Part shown: one piece after another, positions 1-40,117 of the stretch
Layout of the letters: each line of letters starts with the position of its first letter
Numbering within the stretch: the stretch's first letter is position 1
IMG/VR virus record: IMGVR_UViG_3300031774_000050
Span: 1 to 40,117 of that record
Reading direction: 5' to 3' (one strand)
DNA from: a virus
DNA: 40,117 nucleotides
Program-made: the position numbers and the translations under genes
Notes under the pieces: model-generated
The model's database searches: none
What the model was told of the DNA's origin: nothing
The model's input: only the letters and a program-made list of their open reading frames with translations

Positions 1-169
1 TCTCAGATTCTCAACAGGCGGAAGCCAGCGAGGGCTATTCAGCTCATCAGGATTGTATGCCATCAAAGCAGTATCGACCGGAACATATGCCTTTTGGGCA
101 TCAAGTGGTTACTTGGTCGCTTTCTCGTCATCGATAAGATTCAAAGAAAACGTTGCGAACCTTCCGAAA
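1..169. repeat. Terminal overlap, left copy (matches 39949..40117)
   Basis: These 169 bases recur at the right end of the window with only four mismatches, at positions 34, 37, 40 and 43. All four are third codon positions of four consecutive codons (Gly, Leu, Phe, Ser) and all are synonymous. The tail fibre reading frame passes through both copies without a break. The simplest reading is the overlap of a circular or circularly permuted genome assembled from slightly different variants; a real imperfect terminal repeat is the alternative. Confidence 0.9.
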
Positions 170-448
170 TCAGAATGGGAAAAAGTGTATGATTTGCAAG
201 CAGTCAGCTTCGATTGGAAAACAGATGGCACTGTCGAAATTGATCCCAATAGGGGTAAAGAAGATCATGGGTTCATAGCAGAGGACGTTGAGAAGATTCT
301 TCCAAAGGTTGTAAATTACGACGCTCTCGACCATGAGGACTTAAGCAAGGGTTATCAAGTACAATCAGTTAACTACGGTGAGTTAACGCCGTACCTTGTC
401 GAGGCGATTAAAGACCTCAAAGCAAGGATCGAAACATTAGAAGGATAA
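2..448 (+). CDS. Tail fibre, C-terminal part with S74 chaperone domain (gene starts at 38540)
   Basis: This is the C-terminal end of the tail fibre whose start is at 38540; reading on from 40117 to 170 gives a continuous protein of 618 residues. The last 110 or so residues form an intramolecular chaperone auto-processing domain (peptidase S74): it opens with S-S-I-R-F-K-E-N-V, matching the family cleavage motif, followed by GFIAEDV and VNYGELTPYLVEAIKDL and a short coiled tail. In this family the domain helps trimeric fibres fold and then cuts itself off at the serine. There is no real start codon here; the frame is open from the window edge. Two small genes follow immediately. Confidence 0.93.
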   Translation, partial: LRFSTGGSQRGLFSSSGLYAIKAVSTGTYAFWASSGYLVAFSSSIRFKENVANLPKSEWEKVYDLQAVSFDWKTDGTVEIDPNRGKEDHGFIAEDVEKILPKVVNYDALDHEDLSKGYQVQSVNYGELTPYLVEAIKDLKARIETLEG

Positions 449-604
449 ATGGTGGACATAGAATTAACCTCTCAAGAAGTACTCGAAGAAATGCAACGAC
501 AGTTTCCGAAGGAGACAACTATCGTCGTTCAACAATTACAAATTAAGAAGTTGACTGAATTGGTTCCCGCCGATGATGTCGACGATGACATCGACGATGC
601 CTAA
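449..604 (+). CDS. Small acidic protein downstream of the tail fibre, unknown function
   Basis: A 51-residue open frame begins with ATG directly after the fibre stop (TAA at 446-448) and overlaps the next gene by eight bases (ATGCCTAA), a spacing typical of translational coupling. The sequence starts MVDIELTSQEVLEEMQ, is predicted helical in its first half, and ends in an Asp-rich tail (DDVDDDIDDA). No family recognised. Its place suggests a late protein linked to the fibre, perhaps an assembly factor, but that is only context. Confidence 0.7.
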   Translation: MVDIELTSQEVLEEMQRQFPKETTIVVQQLQIKKLTELVPADDVDDDIDDA

Positions 605-767
605 GTATCGAGTCGTCGCTAACCAAATTTATTACAATCAAGTGACCGACACGTTCGAGGCAGGATTGTTGTTAGGTGACTCTCAATTGCAACATGGCGA
701 CACGTTCGAAGCGAAAGCAAGTCAAGTCAAAGATGTTAAAGCTGCGGGAGGCGTGGTCGACGCATAA
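597..767 (+). CDS. Small KYRV-type protein, unknown function
   Basis: A 56-residue protein starting MPKYRVVANQIYYN at the ATG that overlaps the previous stop. A second small gene at 32335 starts MAKYRVTGG and has a similar length, so the two may be distant paralogues or share a fold (a short beta-rich domain seen in many phage tail modules). This one closes the tail operon; the hairpin at 771-807 follows. Function unknown. Confidence 0.7.
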   Translation: MPKYRVVANQIYYNQVTDTFEAGLLLGDSQLQHGDTFEAKASQVKDVKAAGGVVDA

Positions 768-770
768 AAC

Positions 771-807
771 GAGAAAGCGCCTCACCGAATATGGCAAGGC
801 GCTTCTC
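771..807 (-). terminator. Stem-loop terminator between convergent genes
   Basis: An eight-base perfect stem (775-782 with 797-804), extended by three pairs across a bulged A, sits between the convergent genes ending at 767 and 827. The T-rich run is on the minus strand (GTTTTAT just past the stem), so it best terminates the minus-strand gene, though it may act in both directions. Confidence 0.6.
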
Positions 808-826
808 GAGGGGGAGGGGCTGTTGA

Positions 827-1765
827 TTAGTTTAGGTTGTCGGTTTCAAACCCTTCGTTTCGTCGTGGGTTGTACATATCGACATAGTGACCATGAATCG
901 CTGTTGCTGTTTCAGCCATTCCATAAATCTTAACCTTTGGGATGTCAATGTTGAGCAATTGGACAGGGTGTGACAATCCTCGACCTTGCGCTGCTCGCAA
1001 TGCGTCGAACCTTTCAGGAAGGTTTGAGCTTCGCTTGTTTGCAATGTGTCGATTATAGGTCCATACGATGTTGCTGTAATCTTTGCTATCCAATGTTTCG
1101 CCTTCTTTGACTCCCCATGACCATGTTTTGATGTTGCCGTTAGGAAGTCGATTAGTGAACTCTAACTTGTCCATCGTTTCATCGTCGAGGTACGCTATTG
1201 CCTTCATGTCCTGCAACCCGCTGAGGTCATCGCCAAACATGTGGTCGACGTATTCTTTGCCTGTCATTTCTCCGTCTCTAGCCCTATGGTAAAGATGAGG
1301 ACATGCTTCGGTGTTGCCGTCATTAACGAAATTGAACACGCCGCCAACAAATGTTAGTTCGCCATCGATGATGTCGAGATCTCGAACGATGCGCTCTTTG
1401 ACGACCTTCAATGTGTCGGCAGAATATAATGTGGTTTCTTTGTCAAAGTATCTTTCGTTGTTTCTGAACAATTCGGCATCCATGAATTGAGGAGCATCGA
1501 CATCTGCTTCCAAATCGCAAAAAGGGCGAGTTCTGTAACTTTCTCGATATGCGGTAAACCCGACACCTTCGACATGCCACGAACCGTCGCCGCCTCTGAT
1601 AATGAAATGACCTCGAGCGACTTTGTGTTGCCCATCTTGCAGAAAGTGAATTAAGAATTCTTCTGTTCGATAATTGCGATAGTGCCACCTTTCGTCATTT
1701 CGGTCCTTAAATTGTTTAGCTTTCAGCTTGTAGCTGTAGCGGTTGAATGTTGTTTCTGGAGACAT
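827..1765 (-). CDS. Conserved-leader gene product, 312 aa, unknown function
   Basis: A 312-residue soluble protein starting MSPETTFNRYSYKLKAKQF. The start at 1765 is set by the GGAAAT ribosome site in the shared leader; an earlier in-frame ATG at 1801 coincides with the predicted transcription start and is probably not the main start. I recognise no domain. The middle contains charged segments with many aromatic residues (for example GDGSWHVEGVGF) and no membrane segment. It is one of five minus-strand genes or operons driven by the same promoter type, and it interrupts two plus-strand structural blocks, so it is likely an early accessory gene. Confidence 0.75.
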   Translation of the reverse strand: MSPETTFNRYSYKLKAKQFKDRNDERWHYRNYRTEEFLIHFLQDGQHKVARGHFIIRGGDGSWHVEGVGFTAYRESYRTRPFCDLEADVDAPQFMDAELFRNNERYFDKETTLYSADTLKVVKERIVRDLDIIDGELTFVGGVFNFVNDGNTEACPHLYHRARDGEMTGKEYVDHMFGDDLSGLQDMKAIAYLDDETMDKLEFTNRLPNGNIKTWSWGVKEGETLDSKDYSNIVWTYNRHIANKRSSNLPERFDALRAAQGRGLSHPVQLLNIDIPKVKIYGMAETATAIHGHYVDMYNPRRNEGFETDNLN

Positions 1766-1838
1766 AATTTCCTTTCGTTGATTTTTAATTGTTGCTTCCA
1801 TACTGATTATCATAAGCCCTATTATACAAATTGCGCAA
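1766..1838 (-). promoter_or_regulatory. Minus-strand promoter with conserved GGAAGCAA leader (copy 1)
   Basis: Read on the minus strand: -35 TTGCGC (1833-1838), 18-base spacer containing ATAATAGGGCT, -10 TATGAT (1809-1814), seven bases, then ATGGAAGCAA at the predicted start of the RNA, and a leader ending in CGAAAGGAAAT before the ATG at 1765. The same arrangement recurs at 9169, 13978, 21629 and 32117. Confidence 0.7.
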
Positions 1839-1875
1839 CATGGAGGAAGGAAATATATCGATTGGTTTGAGACAA

Positions 1876-1897
1876 CCCTAGAACTATGGGTTAAAGT
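1876..1897 (+). promoter_or_regulatory. CCCTA-N4-TAGGG-type operator and -10 box (copy 1)
   Basis: CCCTA-GAAC-TATGG (one mismatch from the palindrome) at 1876-1889 is followed by -10 TAAAGT at 1892-1897 and exactly seven bases before the ATG at 1905, implying a leaderless transcript for the scaffold gene. The palindrome lies where a repressor would block the promoter. Confidence 0.6.
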
Positions 1898-1904
1898 GAT
1901 CCAT

Positions 1905-2597
1905 ATGGCTAACATATTCAAACGCAAGACTAAGAAATTGGTCGATTTGCACCTTAAAGAAATTAGTGGTGTCGATCACCCTGCTTCACTCCATGAGGGT
2001 TGGGCAGTCATGAAATCTTCAGACAATGACTTAGAGCAAGCGTTGGGAGATGTTGTCATCGATTCAACAACAAACGAACCAATGGAGAAAATCGTGGAAA
2101 CAGAAACCACTGAAATTCAACCAGAGGGCAATGTTGAAGAACCAGCAGTAGTCGCAACGACCGACTTCGAGAAAGCTCTCGACGATGTTCGAAAAGAACT
2201 CGCCGAGCAAAGAGAGAGAAATAGCGCTCTCGAAGAAGGCATTGAATTACAGAAAGCAGTTTCTGACGCTCAACGATGGAACATTATTCCTGAACTTGAT
2301 CCTACAGAATTTGCTCCTGTGCTTCGATCATTGCGTGCTGTTGATTCTGAAGCAAGCGACAAACTCGAGATAGTTCTCGATGCCGTCGCTGTCGCTCTCG
2401 GCGAAGCCGGAATCTTAAAAGAAGTCGGCTCAGACGGCGCTCCTGATGCAGATGATGCTTATGGTCAAATCGAACAAATCGCTAAAGGTTTGGTCGATGA
2501 AGGCAAGGCATCATCTCTCGCTGATGGAATCGCACAAACAGCAACTAATCACCCCGACCTCTACAGCGCATATGTCGCTGAACAGAGAGGAGCTTAA
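1905..2597 (+). CDS. Capsid scaffold-like protein
   Basis: A 230-residue acidic protein directly upstream of the decoration and major capsid genes, the usual place of a scaffold. Its first 30 residues (KKLVDLHLKEISGVDHPAS) resemble the N-terminal strand and VD.PA motif seen in prohead proteins related to XkdF; the middle (about 90-125) is Glu/Lys-rich and probably coiled coil. I chose ATG 1905 over GTG 1896 because a -10 box TAAAGT lies exactly seven bases upstream, as at other leaderless starts here. A separate XkdF protease gene is found at 6198, so this one is more likely a scaffold than the protease itself. Confidence 0.7.
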   Translation: MANIFKRKTKKLVDLHLKEISGVDHPASLHEGWAVMKSSDNDLEQALGDVVIDSTTNEPMEKIVETETTEIQPEGNVEEPAVVATTDFEKALDDVRKELAEQRERNSALEEGIELQKAVSDAQRWNIIPELDPTEFAPVLRSLRAVDSEASDKLEIVLDAVAVALGEAGILKEVGSDGAPDADDAYGQIEQIAKGLVDEGKASSLADGIAQTATNHPDLYSAYVAEQRGA

Positions 2598-2600
2598 ATT

Positions 2601-2987
2601 ATGGCGTACGAATCAGTTGGAACTGATCTCGGCTTCTTTACAGCCGCCGCTGATCTTTCCTCAAAGCAATTTTATTTCGTTAAACTCGCTTCTAGCACGA
2701 CTGTCAACGTTTGCGCAGCAGTCACAGACAAGCCAATTGGCATACTTCAGAACAATCCTGAATCAGGTGGGCAAGCAGTTGTCCGCTGTTTCGGCGTTTC
2801 GAAAGTATCCGCTGATGCAACATTAGCAGCAGGCGATGTCATTGGGACCGCAGCAGACGGACAGGCACAACCCATTTCCTTGGGTTCAGAAACCACCGTG
2901 CATGTTTGCGGGCAAGCTATCGAAGCAGGTAGCGCAGGCGAAACCTTAACGGCGTTTATTAACATCACAAACGGCAGAGGAGCCTAA
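2601..2987 (+). CDS. Capsid decoration (cement) protein
   Basis: A 128-residue protein between the scaffold and the major capsid gene, with only three bases separating it from the scaffold stop and one base from the capsid start. It is a small beta-rich, Gly/Ala-rich sequence (..KPIGILQNNPESGGQAVVRCFGVSKV..) of the type annotated as DUF2190 or head-stabilising proteins, which bind the outside of HK97-fold shells. Position, size and composition all agree. Expected to be made in large amounts with the capsid protein. Confidence 0.75.
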   Translation: MAYESVGTDLGFFTAAADLSSKQFYFVKLASSTTVNVCAAVTDKPIGILQNNPESGGQAVVRCFGVSKVSADATLAAGDVIGTAADGQAQPISLGSETTVHVCGQAIEAGSAGETLTAFINITNGRGA

Positions 2988-2988
2988 C

Positions 2989-3948
2989 ATGCCACAACCA
3001 ACCCAAACCGATGTTCATATTGACGCAATCCTAACCAATATGAGCATTGCCTACACACAAGAGGCTTACGCTTTTGTCGCTGGAAAAGTTTTCCCAAACG
3101 TTCCAGTTCAGAAACAAAGCGACAAGTTCTTCACATACACACAAGCTGATTTCTTTCGAGATCAAGTAGAGCTTCGTGCCGATGGTACAGAGTCAGCAGG
3201 AACCGGCTACGGCTTGTCCACAGACACTTACTCAGCACTTGTCTACGCATTGCACAAAGACATCGGCGATCAAGTAAGGGCTAACAGCGATGCTCCATTG
3301 TCACCTGACATGGACGCTACTCGCTTCCTTACTCAACAAATGTTGATCCGTCAAGAAATTGATTGGGCAACAAATTACTTTGCTACTTCTGTATGGGGAA
3401 CCGACAGCACGCCATCAACACTTTGGAGTGCGGCTTCAGGTTCAACACCTATTGCAGACGTTCAAGCAGGCATCAACACAGTTCTATCGAATACCGGCTA
3501 CAAGCCAAATACTTTAGTTATGAGCTACAAAGTATTTAGTATTCTCAAGAACCACGCTGACATTATCGACCGATACAAGTACACAAGCAGTTCTTCAATC
3601 ACTGAAGAATTACTCGCTCAAGTACTAGGTGTCGATCGTGTCCTCGTAATGGCAGGCATCAAGAACACCGCTGCTGAAGGAGCATCTGCTTCCTACAGTC
3701 AAATAGGTGACCGTGATGCTTTGCTTTGCTACACGGCTCCCAATGCGGGAATCATGGCTCCTAGCGCTGGCTACAACTTCTCATGGACAGGGCTTGCCCA
3801 ATCCGGAGGAATCGGAACCAACACAGCTATCAGTCGTTTCCGTATGGACGCTAATCGAGCAGACAGAATTGAAATTGAATCCGCATGGGATTTCAAAGTC
3901 ATTTCTTCAGCTCTTGGATACTTCTTTAGTAACCCAGTAGCAGCCTGA
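2989..3948 (+). CDS. Major capsid protein (HK97 fold)
   Basis: A 319-residue protein with the expected length and layout of HK97-fold capsid proteins of the GpE-like group: an N-terminal arm, an extended loop region rich in Thr/Ser (around TESAGTGYGLSTDTY), a P domain with the helix containing NTLVMSYKVFSILKNHADI, and a C-terminal segment that ends with a run of small and aromatic residues. AGGAG lies just before the ATG. The hairpin at 4004-4027 downstream may trim expression of the connector genes. Together with the decoration protein it would form the virion shell. Confidence 0.9.
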   Translation: MPQPTQTDVHIDAILTNMSIAYTQEAYAFVAGKVFPNVPVQKQSDKFFTYTQADFFRDQVELRADGTESAGTGYGLSTDTYSALVYALHKDIGDQVRANSDAPLSPDMDATRFLTQQMLIRQEIDWATNYFATSVWGTDSTPSTLWSAASGSTPIADVQAGINTVLSNTGYKPNTLVMSYKVFSILKNHADIIDRYKYTSSSSITEELLAQVLGVDRVLVMAGIKNTAAEGASASYSQIGDRDALLCYTAPNAGIMAPSAGYNFSWTGLAQSGGIGTNTAISRFRMDANRADRIEIESAWDFKVISSALGYFFSNPVAA

Positions 3949-4003
3949 TAGAAATTTCCTCCCTTTCGAAGCTGCCACCATCTTCCGAAAGGCAAACACG
4001 TTG

Positions 4004-4027
4004 GGCGGGTTCATTATTGGACCCGCC
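4004..4027 (+). terminator. Hairpin after the major capsid gene
   Basis: GGCGGGT (4004-4010) pairs with ACCCGCC (4021-4027) across a ten-base loop, followed by a moderately T-rich stretch. It sits in the 100-base gap between the capsid and connector genes and may be a partial terminator lowering downstream expression. A second weaker inverted repeat (CCTTTCG/CGAAAGG) lies at about 3962-3992. Confidence 0.55.
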
Positions 4028-4048
4028 TAACAAATTTAAGGAGACATC

Positions 4049-4540
4049 ATGACTTGGTCATATTCAGGAGATCCCGATTCAAGCGCTATCGATAGTGTTC
4101 GATTTCTTATTGGGGACACAGACACCAACGATCAACTTCTAGCAAACGAAGAAATCTCATGGGTCAATAGTCAAGTCAGTGGAAGCACAACATCGACGGA
4201 TTCTCTTTACACCGTCGCCTATCGTTGCATGGTCACAATTGCTTCGAAATTTTCTCGACTTGCCGATCAGTCGATTGGCGACATGAAAGTCAACATGAGT
4301 CAGAAAGCGAAAGGCGCTCGAGAGCAAGCAAAGGAATTGCGTCGACTCGCTGAATCAGAAGGTGGCACGCCTACGCCATATGCGGGAGGCATAACAATTT
4401 CTGACAAGGAGATCGATCTCGACAACAGCGATCTCGTGAAGCCATATTTTAGGTCTGGGCAATTTGCGAATACTTCAGATTGGGGGGCTGGAACGGACGT
4501 AGCGCCTGCCGACATGCTCGATGACGGTTGGGCATCATGA
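4049..4540 (+). CDS. Head-tail connector (adaptor) protein
   Basis: A 163-residue protein beginning MTWSYSGDPDSSAIDSVRFLIGDTD, the standard opening of HK97 gp6 or SPP1 gp15-like adaptors that bind under the portal. Helices follow (residues 45-110). A strong AAGGAG site precedes the ATG. Its stop overlaps the next start (ATGA), the first of four tightly coupled genes (4049-5728) that together make up the neck: adaptor, head closure, neck protein and tail terminator. Confidence 0.82.
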   Translation: MTWSYSGDPDSSAIDSVRFLIGDTDTNDQLLANEEISWVNSQVSGSTTSTDSLYTVAYRCMVTIASKFSRLADQSIGDMKVNMSQKAKGAREQAKELRRLAESEGGTPTPYAGGITISDKEIDLDNSDLVKPYFRSGQFANTSDWGAGTDVAPADMLDDGWAS

Positions 4541-4905
4541 CAGGCGCTTCTCCTTCCGCCGTATTTGCAACAGCTCTAAAGAATGAAATGACTCCTACGA
4601 CTGTCGACGTTCGAACATCAAGCACAGTCAACAATTATGGCGAACGATCATTCTCGGGAGGTGCGACAACCTATCCCGCTTACGTTCGACGCATAACACA
4701 AGCGGAACGTGATTCAAGCAATGACCTTATTAAGTGTGACTATGTTGCTTACATTCCTGACCAATCATTGACTCTCGCTGTCGATGACCAAATAACACTT
4801 CCCGCTCCTATTTCTGGAACTCGACCAATCGTTCAAATCGATATTCGAAGCGACGCATTGGGACAGGTGGGAGTCGTTGCATACATGGGAAGGAGAGTAG
4901 GGTGA
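4537..4905 (+). CDS. Head closure (head-tail stopper) protein
   Basis: A 122-residue protein starting at the ATG that overlaps the previous stop. Content is beta-rich with the pattern YPAYVRRITQAERDSSNDLI then DYVAYIPDQSLTLAVDDQI, as in SPP1 gp16-like head closure proteins, which plug the portal channel after packaging. The next gene overlaps it by four bases (GTGA). Assignment relies on gene order plus general fold features, not a diagnostic motif. Confidence 0.7.
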   Translation: MTGASPSAVFATALKNEMTPTTVDVRTSSTVNNYGERSFSGGATTYPAYVRRITQAERDSSNDLIKCDYVAYIPDQSLTLAVDDQITLPAPISGTRPIVQIDIRSDALGQVGVVAYMGRRVG

Positions 4906-5327
4906 CAATAGTTCTGAAAGGCACGAAAGACCTCAAGATGAAACTTAACGCTGGGAACATTCGAGTCGCTCAAGCTGTCACATCTGCAACTCTCGACATC
5001 GTGAATGAAGTAGCGCAGAAATCGCTTTCCTACGTTCCTTTCGACACAGGCGACTTGTCAGCAAGTCAACACATCACCCTTCCGAAATGGTCAGGACAAC
5101 AATGTATAGCGAAAGTGTCCTATGGAGGAACTGCGGCTCCCTATGCTTTGATACAACATGAGAACAAGAAATTCTTTCACCCTGCGAAGGACAACGGCGG
5201 GACAGGTCCAGTAGGCGCTCCTGAAGGTCGAGGATATAAATATCTCGAGTACCCTGCTAAACAAGCAGCGAAGAAATACCCGAAGGACATTGTGAAGGCA
5301 GCTAATCAGAAGTTGAGAGCGTTATGA
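4902..5327 (+). CDS. HK97 gp10-like neck protein
   Basis: A 141-residue protein with a GTG start overlapping the previous stop. The sequence KSLSYVPFDTGDLSASQHITL followed by VSYGGTAAPYALIQHE is the hallmark of the HK97 gp10/minor capsid family (..P.dTG.LR.s......YA..qEfG..), which joins the head-tail interface. A basic, Lys-rich C terminus follows. Coupled by a four-base overlap to the tail terminator gene. Confidence 0.85.
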   Translation: MTIVLKGTKDLKMKLNAGNIRVAQAVTSATLDIVNEVAQKSLSYVPFDTGDLSASQHITLPKWSGQQCIAKVSYGGTAAPYALIQHENKKFFHPAKDNGGTGPVGAPEGRGYKYLEYPAKQAAKKYPKDIVKAANQKLRAL

Positions 5328-5728
5328 GTTTCTTAAGCGACGTTGGAACCTACCTTGCCGCAGCTACGATCTCGACGCAGGATTTGACGCTTGGGACAAA
5401 TTTGTTTCTAGGGCGTTTACCTGAATCGCCTGATACTTGTGTTGCTTTGATTCAAACATCAGGCACAGCCCCCATCGACACGTTCGGGACTTCATCACCT
5501 CCTTTAGAGTCGCAAGGTTTACAGACGATAGTTCGAGCAGAAAGTTATGCAACGGCTGAAGCGTTAGCCGTCGACGTAATGAAATCCTTGTCTAGTATCG
5601 AGAATCAAACATTGACATCGACATTGTATTTGAAAGTCGAAGCACAACAATCGCCTTTTTCGCTCGACCGTGACGACCAAGAGCGACAGGTTATGTCTTG
5701 CAATTACATGGCGATCAAGAATCTTTAG
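5324..5728 (+). CDS. Tail terminator protein
   Basis: A 134-residue protein at the end of the neck gene block, in the place and of the size of tail terminator proteins (lambda gpU, DUF3168 or minor capsid gp12-like). Features include SFLSDVGTYLAAATI at the start, the strand FLGRLPESPDTCVALIQTSG, and AESYATAEALAVDVMKSL, a helix characteristic of the family. It would cap the finished tail tube and dock it to the neck. A Com-like reading frame overlaps its 3' end. Confidence 0.78.
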   Translation: MSFLSDVGTYLAAATISTQDLTLGTNLFLGRLPESPDTCVALIQTSGTAPIDTFGTSSPPLESQGLQTIVRAESYATAEALAVDVMKSLSSIENQTLTSTLYLKVEAQQSPFSLDRDDQERQVMSCNYMAIKNL

Positions 5729-5874
5729 ACGCATACGGTGAGAGGCGCACCGCTAAACGGTTCGAAACGTTCGAAGGTTATCGATGTAGCAATTGCGGGA
5801 AACTACTTGCTGAATTAATCACCAGCCCCTTTCGATTGTTGTGTCGACATTGCAAACATTCCAACGAAATCTAA
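5698..5874 (+). CDS. Com-like zinc finger protein
   Basis: A short frame encodes YRCSNCGKLLAELI, a spacer, then LLCRHCKHSNEI, the two CxxC pairs and the C..CGKLLA pattern of the Mu Com family. In Mu, Com binds mom mRNA and permits translation of the DNA modification gene. The only possible start in this frame is TTG 5698 (the frame opens at 5674), giving 58 residues and overlapping the tail terminator gene by 31 bases; ribosome site ACAGG is weak. A frameshift from the upstream gene was considered, but I see no slippery heptamer. The motif is convincing; the start is not. Confidence 0.6.
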   Translation: MQLHGDQESLDAYGERRTAKRFETFEGYRCSNCGKLLAELITSPFRLLCRHCKHSNEI

Positions 5875-5880
5875 TTATCC

Positions 5881-5990
5881 ACGCAGATTCCGAACAGCCC
5901 ACGCAGATTCCGAACATTCCAAGGCATTCCACGATTATCCGAGGCAGTCCGAGGCAGTCCGAGGCAATCCGAGGCAATCCGAGGCAATCC
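5881..5990. repeat. Array of phased ten-base repeats
   Basis: Eleven ten-base units run without a phase break. First ACGCAGATTC-CGAACAGCCC repeats as ACGCAGATTC-CGAACATTCC, then two looser units and ACGATTATCC, then GAGGCARTCC five times at 5941-5990. Period 10 is not a multiple of three, so this is unlikely to be coding. Located in the 323-base gap between the Com-like gene and the protease gene. Candidate protein-binding array: replication origin iterons, a packaging site or an enhancer. Confidence 0.85.
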
Positions 5991-6070
5991 GACAATACCG
6001 AACCTTGTCTAATCACTAAATGCCGTCAGACGCAATGTAAACGCCTTCTCTTGCGTTTCTATATGTGGCG

Positions 6071-6125
6071 GGTCCATTTATACCCCTAATGGTCATAAAA
6101 CGTCATAGCGTCGATCTCTGTGGGG
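6071..6125 (+). promoter_or_regulatory. Long form of the ATCGATCTCTG element (site A)
   Basis: GGTCCATTTATACC (6071-6084), 26 bases, then TCGATCTCTGTGGGG (6111-6125). The element at 19009-19063 has the same two blocks on the minus strand with the same 26-base spacing and further matches between them. It lies upstream of the protease gene promoter. Together with the decamer array it fills the gap 5875-6197; I see no gene there. Confidence 0.7.
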
Positions 6126-6184
6126 GCTTTTTCGATGATTTAAGTGTTTTCTTGTCGATTTCTGAATAACCGACAGAAAACGAG

Positions 6185-6190
6185 TAAGAT
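6185..6190 (+). promoter_or_regulatory. -10 box TAAGAT for a leaderless start
   Basis: TAAGAT followed by exactly seven bases and ATG 6198. The same spacing occurs at 1892/1905 and 14100/14113, and six bases at 9318/9330. Confidence 0.55.
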
Positions 6191-6197
6191 CGACAAC

Positions 6198-7157
6198 ATG
6201 ACGATCGACGAAGTTTCGAAAGAAGGAACAATGAACAAAGGAACGATGAACGATTACGAGAAAGAAAACAAATCGGCGATGGATTGTTTGTTGATGGCTT
6301 ACTCGTCGATGATGAGTTACACCTTCGAAGGCGCTCACGAAATGCGAGCTAAGGTCATGGAATTGATACACGAACTAGAACACGTTATCACTGAGCAAGG
6401 AGGCGAACGTGTCGACATCGAAACCGGCTACATGGACGAGGAGTATCGAGGTTTGTATATCGAGAAAGAAATCGTTGAACGTGATGGTCAGTATTGCGTG
6501 ACATCATCAGACGGCGGTCGAAACTTCGGCTGTTATCAAAGCATGGAGCAAGCACAAGCACGACTCGACCAAATCGAATCCTTTGCCAACAAACTTAAAT
6601 CAATGAGTCCTTCACAGGTTGCTCTTGCGTATGTTGCAACAGGTAAAGCATTAGAAGAAAATTCGATCTATCAAGTACACGTTTTAGCAGAAGAAGAAAT
6701 CGAACGCCGAGAGGTCGACGTTTCGAAACATGTCGACGGCGATGCCTTTGACCTTGTGCCTATCATGAAGTCAGAGCAACGTTACACAATGGGTCCGGTG
6801 TACGTTCCTAACTACGAAGATGCTCACGGCGAAACGATCGACGAGTCGACACTTCAGAAAGCAATATGGGAATGGGTACGAGAAGGCGACCGAAGCATCA
6901 TGCTGCAACACAGCGACAAAGTAGCAGGCGAGATGGTCGAGATATTAACGTTGCCGATGGAAACCGAAATGTCATTAGCGGTTCCAAATCAAGGCGTAAC
7001 GAAATTCACCTTTCCCGAGAACACTCCTTTCATGGGAGTCATTTGGGAGGACTGGGCTTGGGAACTTGTCAAGGCGGGAAAACTTCGAGGTTATTCGATA
7101 GGCGGTCAAGCTGCACGAGTCGAAATGGAAGTACCCGATGAACTATTACTAACCTAA
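6198..7157 (+). CDS. Prohead protease, XkdF type
   Basis: A 319-residue protein whose C-terminal 130 residues match the XkdF putative serine protease family: RYTMGPVYVPNYEDAHGE, then IMLQHSD.VAGEMVE, then FMGVIWEDWAWELVKAGKL-GYSIGG. The conserved His in LQHSD and the GYSIGG end are visible. Before it, residues about 95-125 (QYCVTSSDGGRNFGCY) form a small module common in prohead proteins. The start at 6198 fits a leaderless promoter; ATG 6231 and 6246 both have AAGGA sites and could be used instead. It would process the scaffold and capsid proteins, though it lies downstream of the whole neck block, far from its usual place beside the portal. Confidence 0.85.
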   Translation: MTIDEVSKEGTMNKGTMNDYEKENKSAMDCLLMAYSSMMSYTFEGAHEMRAKVMELIHELEHVITEQGGERVDIETGYMDEEYRGLYIEKEIVERDGQYCVTSSDGGRNFGCYQSMEQAQARLDQIESFANKLKSMSPSQVALAYVATGKALEENSIYQVHVLAEEEIERREVDVSKHVDGDAFDLVPIMKSEQRYTMGPVYVPNYEDAHGETIDESTLQKAIWEWVREGDRSIMLQHSDKVAGEMVEILTLPMETEMSLAVPNQGVTKFTFPENTPFMGVIWEDWAWELVKAGKLRGYSIGGQAARVEMEVPDELLLT

Positions 7158-7171
7158 ACCTTCATCGACGA

Positions 7172-7189
7172 CCTTAGAATCGATCTCTG
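7172..7189 (+). promoter_or_regulatory. ATCGATCTCTG element (site B)
   Basis: CCTTAGAATCGATCTCTG in the 39-base gap between the convergent genes ending at 7157 and 7197. One of eight such intergenic sites. Confidence 0.7.
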
Positions 7190-7196
7190 GTCGATG

Positions 7197-7391
7197 TTAT
7201 TTCGTTAAATCGTCGGTATGTGATAGTCCCAAGTGATAGAACAATTCTACGACACTTCGACTCTTAACGATGTTTCGAAGTTTCGACACGACGATCGGAA
7301 ACCATATCGTCGACGTAACTATTGCTATTATCAATATCATTCCGAACACAGGACCAAGCCCCCAATTCGCATTCTCTGGCGTGTCAAACAT
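7197..7391 (-). CDS. Small single-span membrane protein
   Basis: A 64-residue protein beginning MFDTPENANWGLGPVFGM, then one hydrophobic segment (about residues 13-36, with ILIIAIVTSTIWFPIVV), then a short polar tail. Its ATG overlaps the stop of the gene before it by eight bases (ATGTTTGA), as do the two previous joints of this operon, which supports it being real. No family recognised. A small membrane protein at the end of an early operon could act on the host envelope or in exclusion; this is speculation. Confidence 0.65.
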   Translation of the reverse strand: MFDTPENANWGLGPVFGMILIIAIVTSTIWFPIVVSKLRNIVKSRSVVELFYHLGLSHTDDLTK

Positions 7392-7770
7392 TGTTCCTCT
7401 TTCTTGTATCGATCATTTCTATTTCTTTGACGCAATCATCATTCTGTTTAATAGCGCCCAAAGCGTTTAATCGATCAATTTGTAACTCGACTTCATCTTG
7501 TAATTGTCGATACCGAATTTGCCAATTGTCGCCATCGTCGACTTTATCGATGCCGACTTCTTCTATTTGTGTCATTGCGTCGATGACAGAATGACACCAA
7601 CCCTTCTCGCTCATTCGATGCAGCGAAACATAATATGTCTGGTAGCGCATTTCGAGATTTAACCATGCCGTCTTAGCTGCTTCGTTATGCAAAGCGGGAG
7701 AATCGGCGTGTTGCGAAATGTTGCGTTCCAATTCCCAATAGCGTGCCATGTCGATCATTTCATCAAGCAT
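7384..7770 (-). CDS. Unknown protein, 128 aa, helical
   Basis: A mostly alpha-helical, acidic protein starting MLDEMIDMARYWELERNI, with Trp/Tyr-rich segments and a Lys/Arg end. The start overlaps the stop of the upstream gene by eight bases (ATGCTTGA). Third gene of the minus-strand operon that begins at 9201. I recognise no domain. Confidence 0.72.
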   Translation of the reverse strand: MLDEMIDMARYWELERNISQHADSPALHNEAAKTAWLNLEMRYQTYYVSLHRMSEKGWCHSVIDAMTQIEEVGIDKVDDGDNWQIRYRQLQDEVELQIDRLNALGAIKQNDDCVKEIEMIDTRKRNNV

Positions 7771-8959
7771 TTGTTTTCTCCTTTATGACTTTAGGTTGTT
7801 TGAACCAACCAAAGTGTTCTTCGTCTTTGCTCTTTGTGACTGTTGCGTCAAATTTAACGTTACAACCTGCTTCTAAATCTGCATCGACGAAAGGCGCTGG
7901 CATTGTTCCGTAAACGATGAACCCTCGAGCGTCTTTAACTCTCATCTTCATCGTTGCTCCGAAGCTAGTGTCTTTAACGCCACACCATTCGATTGTTCCC
8001 TCGATGGTCATTCTGCCTTCTTGTGTGAGTGGCTTAACGCTTGCTGCTTGCTCGACAAGTCGGTCGAACCTTTCAACCTCACGCTGATAGGCGACTGGTA
8101 TGTAACAAGCGATCCCGACAAGTTTCTCATCGATCTTGTAGGACCGTCCGATGTCACGAATTGACCTCTCAAAGTCGCTAGTAGGTTCGAGCTTGCTCGC
8201 CCATTCGATCATGTCGTCCATGATGCTTTGTAGCAGTTCAGGATCAATGTCGCTTTCTTGGCTTGGAAGCGTTCCGTGTTGTTCTTGACGCAATACTCGC
8301 TCCTTTGTTGAATCGAAACCTTTGTCCGCTTTGTTGTAACCACGCTTCGCAATTTCGACCGCTGCAAGTTCGAGAATATAAGCAGTGGTTGATCGAGGGT
8401 CGCCACAATATGCAATCATTTCTTCATCGTCGATTTCGAGAATGTCGCCGAAGAATGTCCATGATGTCAAACCTTCGATGCCGTGACCTAAATAATCTTT
8501 GACGCAACTACCGCCGAGGTGCAATTGATTACCGTCTGCATCAGCAACAACAATAACGCTGTTTCGATTACGCTTTTCTCCGCAGGCATCACATCGAGCA
8601 GGGTCGATGTCATCGACTAAATCGACATCTGAGAATGATCGATAAGTGAAAGTTTCTTTGTCTGCATCGTCGACGTATTCGCTTTTTAGTTGAACCAAAC
8701 CTGCTTCAGCCATTCCGATCAACGTGTAATCGCCAATCTTGGCTTCGCCTGTCAAGGTCAATGTGACATCAACTATTTCTACTTCCATGCCGCCGATGAC
8801 TGTGTGGGTAGGCATACAAACATCTCGCTCGACTTCGAACTCGAGGTTTGCATCAATACCCCTCTTGCTCATGTCGGCGTTGTAACGCTCGACACGATCA
8901 GCTAATTTGTCTAGGTGCATGTAAGGAAACATGCCTGAGTGTGTTGAAACGTTTTCCAT
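7763..8959 (-). CDS. Zinc-finger-containing phage protein, 398 aa, unknown function
   Basis: The start at 8959 overlaps the upstream stop in a TAATG joint. At residues about 122-157 it carries CDACGEKRNRNSVIVV, then LGGSCVKDYLG, a Cys4-like zinc-binding module found in large early proteins of many actinophages and plasmids. The C-terminal 90 residues (EGTIEWCGVKDTSFGATMKMRVKD..) look like a small OB-type beta domain. The combination suggests a nucleic acid-binding protein, but no activity can be assigned. Operon partners are a 69-residue protein upstream and two small proteins downstream. Confidence 0.75.
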   Translation of the reverse strand: MENVSTHSGMFPYMHLDKLADRVERYNADMSKRGIDANLEFEVERDVCMPTHTVIGGMEVEIVDVTLTLTGEAKIGDYTLIGMAEAGLVQLKSEYVDDADKETFTYRSFSDVDLVDDIDPARCDACGEKRNRNSVIVVADADGNQLHLGGSCVKDYLGHGIEGLTSWTFFGDILEIDDEEMIAYCGDPRSTTAYILELAAVEIAKRGYNKADKGFDSTKERVLRQEQHGTLPSQESDIDPELLQSIMDDMIEWASKLEPTSDFERSIRDIGRSYKIDEKLVGIACYIPVAYQREVERFDRLVEQAASVKPLTQEGRMTIEGTIEWCGVKDTSFGATMKMRVKDARGFIVYGTMPAPFVDADLEAGCNVKFDATVTKSKDEEHFGWFKQPKVIKEKTNA

Positions 8960-9168
8960 TACGCACCAAACCTTTGTGCTACAACCCAAGCATCTCGTTT
9001 CATTAAGAGGCTTTCTATTTTGTCTGTTTCGAAGTCAACAGCGTTGACTGAAACATGATTGCTTGCTGAAGGACCGAAATCTATAAATTGATAGACAACG
9101 CCTTCGGTTATGAACAAGTCACAATCTTCCAACTCGTGAACCTGTATTTCTTTTTCTGTAAATGACAT
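8959..9168 (-). CDS. Unknown small acidic protein, 69 aa
   Basis: Begins MSFTEKEIQVHELEDCDLF at 9168, after the CGAAAGGAAAT ribosome site of the conserved leader. An in-frame ATG at 9201 marks the predicted RNA start and may not be used. Mixed alpha/beta composition, no recognised domain. First gene of the operon 9168-7197. Confidence 0.65.
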   Translation of the reverse strand: MSFTEKEIQVHELEDCDLFITEGVVYQFIDFGPSASNHVSVNAVDFETDKIESLLMKRDAWVVAQRFGA

Positions 9169-9238
9169 TTGATTTCCTTTCGATGATGTCGTTGCTTCCA
9201 TACTGTTAAATATAAGCCCTATTATGCCTAAATGTGTG
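9169..9238 (-). promoter_or_regulatory. Minus-strand promoter with conserved GGAAGCAA leader (copy 2)
   Basis: -10 TATATT (9209-9214), seven bases, ATGGAAGCAA at the RNA start (9201), leader ending CGAAAGGAAAT before ATG 9168. The spacer keeps ATAATAGGGCT; the -35 (CACACA) is poor in this copy. Confidence 0.6.
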
Positions 9239-9274
9239 GTTTTACGTCGATTAATTTCAACAAATTTAACATTT

Positions 9275-9323
9275 CCCTAGAAGTAGGGGTCAAATCAGCG
9301 GGATTCTGTCGGTTTGGTATTAT
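9275..9323 (+). promoter_or_regulatory. CCCTA-N4-TAGGG operator and -10 box (copy 2)
   Basis: Perfect palindrome CCCTA-GAAG-TAGGG at 9275-9288; -10 TATTAT at 9318-9323, six bases before ATG 9330, giving a leaderless or nearly leaderless transcript. Confidence 0.6.
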
Positions 9324-9329
9324 CGAAAC

Positions 9330-10892
9330 ATGAGAGCTGCCGCCAAACTGTTTCGAGCTGTAAGTAGAGGACTCCTTGTTGTCGGCTTGCTTGTTGCGTG
9401 GTTTGCGCCTCCTGTTCAAGCACAGCAGACAGTTTGTGAACAGACGGAGGCAGGTTGGCAATGCACTGTTTGGGTTACGACGTTTGGGCAAGGACCGACT
9501 TTCAATTTCACGATCGACACTGACCAGACAAACGTTTCGATCATCACGTTTACTTCCATGACTTGTGATGATTGGGATAACGCTCCTCACGCCTATGCTG
9601 CCGATCCTCATATCTGGCTCTATTCGATTGAACAAGTCGAAGGTGAACAAACATTAACTTTGATCGATGACGACGACGACTCAGCAAGTCACAATGATGG
9701 TTCCAATATGTGCTGGGACAGCGCTCTCGATGTCACGCTCGACCAAGGCGACTATCAATTGCGTGCCGATGCTTTCGATGTCGATTATGTCGGGACTTAC
9801 ACGATGACTGTCTCGGGAGGTGCGTGGTCAATGCCTGAACCCGAACCGACACCTACTCCTACTCCTGAACCTACGCCAACACCTGAGCCGACTCCTACCC
9901 CTGAGCCGACTCCTACCCCTCAACCAACACCACTTCCTGAACCGACACCTGAACCTGATCCCACGCCTGAGCCGACACCTGAGCCAACTCCGGTCCCAAC
10001 TCCTGAACCAACGCCTTTGCCACCTCCTGAGCCAACGCCTGTCCCAAGTCCAGAACCAACGGAACCACCTTTACCTGATCCTCCCGCAACACCTGAACCA
10101 TTGCCAACACCCTCACCTACTCCTCCTTTGATCGTTGCTCCTATATTTGATTTTCCTGTCGACGATATTGACTTTGACGACATCGAGTTTGACGACATCG
10201 ACTTTGATGATTTCTTTGTCGACGACACCGACATCGACACCGACATCGATGACTTTGATCTTAGTCCTGTCGAACCTTTCGAGCAAGACCCTTTGCCTGA
10301 CATCAACGACATCGACATCGACGATGAAGAATTTGATATTGACGACTTCGAAGAAGAAGAAATCGACATTGATGATGAATTTGTCGACGAGTTCGAAGAA
10401 GGACCGCCTAACGAAGAAGATATTTATTTCGACGACGAAACAGGCGAGTGGGAAGATGATCCCGACCTCGAATTAGAAGAAGTCGACGTTGAGGATTTGC
10501 TCGACGACGAAGAAGCATTTGATGAATTAATCGAACAGTTGGAAGAAGATGATGTGTTGGAAGAAATCTTGCAAGACAACGAAGAATTCTTTGAGGAAGC
10601 AGAAGATGAACAATTGGAAGAATTATTTGAGAAGTCACCAGAAATTTTTAATGCTGCCGACGACGAAACAAAGCAGGCGTTTGAGGCAGAAGTAAATGTG
10701 TTCGATGGTGGCTTTGATGATTACGAAGCAGAAGGGCAGAACGTAACAGTAGGCGAACGGCGAACGATTGTTGCCGCTACTGCTGTCGTGTCGACGATGG
10801 CGACTCAAGTACGACCTGCCCCTACAACAACGAGCGGTCCCGCAGGCGCTCCATCGAGCGGTCCTAGCAGGAACCGAGGAAGGAGAAATTAA
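9330..10892 (+). CDS. Secreted protein with Pro/Thr/Glu repeats and a long acidic region
   Basis: 520 residues in five parts: a clear Sec signal peptide (basic start, hydrophobic core [14 protein letters not shown], cleavage after VQA near residue 33); a beta-rich domain (about 33-168) with paired cysteines ([14 protein letters not shown]); a Pro-Thr-Glu repeat linker (about 170-268); an extremely Asp/Glu-rich region (about 275-440) of DIDFDD-type repeats; and a basic, low-complexity tail (PSRNRGRRN). A conserved-looking block, [26 protein letters not shown], precedes the tail. It is exported and probably sits at the host surface or wall. It heads an operon with two small membrane proteins. 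No function known; possibly a surface modifier, exclusion factor or lysis regulator. Confidence 0.85.
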
Positions 10893-11068
10893 TGTTCTCA
10901 CGATTAGGAAGGGAAATCTTATACTTGTCATGGACCTTAGCCGGTACAGGTTTGGTCTTAATAACGTTGAGCAGTTCGACGTTAAAGGCAGGCATAATTA
11001 TTTCCTGCATTGCTTTAGCAACTCATTTGATAGGAGTCGCTATCGATCACTACATAGACAATGAATAA
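10892..11068 (+). CDS. Small membrane protein with two predicted spans
   Basis: 58 residues beginning [20 protein letters not shown], with hydrophobic segments at about 9-26 and 33-52 and a charged end (HYIDNE). Its ATG overlaps the stop of the secreted protein (TAATG), and its own stop overlaps the next ATG by eight bases, so it is tightly coupled. Size and topology fit a holin, antiholin or spanin-like helper; the sequence alone does not decide. Confidence 0.68.
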   Translation: MFSRLGREILYLSWTLAGTGLVLITLSSSTLKAGIIISCIALATHLIGVAIDHYIDNE

Positions 11069-11330
11069 CACAGTAGCCACAATCAGAAGCGTCTGTATGC
11101 GAATACTCGCCACCTTTGTTTATCAAAGCATGGCAGTCGTCGGAGGAGCAAGCATCATCGGAGGGATTGAACCCTTTAAGGCTTGCCTCCTTGCTGGCTT
11201 TACTGCGGTCGCTAATGTCGTAAGCAAACTAGCGGCTGCATATGCGGACGATGGTAAGATAACACTAGAAGAACTCGATGCGGCTTTCTCAATGAACGTC
11301 GCTCCATCATCAAAGGAACAACATGAGTAA
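11061..11330 (+). CDS. Holin-like membrane protein (first of two)
   Basis: 89 residues with a hydrophobic segment at about 16-33 and a second, weaker one at about 38-58, then an acidic tail (ADDGKITLEELDAAFS). Layout is like that of actinophage holins near endolysins, and resembles the candidate holin at 14841 (short helical start, Gly-rich turn, Ala-rich second span). The gene overlaps both neighbours. It could be holin, antiholin, or an anchoring partner for the secreted protein. Confidence 0.6.
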   Translation: MNNTVATIRSVCMRILATFVYQSMAVVGGASIIGGIEPFKACLLAGFTAVANVVSKLAAAYADDGKITLEELDAAFSMNVAPSSKEQHE

Positions 11331-11688
11331 AAAGAAACTTTATCATTACAAAGCAAAGGTCGACAGGATCATCGATGGAGACACTATCGACGTAACGCTC
11401 GATCTTGGCTTTGATTTACATATGCAAGGAAGGATTAGGTTTGCAGGTATTAACGCTCCTGAATCAAGAACCAAAGATTTGGTTGAGAAGCAAAAAGGTT
11501 TAGAAGCAAAAAGGTTTGTCGAGGATTGGTTAAGCAATTGCAAGCAAGTCATTATTCAAACCGAACTCGACGAACGTGGCAAGTTCGGTCGAATACTTGG
11601 AAACATATTGAACGAAGAAGGAGAATCATTAAACGACGAAATGGTGTCTTTGGGACATGCTCGCCTATATGACGGTGGCAAACGGTAA
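11323..11688 (+). CDS. Staphylococcal nuclease-like (thermonuclease) protein
   Basis: 121 residues matching the SNase domain: VDRIIDGDTIDVTLDLGF, then RIRFAGINAPES, then DERGKFGRILGNI. The calcium-binding Asp pair (DGDT), the Arg eight residues before the catalytic Glu (R..GINAPE) and the second Arg (FGRILG) are present; the Asp equivalent to residue 40 is Asn. No signal peptide is seen, so it may act in the cytoplasm, for example on host DNA or RNA, rather than be exported like the bacterial enzyme. AAAGGA precedes the ATG, which overlaps the holin-like gene by eight bases. Last gene of its operon. Confidence 0.88.
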   Translation: MSKKKLYHYKAKVDRIIDGDTIDVTLDLGFDLHMQGRIRFAGINAPESRTKDLVEKQKGLEAKRFVEDWLSNCKQVIIQTELDERGKFGRILGNILNEEGESLNDEMVSLGHARLYDGGKR

Positions 11689-11691
11689 TTA

Positions 11692-11721
11692 GCGCCCACA
11701 GAGATCGATTCTCTGCGATTA
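11692..11721 (-). promoter_or_regulatory. ATCGATCTCTG element (site C)
   Basis: On the minus strand this 30-base block is almost the same as site D at 15693-15720 (one base of length difference near the GGGCGC end). Its core is the inverted repeat CAGAGA-N5-TCTCTG. It lies four bases after the nuclease stop. Confidence 0.75.
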
Positions 11722-11758
11722 AAAACCTTTCACCTATACATTTATACCGGCAAATAAT

Positions 11759-11793
11759 AAGGCGGGGGCTGTGTGTTCAACAGCCCCCGCCTT
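11759..11793 (-). terminator. Strong stem-loop terminator
   Basis: A perfect 13-base stem (11759-11771 with 11781-11793) with a nine-base loop. The minus strand continues ATTATTTG, so it best ends the minus-strand operon 12903-11897 region; it may also stop plus-strand RNA from the nuclease operon. Confidence 0.8.
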
Positions 11794-11810
11794 TGTCGAT
11801 GACGTTAATT

Positions 11811-11860
11811 GGAAGCAAACATCATCGACTGCCCACTTGAGCCACGAAAGGAAATTAACC
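11811..11860 (+). other. Orphan copy of the GGAAGCAA leader
   Basis: GGAAGCAA at 11811 and CGAAAGGAAATTA from 11845 repeat the two ends of the conserved leader found in front of five minus-strand genes, but here on the plus strand, without a usable -10 box and without an ATG at the expected place. It looks like a decayed start region, possibly left by loss of a gene. The rest of 11689-11896 holds site C and the terminator, and no gene I can support. Confidence 0.5.
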
Positions 11861-11896
11861 TAACTCAAGTAGTCCCTTATGATTTTATTGTATCGC

Positions 11897-12382
11897 TTAA
11901 TTCTCGATTCTTAGTGAAGGTTTCGAAGAAGTTGTCTCGGCGTATTCGTCAGGGTCGATTCCATACGTTTCCTTTAACGGAGTTACTTTCCAGTAACTAA
12001 TGTATGCGCACTCCTCGATTACACGACGCAACGCTCCCATCTCGCTTTCTAACACTTCGCCTGTTTCTTTGTCGATCATTCGAGCATCTCTAGCTCTTGC
12101 AGTCATCACGTTCCACATTTCCTCATTGTCCCATTTGCGTGACTTCGCTTGAGAAACTGTGACTCGACCGATGCTGTTATATGTTGCACGATACGGAGGG
12201 TCCATTGCGTGAATCTTTGCGATTAGTTCGCCTTCGTGTTCTCGAAGCTGTCGAATTTCATTCCGCACCTTCTCGACTTCGTTAACTAACACAGCAAAAT
12301 TGTTGTAATCGGCGAAACGTTCATCTCGAAACTTTGCGCCTTTCCTACAGTCGTCGATGTGTGACCTGTCTGGTAATTGCAT
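11897..12382 (-). CDS. Unknown phage protein, 161 aa
   Basis: Begins MQLPDRSHIDDCRKGAKFRDERFADYNNF with GAGAGGAAAG upstream. A helix with heptad-like spacing (VEKVRNEIRQLREHEGELIAKI) is followed by a basic middle and the segment ALRRVIEECAYISYWKVTPLKETYGIDPDEYAE, a pattern I associate with conserved early proteins of actinophages of unknown role. Last gene of the minus-strand operon that begins near 13977. Confidence 0.72.
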   Translation of the reverse strand: MQLPDRSHIDDCRKGAKFRDERFADYNNFAVLVNEVEKVRNEIRQLREHEGELIAKIHAMDPPYRATYNSIGRVTVSQAKSRKWDNEEMWNVMTARARDARMIDKETGEVLESEMGALRRVIEECAYISYWKVTPLKETYGIDPDEYAETTSSKPSLRIEN

Positions 12383-12384
12383 AA

Positions 12385-12531
12385 CTAACTTTCCTCTCTT
12401 TCATTAGATGCCCATTCGCATCGTTGACCGACACCAGCAATGATTTCTTTCATGTCATGCTGTTTGTCGTTGTTTGCCATTTCTTCGACCATCGTGTAGA
12501 GGTAGTCGACAACTTCTTCTAAAGCGTTCAT
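12385..12531 (-). CDS. Small acidic helical protein, 48 aa
   Basis: Starts MNALEEVVDYLYTMVEEMA at 12531, with GAGAGGAG seven bases upstream and an ATGA overlap with the preceding gene. Rich in Glu and Met. No family recognised; the ribosome site and overlap support expression. Confidence 0.6.
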   Translation of the reverse strand: MNALEEVVDYLYTMVEEMANNDKQHDMKEIIAGVGQRCEWASNEREES

Positions 12532-12755
12532 TGTTGACTCCTCTCGTATTCCTCGCACCAACCCGAGTAACTGCTTCCGTCGATGTCGCAATGATCACAA
12601 ACTTTAACTTGTTGGCATTCGTCATCGTTGCAGCTTGGGATACCGACACTATCGTCTGATGTCCCGCAGAAATCACATTCGGTCATTTCTTTTTCTAATT
12701 GTTTATAGAAACCTTTTTCTTGTTTGTCGGTGAATCCGATCAATTTAATCTTCAT
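12528..12755 (-). CDS. Small Cys-rich zinc-binding protein
   Basis: 75 residues with four Cys pairs or near pairs: TECDFCGTSDDS, PSCNDDECQQ, VKVCDHCDI and SGWCEEY. This suggests one or two structural zinc sites. AAAGGAAAC precedes the ATG at 12755, and the gene overlaps both neighbours. Likely a small nucleic acid- or protein-binding factor of the early operon; no specific family recognised. Confidence 0.68.
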   Translation of the reverse strand: MKIKLIGFTDKQEKGFYKQLEKEMTECDFCGTSDDSVGIPSCNDDECQQVKVCDHCDIDGSSYSGWCEEYERSQQ

Positions 12756-12903
12756 CGATTGTTTCCTTTACGTCATTAATCCTCATCATGTCGTTGATGT
12801 CGTCATGACTCATGTATTTAAGACACATTAGCAGGGCGGTGTGACAATCGAGTAAACACTCCTCGACCATCATCAACACTTTGTCTCGAGGGTTTATATC
12901 CAT
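12745..12903 (-). CDS. Small Met/Asp-rich protein, 52 aa
   Basis: Starts MDINPRDKVLMMVEECLLDCH at 12903 with the strong site GGAGGAGGAAG upstream. It overlaps the previous gene by ten bases and the next by eleven, matching the packing of this operon. Predicted all-helical. Function unknown. Confidence 0.6.
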   Translation of the reverse strand: MDINPRDKVLMMVEECLLDCHTALLMCLKYMSHDDINDMMRINDVKETIDED

Positions 12904-13340
12904 TGAACTTCCTCCTCCGGCTGTTGATATATCGCTAAGGCATCTACAAACAGTTCGAGCGTGTTGTCGTCGAAGTCGAAGAATAAGTCATCATGGACAG
13001 GCGTGTAGTCGAAGTCGTTGTTTTCTAATGTCATCAGCGACTTCTCGAGAGAAATCTTTGCCCATTGCAACGCTTCCCACTCGAGGCGTTTACATTCGAA
13101 CACTTCTTTGCTCCCGATCGCTTTCCCATCTTCGTCTCGTCGTGTACCTTCGAAACGAACACGCCAAGTAACCGTTTGATTGCTTAGGTGCTTGTAGAAA
13201 ATGAATCGACCGACCATTGCAAACTCGCCGACTTCTTGTTTGTCGTCGAAATATGTAATCCTCATAGGATCGGTGCGCCAATATCGTTGAACGTTATCAG
13301 CAGCGCCTTTCTGTGGCTTTCGATAATGAATGAATACCAT
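12894..13340 (-). CDS. Unknown protein, 148 aa
   Basis: Begins MVFIHYRKPQKGAADNVQRYW. The start at 13340 overlaps the upstream stop in a TAATG joint; MRITYF at 13265 is a later alternative. Mixed alpha/beta sequence with many aromatic and acidic residues near the end (HDDLFFDFDDNTLELFVDAL). No domain recognised. Confidence 0.68.
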   Translation of the reverse strand: MVFIHYRKPQKGAADNVQRYWRTDPMRITYFDDKQEVGEFAMVGRFIFYKHLSNQTVTWRVRFEGTRRDEDGKAIGSKEVFECKRLEWEALQWAKISLEKSLMTLENNDFDYTPVHDDLFFDFDDNTLELFVDALAIYQQPEEEVQWI

Positions 13341-13570
13341 TATTGTTCCCTTGGGTACTCATTGTCGATTAGCCTAATTGCATCTTCGAGGTTATCGATT
13401 AAGGTTTGTGCTTCTTCAACGCCGATTCTTATATCAGCTAATTTGAACAGGTCACTTCTCCATGGGCTTTTCCCGCCGACTAGTGCTACTTCGATCACCG
13501 CCTGACTTGTTTTTACTTCTGTCTTAAATACACATGACTTAATGTAATTTATACTCTTTGGGTATCTCAT
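13340..13570 (-). CDS. Unknown protein, 76 aa
   Basis: Starts MRYPKSINYIKSCVFKTEV at 13570 after CGAAAGGAAAT. A beta-rich first half is followed by helix ADIRIGVEEAQTLIDNLEDAI. No family recognised. The 83 bases upstream of its start hold a tRNA-like T arm and a hairpin. Confidence 0.65.
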   Translation of the reverse strand: MRYPKSINYIKSCVFKTEVKTSQAVIEVALVGGKSPWRSDLFKLADIRIGVEEAQTLIDNLEDAIRLIDNEYPREQ

Positions 13571-13599
13571 AATTTCCTTTCGTTGTGCCAGATTGTTCT

Positions 13600-13640
13600 G
13601 GTCGTGAGCTGGTGGGAATCGAACCCACTTGAACCATTCA
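13600..13640 (-). other. tRNA 3'-end-like sequence (T arm), candidate att core or tRNA remnant
   Basis: On the minus strand GTGGG-TTCGATT-CCCAC (13612-13628) is a canonical five-base T stem with a seven-base T loop, followed by CAGCTCA (13605-13611) as an acceptor-like strand. No matching 5' acceptor strand, D arm or anticodon arm is present, so it is not a complete tRNA. Phage attachment sites often copy a tRNA 3' end, but no integrase gene is visible. A small hairpin (CCAGA-N4-TCTGG, 13588-13601) is adjacent. Confidence 0.4.
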
Positions 13641-13653
13641 GCCCTTTCGACGT

Positions 13654-13977
13654 TTAGCCGAGTGTCAAGGTCCAACGTTGTTCGGTTACTGTGACGTTTA
13701 CGCATTCAAATTCTGCTTTGTTGAATACTTCATTGTTGATGTTTGCATCTAGGAAACTGTAGAAGAATCCTTCACCTGCAAATACTGTTTCTGTAATTTT
13801 GCTTTTGTTAATTTCGATATCCATGTAAACCATTTCGTGGTTAATTTCCGCCACGAACTTTGATACTTTGACTGCGCCAAAATTGCTTACTGTTTCAAGA
13901 ATGAACTGTCCTAAGATGAACTGTCCAGTGATGTCTTGCATCCGGTATGTACCTGATGTTTTAATTATGTTACTCAT
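13654..13977 (-). CDS. Unknown beta-rich protein, 107 aa
   Basis: Starts MSNIIKTSGTYRMQDITGQF at 13977 after the conserved leader. Contains the tandem near-repeat GQFILGQFILE and alternating hydrophobic strands throughout, suggesting an all-beta fold. First gene of the operon 13977-11897. No family recognised. Overall style (short, leader-driven, MEA-type upstream ATG) matches the first genes of the other operons of this kind. Confidence 0.65.
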   Translation of the reverse strand: MSNIIKTSGTYRMQDITGQFILGQFILETVSNFGAVKVSKFVAEINHEMVYMDIEINKSKITETVFAGEGFFYSFLDANINNEVFNKAEFECVNVTVTEQRWTLTLG

Positions 13978-14047
13978 GGAATTTCCTTTCGTTTGATTAA
14001 TTGCTTCCATACTATTGAGTATAAGCCCTATTATATGAATTGCACAA
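13978..14047 (-). promoter_or_regulatory. Minus-strand promoter with conserved GGAAGCAA leader (copy 3)
   Basis: -35 TTGTGC (14042-14047), 18 bases with ATAATAGGGCT, -10 TATACT (14018-14023), seven bases, ATGGAAGCAA at the RNA start (14010), leader ending ACGAAAGGAAAT before ATG 13977. Confidence 0.72.
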
Positions 14048-14073
14048 CATGGACAACGGAAAGTTTCAACTAT

Positions 14074-14105
14074 CCCTATCTCTAGGGCGCAATTTCGAGT
14101 AAGAT
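14074..14105 (+). promoter_or_regulatory. CCCTA-N4-TAGGG operator and -10 box (copy 3)
   Basis: Perfect palindrome CCCTA-TCTC-TAGGG at 14074-14087; -10 TAAGAT at 14100-14105, seven bases before ATG 14113. Drives the lysis operon as a leaderless transcript. Confidence 0.62.
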
Positions 14106-14112
14106 GTGCGGT

Positions 14113-14844
14113 ATGACTTTGCCTACAACGTCGAAATGGGTTAGGACCGATTTACTTCACCCGACCATGAAAGCACGTTTGCACGCTTTTCTAAACGAGG
14201 ATTCTCGTATCGCTGGCAAGGTCAAGATTGTTTCAGGCGTTAGATCTTACGCAGATCAGAAGCGCCTTTATGATGGTTGGGTACAAAGGAAAGCCGGTTT
14301 CAATCTCGCAGCTAATCCCGATCGAAAGTTCGGCAAATTGTTTCAAGGGTCTTGGCATATGCAGCAACCCTTTGACGGTTACGGACACGCTGTCGATTTA
14401 CGCATAACTGGCAGAGGTTTGTCGACCGTCGACGTTGCACGAATAGCGAAAGATTACGGAATCAAACAAACAGTTCTCAATCCTTTCGAATGGTGGCACT
14501 TTCAATGGCGAGACAGCAACGGAATTTTCCCAGCTCCTAACATGGGAGACGCTAAAACAGAAAAGCCGAAACAACAGAAGGCGAAGGTTGACCTCAAAGG
14601 AGTCGCTGCCGTCATTGCGAAACTAGGCGAACAAGTACAGCGTCAACCTTTGCGTAGAGGCAGTCGAAACTCAGCAGTCAAAGTGACACAACAACAACTC
14701 GCCAACAAAGGATTTCCTTGCGGCTACCCTGACGGAATCTTTGGAAGGAAAACAGCGTCTGCTGTTCGAAACTTTCAACGGTCGAAAGGATTAGTCGCTG
14801 ACGCAATAGTAGGACCAATGACATGGAAGGCATTAATGACATGA
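14113..14844 (+). CDS. Endolysin: VanY-like peptidase with peptidoglycan-binding domain
   Basis: 243 residues. The N-terminal 140 carry the D-Ala-D-Ala carboxypeptidase/L-Ala-D-Glu peptidase fold: VSGVRSYADQKRLYDGW, then HMQQPFDGYGHAVDLRI and FEWWHFQW, supplying the zinc-binding His, Asp and His. A basic linker follows, then a PG_binding_1 repeat (about 180-243: LRRGSRNSAVKVTQQQL..GYPDGIFGRKTASAVRNFQ). It would cut peptide cross-links of the host wall. I chose ATG 14113 over 14104 because the earlier ATG lies inside the -10 box. Its stop overlaps the holin start. Confidence 0.9.
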   Translation: MTLPTTSKWVRTDLLHPTMKARLHAFLNEDSRIAGKVKIVSGVRSYADQKRLYDGWVQRKAGFNLAANPDRKFGKLFQGSWHMQQPFDGYGHAVDLRITGRGLSTVDVARIAKDYGIKQTVLNPFEWWHFQWRDSNGIFPAPNMGDAKTEKPKQQKAKVDLKGVAAVIAKLGEQVQRQPLRRGSRNSAVKVTQQQLANKGFPCGYPDGIFGRKTASAVRNFQRSKGLVADAIVGPMTWKALMT

Positions 14845-15116
14845 GACTAAACAAAGATCAATTAATCGACATTCTCGAACGAGCAGTATTTACTTACGTC
14901 CAAACCTTTTTAGGTTTAATGACAGCATCGGGCATGGGAATCGACACAGGAGGCATCTCGACTTTGAAGATGGCTGCTTTGGGAGGCATACCTGCCGCCC
15001 TGTCTGTTATCAAAGGCGCAATTTGTGCGGGAGGTCCAATAGGTGACTCGACCGCCTCTGTGATGAAACAGAAACCAACGATCCTCGACGATGCAGAAGA
15101 ACAATTATACAACTAG
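14841..15116 (+). CDS. Holin
   Basis: 91 residues starting MRLNKDQLIDILERAVFTYVQTFLGLMTASG, with a first span at about 16-33 and a second at about 42-60 (LKMAALGGIPAALSVIKGAI), a Gly-rich hinge and a hydrophilic tail. This is the layout of the r1t/mycobacteriophage holin family. ATG overlaps the endolysin stop (ATGA). It would form membrane lesions that release the endolysin, which has no signal peptide. Confidence 0.82.
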   Translation: MRLNKDQLIDILERAVFTYVQTFLGLMTASGMGIDTGGISTLKMAALGGIPAALSVIKGAICAGGPIGDSTASVMKQKPTILDDAEEQLYN

Positions 15117-15123
15117 GAGCAAC

Positions 15124-15447
15124 ATGGCAGAAAACAATTTCCCACCTTTAAGCATTACTAATAATTCGAACGTCCACGCTGTTCGAACATTGCAAACTTT
15201 ACTTAATAATCACGGCGCTAATTTATACGCAGATGGTCGCTATGCAATAGGAACAGATCGAGCCGTTGCAGCTTTCCAACAATCGAAGAAACTCGATGTT
15301 GTCGGCTACGTCGACGAGAAAACATGGAAGGCATTATCGAAAGCGAAAGCATCGACAAAGAAGGCATCGACATCGACAAAGAAAGCCCCAGCTAAAAAGA
15401 AAGCTCCTGCAAAGAAAACAGCGGGAAAAGCCAAACCCAAGAAATAG
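15124..15447 (+). CDS. Peptidoglycan-binding protein with Lys/Ala-rich tail (zero-frame product)
   Basis: 107 residues: a PG_binding_1 domain (about 14-72: VHAVRTLQTLLNNHGANLYADG.., then TDRAVAAFQQSKKL and VDEKTWKAL) followed by a histone H1-like basic tail of KKA/PAKK repeats. AGGAG precedes the ATG by five bases. No signal peptide. The last codons contain the slippery heptamer G_GGA_AAA (15423-15429), after which the -1 frame continues into a WhiB domain, so part of the product is probably extended. Third gene of the lysis operon. Confidence 0.82.
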   Translation: MAENNFPPLSITNNSNVHAVRTLQTLLNNHGANLYADGRYAIGTDRAVAAFQQSKKLDVVGYVDEKTWKALSKAKASTKKASTSTKKAPAKKKAPAKKTAGKAKPKK

Positions 15448-15485
15448 ACGCTGATTGGTTTGCTAATGCGTCTTGCTTGGGTTTG
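15423..15485 (+). other. Predicted -1 ribosomal frameshift site (second in the genome)
   Basis: The heptamer GGGAAAA (15423-15429) lies in frame as G_GGA_AAA, identical to the site in the tail chaperone gene. Two bases later a perfect ten-base stem begins: CAAACCCAAG (15432-15441) with CTTGGGTTTG (15476-15485); the zero-frame stop (15445-15447) lies in the 34-base loop. A -1 slip gives a 179-residue protein ending in the complete WhiB domain. Confidence 0.6.
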
Positions 15486-15662
15486 CCAACACAATGGTTT
15501 TTCCCGAATAACAAATTGAAGAATCCTCCTGTCAATGTTTCGACAATTTGCAAAGGTTGTCTTGTTCAACAGCAATGCCTCGATTATTCAATTGCCAACA
15601 GCATCGAGTTTGGGATATGGGGAGGACTTCGAGAGAGTCATCGTCGTCGATTGATAAATTAA
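15429..15662 (+). CDS. WhiB-family Fe-S domain, probably reached by frameshift
   Basis: The frame encodes DADWFANASC-LGLPTQWFFP, then ICKGCLVQQQCLDYSI, then FGIWGGLRESHRRRLIN: all four cluster-binding cysteines, the W before the first Cys and the G[VI]WGG turn of WhiB proteins, ending with the usual basic tail. WhiB proteins bind a 4Fe-4S cluster and the housekeeping sigma factor. The frame opens at 15396 with no ATG, GTG or TTG before the first conserved Cys (the first TTG, 15477, follows it), so translation must enter by the -1 slip at 15429 or from a non-standard start such as ATA 15444. The domain itself is certain; the way it is expressed is inference. Confidence 0.85.
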   Translation, partial: SQTQEIDADWFANASCLGLPTQWFFPNNKLKNPPVNVSTICKGCLVQQQCLDYSIANSIEFGIWGGLRESHRRRLIN

Positions 15663-15692
15663 GACGGTACAAATACCTCAATGAACTTTAAT

Positions 15693-15720
15693 TAATCGCA
15701 GAGAATCGATCTCTGGGCGC
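15693..15720 (+). promoter_or_regulatory. ATCGATCTCTG element (site D)
   Basis: Near-identical inverted copy of site C, with the core CAGAGA-N5-TCTCTG, between the convergent WhiB frame and the small gene ending at 15727. GGTACAAAT lies 40 bases before TCGATC, where site C has GGTATAAAT at the same distance. Confidence 0.75.
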
Positions 15721-15726
15721 TCTAAT

Positions 15727-15906
15727 TTAATACAAATGAACGATTCTCCAGCAATGATCGATTTCGCCGTCGGCATCGTCGACTTGTTCTTCCCAGTCGG
15801 GAATGTCGACATGGTGAACTCCTTCGTGAATTTGGCAATAGTCAGGACTGCAATACTTCTTCTGCTGTCCATACTTCAACCATTGCTCAAATGTCATGCC
15901 TCCCAT
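15727..15906 (-). CDS. Small actinophage-type Cys/His protein, 59 aa
   Basis: Starts MGGMTFEQWLKYGQQKKYCS at 15906 in a TAATG joint with the upstream stop, and ends IDHCWRIVHLY. The pattern WL..G...YCSPDYCQIHEG.......EE......D.C.R.V.LY is one I associate with small early proteins common in actinobacteriophages; the three Cys and nearby His may bind zinc. Function unknown. Last gene of the long early operon. Confidence 0.7.
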   Translation of the reverse strand: MGGMTFEQWLKYGQQKKYCSPDYCQIHEGVHHVDIPDWEEQVDDADGEIDHCWRIVHLY

Positions 15907-16133
15907 TATTGTTCAGTCTTTGCTTTTCTGATTTCCATGTAAACGACTTGCTTGCTGACGTTGCACATCTTCGCTAGCTCGTCTTGAGTAAACATCTTGC
16001 TCGACCATAATCGAAACCATGCCTGCCGACGTTGTTTCGCTCGTTCAGTTATGCCTTTCTCGAGCGACCTCATTTCATTGGTCAAGTCAATAGCGACTTT
16101 TATTTCACTGCTAGTCATCGTTGTTCCGCTCAT
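15906..16133 (-). CDS. Helix-turn-helix protein, 75 aa
   Basis: The C-terminal half (FTQDELAKMCNVSKQVVYMEIRKA) is a clear helix-turn-helix, with a helical N-terminal part (LEKGITERAKQRRQAWFRLW). GAAAGGAAAT precedes ATG 16133. It overlaps the upstream resolvase-like gene by 23 bases. Likely a small DNA-binding regulator; it is one of the candidates for reading the palindromic operators in this genome. Confidence 0.75.
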   Translation of the reverse strand: MSGTTMTSSEIKVAIDLTNEMRSLEKGITERAKQRRQAWFRLWSSKMFTQDELAKMCNVSKQVVYMEIRKAKTEQ

Positions 16134-16515
16134 CGGATTTCCTTTCTTTGTTAATTACTAATCGTAGTGCCTCATAGTTCGATATTTGCGGTGACCAAAA
16201 ACTAATCTTCTTTATATAAACACCTGAGTCATCTTCGATGACATTGGCATCGACCAAGCCATCAATTGCCGCTTTCGCTGCGGGATAACACGCCGCAGGG
16301 TCAGCAATAGATGATCGTGTCTTTGTAAACGGCACGACATCAATCGACACATAATCCAATCGAGGCACTTTCTGTGCCAATGCAAGCCAAGCAAATCGCT
16401 CTCGACACTCTCGAACTATCGATGCTCGCTTATGATAATGCCATCTCCGTTCGGAATTCATTGTCCACGGTCGAACATTGTCCTCAAGTACCCATCGTTC
16501 TTCGACTTGCTTCAT
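16111..16515 (-). CDS. RusA-like Holliday junction resolvase
   Basis: 134 residues. After a basic N terminus it shows IDVVPFTKTRSSIADPAACYPAAKAAIDGLVDANVIEDDSGVYI (read in two parts), the D-P-x-A..P..KA.IDGL.D..V..DD signature of RusA-type resolvases in the variant seen in actinophages, where the usual DxDN is DPAA. Acidic residues in this stretch bind metal in RusA. It would resolve branched DNA before packaging. ATGA overlap with the upstream gene. Confidence 0.75.
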   Translation of the reverse strand: MKQVEERWVLEDNVRPWTMNSERRWHYHKRASIVRECRERFAWLALAQKVPRLDYVSIDVVPFTKTRSSIADPAACYPAAKAAIDGLVDANVIEDDSGVYIKKISFWSPQISNYEALRLVINKERKSDERNNDD

Positions 16516-16823
16516 GCGACTTCTTCTGCTCGCTCGTATCCTGTGATCTCATACCAATTTTTCCAAATTAAAGCAGGGTGCTGTCCTAACGCAATAGCGA
16601 ATTTGTCGGCTGTAAATAAAGTGATGTACTCCTTGCGCACAATCCTTTGCCACACATCTCGAGTCGCCCCAATACTCATTCCTTTTTCTTCGTAACTTGC
16701 ATCTGGCATTGCTTTCGAAACGTAATCGATTAAAGGCGCAGTCGGCACGACACGTTTCCCATTACCTATCACTTGCACTCCCAATGTCGCCACCCTCCTC
16801 CTGTCGCTCGATACAACAGCCAA
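16512..16823 (-). CDS. Helix-turn-helix DNA-binding protein
   Basis: 103 residues ending in ATRDVWQRIVRKEYITLFTADKFAIALGQHPALIWKNWYEI, the XRE-like pattern seen in actinophage regulators, where a DNA-contacting helix is followed by AD..A.ALG.HP..LW..W. The gene overlaps the secreted lysozyme-like gene by 55 bases at its start, so its expression may depend on that gene's translation. A repressor or Cro-like role is plausible. Confidence 0.7.
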   Translation of the reverse strand: MAVVSSDRRRVATLGVQVIGNGKRVVPTAPLIDYVSKAMPDASYEEKGMSIGATRDVWQRIVRKEYITLFTADKFAIALGQHPALIWKNWYEITGYERAEEVA

Positions 16824-17431
16824 GCAGAAGTATAAATGTTTGCCGTAGGGTCGAAAGGTGATGCTCCTTCGAAACCTGCACGATCAGCTCTTGGTCCCCA
16901 GAAACGTTCTAAGTGTTGCATCAATCCCGACGCACCACTCGAGGCGTTATAGGCATCAGGTAATCCTCGACTCTCGCATTGCATGACACGCAGAAATCTA
17001 TTTACGTCGCTCGACGGTCCTCCCATTGCGTCGATAGCGTCGACAACAATCGGTCGCCACCTTTCGACATCATCGATGAATGTTTGGCTTGGGAATGAGT
17101 CATAGAAAAGTTCGATGCTGATATTTCTTTCTTGTGCCGCTTTATGATGTTCGATGAATGTGGCGGGACCGTAGATGCCGTCTCGAGGTTCAATTGAAAG
17201 CCAATACTGTAACCACTCGACATTATGCGAATCCTCATACCACTCATACTCGTATTCGAGTGTCCATCGATCAAACGAGCGCCAATCGATGATCGAGACG
17301 TTCCGGTGATCGGCATGAGCAGTCGTCGACAGCAATAGGATAATTATTGCCGGTAGGATTATGTGCCTCAACGTCGATTTAATACAAGAGCGACCTTCTC
17401 TGATCGATCTAAATGTGTAGTTATTCCCCAT
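16769..17431 (-). CDS. Secreted or membrane-anchored lysozyme-like protein with PG-binding motif
   Basis: 220 residues: N-terminal hydrophobic segment (about 21-37, LRHIILPAIIILLLSTTAHA) with a likely signal cleavage after AHA; a short PG_binding_1-like unit (LQYWLSIEPRDGIYGPATFIE); then a transglycosylase domain with the catalytic Glu in MQCESRG, and SSGASGLMQHLERFW plus NIYTSAWLLYRATGGGWRHWEC, as in SLT or Rpf-like lysozymes. It is translated from an ATG overlapping the preceding stop by eleven bases. Unlike the endolysin it carries its own export signal and lies in the early operon, so it may act on the wall before lysis, or in superinfection control. Confidence 0.8.
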   Translation of the reverse strand: MGNNYTFRSIREGRSCIKSTLRHIILPAIIILLLSTTAHADHRNVSIIDWRSFDRWTLEYEYEWYEDSHNVEWLQYWLSIEPRDGIYGPATFIEHHKAAQERNISIELFYDSFPSQTFIDDVERWRPIVVDAIDAMGGPSSDVNRFLRVMQCESRGLPDAYNASSGASGLMQHLERFWGPRADRAGFEGASPFDPTANIYTSAWLLYRATGGGWRHWECK

Positions 17432-17921
17432 TTGGTTTATCAACCCAACCAACTCCTTTAATGAACACATCGCCTTCTTTTGTAATTTTTACTGCTTCTT
17501 CTTGTTTATTTATATTGCTTTTATTTAATGGGACCACCTGTGCGTTACCCCTAGCCCCCATCTTGTCGTTACCCTTCTGAGGGTTAGGGGTATCCGTTTC
17601 GTTACCCTCCACCATAGTAGTTCCTTTAGGCGCTATGAGGATGTACAGCGAACTCGTTTCTCGACCTTTGTCGAAACGCCTTTCTCGTTTAATCAATCCC
17701 TTCTCCTCAAGTTCACGCTTTGCAGCTTGGCAAGTATTCAATGCTGTTCCTTCGGGCATACGATCAAGAATCGATTTGTTGCTCGGGAAACATTTATCCT
17801 CGTCGTAGCAGAAAGAAGCTAATGCAATCCATAGGCGTAACGCACTTGGTGAGATGTTTGCTGTGAGTATCGAGCGTGGGATCACAACGTAATCCTTCGC
17901 CCTCCATCTTTCTTTCTTCAT
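17421..17921 (-). CDS. Winged-helix replication-type protein
   Basis: 166 residues. The first 95 (VVIPRSILTANISPSALRLWIALASFC, then CFPSNKSILDRM and CQAAKRELEEKGLIKRERR) match the winged-helix domain of phage replication initiators and plasmid RepA/DnaD-like proteins. The rest is polar and low in complexity until FIKGVGWVDKP. CGAAAGGAAAT precedes ATG 17921. With no polymerase or helicase gene in the genome, this protein is the best candidate for recruiting the host replisome. Confidence 0.75.
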   Translation of the reverse strand: MKKERWRAKDYVVIPRSILTANISPSALRLWIALASFCYDEDKCFPSNKSILDRMPEGTALNTCQAAKRELEEKGLIKRERRFDKGRETSSLYILIAPKGTTMVEGNETDTPNPQKGNDKMGARGNAQVVPLNKSNINKQEEAVKITKEGDVFIKGVGWVDKPNGE

Positions 17922-17945
17922 ATCATTTCCTTTCGTGTCGAAAGC

Positions 17946-18031
17946 GAGTCGAGTGAGGAAGTCCTGCTTTCCTGTAGGGCTTTAACCTCTCAGTCGTGTA
18001 CTTATGGTCGCCTTAGCGCCCCACTCGACTC
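17946..18031. ncRNA. Structured intergenic element with a ten-base closing stem
   Basis: GAGTCGAGTG (17946-17955) and CACTCGACTC (18022-18031) are perfect complements and enclose two hairpins: AAGTCCT-N10-AGGGCTT, and GGTCGC-CTTA-GCGCC with one bulge. The first pairs better as a plus-strand RNA (a G-U instead of an A-C), that is, antisense to the flanking genes; on the minus strand it would lie between two cotranscribed genes. It has no T arm and is not a tRNA. May be a small RNA, a leader or a processing site. Confidence 0.45.
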
Positions 18032-18037
18032 ACGAAC

Positions 18038-18739
18038 TTAGAACGGTTGTTGCATTTCGTTCTCGTTGTCGTCGATTGTAGTCAGGTCTTCATTTGTTGC
18101 CTCAACTTGATCGATAATTAAATGGATTTCTTCGACTTGGTTATCATTCAAGTTCTCGAGTTTCGGAAATTGTTTGTCTTTCCATAAACCTTTGACCATT
18201 TCTCGCTGTCCTACTTTCATTACGTTTATTCTTTGCAACAGCTTTGTCTGGTCATCTTTCGATGCTGTCATTGTTCGACGATCCACTTCTTCCGCCGACA
18301 CATCTCCCATGCCAAACAAATCAGCACACGCTCGATTCTTCGCTCTCGTCTCTGCCGTCGCTGGTATGTCGTGTTCAGCTTTGCGTCCTGCGTTTCGTTC
18401 TTTGACTGCGCACGCTCCCCAACCGTCCGAGAATCGACCATTAGGGGCTGTTGCACGAACAACGAAATCCGCCGACAACAATTCTCCTTCCTCGTTGCGT
18501 GTAAACGTTCGGTCGATAATTTCGAAACTCACGCCATAGGACACAGCGAGTTTCCTCATGCCTGAACGCTTCACAAACTTCTTGCCTGATATTGTTTGGA
18601 AGTCGTTGTCGTCGAGAAGGTCGACACATAACTGCTGATACGCCGCCATGTTCTCGACCAATTCAGATGTCGATCCCGCAGGTTTAACAATTGCGGTCGA
18701 CAGTTGCTCTAACTCTCTACTATTGTGGTCACTTTCCAT
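18038..18739 (-). CDS. Single-strand annealing/recombination protein, Rad52-DdrA-like
   Basis: 233 residues. The core (about 50-150) reads ISGKKFVKRSGMRKLAVSYGVSFEII, then ATAPNGRFSDGWGACAVKER, then DIPATAETRAKNRACADLFGMGDVSAEE. This pattern, with the A.TRA.NRA..DL.G.G.VSAEE motif, is typical of Rad52/DdrA or Erf-like proteins in actinophages and some archaeal viruses, which anneal single-stranded DNA. The rest is acidic and probably flexible. In this operon it would work with the RusA-like resolvase in recombination-dependent replication. Confidence 0.75.
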   Translation of the reverse strand: MESDHNSRELEQLSTAIVKPAGSTSELVENMAAYQQLCVDLLDDNDFQTISGKKFVKRSGMRKLAVSYGVSFEIIDRTFTRNEEGELLSADFVVRATAPNGRFSDGWGACAVKERNAGRKAEHDIPATAETRAKNRACADLFGMGDVSAEEVDRRTMTASKDDQTKLLQRINVMKVGQREMVKGLWKDKQFPKLENLNDNQVEEIHLIIDQVEATNEDLTTIDDNENEMQQPF

Positions 18740-18987
18740 TTCATAACTCCTTTAGTTAATTTTTGTTGATAATGTTTTTTATTTAGCCACCCTGTCGAAT
18801 ATCCCAAACGTTCAAACATCGAAGCAATCGACAATTTGAGTTCCTTCGAAAGGCAGTAATGTTCTTCTCGACTACAGTCGCCGGTCATGTCGTCATACAT
18901 TCCCAAGTCGCCTAACACACAGTCGAGATCGTTGATGTCGTCGAAAGGCAAAGTAATCGTGATTTCTACCCATTTACCGGCAGTCAT
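18709..18987 (-). CDS. Unknown protein, 92 aa
   Basis: Starts MTAGKWVEITITLPFDDIND at ATG 18987, where AAGGA lies seven bases upstream; a GTG at 19014 is further out, inside the regulatory element. Contains short acidic and basic stretches and a Tyr/Lys-rich end (WLNKKHYQQKLTKGVMKWK). It overlaps the annealing protein gene by 31 bases and is its likely translational partner. No domain recognised. Confidence 0.65.
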   Translation of the reverse strand: MTAGKWVEITITLPFDDINDLDCVLGDLGMYDDMTGDCSREEHYCLSKELKLSIASMFERLGYSTGWLNKKHYQQKLTKGVMKWKVTTIVES

Positions 18988-19008
18988 ATCGAAATCCTTG
19001 ACTTTATA

Positions 19009-19063
19009 CCCCACAGAGATCGAGTATCTGACGTTCCTACGACCCTTCTGGTATAAATGGACC
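19009..19063 (-). promoter_or_regulatory. Long form of the ATCGATCTCTG element (site E)
   Basis: Minus-strand copy of site A: GGTCCATTTATACC (19050-19063), 26 bases, TCGATCTCTGTGGGG (19009-19023). It sits in the gap between genes starting at 18987 and ending at 19081. TATAAA follows within six bases and may be the -10 of a promoter for gene 18987. Confidence 0.7.
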
Positions 19064-19080
19064 TGCTAAAATAACGCACC

Positions 19081-19368
19081 TTAAACGCCTTCTGCTTCGG
19101 GCTGAGTTATTTCCTCATCGGTCGATTCTCGGTCGACATAGGCATCATCGACATCACTTGCTGCTTTAGACAAAGTGTGCAATAACTCAAATATCGCCTC
19201 TCCTCGAGCGGGTTCTTCTTCCCCGCCTGTGTTGCACATTAACTTAATCGTAAAGTTCGGTCCGACTAATTCGATCTTGTCGAATGACGAGAAGGCAACA
19301 ATTCGAACTTTCAATTCTGAGGAATCGAAATCCAACCATTGTTCATAAAGGTTTCTATTTGTGGTCAC
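19081..19368 (-). CDS. Unknown acidic protein, 95 aa
   Basis: Starts with GTG 19368 after a strong AAAAGGAGATTAAC site. Sequence MTTNRNLYEQWLDFDSSELK, a beta-rich middle (FTIKLMCNTGG), then a helical and strongly acidic end. No family recognised. Confidence 0.65.
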   Translation of the reverse strand: MTTNRNLYEQWLDFDSSELKVRIVAFSSFDKIELVGPNFTIKLMCNTGGEEEPARGEAIFELLHTLSKAASDVDDAYVDRESTDEEITQPEAEGV

Positions 19369-19383
19369 GTTAATCTCCTTTTG

Positions 19384-19767
19384 TTAATTGTATTTACTAG
19401 GTGTGACATTTATTGAGAAGGCATTGTCGATAGACGACCAGATTCGGTAATACGCTTGCCGACGTTGGTTCGGAAGTTTCATCATCTTTGTTTCGATGGG
19501 TACAGCGAACTCATCACGCAATTGTCTTGCTCGTCGAGGACCATCGCCTCCGTTCAACACATCACGCAATTGGTCACCGCTTGTCCATTGACCTAACGCT
19601 TTTGCTTGTAACAAATAATCATGAACCTTTCGACACGCATTGCTCAAGTCAGACAATGACCGAGCGGCTTCATGCTCGACACCTGTCGACCGAGCAACAC
19701 CTGTCCTTGCTCGTTGCTCATTCGACAACTTCTTAAATGGTCGTTGACACGTTGGACACTTCTGCAT
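19384..19767 (-). CDS. Zinc-ribbon and winged-helix DNA-binding protein
   Basis: 127 residues. CPTCQRPF at the N terminus is a CxxC knuckle; no second CxxC follows, so a complete ribbon is doubtful. The remainder has a winged-helix-like pattern (WTSGDQLRDVLNGGDGPRRARQLRDEFAVPIE and QRRQAYYRIW), common in actinophage early proteins. ATG 19767 is supported by GGAAGGAG; TTG 19773 lies just upstream. Overlaps its upstream gene by 35 bases. Confidence 0.68.
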   Translation of the reverse strand: MQKCPTCQRPFKKLSNEQRARTGVARSTGVEHEAARSLSDLSNACRKVHDYLLQAKALGQWTSGDQLRDVLNGGDGPRRARQLRDEFAVPIETKMMKLPNQRRQAYYRIWSSIDNAFSINVTPSKYN

Positions 19768-20035
19768 GTTCAACAGCTCCTTCCGGTACTTCGGCGCTTT
19801 CGATCGCTTCGTAATCGATGACTATGTTTGTGTATTCATGCCACTCGCCTTTATATCGATTCTTGGCTATGTCGAGAGCGTCTTGTGAATCAATGTCGCC
19901 GTCGTTAATTATCACAGCGGTATAGACAGCATCGACTTCATGCCTTCGATATGGAAACACATCATGCGCCTCCTCTGTCACGTTGTAGAACATCACTATC
20001 CAATGTCCTTGAATGTTGTTGCTTGTTGTCATCAT
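19733..20035 (-). CDS. Unknown acidic protein, 100 aa
   Basis: Starts MMTTSNNIQGHWIVMFYNVT at 20035 after CAGGAGGTTAA; the second ATG (20032) is equally possible. Contains GDIDSQDALDIAKNRYKGEWHEY and a Glu/Val-rich tail. No domain recognised. Fits the run of overlapping small early genes. Confidence 0.66.
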   Translation of the reverse strand: MMTTSNNIQGHWIVMFYNVTEEAHDVFPYRRHEVDAVYTAVIINDGDIDSQDALDIAKNRYKGEWHEYTNIVIDYEAIESAEVPEGAVEHAEVSNVSTTI

Positions 20036-20448
20036 TTAACCTCCTGTTGGTCATATGTATTGATGAACTCTTGAACGGTATAGGTCTTACCGTTTCGTGT
20101 TATGCGCATCCGGTCGACATTATCCTGCTCCCAAATCGATTCTTTAGGAGAGGTTGCTTTCGACTCAACCCATGACACATAAAGTTTGTGGTTGTAAGAA
20201 TCATGATCTTGCTCCATTTGACTAATCCCGAAACCTGTCGTTCCGTCGATGTCGTCTTTAAGCATCTTTCTCATAATGATCGCCGTAAAGTAAGCAGGGT
20301 CTTGTCGTCGATGTCCTGCCGCTACGCAAGCGTCGACCAATACCTGATCGAGATGTTGACCATGCCAATGACTGTAAAGGGTCAAAGGATTAGCGTCCAT
20401 GTACCCATAGCAATCTTCTTGAATAACTATACTGTTTCTATCTCCCAT
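20032..20448 (-). CDS. Unknown protein, 138 aa, similar in style to phage-specific early proteins
   Basis: Starts MGDRNSIVIQEDCYGYMDAN at 20448 after GGGAGG eight bases upstream. Shows LTLYSHWHGQHLDQVLVDAC and AYFTAIIMRKMLKDDIDGTTGFGIS, a layout found in small actinophage proteins of unknown role; the aromatic strand YTVQEFINTY closes it. Overlaps both neighbouring genes. Confidence 0.68.
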   Translation of the reverse strand: MGDRNSIVIQEDCYGYMDANPLTLYSHWHGQHLDQVLVDACVAAGHRRQDPAYFTAIIMRKMLKDDIDGTTGFGISQMEQDHDSYNHKLYVSWVESKATSPKESIWEQDNVDRMRITRNGKTYTVQEFINTYDQQEVK

Positions 20449-20764
20449 GAATTGATGCCTCCCATTCTTGTTCCATGATTGATGCTTGTTTAAACAATCG
20501 AACAGCCGGTGAATCCTCGCCAGCCATAATTGCCCAACAAATGTCTTTCTGGTTTGCGGCTTCATAAATAAACTGCCAAGCAAGTTTGTTCATGTCGGCG
20601 CTGTAACCTTTAGGAAACCCATCCCAGTCCCGAATGCTTCGAACGGTGTTTGCTTCGTCGAAGAATTTGAAACGTCGTAGGTGACCTTCGAGAGTCCATG
20701 CCTTATGTCGACAATGACTCATCGAGATTATCCTTTCGGTATTTTCTGTTTGTATTTCGCTCAT
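20438..20764 (-). CDS. Unknown helical protein, 108 aa
   Basis: Starts MSEIQTENTERIISMSHCRHKAW at 20764 after GAAAGGAAAT. Contains aromatic and charged stretches (HLRRFKFFDEANTVRSIRDW and LAWQFIYEAANQKDICWAIMAGED). It overlaps the following gene by eleven bases. No family recognised. Second gene after the metallopeptidase in the early operon. Confidence 0.66.
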   Translation of the reverse strand: MSEIQTENTERIISMSHCRHKAWTLEGHLRRFKFFDEANTVRSIRDWDGFPKGYSADMNKLAWQFIYEAANQKDICWAIMAGEDSPAVRLFKQASIMEQEWEASIHGR

Positions 20765-20797
20765 ATCATTTCCTTTCATTGTTGTTGTTAAGCGATC

Positions 20798-21628
20798 TTA
20801 TGCGTTAGCAAATTCTTTGTAGGTGTAACTTTGCGCTGTTGGTGTGTAGGTGACTGTTCGATCTCGATAGTTGCGACTGTTTCGAAATGCGACCACTTTA
20901 ACTTCGGCTATGTCGATGTCGATGGTGTGTTCTATTCCCATGATGTCGATTAGGACAATGTGGAGGTTCGTTTTCTTTGATCGTTTGACTTCGACAACTT
21001 CTTTGATGTCCTTCGACCGAATGTGCATTACGAACCCGCTTGCTTTTTCTATTTCGATTGTTCGACTTGGCTTGTTGTATTGAATGTCCATTTCTTTCGG
21101 AATGAAATACTTGACCCAATCTTGAATCTTGATAGCGCATCCGGTGTCTCGATATGCGACTGCTTTCTCGACTTCTTCTTCGCAGGTGAGAACTTCTCGT
21201 TTGAGTCCGAACCAGTAATTGTCGAATGCGACTCCGAGGTCGTTGTCGTATGCCTTCACGATGTCGATGTAAGTTCGAAGGTATGAAGGACCGTGAGCTT
21301 CGATCTCGCATCGATGACTGAAGTTAACTTCATCACGCATTCTTTGACCGTGTAGGTTGTGACCGAACTCGTGCATTAGCAGCCAAGGGCTGAAATGTCC
21401 TGATTGAATTTCGATCATTGCTTGATCGTGATATGCCCATCCGAGCGTGCTGCTCATTCTTGAATTTTCTGTGACCTTGACGGTTTTTTTGTAGCCGAGC
21501 TTTGCGGCTAGCTTGTTCACAAATTCGTTGCACTCCTCGATGGTCGAGAGCCATTCGATTGGATTCTCTGCCCAGAATTTGTTTTCCTGTTTGTAGGTTT
21601 TTGTTTGAAGTGTGTCACGCTGTCCCAT
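20798..21628 (-). CDS. Zinc metallopeptidase-like early protein
   Basis: 276 residues. LLMHEFGHNLHGQ at about 85-97 is a HExxHxxxH zinc site, and IEAHGPSYLRTYIDI nearby supplies a second Glu/His-rich helix as in gluzincin-type and phage-specific peptidases. The last 90 residues form a beta-rich module (FVMHIRSKDIKEVVEVK.. HIVLIDIMGIEHTIDI). It is the first gene of the operon 21628-15727, under the fourth copy of the conserved promoter, so it should be made very early. No signal peptide; a target inside the cell is likely. Confidence 0.78.
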   Translation of the reverse strand: MGQRDTLQTKTYKQENKFWAENPIEWLSTIEECNEFVNKLAAKLGYKKTVKVTENSRMSSTLGWAYHDQAMIEIQSGHFSPWLLMHEFGHNLHGQRMRDEVNFSHRCEIEAHGPSYLRTYIDIVKAYDNDLGVAFDNYWFGLKREVLTCEEEVEKAVAYRDTGCAIKIQDWVKYFIPKEMDIQYNKPSRTIEIEKASGFVMHIRSKDIKEVVEVKRSKKTNLHIVLIDIMGIEHTIDIDIAEVKVVAFRNSRNYRDRTVTYTPTAQSYTYKEFANA

Positions 21629-21694
21629 GTCACTTTTCCTTTCGTTGATTGCTTCCTATACATTGATTATAAGTCCTACTATATGTAAACGCAA
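21629..21694 (-). promoter_or_regulatory. Minus-strand promoter with conserved GGAAGCAA leader (copy 4)
   Basis: -35 TTGCGT (21689-21694), 17 bases, -10 TATAAT (21666-21671), seven bases, TAGGAAGCAA at the RNA start, leader ending CGAAAGGAAAA before ATG 21628. Here the usual ATGG is TAGG, so an ATG at the RNA start is not conserved: the leader is a nucleic acid signal, not a peptide. Confidence 0.74.
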
Positions 21695-21735
21695 TTCATT
21701 CCGCCTCTGACCACGATATTTATGGGCAAATCTCC

Positions 21736-21760
21736 CCCTATATATAGGGCGATTTATAAT
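21736..21760 (+). promoter_or_regulatory. CCCTA-N4-TAGGG operator and TATAAT box (copy 4)
   Basis: Perfect palindrome CCCTA-TATA-TAGGG at 21736-21749 followed by TATAAT at 21755-21760. A second -10 (TAATTT, 21820-21825) lies six bases before ATG 21832, so the DpdA gene may have two promoters. Confidence 0.58.
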
Positions 21761-21831
21761 TATTTCTAAATTTCCTAAAATAATTTCTGAGGAGTCCCCA
21801 AAATGACACACTCAAACGGTAATTTGAGGTC

Positions 21832-23088
21832 ATGGCGTGGAACAAACAGATAGCAGAAATGGTCGATGTCGGCTCGTTAAATTTACATCCCGACAATCCT
21901 CGACAGGGTGACATAGGAGCCATCGCTGTCTCGATTGAACAGAATGGCTGGTATGGGACTGTCGTTGCGCAACGATCGACAAACAACATCTTGGTCGGGA
22001 ATCATCGACTGCAAGCTGCGAAACATTTAGGCATCGATCAGGTTCCGGTTTACTTTGTCGACTGTGATGATGTGCAGGCAAAGAAAATAATGCTCGCCGA
22101 TAATCGAACGAATGATTTAGCGACCTACGTCGAAGATGACTTAATCAAATTGCTGACTGAAATTGCGACAACGAACGACTTGCTTGGAACAGGTTTCGAC
22201 GGCGACGATTTAGACGAATTGTTATTGAACAGCGACCTCGATCTCGACGATACCTTTCTCGACAATCCCGACATACCAGACGGAGTGTATTCGCACAATG
22301 TCGATGTGTTCTATAACGCCTCTCCTCCTTTGACGAAAGCGATGGAATCGGCGGGACTTCGAGCGGGCATCATTTCAAGTTCTTACTCGCCACGTTTCCA
22401 AACTCAAATCGACGCTATGAATCTCAAGATGGGATTTGTTGATAACGAGTTTAAAGAATACGACCACGCTAAACATGTCGACGCTGTTCGAAACCTACGA
22501 CCGCAATATGCGACAGTCAGAGACATCATGACAAAGACGCAATGCGAGCAAGCAGGCATCGAGTATTACGACATTAATCAGATACTCGAAATGGCAGAAG
22601 AAGTAGCTGAACACGCCGACAACGTAATCATCATTCCTAAATATGATTGCATCGATGACATTCCAGAAAAATTCATGCTCGGTTATTCGATTCCTTCATC
22701 GTATGGAGGCACACCGTTACTCCTCGAACGTTTCAAAGGTAGGCGCACACACCTCCTAGGAGGCAATTGGAAGAAACAGCGTGCAGCTTTACACGCATTG
22801 GGAGACGATGTTGTATCGCTCGACAACAATCACTTTATGAACATCGCCAGATTTGGAATGTGCTATTTGGTCGATGGTCGAGAGGTTGAGGTTGCGGGTA
22901 TGCTTCCTGAAGGTCTTGGTCGATACGGAAACTTACTTGCAATGGTCCTTTCCGTGTCTGCGATATTTACAGATTTAGCTCGTATGGGTTGCACAGTCAA
23001 CGGTCGTAAATTGCAATCGAAAGAAACAAATATCACAACACCAGAGTTCGAAGAAGAAATTTCTACGAGAGGAGAAGATGATGAATGA
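21832..23088 (+). CDS. dpdA: ParB-like domain fused to DNA 7-deazaguanine transglycosylase (DpdA)
   Basis: 418 residues in two parts. Residues about 12-125 are a ParB/Srx-type domain: LHPDNPRQGDIGAIAVSIEQ, then GNHRLQAAKHLGIDQVPVYF and LADNRTND. After an acidic linker (DLDLDDTFLDN) residues about 155-400 match phage DpdA, a TGT-like enzyme that exchanges guanine in DNA for a 7-deazaguanine: FVDNEFKEYDHAKHVDAV, VIIIPKYDC, GYSIPSSYGGTP, HLLGGNWKKQ, VSLDNNH. The Asp in FVDNEF is in the place of the TGT catalytic residue. Followed, with overlap, by QueF. The ParB part probably helps bind DNA; its exact role is unknown. Confidence 0.87.
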   Translation: MAWNKQIAEMVDVGSLNLHPDNPRQGDIGAIAVSIEQNGWYGTVVAQRSTNNILVGNHRLQAAKHLGIDQVPVYFVDCDDVQAKKIMLADNRTNDLATYVEDDLIKLLTEIATTNDLLGTGFDGDDLDELLLNSDLDLDDTFLDNPDIPDGVYSHNVDVFYNASPPLTKAMESAGLRAGIISSSYSPRFQTQIDAMNLKMGFVDNEFKEYDHAKHVDAVRNLRPQYATVRDIMTKTQCEQAGIEYYDINQILEMAEEVAEHADNVIIIPKYDCIDDIPEKFMLGYSIPSSYGGTPLLLERFKGRRTHLLGGNWKKQRAALHALGDDVVSLDNNHFMNIARFGMCYLVDGREVEVAGMLPEGLGRYGNLLAMVLSVSAIFTDLARMGCTVNGRKLQSKETNITTPEFEEEISTRGEDDE

Positions 23089-23458
23089 CACAATGCTCGG
23101 TCGAAAGGTCGACGAAAGCGAGTATGGGAGGCTCGACACGTTCGAAATCGAAAGTCCTATGACGATAACTTTCTACAGTGAGGAACTTCAGGCGTTATGT
23201 CCCGCCGTCGAAGGCATACAGCCCGACATTTACGAAATGACTTTGACGTATCAAGCGGTAACTCACGCCATCGAAAGTAAATCATTGAAATTGTGGCTTG
23301 TTCAATATCGAAACCAAAGGATATTCGGCGAGCATTTAGCAATCGAATTACATCAACACCTTTCGAAAGTCGACGGCATCTCAAATGTCAAAGTTCGTTT
23401 AGTGCAGAATATACGAGGCGGGATCGTTACATACATCGACTACCCATCGATACCATGA
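23078..23458 (+). CDS. queF: NADPH-dependent preQ0 reductase QueF
   Basis: 126 residues, type I QueF size. Catalytic Cys in ALCPAVEGIQPDIYE (B. subtilis Cys55 and Asp62 equivalents), then the NADPH motif ESKSLKLWLVQYRN, FGEH and RGGI near the end. The QueF motif E(S/L)K(S/A)xKL is intact, which favours reduction of preQ0 to preQ1 rather than the amidine-forming QueF-like variant. ATG 23078 and 23081 are both possible after GAGGAG; the gene overlaps the DpdA stop by eleven bases and QueC by four. Confidence 0.88.
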   Translation: MMNDTMLGRKVDESEYGRLDTFEIESPMTITFYSEELQALCPAVEGIQPDIYEMTLTYQAVTHAIESKSLKLWLVQYRNQRIFGEHLAIELHQHLSKVDGISNVKVRLVQNIRGGIVTYIDYPSIP

Positions 23459-24159
23459 GCAAAGTAGTAGCAGTAGCTTCAGGAGGCATGGATTCATCGA
23501 CGTTGTGCTATTTCCTACATGACCTCGATGCTTTGGGTTTAGTGATGTCTGTCGATTATGGGCAACGACACAAAAAGGAATTAGAGTCGGCTCGCATAAT
23601 CGCCGACCATCTCGATGTTGAACATGTATTAGTCGACTTAACAGCAGTAGGCAAACATTTATCGGGATCAGCTTTAACCGACGACATCGAAGTCCCAGAG
23701 GGACACTACGCTCATGACAACATGAAAGTCACGGTCGTGCCTAATCGAAACATGATCCTTCTCGCTGTCGCAGGAGGCATTGCTGTCGCTCGAGGCATGA
23801 ATCGAGTAGCAACGGCTGTTCATGCAGGCGATCATTTCGTCTATCCCGATTGTCGAGAGGACTTTACTTTGTCCTGCTCTCAAACGTTGCAACTGGCAAC
23901 AGCCGGTTTCGGTGATATAGGCATCATGACTCCTTTCGTCGATAAGTCGAAAGCACAAATAGCGGCTTTAGGTTCTGTGTTGCGTGTCCCTTGGCATGAA
24001 ACTTGGACATGTTACAAAGGAGGAGATGTTCATTGCGGTCGATGTGCGACTTGTGTCGAAAGGTTAGAAGCGTTTGCTTTGGCTGGTGTCGATGACGACC
24101 AAACAGTTTATGCAGACACTGAGTATTGGGAAACAGTAACAAATTACGAAGGACAATAG
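23455..24159 (+). CDS. queC: 7-cyano-7-deazaguanine (preQ0) synthase QueC
   Basis: 234 residues. The PP-loop SGGMDSSTL (residues 9-17) activates CDG with ATP; VDYGQRHKKELESA follows; NRN and HAGDHFVYPDCREDF are QueC-specific; the zinc-binding cluster is CYKGGDVHCGRCATCVER near residues 184-202. Makes preQ0 from 7-carboxy-7-deazaguanine and ammonia. ATGA overlap with QueF. No amidotransferase domain is fused, unlike the Gat-QueC of phages making the archaeosine-type base. Confidence 0.95.
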   Translation: MSKVVAVASGGMDSSTLCYFLHDLDALGLVMSVDYGQRHKKELESARIIADHLDVEHVLVDLTAVGKHLSGSALTDDIEVPEGHYAHDNMKVTVVPNRNMILLAVAGGIAVARGMNRVATAVHAGDHFVYPDCREDFTLSCSQTLQLATAGFGDIGIMTPFVDKSKAQIAALGSVLRVPWHETWTCYKGGDVHCGRCATCVERLEAFALAGVDDDQTVYADTEYWETVTNYEGQ

Positions 24160-24182
24160 TAGGGGTCTAGTTCAATCTTTGA

Positions 24183-24200
24183 CCTTAAAATCGATCTCTG
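24183..24200 (+). promoter_or_regulatory. ATCGATCTCTG element (site F)
   Basis: CCTTAAAATCGATCTCTG in the 52-base gap between QueC and QueD, ending four bases before the AGGAGG of QueD. GGGGTCTA lies 18 bases before CCTTA, exactly as at site H, so these two belong to one subtype. Confidence 0.7.
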
Positions 24201-24211
24201 ATAGGAGGAAA

Positions 24212-24658
24212 ATGGGCATATACCGAGTTATGAAACGTTTAGGCGGCTACCCTTGCAGTCATCGACAATGGAAAGACGACGGTCATTGCTCCTATTTGCA
24301 TGGCTACGATCGTTTCATCGAACTTACATGGCAAGGCGAACGTGACCACAGAGGCTGGGTTGTCGATTTCGGCGGGTTGAAAGTCCTAAAACAAGATTTC
24401 GAAAACCAGTTTGACCATACGACTCTGATAGCTCATGACGATCCGCATATGTCGACATGGCAACAATTACACGAAGCAGGCGCTATTGATATGCGAATGA
24501 TGGACCCGACCATAGAAGGAATGTGCGAATGGGTTTCCGTTGTTGCTCAATCCTTTACTCAAACCTATTTCCCGAACGCTGAACTTGTAAAGGTGCAATG
24601 TTTCGAAAACGAGAAGAACAGCGCTTCATGGAGAAAAAGTGGCTCGGTACACGGATAG
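24212..24658 (+). CDS. queD: 6-carboxytetrahydropterin synthase-like QueD, variant zinc site
   Basis: 148 residues starting at ATG 24212 after AGGAGG. The QueD/PTPS pattern is clear: CSHRQWKDDGHCSYLHGYDR, then RGWVVDFGGLKVLKQ, then DHTTLIAHDDP, PTIEGMCEWV and the C-terminal KVQCFENEKNSASW. The normal HGH zinc pair is HGY here (His30, Tyr32), with His17 and Cys26 kept and an extra His25. Similar HGY proteins exist in phages and some bacteria, so it is likely a functional subfamily. Converts dihydroneopterin triphosphate to 6-carboxytetrahydropterin. Its end overlaps the YkgJ gene by 20 bases. Confidence 0.88.
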   Translation: MGIYRVMKRLGGYPCSHRQWKDDGHCSYLHGYDRFIELTWQGERDHRGWVVDFGGLKVLKQDFENQFDHTTLIAHDDPHMSTWQQLHEAGAIDMRMMDPTIEGMCEWVSVVAQSFTQTYFPNAELVKVQCFENEKNSASWRKSGSVHG

Positions 24659-25280
24659 TTTCGACAAAGTTATTGGGTACTTTAATTGTGTTACGAAAGA
24701 GACGTTTGAATACAAAGGCACACATTACAAACCTAAGACCCTTCGAGTGTCGCCTGACGTTGTTCGAGGATTTACTTGCCCGAGTCATTGCGGGGGCTGT
24801 TGCCCCAAATTTAGTCTTGACTATGTGCCTGCCGACAGACCTAAACATCACGCAACAACGCCAAGGACTGTCATATTTAATGGAAAGGCGCATCTCATTT
24901 TCTCTGACTTGCAACAAGACAACAACAACCACCATTGCCGTAATTTGAACATGTCAGACGGAAGGTGTGGGATACATAAAGAACGACCGATGAGTTGCGA
25001 CTTCGAACTGTTGCGATTTATGACAACACAAGACAGCGACGCACCAAACAAACTCAACCAACAATTATTTACTCGAGGGTGGAATTTGTTGCGCATAGAT
25101 GGCGATAGAGGCGCATTGTGCGAAATGTTGCCTCCTGACGAAGACACGATCGACGACACAATCAGGCGACTTCGACGTTTGCAAGATTGGTCTAATCATT
25201 TCAATCTCGATACTAAAATCGACGACATCATCGAATGGATAAACGATGAAGAAAGAAGAAAGGAAGCGTTGATTGTATGA
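24639..25280 (+). CDS. YkgJ-type Cys-cluster protein inside the 7-deazaguanine operon
   Basis: 213 residues from GTG 24639. It has the YkgJ pattern: FTCPSHCGGCCPKFS (a C..C..CC knuckle), then NHHCRNLNMSDGRCGIHKERPMSCDFELL, where the RP..C end closes a likely metal or Fe-S cluster site. The C-terminal 90 residues are helical (DTIDDTIRRLRRLQDW..). The gene overlaps QueD by 20 bases and QueE by four, so it is made with both. YkgJ proteins have few known roles; here the place implies a part in making or tailoring the 7-deazaguanine base, or metal supply to QueE. Not assigned. Confidence 0.82.
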   Translation: MARYTDSFDKVIGYFNCVTKETFEYKGTHYKPKTLRVSPDVVRGFTCPSHCGGCCPKFSLDYVPADRPKHHATTPRTVIFNGKAHLIFSDLQQDNNNHHCRNLNMSDGRCGIHKERPMSCDFELLRFMTTQDSDAPNKLNQQLFTRGWNLLRIDGDRGALCEMLPPDEDTIDDTIRRLRRLQDWSNHFNLDTKIDDIIEWINDEERRKEALIV

Positions 25281-26029
25281 GCGACAACTTAATCATTTCA
25301 GAAATCTTCGGTCCCACAATTCAAGGAGAGGGACCATATGCGGGACACCCTTCGGTCTTTCTACGCCTAGGCAGATGCAACCTTGACTGCTCATGGTGTG
25401 ATACGCCTTACACTTGGGACTGGAAAGGAAAGAACGGCGTTGCATACGACCCTAAAGTCGAATTGATCGAAATGTCGATTGATGATGTAGCGCAAACGAT
25501 CGAAGAAATGACACCTATCCTTGCTTCGTCGAATATGCGCCTAGTCATCACAGGAGGCGAACCTTTAATCCAAAAGCAGAAACTCGAAACACTTATCCAC
25601 ACCTTGAGGACAACATCAGATTTGGGAGAAATATATATCGACATTGAAACGAACGGAACACAATCACCGCTCTTTGCCGACGATGTTTTCTATTGCGTCA
25701 GTCCGAAATTATCAGGATCAGGCGTTAGGTGGCGACCCTCATGGGATAAGAAAATGAAATTGTACGCTCAACGCTCATGGGAAGGATCAGCAGCCCTTAA
25801 GTTTGTCATAACCGAAGAACGTCACGACCACGAATTGGGAGAGGTAGAAGCTTTCGTTTCGAAATTCAATTTCTTTAGGAACATGGTTTACTTAATGCCC
25901 GAAGGTCAAACAAACGCCGAGTTAAATTCAAATCACGTTTCGAAAGTCGCTCAAAGCTGCATCGATTTAGGTTACACATATTCCGATCGCCTACATGTTC
26001 GACTTTGGGACGACAAGAGAGGAGTGTAA
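25277..26029 (+). CDS. queE: 7-carboxy-7-deazaguanine synthase QueE (radical SAM)
   Basis: 250 residues. [21 protein letters not shown] is the QueE start signature; the radical SAM cluster is C34-N-L-D-C38-S-W-C41, followed by [10 protein letters not shown]; then [14 protein letters not shown] and VSPKLSGSG. Uses SAM and a 4Fe-4S cluster to contract the pterin ring to CDG. It overlaps YkgJ by four bases and FolE by one (TAATG). Confidence 0.95.
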
Positions 26030-26592
26030 TGAAACAACACGCAGAGGAAGCAGTAAAGACAATACTTGAATACTTAGGAGAAGATTCGAGTCGTGAAGGA
26101 CTACTTAGAACACCTCATCGAGTCATAAAGGCATGGGAAGAAATGACCGAAGGTTACGCAATAACAGACGAGCAGTCGCTTTCGACCGTATTCAACGAAA
26201 CAAGCGACCAAATGGTTGTCCTTACCGGCATATCGTTTCACTCGAATTGCGAGCATCACATGTTGCCTTTCATCGGAACCGCTCACACCGCATACATACC
26301 AAACGGCAAAGTCGTAGGCATATCGAAACTCGCTCGAGTCGTGCATCAATACAGTCGACGATTACAAGTACAAGAACGAATGACCGAACAAATAGCCGAC
26401 GCTATCGACAACGTGCTAAATCCTTTAGGAGTAGGAGTCGTGGTCGAAGCTCATCATGCCTGCATGTCATGTAGAGGAGTTAAACAAACAACAACATCAA
26501 TGACCACTTCAGCGTTACGAGGAGCCATCAAAGACGAACCAGAAACAAGACAGGAGTTCCTTTCACTGGCTTTAAGAAATTCTGGACACTAG
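26029..26592 (+). CDS. folE: GTP cyclohydrolase I (FolE)
   Basis: 187 residues, the usual length. [21 protein letters not shown] opens the fold; [17 protein letters not shown] holds the zinc Cys and His; [23 protein letters not shown] and [15 protein letters not shown] (third zinc ligand, Cys) complete the site. Makes dihydroneopterin triphosphate from GTP, the first step of the pathway. ATG overlaps the QueE stop. Having FolE lets the phage make the base without depending on the host's GTP branch. Confidence 0.95.
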
Positions 26593-26601
26593 GCTCTGGA
26601 C

Positions 26602-27111
26602 ATGGCTCGAGTACAAAGTAATCAAACGCCAGAAGTATTAGAACGCTATGAGGAGGTTGTTCGCCTTCGATCATTAGGGCTTTCGTTTCAACAAATCGCT
26701 GACCGTGTTGGCTATGCAGGTCGACAAGGAGCGATGGAAGCGTACAAACAAGCAATAAAGATGTGGGGCAATGAAGCAGTCGAAGAAATGCGCACGCTCG
26801 AGAATGAACGAATAGACCATTTGTGGCGAACAACGATTGGGCAATTAGAAAGAGCGCAACGTGAACAAGCCGAACCCGAGACGATTATGAGAATTATCGC
26901 AACGGCAAACAATTTGTCTAAACGTCGATCGACGCTATGCGGACTCGATGCACCTCGACAGGTCGAACTCACAGGCGCAGATGGAGGAGCTATCGAAACA
27001 GACATTGGGCAAATGCTTAAGGATCGATTGCAACAATTACAATCTCGAAGTGTCGAAACGATCGACATAGGCGGGGCAAATACCTCAGTCAACATCGATA
27101 ATGAACCTTAA
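26602..27111 (+). CDS. Terminase small subunit
   Basis: 169 residues with an N-terminal helix-turn-helix (RYEEVVRLRSLGLSFQQIADRVGYAGRQGAMEAYKQA, in two parts) and a helical middle (LENERIDHLWRTTIGQLERA), then a polar tail (SVETIDIGG). Size, fold and place, ten bases before the large subunit, support the TerS role in recognising packaging-site DNA. Nine bases separate it from FolE, so the modification and packaging genes are one operon. Confidence 0.82.
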   Translation: MARVQSNQTPEVLERYEEVVRLRSLGLSFQQIADRVGYAGRQGAMEAYKQAIKMWGNEAVEEMRTLENERIDHLWRTTIGQLERAQREQAEPETIMRIIATANNLSKRRSTLCGLDAPRQVELTGADGGAIETDIGQMLKDRLQQLQSRSVETIDIGGANTSVNIDNEP

Positions 27112-27120
27112 AAGGGCGCT

Positions 27121-28440
27121 ATGACCGATCTAAATATCGAAGATTCAGTGGTTTCTCAATTGTTGACGCTAGAACCGTCGATATTCGAAACGTTATCAGA
27201 CGAGGAACAAAGGCAAGTAATGTGGGACTGGTCGTTATGGGCAAGACCTAAACAAGTCGCACCTGAAGGCGACTGGAGGATTTGGCTGATATTGGCAGGT
27301 CGAGGTTTCGGCAAGACACGTTCAGGAGCTGAATGGGTAAGGCACAAGATCGAAACCAATCAATGTCAAAGGGTTGCCTTGGTAGGCGCAACAGCCGCAG
27401 ACGTTCGAGACACAATGGTCGAAGGCGAGTCGGGACTACTTCGAATCTTCCCACCTGATAAACGACCACGCTATGAGCCGTCGAAACGTCGAATCAGTTT
27501 CCACAATGGCGCAATGGCAACAACATACTCAGCAGATGAACCTGATCGACTTCGAGGACCAAATCATGACCTCGCTTGGTGTGATGAAATAGCAGCATGG
27601 CGTTATCCCGACGCTTGGGACCAACTAATCTTCGGCTTGCGCATAGGCAACGATCCTCGACTTGTTGCAACGACAACACCTCGACCTACTCGACTCATCA
27701 GACAACTTGTCGAAAGGAAAGACGTTGCTGTCACGAAAGGCAGCACGTTCGAGAATGCAGCTAACCTCGCTCCTACATTCCTCGAAGAAGTCAAAGCACG
27801 TTATGAAGGAACACGATTAGGAAGGCAAGAACTTTACGCTGAAATACTCGATGATGTCGAAGGCGCATTATGGACAAGACAAATGATCGAAGATGCTCGA
27901 GTCAATAACATTCCCGAATTGACCAGAATCGTTGTAGGCGTAGACCCTGCAATAACCTCGAACGAATTTAGTGCTGAGACAGGCATCGTCGCTGTCGGTA
28001 TCGACGGTAACGGAATCGGTTATGTGCTTGATGATCGATCTCTACAAGGCACTCCTGTCGAATGGGCAAACGCCGCTATTGCTTTATATCATCGAACATC
28101 AGCAGACAGAATCGTTGTTGAATCAAATCAAGGCGGGGATATGGTCAGACACACATTACAAACAGTCGAGTCACAAGTGCCTATTAAAACAGTTCATGCA
28201 ACAAGAGGCAAACGTACCCGAGCGGAACCTGTGTCGGCGTTATATGAGCAAGGCAAGATTAAACATGTTGGGGCTTTCCCAACGCTCGAAGATCAGATGT
28301 GTTCATGGACACCTGAGTCAGCTTCGCCTGATCGACTCGACGCTTTAGTGTGGGCGATAACTGAATTGATGATAGGCAGCCAGTCGCCAATCGTCGTTCC
28401 TTTTTCTTCAACCCAAGCATCGCCATGGGAAATAAGTTAA
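27121..28440 (+). CDS. terL: Terminase large subunit
   Basis: 439 residues. Walker A AGRGFGKT (residues 59-66); Walker B and catalytic Glu in LAWCDEIAAW (about 151-160); coupling motif VATTTPRPT; nuclease domain with the first Asp in IVVGVDPAI, then VVESNQGGD and SPDRLDALVWA. This is the short ATPase-nuclease type also known as DNA-packaging protein gp17-like. It drives DNA into the prohead and cuts it. This gene is a good place to see the TCGA enrichment: 22 in bases 27121-27900. Confidence 0.94.
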   Translation: MTDLNIEDSVVSQLLTLEPSIFETLSDEEQRQVMWDWSLWARPKQVAPEGDWRIWLILAGRGFGKTRSGAEWVRHKIETNQCQRVALVGATAADVRDTMVEGESGLLRIFPPDKRPRYEPSKRRISFHNGAMATTYSADEPDRLRGPNHDLAWCDEIAAWRYPDAWDQLIFGLRIGNDPRLVATTTPRPTRLIRQLVERKDVAVTKGSTFENAANLAPTFLEEVKARYEGTRLGRQELYAEILDDVEGALWTRQMIEDARVNNIPELTRIVVGVDPAITSNEFSAETGIVAVGIDGNGIGYVLDDRSLQGTPVEWANAAIALYHRTSADRIVVESNQGGDMVRHTLQTVESQVPIKTVHATRGKRTRAEPVSALYEQGKIKHVGAFPTLEDQMCSWTPESASPDRLDALVWAITELMIGSQSPIVVPFSSTQASPWEIS

Positions 28441-28458
28441 TATCGAGGAGGGTGTGAT

Positions 28459-29766
28459 ATGTCAGATGAAATAGCGAAACAACGACCAACGGCGACCGAC
28501 TTTATGGAAATCGGTTCTTCGGGGCTTGTTCAATATGGAGGTCGTGTCGAAGAAGATTTCTTGCGTCAATTGCAAGGCAGGCGAGGTTACGCAATCTATC
28601 GAGAGATGGCTGAGAATCACCCAGTCATCGGAGGCATATTAACAGCGGTCGAAATGTTGTTCCGTTCCGTTGATTGGGCAGTCGAACCAAGCGACGCAGA
28701 CGACCAACGATCAATCGACGAAGCCGAATTTGTGGCGGAGTGCATGAACGACATGAGCATCACTTGGCAAGACACAGTTAACAACGTGCTATCGATGTTG
28801 ACCTACGGCTTCTGCTACAACGAAATCGTCTACAAACGTCGAGATGGGCATAAAGCAGATGGCGAGTCGTCATCATTCAGCGATCAACGTATTGGTTGGC
28901 GGAAGATGCCAGTGAGGTCACAGGACACAGTGTACGAGTGGAAGTTTGATGACAACGGCGGGATCGAAGGCATGACTCAAATGAATCCCATAGCGGGAAC
29001 CGGACCTGTGTTTATTCCTATCGAGAAATCTTTGTTGTTTCGAACATCGACAAAGTTAAACAATCCCAAAGGCAGAAGCGTTCTTCGAAGTTCGTACACA
29101 TCATGGTATTACCAGAAACGCATTCAACAGATCGAAGCAATCGGTATCGAGCGTGACTTGGCAGGATTGCCTGTCGCCTTTGTACCTCCTCAACTCCTTT
29201 CCGATAATGCAACAGCTCAAGAATCGGCTGCATTAACTGAGATTAAGAAAATCGTTCGAAACATACGACGAGATGAGCAAGAGGGGCTTGTGTTCCCGCT
29301 TGCCTACGATTACGAAACAGGACACAAAGCATTTGACATTCAACTTCTAAGCACAGGAGGTCGACGACAGTTCGACACCAACGCCATCATCAATCGATAC
29401 GACCAAAGGATCGCTATGTCGATTCTTGCCGACTTCATACTCTTAGGACATGAGAAGATCGGAACGCAGGCGCTAAGTGTTTCGAAGATCGAACTGTTCA
29501 TGGACACGATCGAGGCATGGCTGGCTTCCATCGCCGATGTGTTCAATCAATACGCAATTCCTCGCCTTATGAGATTGAACGGCATCACAGACGATCTCTT
29601 TCCTCATATCACATACACCGCTCCTCGAGATCCCGACATTGGCATCTTAGGCGATTACGTCAGCAAACTGACATCATCAGGCGCATTGTTGCCCGACAAT
29701 GACCTTTCCGACTATTTGCGCAATCTTGCGGGATTACCGACGGAAACAGCCGAAGAAGTCGAATAA
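28459..29766 (+). CDS. Portal protein (Mu gp29/DUF935 type)
   Basis: 435 residues. GYAIYREMAENHPVIGGILTAVEMLFRSVDWAVEPSD is the typical opening; TYGFCYNEIVYKRRDG and LLFRTSTKLNNPKGRSVLRSSY with WYYQKRIQQIEAIGIERDLAGLPV follow; the end holds ADFILLGHEK and the wing helices DTIEAWLASIADVFNQYAIPRL. Forms the dodecameric ring for DNA entry and connection to the neck. AGGAGG precedes the ATG. It pairs with the MuF-like gene next to it, as in Mu-type head modules. Confidence 0.92.
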   Translation: MSDEIAKQRPTATDFMEIGSSGLVQYGGRVEEDFLRQLQGRRGYAIYREMAENHPVIGGILTAVEMLFRSVDWAVEPSDADDQRSIDEAEFVAECMNDMSITWQDTVNNVLSMLTYGFCYNEIVYKRRDGHKADGESSSFSDQRIGWRKMPVRSQDTVYEWKFDDNGGIEGMTQMNPIAGTGPVFIPIEKSLLFRTSTKLNNPKGRSVLRSSYTSWYYQKRIQQIEAIGIERDLAGLPVAFVPPQLLSDNATAQESAALTEIKKIVRNIRRDEQEGLVFPLAYDYETGHKAFDIQLLSTGGRRQFDTNAIINRYDQRIAMSILADFILLGHEKIGTQALSVSKIELFMDTIEAWLASIADVFNQYAIPRLMRLNGITDDLFPHITYTAPRDPDIGILGDYVSKLTSSGALLPDNDLSDYLRNLAGLPTETAEEVE

Positions 29767-29783
29767 TGGGCAATTTGCACCCA

Positions 29784-29800
29784 CAGAGATCGATTTTAAG
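29784..29800 (-). promoter_or_regulatory. ATCGATCTCTG element (site G)
   Basis: CAGAGATCGATTTTAAG on the plus strand (minus-strand form CTTAAAATCGATCTCTG), in the 56-base gap between portal and MuF genes, followed downstream by the AGGAG of the MuF gene. Confidence 0.7.
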
Positions 29801-29822
29801 ACGTTTATAGGAGTAGCCCCCT

Positions 29823-31070
29823 ATGATTATGCGTTCTAACAAAGTGCCGGTCAGATGGGCGCAGAAATCTCGCCTTGATAATCAATTGCCTAGATTCCGA
29901 CCGACTGATTCTGATTATTTGGACAAACAAGAACGGAAAATCAGCGACGCATTAATCGACGGCATCGAACAAATCCCAAAGTCGATTAGTCGAGAGATAA
30001 TCTTCGGCAACCTTAATGAAACAACAGCCAAGATGAACTTAATGGAATTATTCATTCCCGAAATTGAACGAGCAGCAAAAGCAATCTTCGCTGTGTATGT
30101 CGAAGGAGTTCGAGATGGTGCTAAGGAAGTTCGAAACGACCTCAACGATGAACTAAAGAGATTACGTTCAAACGCTCGCCTTCGAAGCGTCGATGATGTC
30201 GACAAAGCATTTGACTTACTGATATGGGAACCTTTCGATTGGTCGGCGACTGTCGATCCTTTAGATTTGTTTAATGCACAACCCGACAACATGGCAGGCA
30301 AGGCATACGCAAGGACAAGAGCAACAGATTTATTCTCATCGATCAGCGACGACGTACAGGCGAACATTGCAACAATGATCTCAGAAGGGTTTACAGCTCA
30401 ACAAGCATTCTCGACAGGTCGACAAGTAACAGGATTAACGACGCAACAAACCGCTCGTCGATTGTTCGACATATTGCAACAAGCATCTCCTGTGCCAATA
30501 ACAGGCGCAGATTACGCCAATCAGATTGTGCCTCACACCAATGGGTTGTTCCCACGATGGGCAAAGGCAGTCGATCGAAGCATGAATGCCTACGCTCATC
30601 GATTAGCAGAGCAAGGAATCGACCCCAAAGAGATTATTCGAAGGACCGACAATCATGGGCAACGATACGGAAACAAATTACGACGAGCAAGAGCAAGAAT
30701 GATTGCACGAACAGAAACGATAGCGGCAAGGAATCAAGCGAAACTCGATACTATGTTAAGAGCGCAACAGATGGGACTTGTTGGTCCCGCAACAGTCAAA
30801 CAATGGGTAATAGGACCGACCGATGTTTGTGAGATATGCGTTCCGATGGGAGGCGAAACGATGCCTTTGGGAATGTCGTTTGATTGGGGAACAGGAGGAG
30901 GCGATTATCCTCCCGCACACCCTAGTTGCCGTTGCACGATTCAAATGGTTCCGAACCTCGACAAAGCCCCGACGCAACAAGGAGCAGGGACTTTAGAAGA
31001 TCCGTTTCGATATCAATTCCACGATGGCGCAACGATCACAATGGCAAGCGGCAATCTTCCAATAACGTAA
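29823..31070 (+). CDS. MuF-like head morphogenesis protein
   Basis: 415 residues with the MuF domain in the second half: AYARTRATDLFSSISDDVQANI, then ARMIARTETIAARNQA, then TDVCEICVPMGGE and PPAHPSCRCTIQMVP, the characteristic C..C ... HP.CRC end. It also has a helical N-terminal region (about 30-130). MuF proteins bind the portal and can be packaged with the DNA. ATG 29823 is preferred (AGGAG); 29829 is an alternative. The last 40 residues (LEDPFRYQFHDGATITM) extend beyond the family core and have no match I know. Confidence 0.88.
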   Translation: MIMRSNKVPVRWAQKSRLDNQLPRFRPTDSDYLDKQERKISDALIDGIEQIPKSISREIIFGNLNETTAKMNLMELFIPEIERAAKAIFAVYVEGVRDGAKEVRNDLNDELKRLRSNARLRSVDDVDKAFDLLIWEPFDWSATVDPLDLFNAQPDNMAGKAYARTRATDLFSSISDDVQANIATMISEGFTAQQAFSTGRQVTGLTTQQTARRLFDILQQASPVPITGADYANQIVPHTNGLFPRWAKAVDRSMNAYAHRLAEQGIDPKEIIRRTDNHGQRYGNKLRRARARMIARTETIAARNQAKLDTMLRAQQMGLVGPATVKQWVIGPTDVCEICVPMGGETMPLGMSFDWGTGGGDYPPAHPSCRCTIQMVPNLDKAPTQQGAGTLEDPFRYQFHDGATITMASGNLPIT

Positions 31071-31071
31071 A

Positions 31072-31101
31072 CAGCCCCCCACCGAACAGGGTGAGGGACT
31101 G
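31072..31101 (-). terminator. Terminator between convergent genes
   Basis: A twelve-base stem (31072-31083 with 31090-31101) that is fully paired, with two G-U pairs, only when read as minus-strand RNA; two pairs become A-C mismatches on the plus strand. The minus strand continues TTTACGTTA. It best ends the minus-strand gene 32116-31124. Confidence 0.68.
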
Positions 31102-31123
31102 CTACGCCTTTACGGAGTAAGGA

Positions 31124-32116
31124 TTAGTTCATGGCTGCTTTCTCGCTCTTTCCCATGTAGTATTCGAACGTTGCGGGGTATGCGCCTGCTGCTACCCAAG
31201 CTCGATCTTGTGCTATGTAGTCGTCGAAACCTTTGTGGTGTTTCTTTGCTACGGCATCTTTGATCGTGTCGAGTCCTTGTCGGTCACGAAGTATCTCAAG
31301 TGCTGCTTCGAGGCTCCATTGATTTGTTCGACCGTTCTCGATGTTCCATTCCATGTATTCGATCCAAGTACTGACTTCCCATTTCATGTCACTAATTTTT
31401 CCGATCAAATTTCGTTCTGTGAGTCTGTAACCGGAACCAACTTTGCCTTCGACGATTGCTTGCTTTAATGCTTTTTCTTCTGCTTTGGTCAATGGCTTCT
31501 CCTTTGGCTCCTCTCGTGACTCTCTGTACTCGACAGGTGCGTCTGGAAAGCAGATTGAGCAGACGATTGTGTCGGCTGATAATTGTTCTGCTACTTCGTC
31601 CCATTGCATCGCTGCGAATGCTGGAATCCAGCTTGTGTGGCTCATGTTGACACCTCGATCGAGTGATGAGCAACGATTGTGGTTCGTCATGTCGTGCAAG
31701 TGACCACCGTGGCAAACTTCCCATCGTGTCCACCCTGAGTAGCTGTCTTGAAGTTCGATGATCCTCAAGCTGATTTCTTGCTCTTTGGCTTCGAGGTCGT
31801 TGATTGTTTCGAAGTGAGTTGATGTTGCAGGAACGCCGATTGCTTTGATTGCGTTTAGTAGCACCCTGCGAACCTTTGCATTGTCGCTATGAATGTTGAA
31901 CTTGCCATTGTAGGTGTTGTGGAATTGTTCTGCGATTGCAGCCGTAACTCCTGCATGGTCGATGCCGTAGTCGCCATCTGTTTTGTTGAACGTGCCTTGA
32001 TCGATTCGCATTTGGCTAAATGCGTAGAAATGATTTGCGTCGATGTCAGCTTGTACTTCTTGCCTTGCTACGATTTGCTCGTAAATTTCAATATCTGTTT
32101 CTTGTTCGAATCCCAT
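31124..32116 (-). CDS. Conserved-leader gene product with possible zinc site, 330 aa
   Basis: Starts MGFEQETDIEIYEQIVARQE at 32116 after GGAAGGAAAA. A His/Cys-rich middle (CHGGHLHDMTNHNRCSS, then TIVCSICFPDAP) suggests a zinc-binding fold, possibly of the type of N-terminal treble-clef or HNH-like modules; no complete nuclease motif is visible. The C-terminal half holds a Lys/Glu-rich stretch and helices (ALKQAIVEGKVG and WIEYMEWNIENG). It interrupts the plus-strand head and tail modules, alone between its promoter and terminator, in the same way as gene 827-1765. Function unknown. Confidence 0.75.
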   Translation of the reverse strand: MGFEQETDIEIYEQIVARQEVQADIDANHFYAFSQMRIDQGTFNKTDGDYGIDHAGVTAAIAEQFHNTYNGKFNIHSDNAKVRRVLLNAIKAIGVPATSTHFETINDLEAKEQEISLRIIELQDSYSGWTRWEVCHGGHLHDMTNHNRCSSLDRGVNMSHTSWIPAFAAMQWDEVAEQLSADTIVCSICFPDAPVEYRESREEPKEKPLTKAEEKALKQAIVEGKVGSGYRLTERNLIGKISDMKWEVSTWIEYMEWNIENGRTNQWSLEAALEILRDRQGLDTIKDAVAKKHHKGFDDYIAQDRAWVAAGAYPATFEYYMGKSEKAAMN

Positions 32117-32183
32117 TGATTTTCCTTCCGGTGAGATGTTTGCTTCCATACTTAAATATAAGGGAACTTATGCAATAATGCAA
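32117..32183 (-). promoter_or_regulatory. Minus-strand promoter with conserved GGAAGCAA leader (copy 5)
   Basis: -35 TTGCAT (32178-32183), 17 bases, -10 TATATT (32155-32160), five bases, ATGGAAGCAA at the RNA start (32149), and CCGGAAGGAAAA before ATG 32116. Spacer differs from the other copies (AAGTTCCCT). Confidence 0.66.
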
Positions 32184-32231
32184 CGATTTATAGGGGGAGA
32201 TTTAAGAAATTTATAGCAACAAAGACAAACG

Positions 32232-32250
32232 CCCTAGATTTAGGTATTCT
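32232..32250 (+). promoter_or_regulatory. CCCTA-N4-TAGGG-type operator overlapping a -10 box (copy 5)
   Basis: CCCTA-GATT-TAGGT (one mismatch) at 32232-32245 runs into -10 TATTCT at 32245-32250. Seven bases later a GTG (32258) opens a 14-codon frame; the first proper gene starts at 32335 with its own AAAGGA. Confidence 0.58.
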
Positions 32251-32334
32251 TTGAACAGTGACCAAGTGTCCAAATGTCCCAGTGACTGAGGTAAATTCGT
32301 AATTTGTCGATGTCACGTTATCCAAAGGAACGAC

Positions 32335-32499
32335 ATGGCAAAGTATCGAGTAACCGGAGGCGAGTCGGGAGATGCCTCGATCGAAGTAGCAGGAAAGACA
32401 TATGAGGTCGGCGATGTTGTCGAAATCAAATCCTCAAGCGACTGGCTAATAAAACAGAAATATGTCGAACCAGTCAACAAGAAAGAGGAGAGTAAATAA
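32335..32499 (+). CDS. Small KYRV-type protein, 54 aa
   Basis: ATG 32335 follows AAAGGA. The protein starts MAKYRVTGGESGDASIEVAG and ends in a charged tail (NKKEESK); its stop overlaps the tail tube start (TAATG). The middle (GKTYEVGDVVEI.SSSDWLIKQKYVEP) looks like a small beta barrel of the kind seen in many phage head-tail proteins. Compare the gene at 597. First gene of the tail operon. Confidence 0.75.
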   Translation: MAKYRVTGGESGDASIEVAGKTYEVGDVVEIKSSSDWLIKQKYVEPVNKKEESK

Positions 32500-33251
32500 T
32501 GCCTACCTTCGTTCATGGTAAGTCAACGGCTGTCTATATCGACGAGTTCGACATGACTTCATACTTCAATCAATCATCGATCACTGTAAGTAATGACGTT
32601 CAAGAAACCACAGCTTATGGCGACACAAATAAGACGTTCATCAACGGTCTACGGTCAGGCACTTTGTCCCTTTCGGGAATGTGGGCGGCTGACACAGATG
32701 GGTCCGATGAAGAATTACAAGCCCTACTCGGCAATTCAACGACACCTATCTTGACTGTTCGAGAAGGATCAGCAGCAATAGGAAGTCGAGCGATCATTGC
32801 GCAAGCAGACGAAACCAATTATGCAATTACAAGTCCGGTGACAAGCATCGCAACAGTAACAGCAGATTTCGAATGTACTCCTAATCAGGTTTCGAATTTG
32901 ACTTTTGCTCTCTGTGCAGGCGTTCAATTAACAGCGGGAGCAAGCATCGCTCACGGTTCATTGGGCGCTCTAAGTTCTGTAGATAACGCTGCATCATCAG
33001 CCAATGGTGGCGCTTCGACTCTACACATTCCCACGAACACAGTAAATGGGAACACAACAATTAAGGTCCAGCATTCGGCGAATGATTCGACGTGGGCTGA
33101 CCTAATTTCGTTTACCGTAGTCGGCTCAACAGTCAAGACTTCGGAAATTAAAGCAGTATCCGGCACAGTAAATCGCTACCTTCGAGTAACGGCTTCAACT
33201 GCCGGTTCAAGCGGCTCCATAACATTTATGGTCGCCTTTGCACGATTCTAG
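32499..33251 (+). CDS. Major tail tube protein with additional C-terminal domain
   Basis: 250 residues. The first 140 form the tail tube domain: MPTFVHGKSTAVYIDEFDMT, then ETTAYGDTNKTFINGLRSG and LSLSGMW, which match the second paralogue at 33264 almost residue for residue at several points. The rest (GASIAHGSLGALSSVDN to ITFMVAFARF) is a beta-sandwich-like addition (HIPTNTVNGNTTIKVQHSAN, ADLISFTVVG, YLRVTASTAGSSGS) that could project outside and bind sugars or cells. Start overlaps the preceding stop. Confidence 0.82.
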   Translation: MPTFVHGKSTAVYIDEFDMTSYFNQSSITVSNDVQETTAYGDTNKTFINGLRSGTLSLSGMWAADTDGSDEELQALLGNSTTPILTVREGSAAIGSRAIIAQADETNYAITSPVTSIATVTADFECTPNQVSNLTFALCAGVQLTAGASIAHGSLGALSSVDNAASSANGGASTLHIPTNTVNGNTTIKVQHSANDSTWADLISFTVVGSTVKTSEIKAVSGTVNRYLRVTASTAGSSGSITFMVAFARF

Positions 33252-33263
33252 AAAGGAATCAAC

Positions 33264-33671
33264 ATGCCAACATTTGCACATGGGAAGTCGACAGACTTTG
33301 CTTTAGACGATACTGGCGGTACTAGCCGCAGTCTCGCTAATACGCTCACTGACGTTAGCTTTCCACAAACAATAGACACCGCTGAGACAACAGCATTCGG
33401 TTCAAGCAACAAATCCTATATTGTCGGCTTGAAAGATGGGTCTTTCAGCGTTTCGGGACTCTGGGACGCAACGATTGACGGCTACATCAGTGGCACAGAG
33501 CCAGCAAGTCGCTCTTTCATTTACGGTCCCGCAGGTTCAACGAGCGGTAATGTTAAATACACCGGCGAGTGTATTCTCACAAATTACTCAGTCAGTAACC
33601 CTGTCGGCGATGTCGTTTCGTATACTCTGGATTTACAAATAACAGGTGCAGTTACTCGAGGCACTTACTAA
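33264..33671 (+). CDS. Second tail tube-like protein, paralogue without the additional domain
   Basis: 135 residues: MPTFAHGKSTDFALDDTGGT, DTAETTAFGSSNKSYIVGLKDG and FSVSGLWDATIDGY align with the upstream gene, so these arose by tandem duplication. It lacks the extra C-terminal domain. One may build the tube core while the other decorates or tips it; a mixed tube is also possible. GAAAGGAATC precedes the ATG. Confidence 0.82.
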   Translation: MPTFAHGKSTDFALDDTGGTSRSLANTLTDVSFPQTIDTAETTAFGSSNKSYIVGLKDGSFSVSGLWDATIDGYISGTEPASRSFIYGPAGSTSGNVKYTGECILTNYSVSNPVGDVVSYTLDLQITGAVTRGTY

Positions 33672-33682
33672 ACAAGGAGAAT

Positions 33683-34042
33683 ATGGTGGCACGATTAGCA
33701 GATAAGATTAGACAAAGCGACGACATGATTTCTGAGATAATCGACGTTCCCGAGTGGGACGTTAAATTGTCGATACGATCAATGACTGGAAACCAGCGTG
33801 CAAACATGCAAACCGAGTGGGCGGATAATGAATCCATGCAAACGGCAAGCATGTTGTACAAGTCAATCATTCAAATATGTTGTTTCGATCCCGACACAGG
33901 AGAGCAGGTCTTTACCGAAGACGATATTGAGTGGTTGTTTGATGAAAAGCAAGCAGGCATTATCGAACAAGTAGGAACTGAGTGTTTGCGTGTTTCGGGA
34001 TTGTCAGGAAACGCTGTTGATGAAGCGGGAAAAGATTCCTAG
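33683..34042 (+). CDS. Tail assembly chaperone, zero-frame product (gpG type)
   Basis: 119 residues. Starts MVARLADKIRQSDDMISEII, then VPEWDVKLSIRSMTGNQRANM, a beta-rich first half typical of gpG-like chaperones, and a helical second half (DDIEWLFDEKQAGIIEQ). It sits between the tail tube and tape measure genes, as usual. Close to its stop lies the slippery site at 34027, through which part of the ribosomes would make the longer GT product. Chaperones of this kind coat the tape measure before tube assembly. Confidence 0.88.
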   Translation: MVARLADKIRQSDDMISEIIDVPEWDVKLSIRSMTGNQRANMQTEWADNESMQTASMLYKSIIQICCFDPDTGEQVFTEDDIEWLFDEKQAGIIEQVGTECLRVSGLSGNAVDEAGKDS

Positions 34043-34236
34043 GGTTCGAAGGAGGAAACCCTGAACTAAGATTCTATTTCCACCTTGCTCGAGAGTTAGG
34101 AATGACAGTCGGCGAAATGTTGAGTCGAATGTCAAGCGCAGAATTAACGCATTGGAGAGCGTTATATCAAATAGAAGCAGACGAAAGAGATAGAGCAAAT
34201 CAAATGACCAAACAACGATCGAGGAGAAGGCGCTAA
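33683..34236 (+). CDS. Tail assembly chaperone, -1 frameshift fusion (gpGT type)
   Basis: Joins 33683-34033 to 34033-34236. The extension reads RFLGFEGGNPELRFYFHLA, then RELGMTVGEMLSRMSSAELT and HWRALYQIEADERD, the standard gpT-like motif with LA.ELG.TV.E...S..EL..W. The full product is 184 residues and ends one base inside the tape measure start (TAATG). The only ATGs in the extension are internal to the conserved domain, so no independent start fits. Confidence 0.88.
34027..34062 (+). other. Programmed -1 ribosomal frameshift site in the tail chaperone gene
   Basis: G_GGA_AAA (34027-34033) in the zero frame, seven bases of spacer, then a stem AGGGTT (34041-34046) with AACCCT (34057-34062) and a ten-base loop. 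The -1 frame is open to 34236 and encodes the gpT-like domain. Confidence 0.88.
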
Positions 34237-37157
34237 TGGCTCTCGTTTCCGTCGTTGAAGCAGTCATAACTGCGAACACGACCAAGTTCAAGACAGCAAT
34301 GGCAAATGCGTCGAAACAGGTCGACACGTTCGCAGCTAAAGCAGCTAAAGCCGGTCCCGCAATGACTAAGTCGTTGACGTTGCCGATGGCTGCTATTGGC
34401 GTTGCATCGATTAAAGCTGCTTCCGACTTCGAAGCGTCAATGGTTCAGATCGAAACGTTGGTCGGTCGATCAGCGAAAGAGGTTGAACAATTAACCGAGT
34501 CAGTTCTCGAATTGTCAGGAGAAACCGCTCGAGCGCCTAAAGAACTCGCCGATGCCATGTTCTTTATTACGTCGGCGGGTTTGCCTGCGGCTGAAGCAAC
34601 TCAGACCCTCGAATATGCAGCAAAGGCGGCTGCTATCGGCTTGGGTAAAACTGAACAAGTAGCCGATGCTGTCACAAACGCCATCAACGGTTACGGTAAA
34701 GAAAACATATCGGCTGCTCTTGCGACTGACATTCTCGCAAAGACAGTAGAGCAAGGTAAAGCATCTGCTGAAACATTAGCGCCCACCTTCGGTCGATTGA
34801 TACCTATGGCGGCTGAGTTAGGCATCGAGTTCGACGAGGTTGGTGGCGGGTTAGCGTACCTGACACGATCATCAGGTGATGCAGCTATGTCTGCTACTCA
34901 ATTAGGACAGGTCATGAGGACCGTTCTGAAACCATCTTCTCAAGCTGCGGAGGCGCTCGACAAAATAGGAATCTCGACCGCTGATTTGCGGGCAGGTGTT
35001 GAAGATGATTTCTTAGGAACGTTGATTGACCTTCGACAGAAACTCGAAGACAACGGAATGGAATTGTCGAACGTATTTGAGAATGCTCGAGCGTTGATTG
35101 GTGCTTTGTCATTGACAGCACGAGGCGGTGAAGAAGCGGCAGGCGTAATGGACGCAATGCGTCAATCTTCAGGCAAGGTCGATGAGGCGTTTGCTCGAGT
35201 TACAGAAACCACTCAATTCAAACTTCAGAAATCATTGACTGAATTAAAGACGGCTCTTGTCGATGTCGGCAATGTGCTTGTGCCTATCATCGTTCCAGTA
35301 TTAAAGACGATGGCTGAACTTGTGGGAACTGTCGCAGGCGTATTTGGGAAACTCGAAGGCGCAACAAAGAAAGTAACTGTCGCCTTAATAGGTTTGGTCG
35401 CAATGGCTGGACCGTTGACATCGATGGGAACGAATTTAGCGGCTGGGTTTACATCGATTACAAGAGCAGGCACAGGAACCGCTGCTATTGTCGGCACGAA
35501 GAAAGGCGGATTGACTCAAGGGTTCGGAAAATTGTTAGGCGTGGTCAAAGGTCACCCTGTCGCATTTGCAGCAGCAGCAGCGGCAACGACAGCACTTTAC
35601 TTTGGTTTGAAAGCGTTAAGAGGAGAATCGAAACGTTCGAAAGAGCGAATGCAAAGTTTAAGAAACGAATTTACAGAATCAAATGATCCCGCAACAGGTT
35701 TGGTCGAGAACATGAAACGACTCGCCGAAGAAATGCGAGCAGTTAGCGATGCCTCAGACGACACAGCAACAAACATCAAAGACCTTGTAGGCGATCAAAC
35801 ATTACTCAATGAATTAATCAAACAAGACGGTCATGACGCATTCAAGAAACTCGATATTGCCATGACTGATGTTATCGACACAATCAAAGGCGGGACAGAC
35901 GATTATCAAGACCTTCTCGATTCAACAAGCGACTCGAAATATCAAACTGACCAACTAATCGAATCCTTCCGCAATGCGCCGGAACATATTAGAGGCGTAA
36001 CATCACAACTAGCCGATCTTGTCGAAGCCGAAGTCATAACATCGAAGGAAGCTCGAAACGTTATCGACTCGCTCGACGAAACAGCCGACGCTTTCGACGA
36101 CAACAGAGAGAAGAATGATGAATTAGCAAAGAAGTACTTTGAATCAGGCGAAGTCATGTCCGACTTTGCTCATATCGTTGGTTCCGAACTAATCGGCGAA
36201 ATACACGCCAACGCTAAAGAAAATGAGAACTGGGCAGAGTCATTAGGAGATGTAAACGATGCGGTTGCTTTAATGACCGGCGACTTTGGCTTGGAAGGTT
36301 TCATGGACAGCGTTGCAGGCGCTACTGACTTCGTTGTTGACACTGAAGAACCTCTCGAAACGATGGAAGGGAACTTAGGCGACGTTACTGCTGAACTTGA
36401 AGCACAACAAGAGGCAATGGACGAACTCGTCGAGTCGTTTGATGAATTAATAAACATAATGAACGACAACATAGACGCATCTTATGACTTTGATCTTGCA
36501 TCAATCGCAGTCACTGAAGGTCAAGTGGCGTTAATGGAAGCCGTTGCAGCTTTAGGCGATGAAGAATTGTCTGCTTTCGAACGTCAGAAAGCCCTGACAG
36601 GAGCATCGAAAGATTACGCCGACAACCTTTCGACACTTGCCCAGTCGATGACCGACATGCCTCTCGATGAAATCAATAAAGAGTTCGACAATCAGGCAGG
36701 ATTCCTTGATGCCTTGAAAGGAACAATACCTGACACCGAGTATGAGCGCCTTGTAACAATGTTGAACAATGCAAAGACAGCAGCACAGAATTTACACGGC
36801 ACTCAAATCATGATCGATTACGACATTGGCGCAACATACGATCCTTCCATGCTTAACTTTCTTGAATCGATGCAACAAGCCGGAGGCATAGCAGAATTTT
36901 CTGCCAGTGTTGCAGGTTGGCTAGGAGCAACACCTATGGCAGAGGGCGGGATTGTTACACGACCCACAATGGGGCTGGTCGGCGAAGCAGGACCAGAAGC
37001 GATTATCCCTCTTGATCGCTTGGGAAGCACAGGAGGCGGGACAAGTGTGGTCGTTAATGTCGAAGGTTCAGTATTAACCGAATACGACCTTGCCGAAACA
37101 ATACAGAATCAACTAATCAGGATTAAAGGCAGAAATGCGTCGTTGGAGTTTGGTTAA
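34236..37157 (+). CDS. Tape measure protein
   Basis: 973 residues. N-terminal pre-scaffold helix region (VEAVITANTTKFKTAMANASKQVDTF); phage tail tape measure domain (about 70-250, KAASDFEASMVQIETLVG, ETARAPKELADAMFFIT, SAETLAPTFGRLIP); a hydrophobic segment (about 385-405, KKVTVALIGLVAMAGPL); long coiled middle; C-terminal GGIVTRPTMGLVGEAGPEAII-type motif (a 20-residue stretch) common to tape measure ends. Sets tail length; by the usual rise per residue it would give a tail of roughly 140-150 nm. Its start overlaps the chaperone fusion stop; the next gene starts on its last base. Confidence 0.93.
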   Translation: MALVSVVEAVITANTTKFKTAMANASKQVDTFAAKAAKAGPAMTKSLTLPMAAIGVASIKAASDFEASMVQIETLVGRSAKEVEQLTESVLELSGETARAPKELADAMFFITSAGLPAAEATQTLEYAAKAAAIGLGKTEQVADAVTNAINGYGKENISAALATDILAKTVEQGKASAETLAPTFGRLIPMAAELGIEFDEVGGGLAYLTRSSGDAAMSATQLGQVMRTVLKPSSQAAEALDKIGISTADLRAGVEDDFLGTLIDLRQKLEDNGMELSNVFENARALIGALSLTARGGEEAAGVMDAMRQSSGKVDEAFARVTETTQFKLQKSLTELKTALVDVGNVLVPIIVPVLKTMAELVGTVAGVFGKLEGATKKVTVALIGLVAMAGPLTSMGTNLAAGFTSITRAGTGTAAIVGTKKGGLTQGFGKLLGVVKGHPVAFAAAAAATTALYFGLKALRGESKRSKERMQSLRNEFTESNDPATGLVENMKRLAEEMRAVSDASDDTATNIKDLVGDQTLLNELIKQDGHDAFKKLDIAMTDVIDTIKGGTDDYQDLLDSTSDSKYQTDQLIESFRNAPEHIRGVTSQLADLVEAEVITSKEARNVIDSLDETADAFDDNREKNDELAKKYFESGEVMSDFAHIVGSELIGEIHANAKENENWAESLGDVNDAVALMTGDFGLEGFMDSVAGATDFVVDTEEPLETMEGNLGDVTAELEAQQEAMDELVESFDELINIMNDNIDASYDFDLASIAVTEGQVALMEAVAALGDEELSAFERQKALTGASKDYADNLSTLAQSMTDMPLDEINKEFDNQAGFLDALKGTIPDTEYERLVTMLNNAKTAAQNLHGTQIMIDYDIGATYDPSMLNFLESMQQAGGIAEFSASVAGWLGATPMAEGGIVTRPTMGLVGEAGPEAIIPLDRLGSTGGGTSVVVNVEGSVLTEYDLAETIQNQLIRIKGRNASLEFG

Positions 37158-38428
37158 TGGCTTTAGCAACGTTGACAGTCGAAGTCGCTTTCCAGAAAGG
37201 AATCAACGAGGACGCAGGCGACTCTGACTTCACGACAATATCGACAGCAAACCCAGTTCGACAATTCAAAGTAGTTCGAGGTCGCAACAATGAGCTAGCG
37301 ACAAACCAAGCCGGTCGAGCGATCCTTGTGTGTTCAAACGCTAACGGCTATCTCGATCCTGAGAATGAATCTTCACCTTCTCCTTACTACATTTCGGGAA
37401 CCAACGTTGTTCCTATGCGACACATTCGAATTAAAGCAACCGATCCTTCGACATCGACCACTTATGTGATCTTTAGAGGTTTCGTCGAGCGTTGGGTACA
37501 GGTTTATCCTTCAGAAAGCGACTCGGTAACCAGAATCGAATGTGTCGACGCTTTCAAATCGTTATCGATGGCTTTCGGTGACGGCAGTTCTGAATCACAG
37601 GAACTTTCAGGTTTGCGCATTGCGAACCTTCTCGACCAAGCACAATGGAACAACGGAGGATCGGCAGGAGCCGTTTCTGTGGCGGGTTATCGTGACATCG
37701 ACAACGACTCTGACAATCAAACAGTCCCAGCCAAGACATACACAACACTTATGGACGTATTGTTGCAAGTTCAAGATGTCGAAACAGCCGAGATAGGTTC
37801 TTTCTTTGTGTCACGTTCGGGAGTCATGACGTTTAAGAATCGAAGCAACAGGATTGCCCAATTTGCGACTATCGCAGCAACCTTCTCAGACACAAGCACA
37901 GCATCAGGTCGAGTCAAATATAACGACCTCGACTTCTCGATGGACGACTTAAACGTTATCAATCGTATCGACACGAACATACTTGGAGGAGGAGCAGGCA
38001 CACAACAAAACGACACGACCAGTCAAACCCTTTACGGTTTACGATCAAAGACACAAAGCGACCTAATGTTAATAAACACAACAGATGCCACAACGTGGGC
38101 GCAGTATTCGATAGGTCGAGCAGCTACACCTGCTAATCGTGTATCAGGCATAACTGTTCGACCACAAGAGCAAGATGCTTTATGGGCGGTGGCGTTGCAA
38201 GCCGAGTTAGGCAATGCATATGTTGTTGAACGAACACCAAGCGCTGGCAATGCAATATCGTCGACCGTGATATGCGAAAAGATAACCCACGAAGGTCGAG
38301 GAGCTTCTTGGACATCGACGATGCAATTGAGTCCCGCCGATACTGCTGGCTATTGGGTACTCGATGATGGTTCGGGAACGTATGCGGCATTCTCTGAACT
38401 AGACAACACGACTCGACTAAGCTATTAA
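37157..38428 (+). CDS. Distal tail/baseplate-like minor tail protein
   Basis: 423 residues directly after the tape measure, overlapping it by one base (TAATG). Opens with a beta-rich module (LATLTVEVAFQKGINEDAGD and QFKVVRGRNNELATNQAGRA), then GFVERWVQVYPSESDSVTRI, ECVDAFKSLSMAFG. Such sequences are annotated in other phages as minor tail proteins with a Dit/hub-like first domain. It likely forms the tail tip between tube and fibre. Exact homology cannot be settled by eye. Confidence 0.75.
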   Translation: MALATLTVEVAFQKGINEDAGDSDFTTISTANPVRQFKVVRGRNNELATNQAGRAILVCSNANGYLDPENESSPSPYYISGTNVVPMRHIRIKATDPSTSTTYVIFRGFVERWVQVYPSESDSVTRIECVDAFKSLSMAFGDGSSESQELSGLRIANLLDQAQWNNGGSAGAVSVAGYRDIDNDSDNQTVPAKTYTTLMDVLLQVQDVETAEIGSFFVSRSGVMTFKNRSNRIAQFATIAATFSDTSTASGRVKYNDLDFSMDDLNVINRIDTNILGGGAGTQQNDTTSQTLYGLRSKTQSDLMLINTTDATTWAQYSIGRAATPANRVSGITVRPQEQDALWAVALQAELGNAYVVERTPSAGNAISSTVICEKITHEGRGASWTSTMQLSPADTAGYWVLDDGSGTYAAFSELDNTTRLSY

Positions 38429-38466
38429 CAAAGGCAAACCCATGACATTAACGCATTTAGACCCAT

Positions 38467-38484
38467 CACAGATCGATTCTAAGG
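38467..38484 (-). promoter_or_regulatory. ATCGATCTCTG element (site H, one mismatch)
   Basis: Minus-strand CCTTAGAATCGATCTGTG; with GGGGTCTA 18 bases before CCTTA as at site F. Lies between the tail protein and the fibre gene. Confidence 0.62.
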
Positions 38485-38509
38485 CACGGAATCGACGTAG
38501 ACCCCCACT

Positions 38510-38524
38510 ATGTTACCGTAACAT
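38510..38524. promoter_or_regulatory. 15-base perfect palindrome upstream of the fibre gene
   Basis: ATGTTAC-C-GTAACAT, an exact inverted repeat with one central base, 15 bases before the fibre ATG and next to its AAAGGA site. It could be an operator or a small RNA hairpin controlling fibre translation. Confidence 0.5.
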
Positions 38525-38539
38525 CACAAAGGACTTCTC

Positions 38540-40117
38540 ATGACTCAAATCAATTGGCAGTATCAAGTAAACAATCGAGCAGGCGGTTACGTTGTAACAG
38601 CAGGCGACTGGAATGACTTTGCTGGAAACTTTCGAGCGCTCATCGATCAAACAACAGGATCAGGAACAACAGACAACTCGCCTTTACCTATCGGCATCGA
38701 TTTAGTAAACGATCGAGTTTATATTTCCGACCCTGACTCAACTACGCCTGAAGATGCAAACCACGCCAACACGACTCTTTCTGTTGTTGGGAGTTCGACG
38801 TTCAACGGAACGGTCGACATGACAGCGGGAGTGTTACAAGGAGGAAGCCCCTTTGTGTTCGAAGGCGCAACAGACAACGGCTATGAAACAACGTTTGCTA
38901 TTACTGATCCGACTGCTGATCGAACGATCACCTTTAAGGACGGCACAGGAACGGTCGCCTTTACGTCTGACATCACGACAACAAGCCCCGCCGGTTCAGA
39001 TCATGATGTGCAATTTAACAACAGCGGTTCCTTTGGGGCTGATTCAAACTTTACCTATGACGGTAGCGCCGCAACATTGAAAGCTACTTTGACTGTAGGC
39101 GTAAACGACACTGGGCATGATGTTATTTTCTATGGTGCAACGGCAGACAACGCTTGGCTGTGGTGGGACGAATCTGCAGACGATTTGTTGTTTGGTCCTG
39201 CTAGCAAAGTGGGCATAGGCACAGATGCAACGACCCCTGCTGCTACTCCTTTACATGTCAATAATGCTACGCCAACTTTTACGATTTCCGATACCGCCGA
39301 CAACTCCGCAGACGGTGATGCCCAATGTACGATTCACATGGCAGGTCGTTATCATTCTGGAACTGCTAATCCTCTCGCCGATGCTTACTCTGATGTAAAG
39401 CTCGTATCATTCAAAGACAGCGCTGACGGCACTGGAGGAGCAGGATTTCAAATATGGAGTTCTGCGGATAGTACAGGTGGGTTGACTAAGCATCTAGAAA
39501 TTGGTAAAGATGGAAAAGTAGTTATGAATGCAACAGCAAACATCTTGAGTATTACAGATTCAAGCAATGCAAACCAGTCAGGATATGTCGGCTTCTATGA
39601 CGATGGGACTGCTGGGAGATTAGGTTACGTCGGCTATCCCGCAAACGATGACCTCTACATCAAGCAAGAAGATGCCGATGGCGACCTCTACATCATTTCA
39701 GAGAATGCAAGAATTTATCTTCAAGCATCAACATATTTCTTCTGGTCTATTGGTGGCACTTATGAAATGCGGTTAGACGGTACAAGGTTGCGACCTTACA
39801 CAGACAAAGGTTTATCACTAGGCGATGCTGCAGCACGTTGGAATGTCCTTTATGTAAACGAGATTGAAGCAGACTTAGGTTCAGCTTCAGATCCTTCCTA
39901 CACGTTCAACGGTGATGAAAATACTGGAATGTATTCAACAGCAGACGTTCTCAGATTCTCAACAGGCGGAAGCCAGCGAGGACTGTTTAGTTCATCAGGA
40001 TTGTATGCCATCAAAGCAGTATCGACCGGAACATATGCCTTTTGGGCATCAAGTGGTTACTTGGTCGCTTTCTCGTCATCGATAAGATTCAAAGAAAACG
40101 TTGCGAACCTTCCGAAA
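38540..40117 (+). CDS. Tail fibre, N-terminal and central part (gene continues at position 170)
   Basis: 526 codons open to the window edge, continuing at 170-448 for 618 residues in all. Starts MTQINWQYQVNNRAGGYVVTAG, a tail-fibre N terminus that attaches to the tail. The centre is Gly/Thr/Asp-rich beta material (for example VSPAGSDHDVQFNNSGSFGA-type and TLKATLTVGVNDTGHD), then the segment ADLGSASDPSYTFNGDENTG, which in many phages precedes the S74 chaperone. AAAGGA lies eight bases before the ATG. Expected receptor-binding protein. Confidence 0.92.
   Translation, partial: MTQINWQYQVNNRAGGYVVTAGDWNDFAGNFRALIDQTTGSGTTDNSPLPIGIDLVNDRVYISDPDSTTPEDANHANTTLSVVGSSTFNGTVDMTAGVLQGGSPFVFEGATDNGYETTFAITDPTADRTITFKDGTGTVAFTSDITTTSPAGSDHDVQFNNSGSFGADSNFTYDGSAATLKATLTVGVNDTGHDVIFYGATADNAWLWWDESADDLLFGPASKVGIGTDATTPAATPLHVNNATPTFTISDTADNSADGDAQCTIHMAGRYHSGTANPLADAYSDVKLVSFKDSADGTGGAGFQIWSSADSTGGLTKHLEIGKDGKVVMNATANILSITDSSNANQSGYVGFYDDGTAGRLGYVGYPANDDLYIKQEDADGDLYIISENARIYLQASTYFFWSIGGTYEMRLDGTRLRPYTDKGLSLGDAAARWNVLYVNEIEADLGSASDPSYTFNGDENTGMYSTADVLRFSTGGSQRGLFSSSGLYAIKAVSTGTYAFWASSGYLVAFSSSIRFKENVANLPK
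39949..40117. repeat. Terminal overlap, right copy (matches 1..169)
   Basis: Right-hand copy of the 169-base overlap. It lies inside the tail fibre gene, just before the S74 chaperone domain, and ends in frame with the continuation at position 170. Removing one copy gives a unique length of about 39,948 bases. Confidence 0.9.

Follow-up and report, generated by a model that had tools for sequence, protein, structure and literature searches.

How does a phage make a WhiB domain whose reading frame has no start codon of its own? The question is raised by a locus in the 40,117-nucleotide stretch of viral DNA analysed here (the window; IMG/VR virus record IMGVR_UViG_3300031774_000050, positions 1-40,117), where a WhiB frame overlaps, in the -1 register, the end of a gene for a putative peptidoglycan (PG)-binding protein. 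Our answer is that a conserved programmed -1 ribosomal frameshift very likely adds the WhiB domain to the wall-binding protein, a conclusion inferred from sequence alone and without protein or ribosome-profiling evidence. The features concerned are listed in Table 1.

Table 1. Coordinates of the PG/WhiB locus and of the tail assembly chaperone gene in the window
Feature	Position	Strand	Evidence or remark
Endolysin, VanY-like peptidase part and PG_binding_1	14104..14844	+	Pfam PG_binding_1 57 bits; PHROG endolysin 3e-25
Holin, r1t-like	14823..15116	+	PHROG holin 8e-9; Pfam Phage_r1t_holin 25 bits, just under the cut-off of 26.9
0-frame gene, PG_binding_1 (residues 19-71) and Lys/Ala/Pro-rich tail	15124..15447	+	Pfam PG_binding_1 44 bits, cut-off 23; homologues with and without WhiB
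Slippery heptamer G_GGA_AAA, X_XXY_YYZ phase of the PG gene	15423..15429	+	
-1 frame part of the predicted fusion, 77 codons and stop, WhiB domain	15429..15662	+	Pfam Whib 2.7e-16; solved WhiB chains 6e-19 to 7e-8
Hairpin, perfect 10-bp outer stem (15432-15441 with 15476-15485)	15432..15485	+	Possible stimulator
0-frame stop TAG of the PG gene	15445..15447	+	Overlaps the WhiB-frame ATA (15444-15446)
Tail assembly chaperone gene	33683..34042	+	
Tail chaperone heptamer G_GGA_AAA	34027..34033	+	13 nt before stop

The lysis cassette of the window runs from endolysin through holin to the PG_binding_1/Lys-tail gene, whose 0-frame product has 107 aa (11.5 kDa, pI 10.3). Peptidoglycan binding by its PG_binding_1 domain (PF01471) is inferred from sequence alone, from a Pfam match above the cut-off, and there are no binding data. 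The WhiB frame is open from 15396 to 15662 and, as the initial annotation had claimed, contains no ATG, GTG or TTG before its first cluster Cys codon (15474-15476); the sole near-cognate start is the ATA at 15444, which overlaps the PG stop. The same annotation had placed a G_GGA_AAA heptamer in the right frame at the end of the PG gene, identical to that of the tail assembly chaperone, and had predicted that a slip there yields an uninterrupted 179-residue protein. Both statements held: a -1 slip gives exactly 179 residues (19.7 kDa) in the order PG-Lys-WhiB, with the predicted peptide ...TAGKSQTQEIDADWFANASC... across the junction. The chaperone gene itself has a 65-codon -1 extension, a classical frameshift. 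Across the window, 5 of the 180 stop-to-stop frames of at least 70 codons have both an in-frame heptamer late in the frame and a -1 extension of at least 40 codons. Two of these five are recognisable genes, the tail chaperone and the PG/WhiB gene; of the other three, one lies within the endolysin gene and two are on the minus strand, where they overlap genes of the plus strand.

The WhiB domain of the window is complete, with four Cys and GIWGG, and scores 60.3 bits against Pfam Whib (PF02467; cut-off 23.6). The four Cys and WGG are invariant among five aligned WhiB sequences, and the nearest solved relatives are WhiB regulators (8dy7/8dy9 best at 6e-19, then WhiB1, WhiB3 and WhiB4). From this similarity to solved chains and from family knowledge, we infer that the domain binds an Fe-S cluster and a sigma factor. 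No second WhiB turned up in the window, nor any besides the PG-linked one in G009, G040, G041 and G042, although these records may be fragments. Phages with related portals (G017, G018 and G019) also carry WhiB, which in G018 lies ~9 kb from the PG-domain match. In phage records, WhiB relatives were found only as distant matches in mycobacteriophages and Gordonia phages (a PG partner was not sought there), and neither a DNA search around the locus nor tblastn with the PG protein returned a match in those records. Bacterial genome contigs contained ordinary WhiB genes, with starts.

To look beyond a single record, we scanned viral contigs with WhiB, PG, portal and endolysin sequences and also searched the records behind the matches, finding the same PG-WhiB pair in eleven further distinct viral sequences. 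Including the window, these make up ten lineages (window, L095, L015/L016, L014, L147, L146, L149, L145/L142, L150 and L311). L149 and L309, which carries the PG gene, are the two ends of one contig (IMGVR_UViG_3300030372_002192); because the PG/WhiB gene is split across the contig ends, this genome is suggested to be circular or circularly permuted. The WhiB frame is -1 relative to the PG gene in 10/10 lineages, and no in-frame PG-WhiB fusion was seen. A start codon lies within 40 codons of the first cluster Cys in every one of 154 other distinct WhiB frames from viruses and bacteria, but in none of the 12 linked sequences. L147 and L311 are without even a near-cognate start for WhiB, and in L145/L142 and L150 ordinary starts occur only at least 135 nt before the Cys, within the PG coding sequence. 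The relation of the frames and the missing WhiB start, with the conservation of each, are thus shown by the sequences themselves, and so is the heptamer described below. The viruses with the pair are aquatic, mostly marine-looking, and their hosts are probably actinobacteria, a likely assignment that rests only on the WhiB family. A WhiB tree of 69 columns was unresolved and neither established nor excluded that the linkage arose once; the two close pairs differ by 3 synonymous/3 nonsynonymous and 3 synonymous/1 nonsynonymous changes, too few to gauge selection on the WhiB frame.

An in-frame canonical X_XXY_YYZ heptamer stands ahead of WhiB in all ten lineages: GGGAAAA in the window, L095, L147, L145/L142 and L311; CCCAAAA in L015/L016, L146, L149/L309 and L150; and AAAAAAA in L014 only. 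The distance from heptamer to 0-frame stop is 13-25 nt in nine lineages and 76 nt in L150. The residues encoded at the site vary (S/A-G-K or S/A-P-K), and the wobble base of the preceding codon tracks the Gly/Pro swap, with TCG/GCG before GGA AAA and TCC/GCC before CCA AAA. Because the swaps are matched by that wobble base, it is the nucleotides, not the residues, that are conserved. With the protein sequence fixed and codon usage pooled, synonymous resampling gave a G/C-type heptamer with a probability of 0.09-0.27 per lineage, for a product of ~10^-6.3 over the eight tested lineages with a G/C-type heptamer (L311, found later, was left out). This product overstates the case because related lineages are treated as independent. 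In the same kind of resampling, chance alone would give 58-96% of tails a canonical heptamer of one type or another. Since the tails are A-rich and this chance is high, the weight of the evidence rests on the G/C-type sites and on the unlinked controls, and the A_AAA_AAA of L014 alone is weak evidence. An AGAAGG-like, weakly Shine-Dalgarno-like sequence lies a few bases before the heptamer in L095, L015/L016, L145/L142 and L311; it could be a stimulator, or merely Lys codons.

A natural control is provided by nine homologous PG/Lys-tail genes in related lysis cassettes without WhiB downstream (L017, L018, L222, L223, L225, L317, L319, L322 and L327). The in-frame heptamer is present in 11/11 WhiB-linked PG genes and in 0/9 unlinked ones, for which the last 35 codons were compared (Fisher p=6e-6); L309 was counted as linked because the other end of its contig carries the L149 WhiB. 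With near-copies collapsed, the comparison is of 10 linked with 6 unlinked genes (p=1.2e-4). Homologues with a single frame, or with a WhiB start of their own and no conserved heptamer, had been named at the outset as the case that would refute a frameshift; all ten lineages showed the opposite, keeping the frame arrangement, the absence of a WhiB start and the heptamer, which the homologues without WhiB lack. We infer an ancestral lysis cassette with the PG/Lys-tail gene alone, behind which WhiB joined in the -1 frame, the slip site arising with WhiB. The protein with PG_binding_1 and a PAKK tail is a recurrent lysis-cassette gene in its own right, often beside endolysin and holin.

RNA structure downstream of the heptamer is less uniform. 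The perfect ten-base stem that the initial annotation had reported two bases after the heptamer is present in the window, where the inverted repeat closes a longer hairpin with a folding energy of about -27 to -30 kcal/mol and a z of about -3.9, but it is not conserved among relatives. Strong hairpins 3' of the heptamer were found in the window, L014 and L145/L142 and a weaker one in L015/L016, and no significant hairpin was found there in L095, L147, L146, L150 or L311. RNAalifold returned no consensus structure among the relatives (pseudoknots were outside the test), and a conserved RNA stem is not supported. The short slip-to-stem spacer, already named as a weak point, stands: at only 2 nt in the window, it remains a caveat on the frameshift. 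The window stem may help locally; it does not define the system.

Other ways of arriving at this arrangement were weighed against the frameshift. WhiB could be a separate gene, translated without frameshifting by ribosomes that terminate at the PG stop and reinitiate at the overlapping ATA (ATAG). In favour of this, the overlap occurs in the window, L014, L146 and L149, with the WhiB domain starting just after. However, the remaining lineages have GTA at that place, L147 and L311 offer no near-cognate start at all, and the ATA is merely AAA TAG read in the -1 frame. Nor would an ATA start explain why linked PG genes have heptamers and unlinked ones have none. We rejected it as a general explanation, for it is absent in most lineages, and regard it as very unlikely. 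Also very unlikely is that the fusion arises by transcriptional slippage, with RNA polymerase rather than the ribosome stuttering. Long A runs are known to cause slippage in bacteria, as in dnaX of Thermus (PMC5009743), and the L014 site is a run of seven A; the other nine lineages, however, have three G or C followed by four A, which is too short for efficient polymerase slippage and is exactly the ribosomal tandem-slip pattern. One contig alone could not have excluded an indel from assembly or sequencing, or a frameshifted gene left over in decay, and assembly error had been named as a weak point from the start. Independent assemblies rule this out: 12 distinct sequences, representing ten lineages, share the -1 register and have intact WhiB domains. 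Frameshifting is the only evident way to make this WhiB.

Under the frameshift model, most ribosomes would terminate at the TAG of the PG gene, and their product would be a small and strongly basic wall-binding protein composed of PG_binding_1 and a PAKK-type tail. A minority would slip at G_GGA_AAA, drop the last five tail residues and read 77 further codons to give the 179-aa PG-Lys-WhiB, so that frameshifting would set a small dose of WhiB, made late and from the lysis mRNA. Slippage itself and its rate are inferred. The proposal that the phage makes two products in a fixed ratio is supported in its frameshift interpretation, and neither the slip nor a fixed ratio has been shown. As for what the longer product does, the likeliest reading, inferred and not shown, is that the WhiB domain carries an Fe-S cluster and binds the principal sigma factor of the host, competing with or mimicking a host WhiB/WhiB2-type cell-division regulator; the Lys-rich tail may add affinity for DNA or acidic wall polymers; and late in infection the fusion would then disturb transcription or division of the host, an effect reported for the TM4 WhiB. 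The redox or transcription role given to this module in the initial annotation is likewise inferred and not shown. We hold the sigma-factor role, which comes from family knowledge, with slightly less than even confidence.

The main functional rival, which we consider less likely, is that the fusion acts at the envelope and not on transcription. In that case the WhiB domain, or the redox-sensitive cluster in it, would tune a lysis accessory protein, for instance in how it folds, when it acts or how it is released. This possibility draws support from the place of the gene in the lysis cassette, after endolysin and holin, from its N-terminal PG_binding_1 domain, and from several unlinked homologues that likewise adjoin endolysin and holin genes. 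Against it, no signal or membrane segment is apparent (judged by eye only, without a predictor), and the nearest solved relatives of the WhiB domain are transcription regulators. Known WhiB proteins act in the cytosol via the sigma factor, which also speaks against an envelope role. A bolder reading, which we consider no more than possible, is that a dedicated -1 frameshift makes a two-headed regulator, with one wall-binding and one Fe-S/sigma-binding part. Such a regulator might couple the transcription or redox state of the host to lysis timing or to a block of host division, although this too is only a possibility. If this is true, programmed frameshifting and WhiB domains would be serving here in a way of which we found no description.

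In tailed phages, the best-known cases of conserved -1 frameshifting are tail-chaperone and structural genes; the one predicted here concerns a lysis-cassette gene in ten lineages and would attach a transcription-factor domain to a wall-binding protein. The tail assembly chaperone frameshift, of the lambda G/GT type (Xu, Hendrix and Duda 2004, cited in PMC3203893), shares with the PG/WhiB gene an X_XXY_YYZ slip shortly before a late gene ends and a minor, C-terminally extended product. It differs in that the PG/WhiB gene encodes a PG-binding protein of the lysis cassette and its extension is an Fe-S transcription-factor domain. Frameshifted capsid and tail proteins with C-terminal extensions are known in T3, Lactobacillus A2 and Listeria A118/A500/PSA (PMC5009743). 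There, too, a domain is added to a fraction of an abundant phage protein, but the domains described are of a structural, Ig-like kind and not regulatory.

That phages carry WhiB genes is well established (PMC8612146); TM4 gp49/WhiBTM4 is a stand-alone example (PMC3203893, PMC3861242, PMC8612146) that is reported to inhibit WhiB2 (Rybniker 2010, cited in PMC3861242 and PMC3203893). Like it, the protein described here contains an actinophage WhiB domain with four Cys and G-I/V-WGG. The TM4-type gene has its own start codon, whereas the WhiB of the window has none and is predicted to be fused to a wall-binding domain by frameshifting. An Actinomarinales phage has WhiB joined to an ADP-ribosyltransferase-like domain (PMC7771536), another case of phage WhiB fused to a further domain in a marine actinobacterial phage; that case, however, is a gene fusion with a different partner domain, and no frameshift was reported. 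The initial annotation knew of no fusion of the present kind. In the open-access literature that we searched, we found no WhiB described as a frameshift product or as a fusion with a wall-binding domain, and searches combining WhiB with frameshift, PG-binding or fusion, and endolysin with frameshift, did not return this arrangement; most subscription papers were outside the search, and novelty is unproven. Gene callers that require a start codon will miss or mis-start PG-linked WhiB. The locus lends itself to testing whether phages set the dose of a regulator by frameshifting, and the unlinked homologues serve as natural controls.

Two further observations concern the window as a whole. The major head protein (2989-3948) is encoded far from the terminase, portal and head-morphogenesis genes (27121-31070) in the record as given, and for this reason the record may be permuted. 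At 25277-26029 the window encodes a QueE-like radical SAM protein (PHROG 1.4e-55), a possible sign of 7-deazaguanine metabolism.
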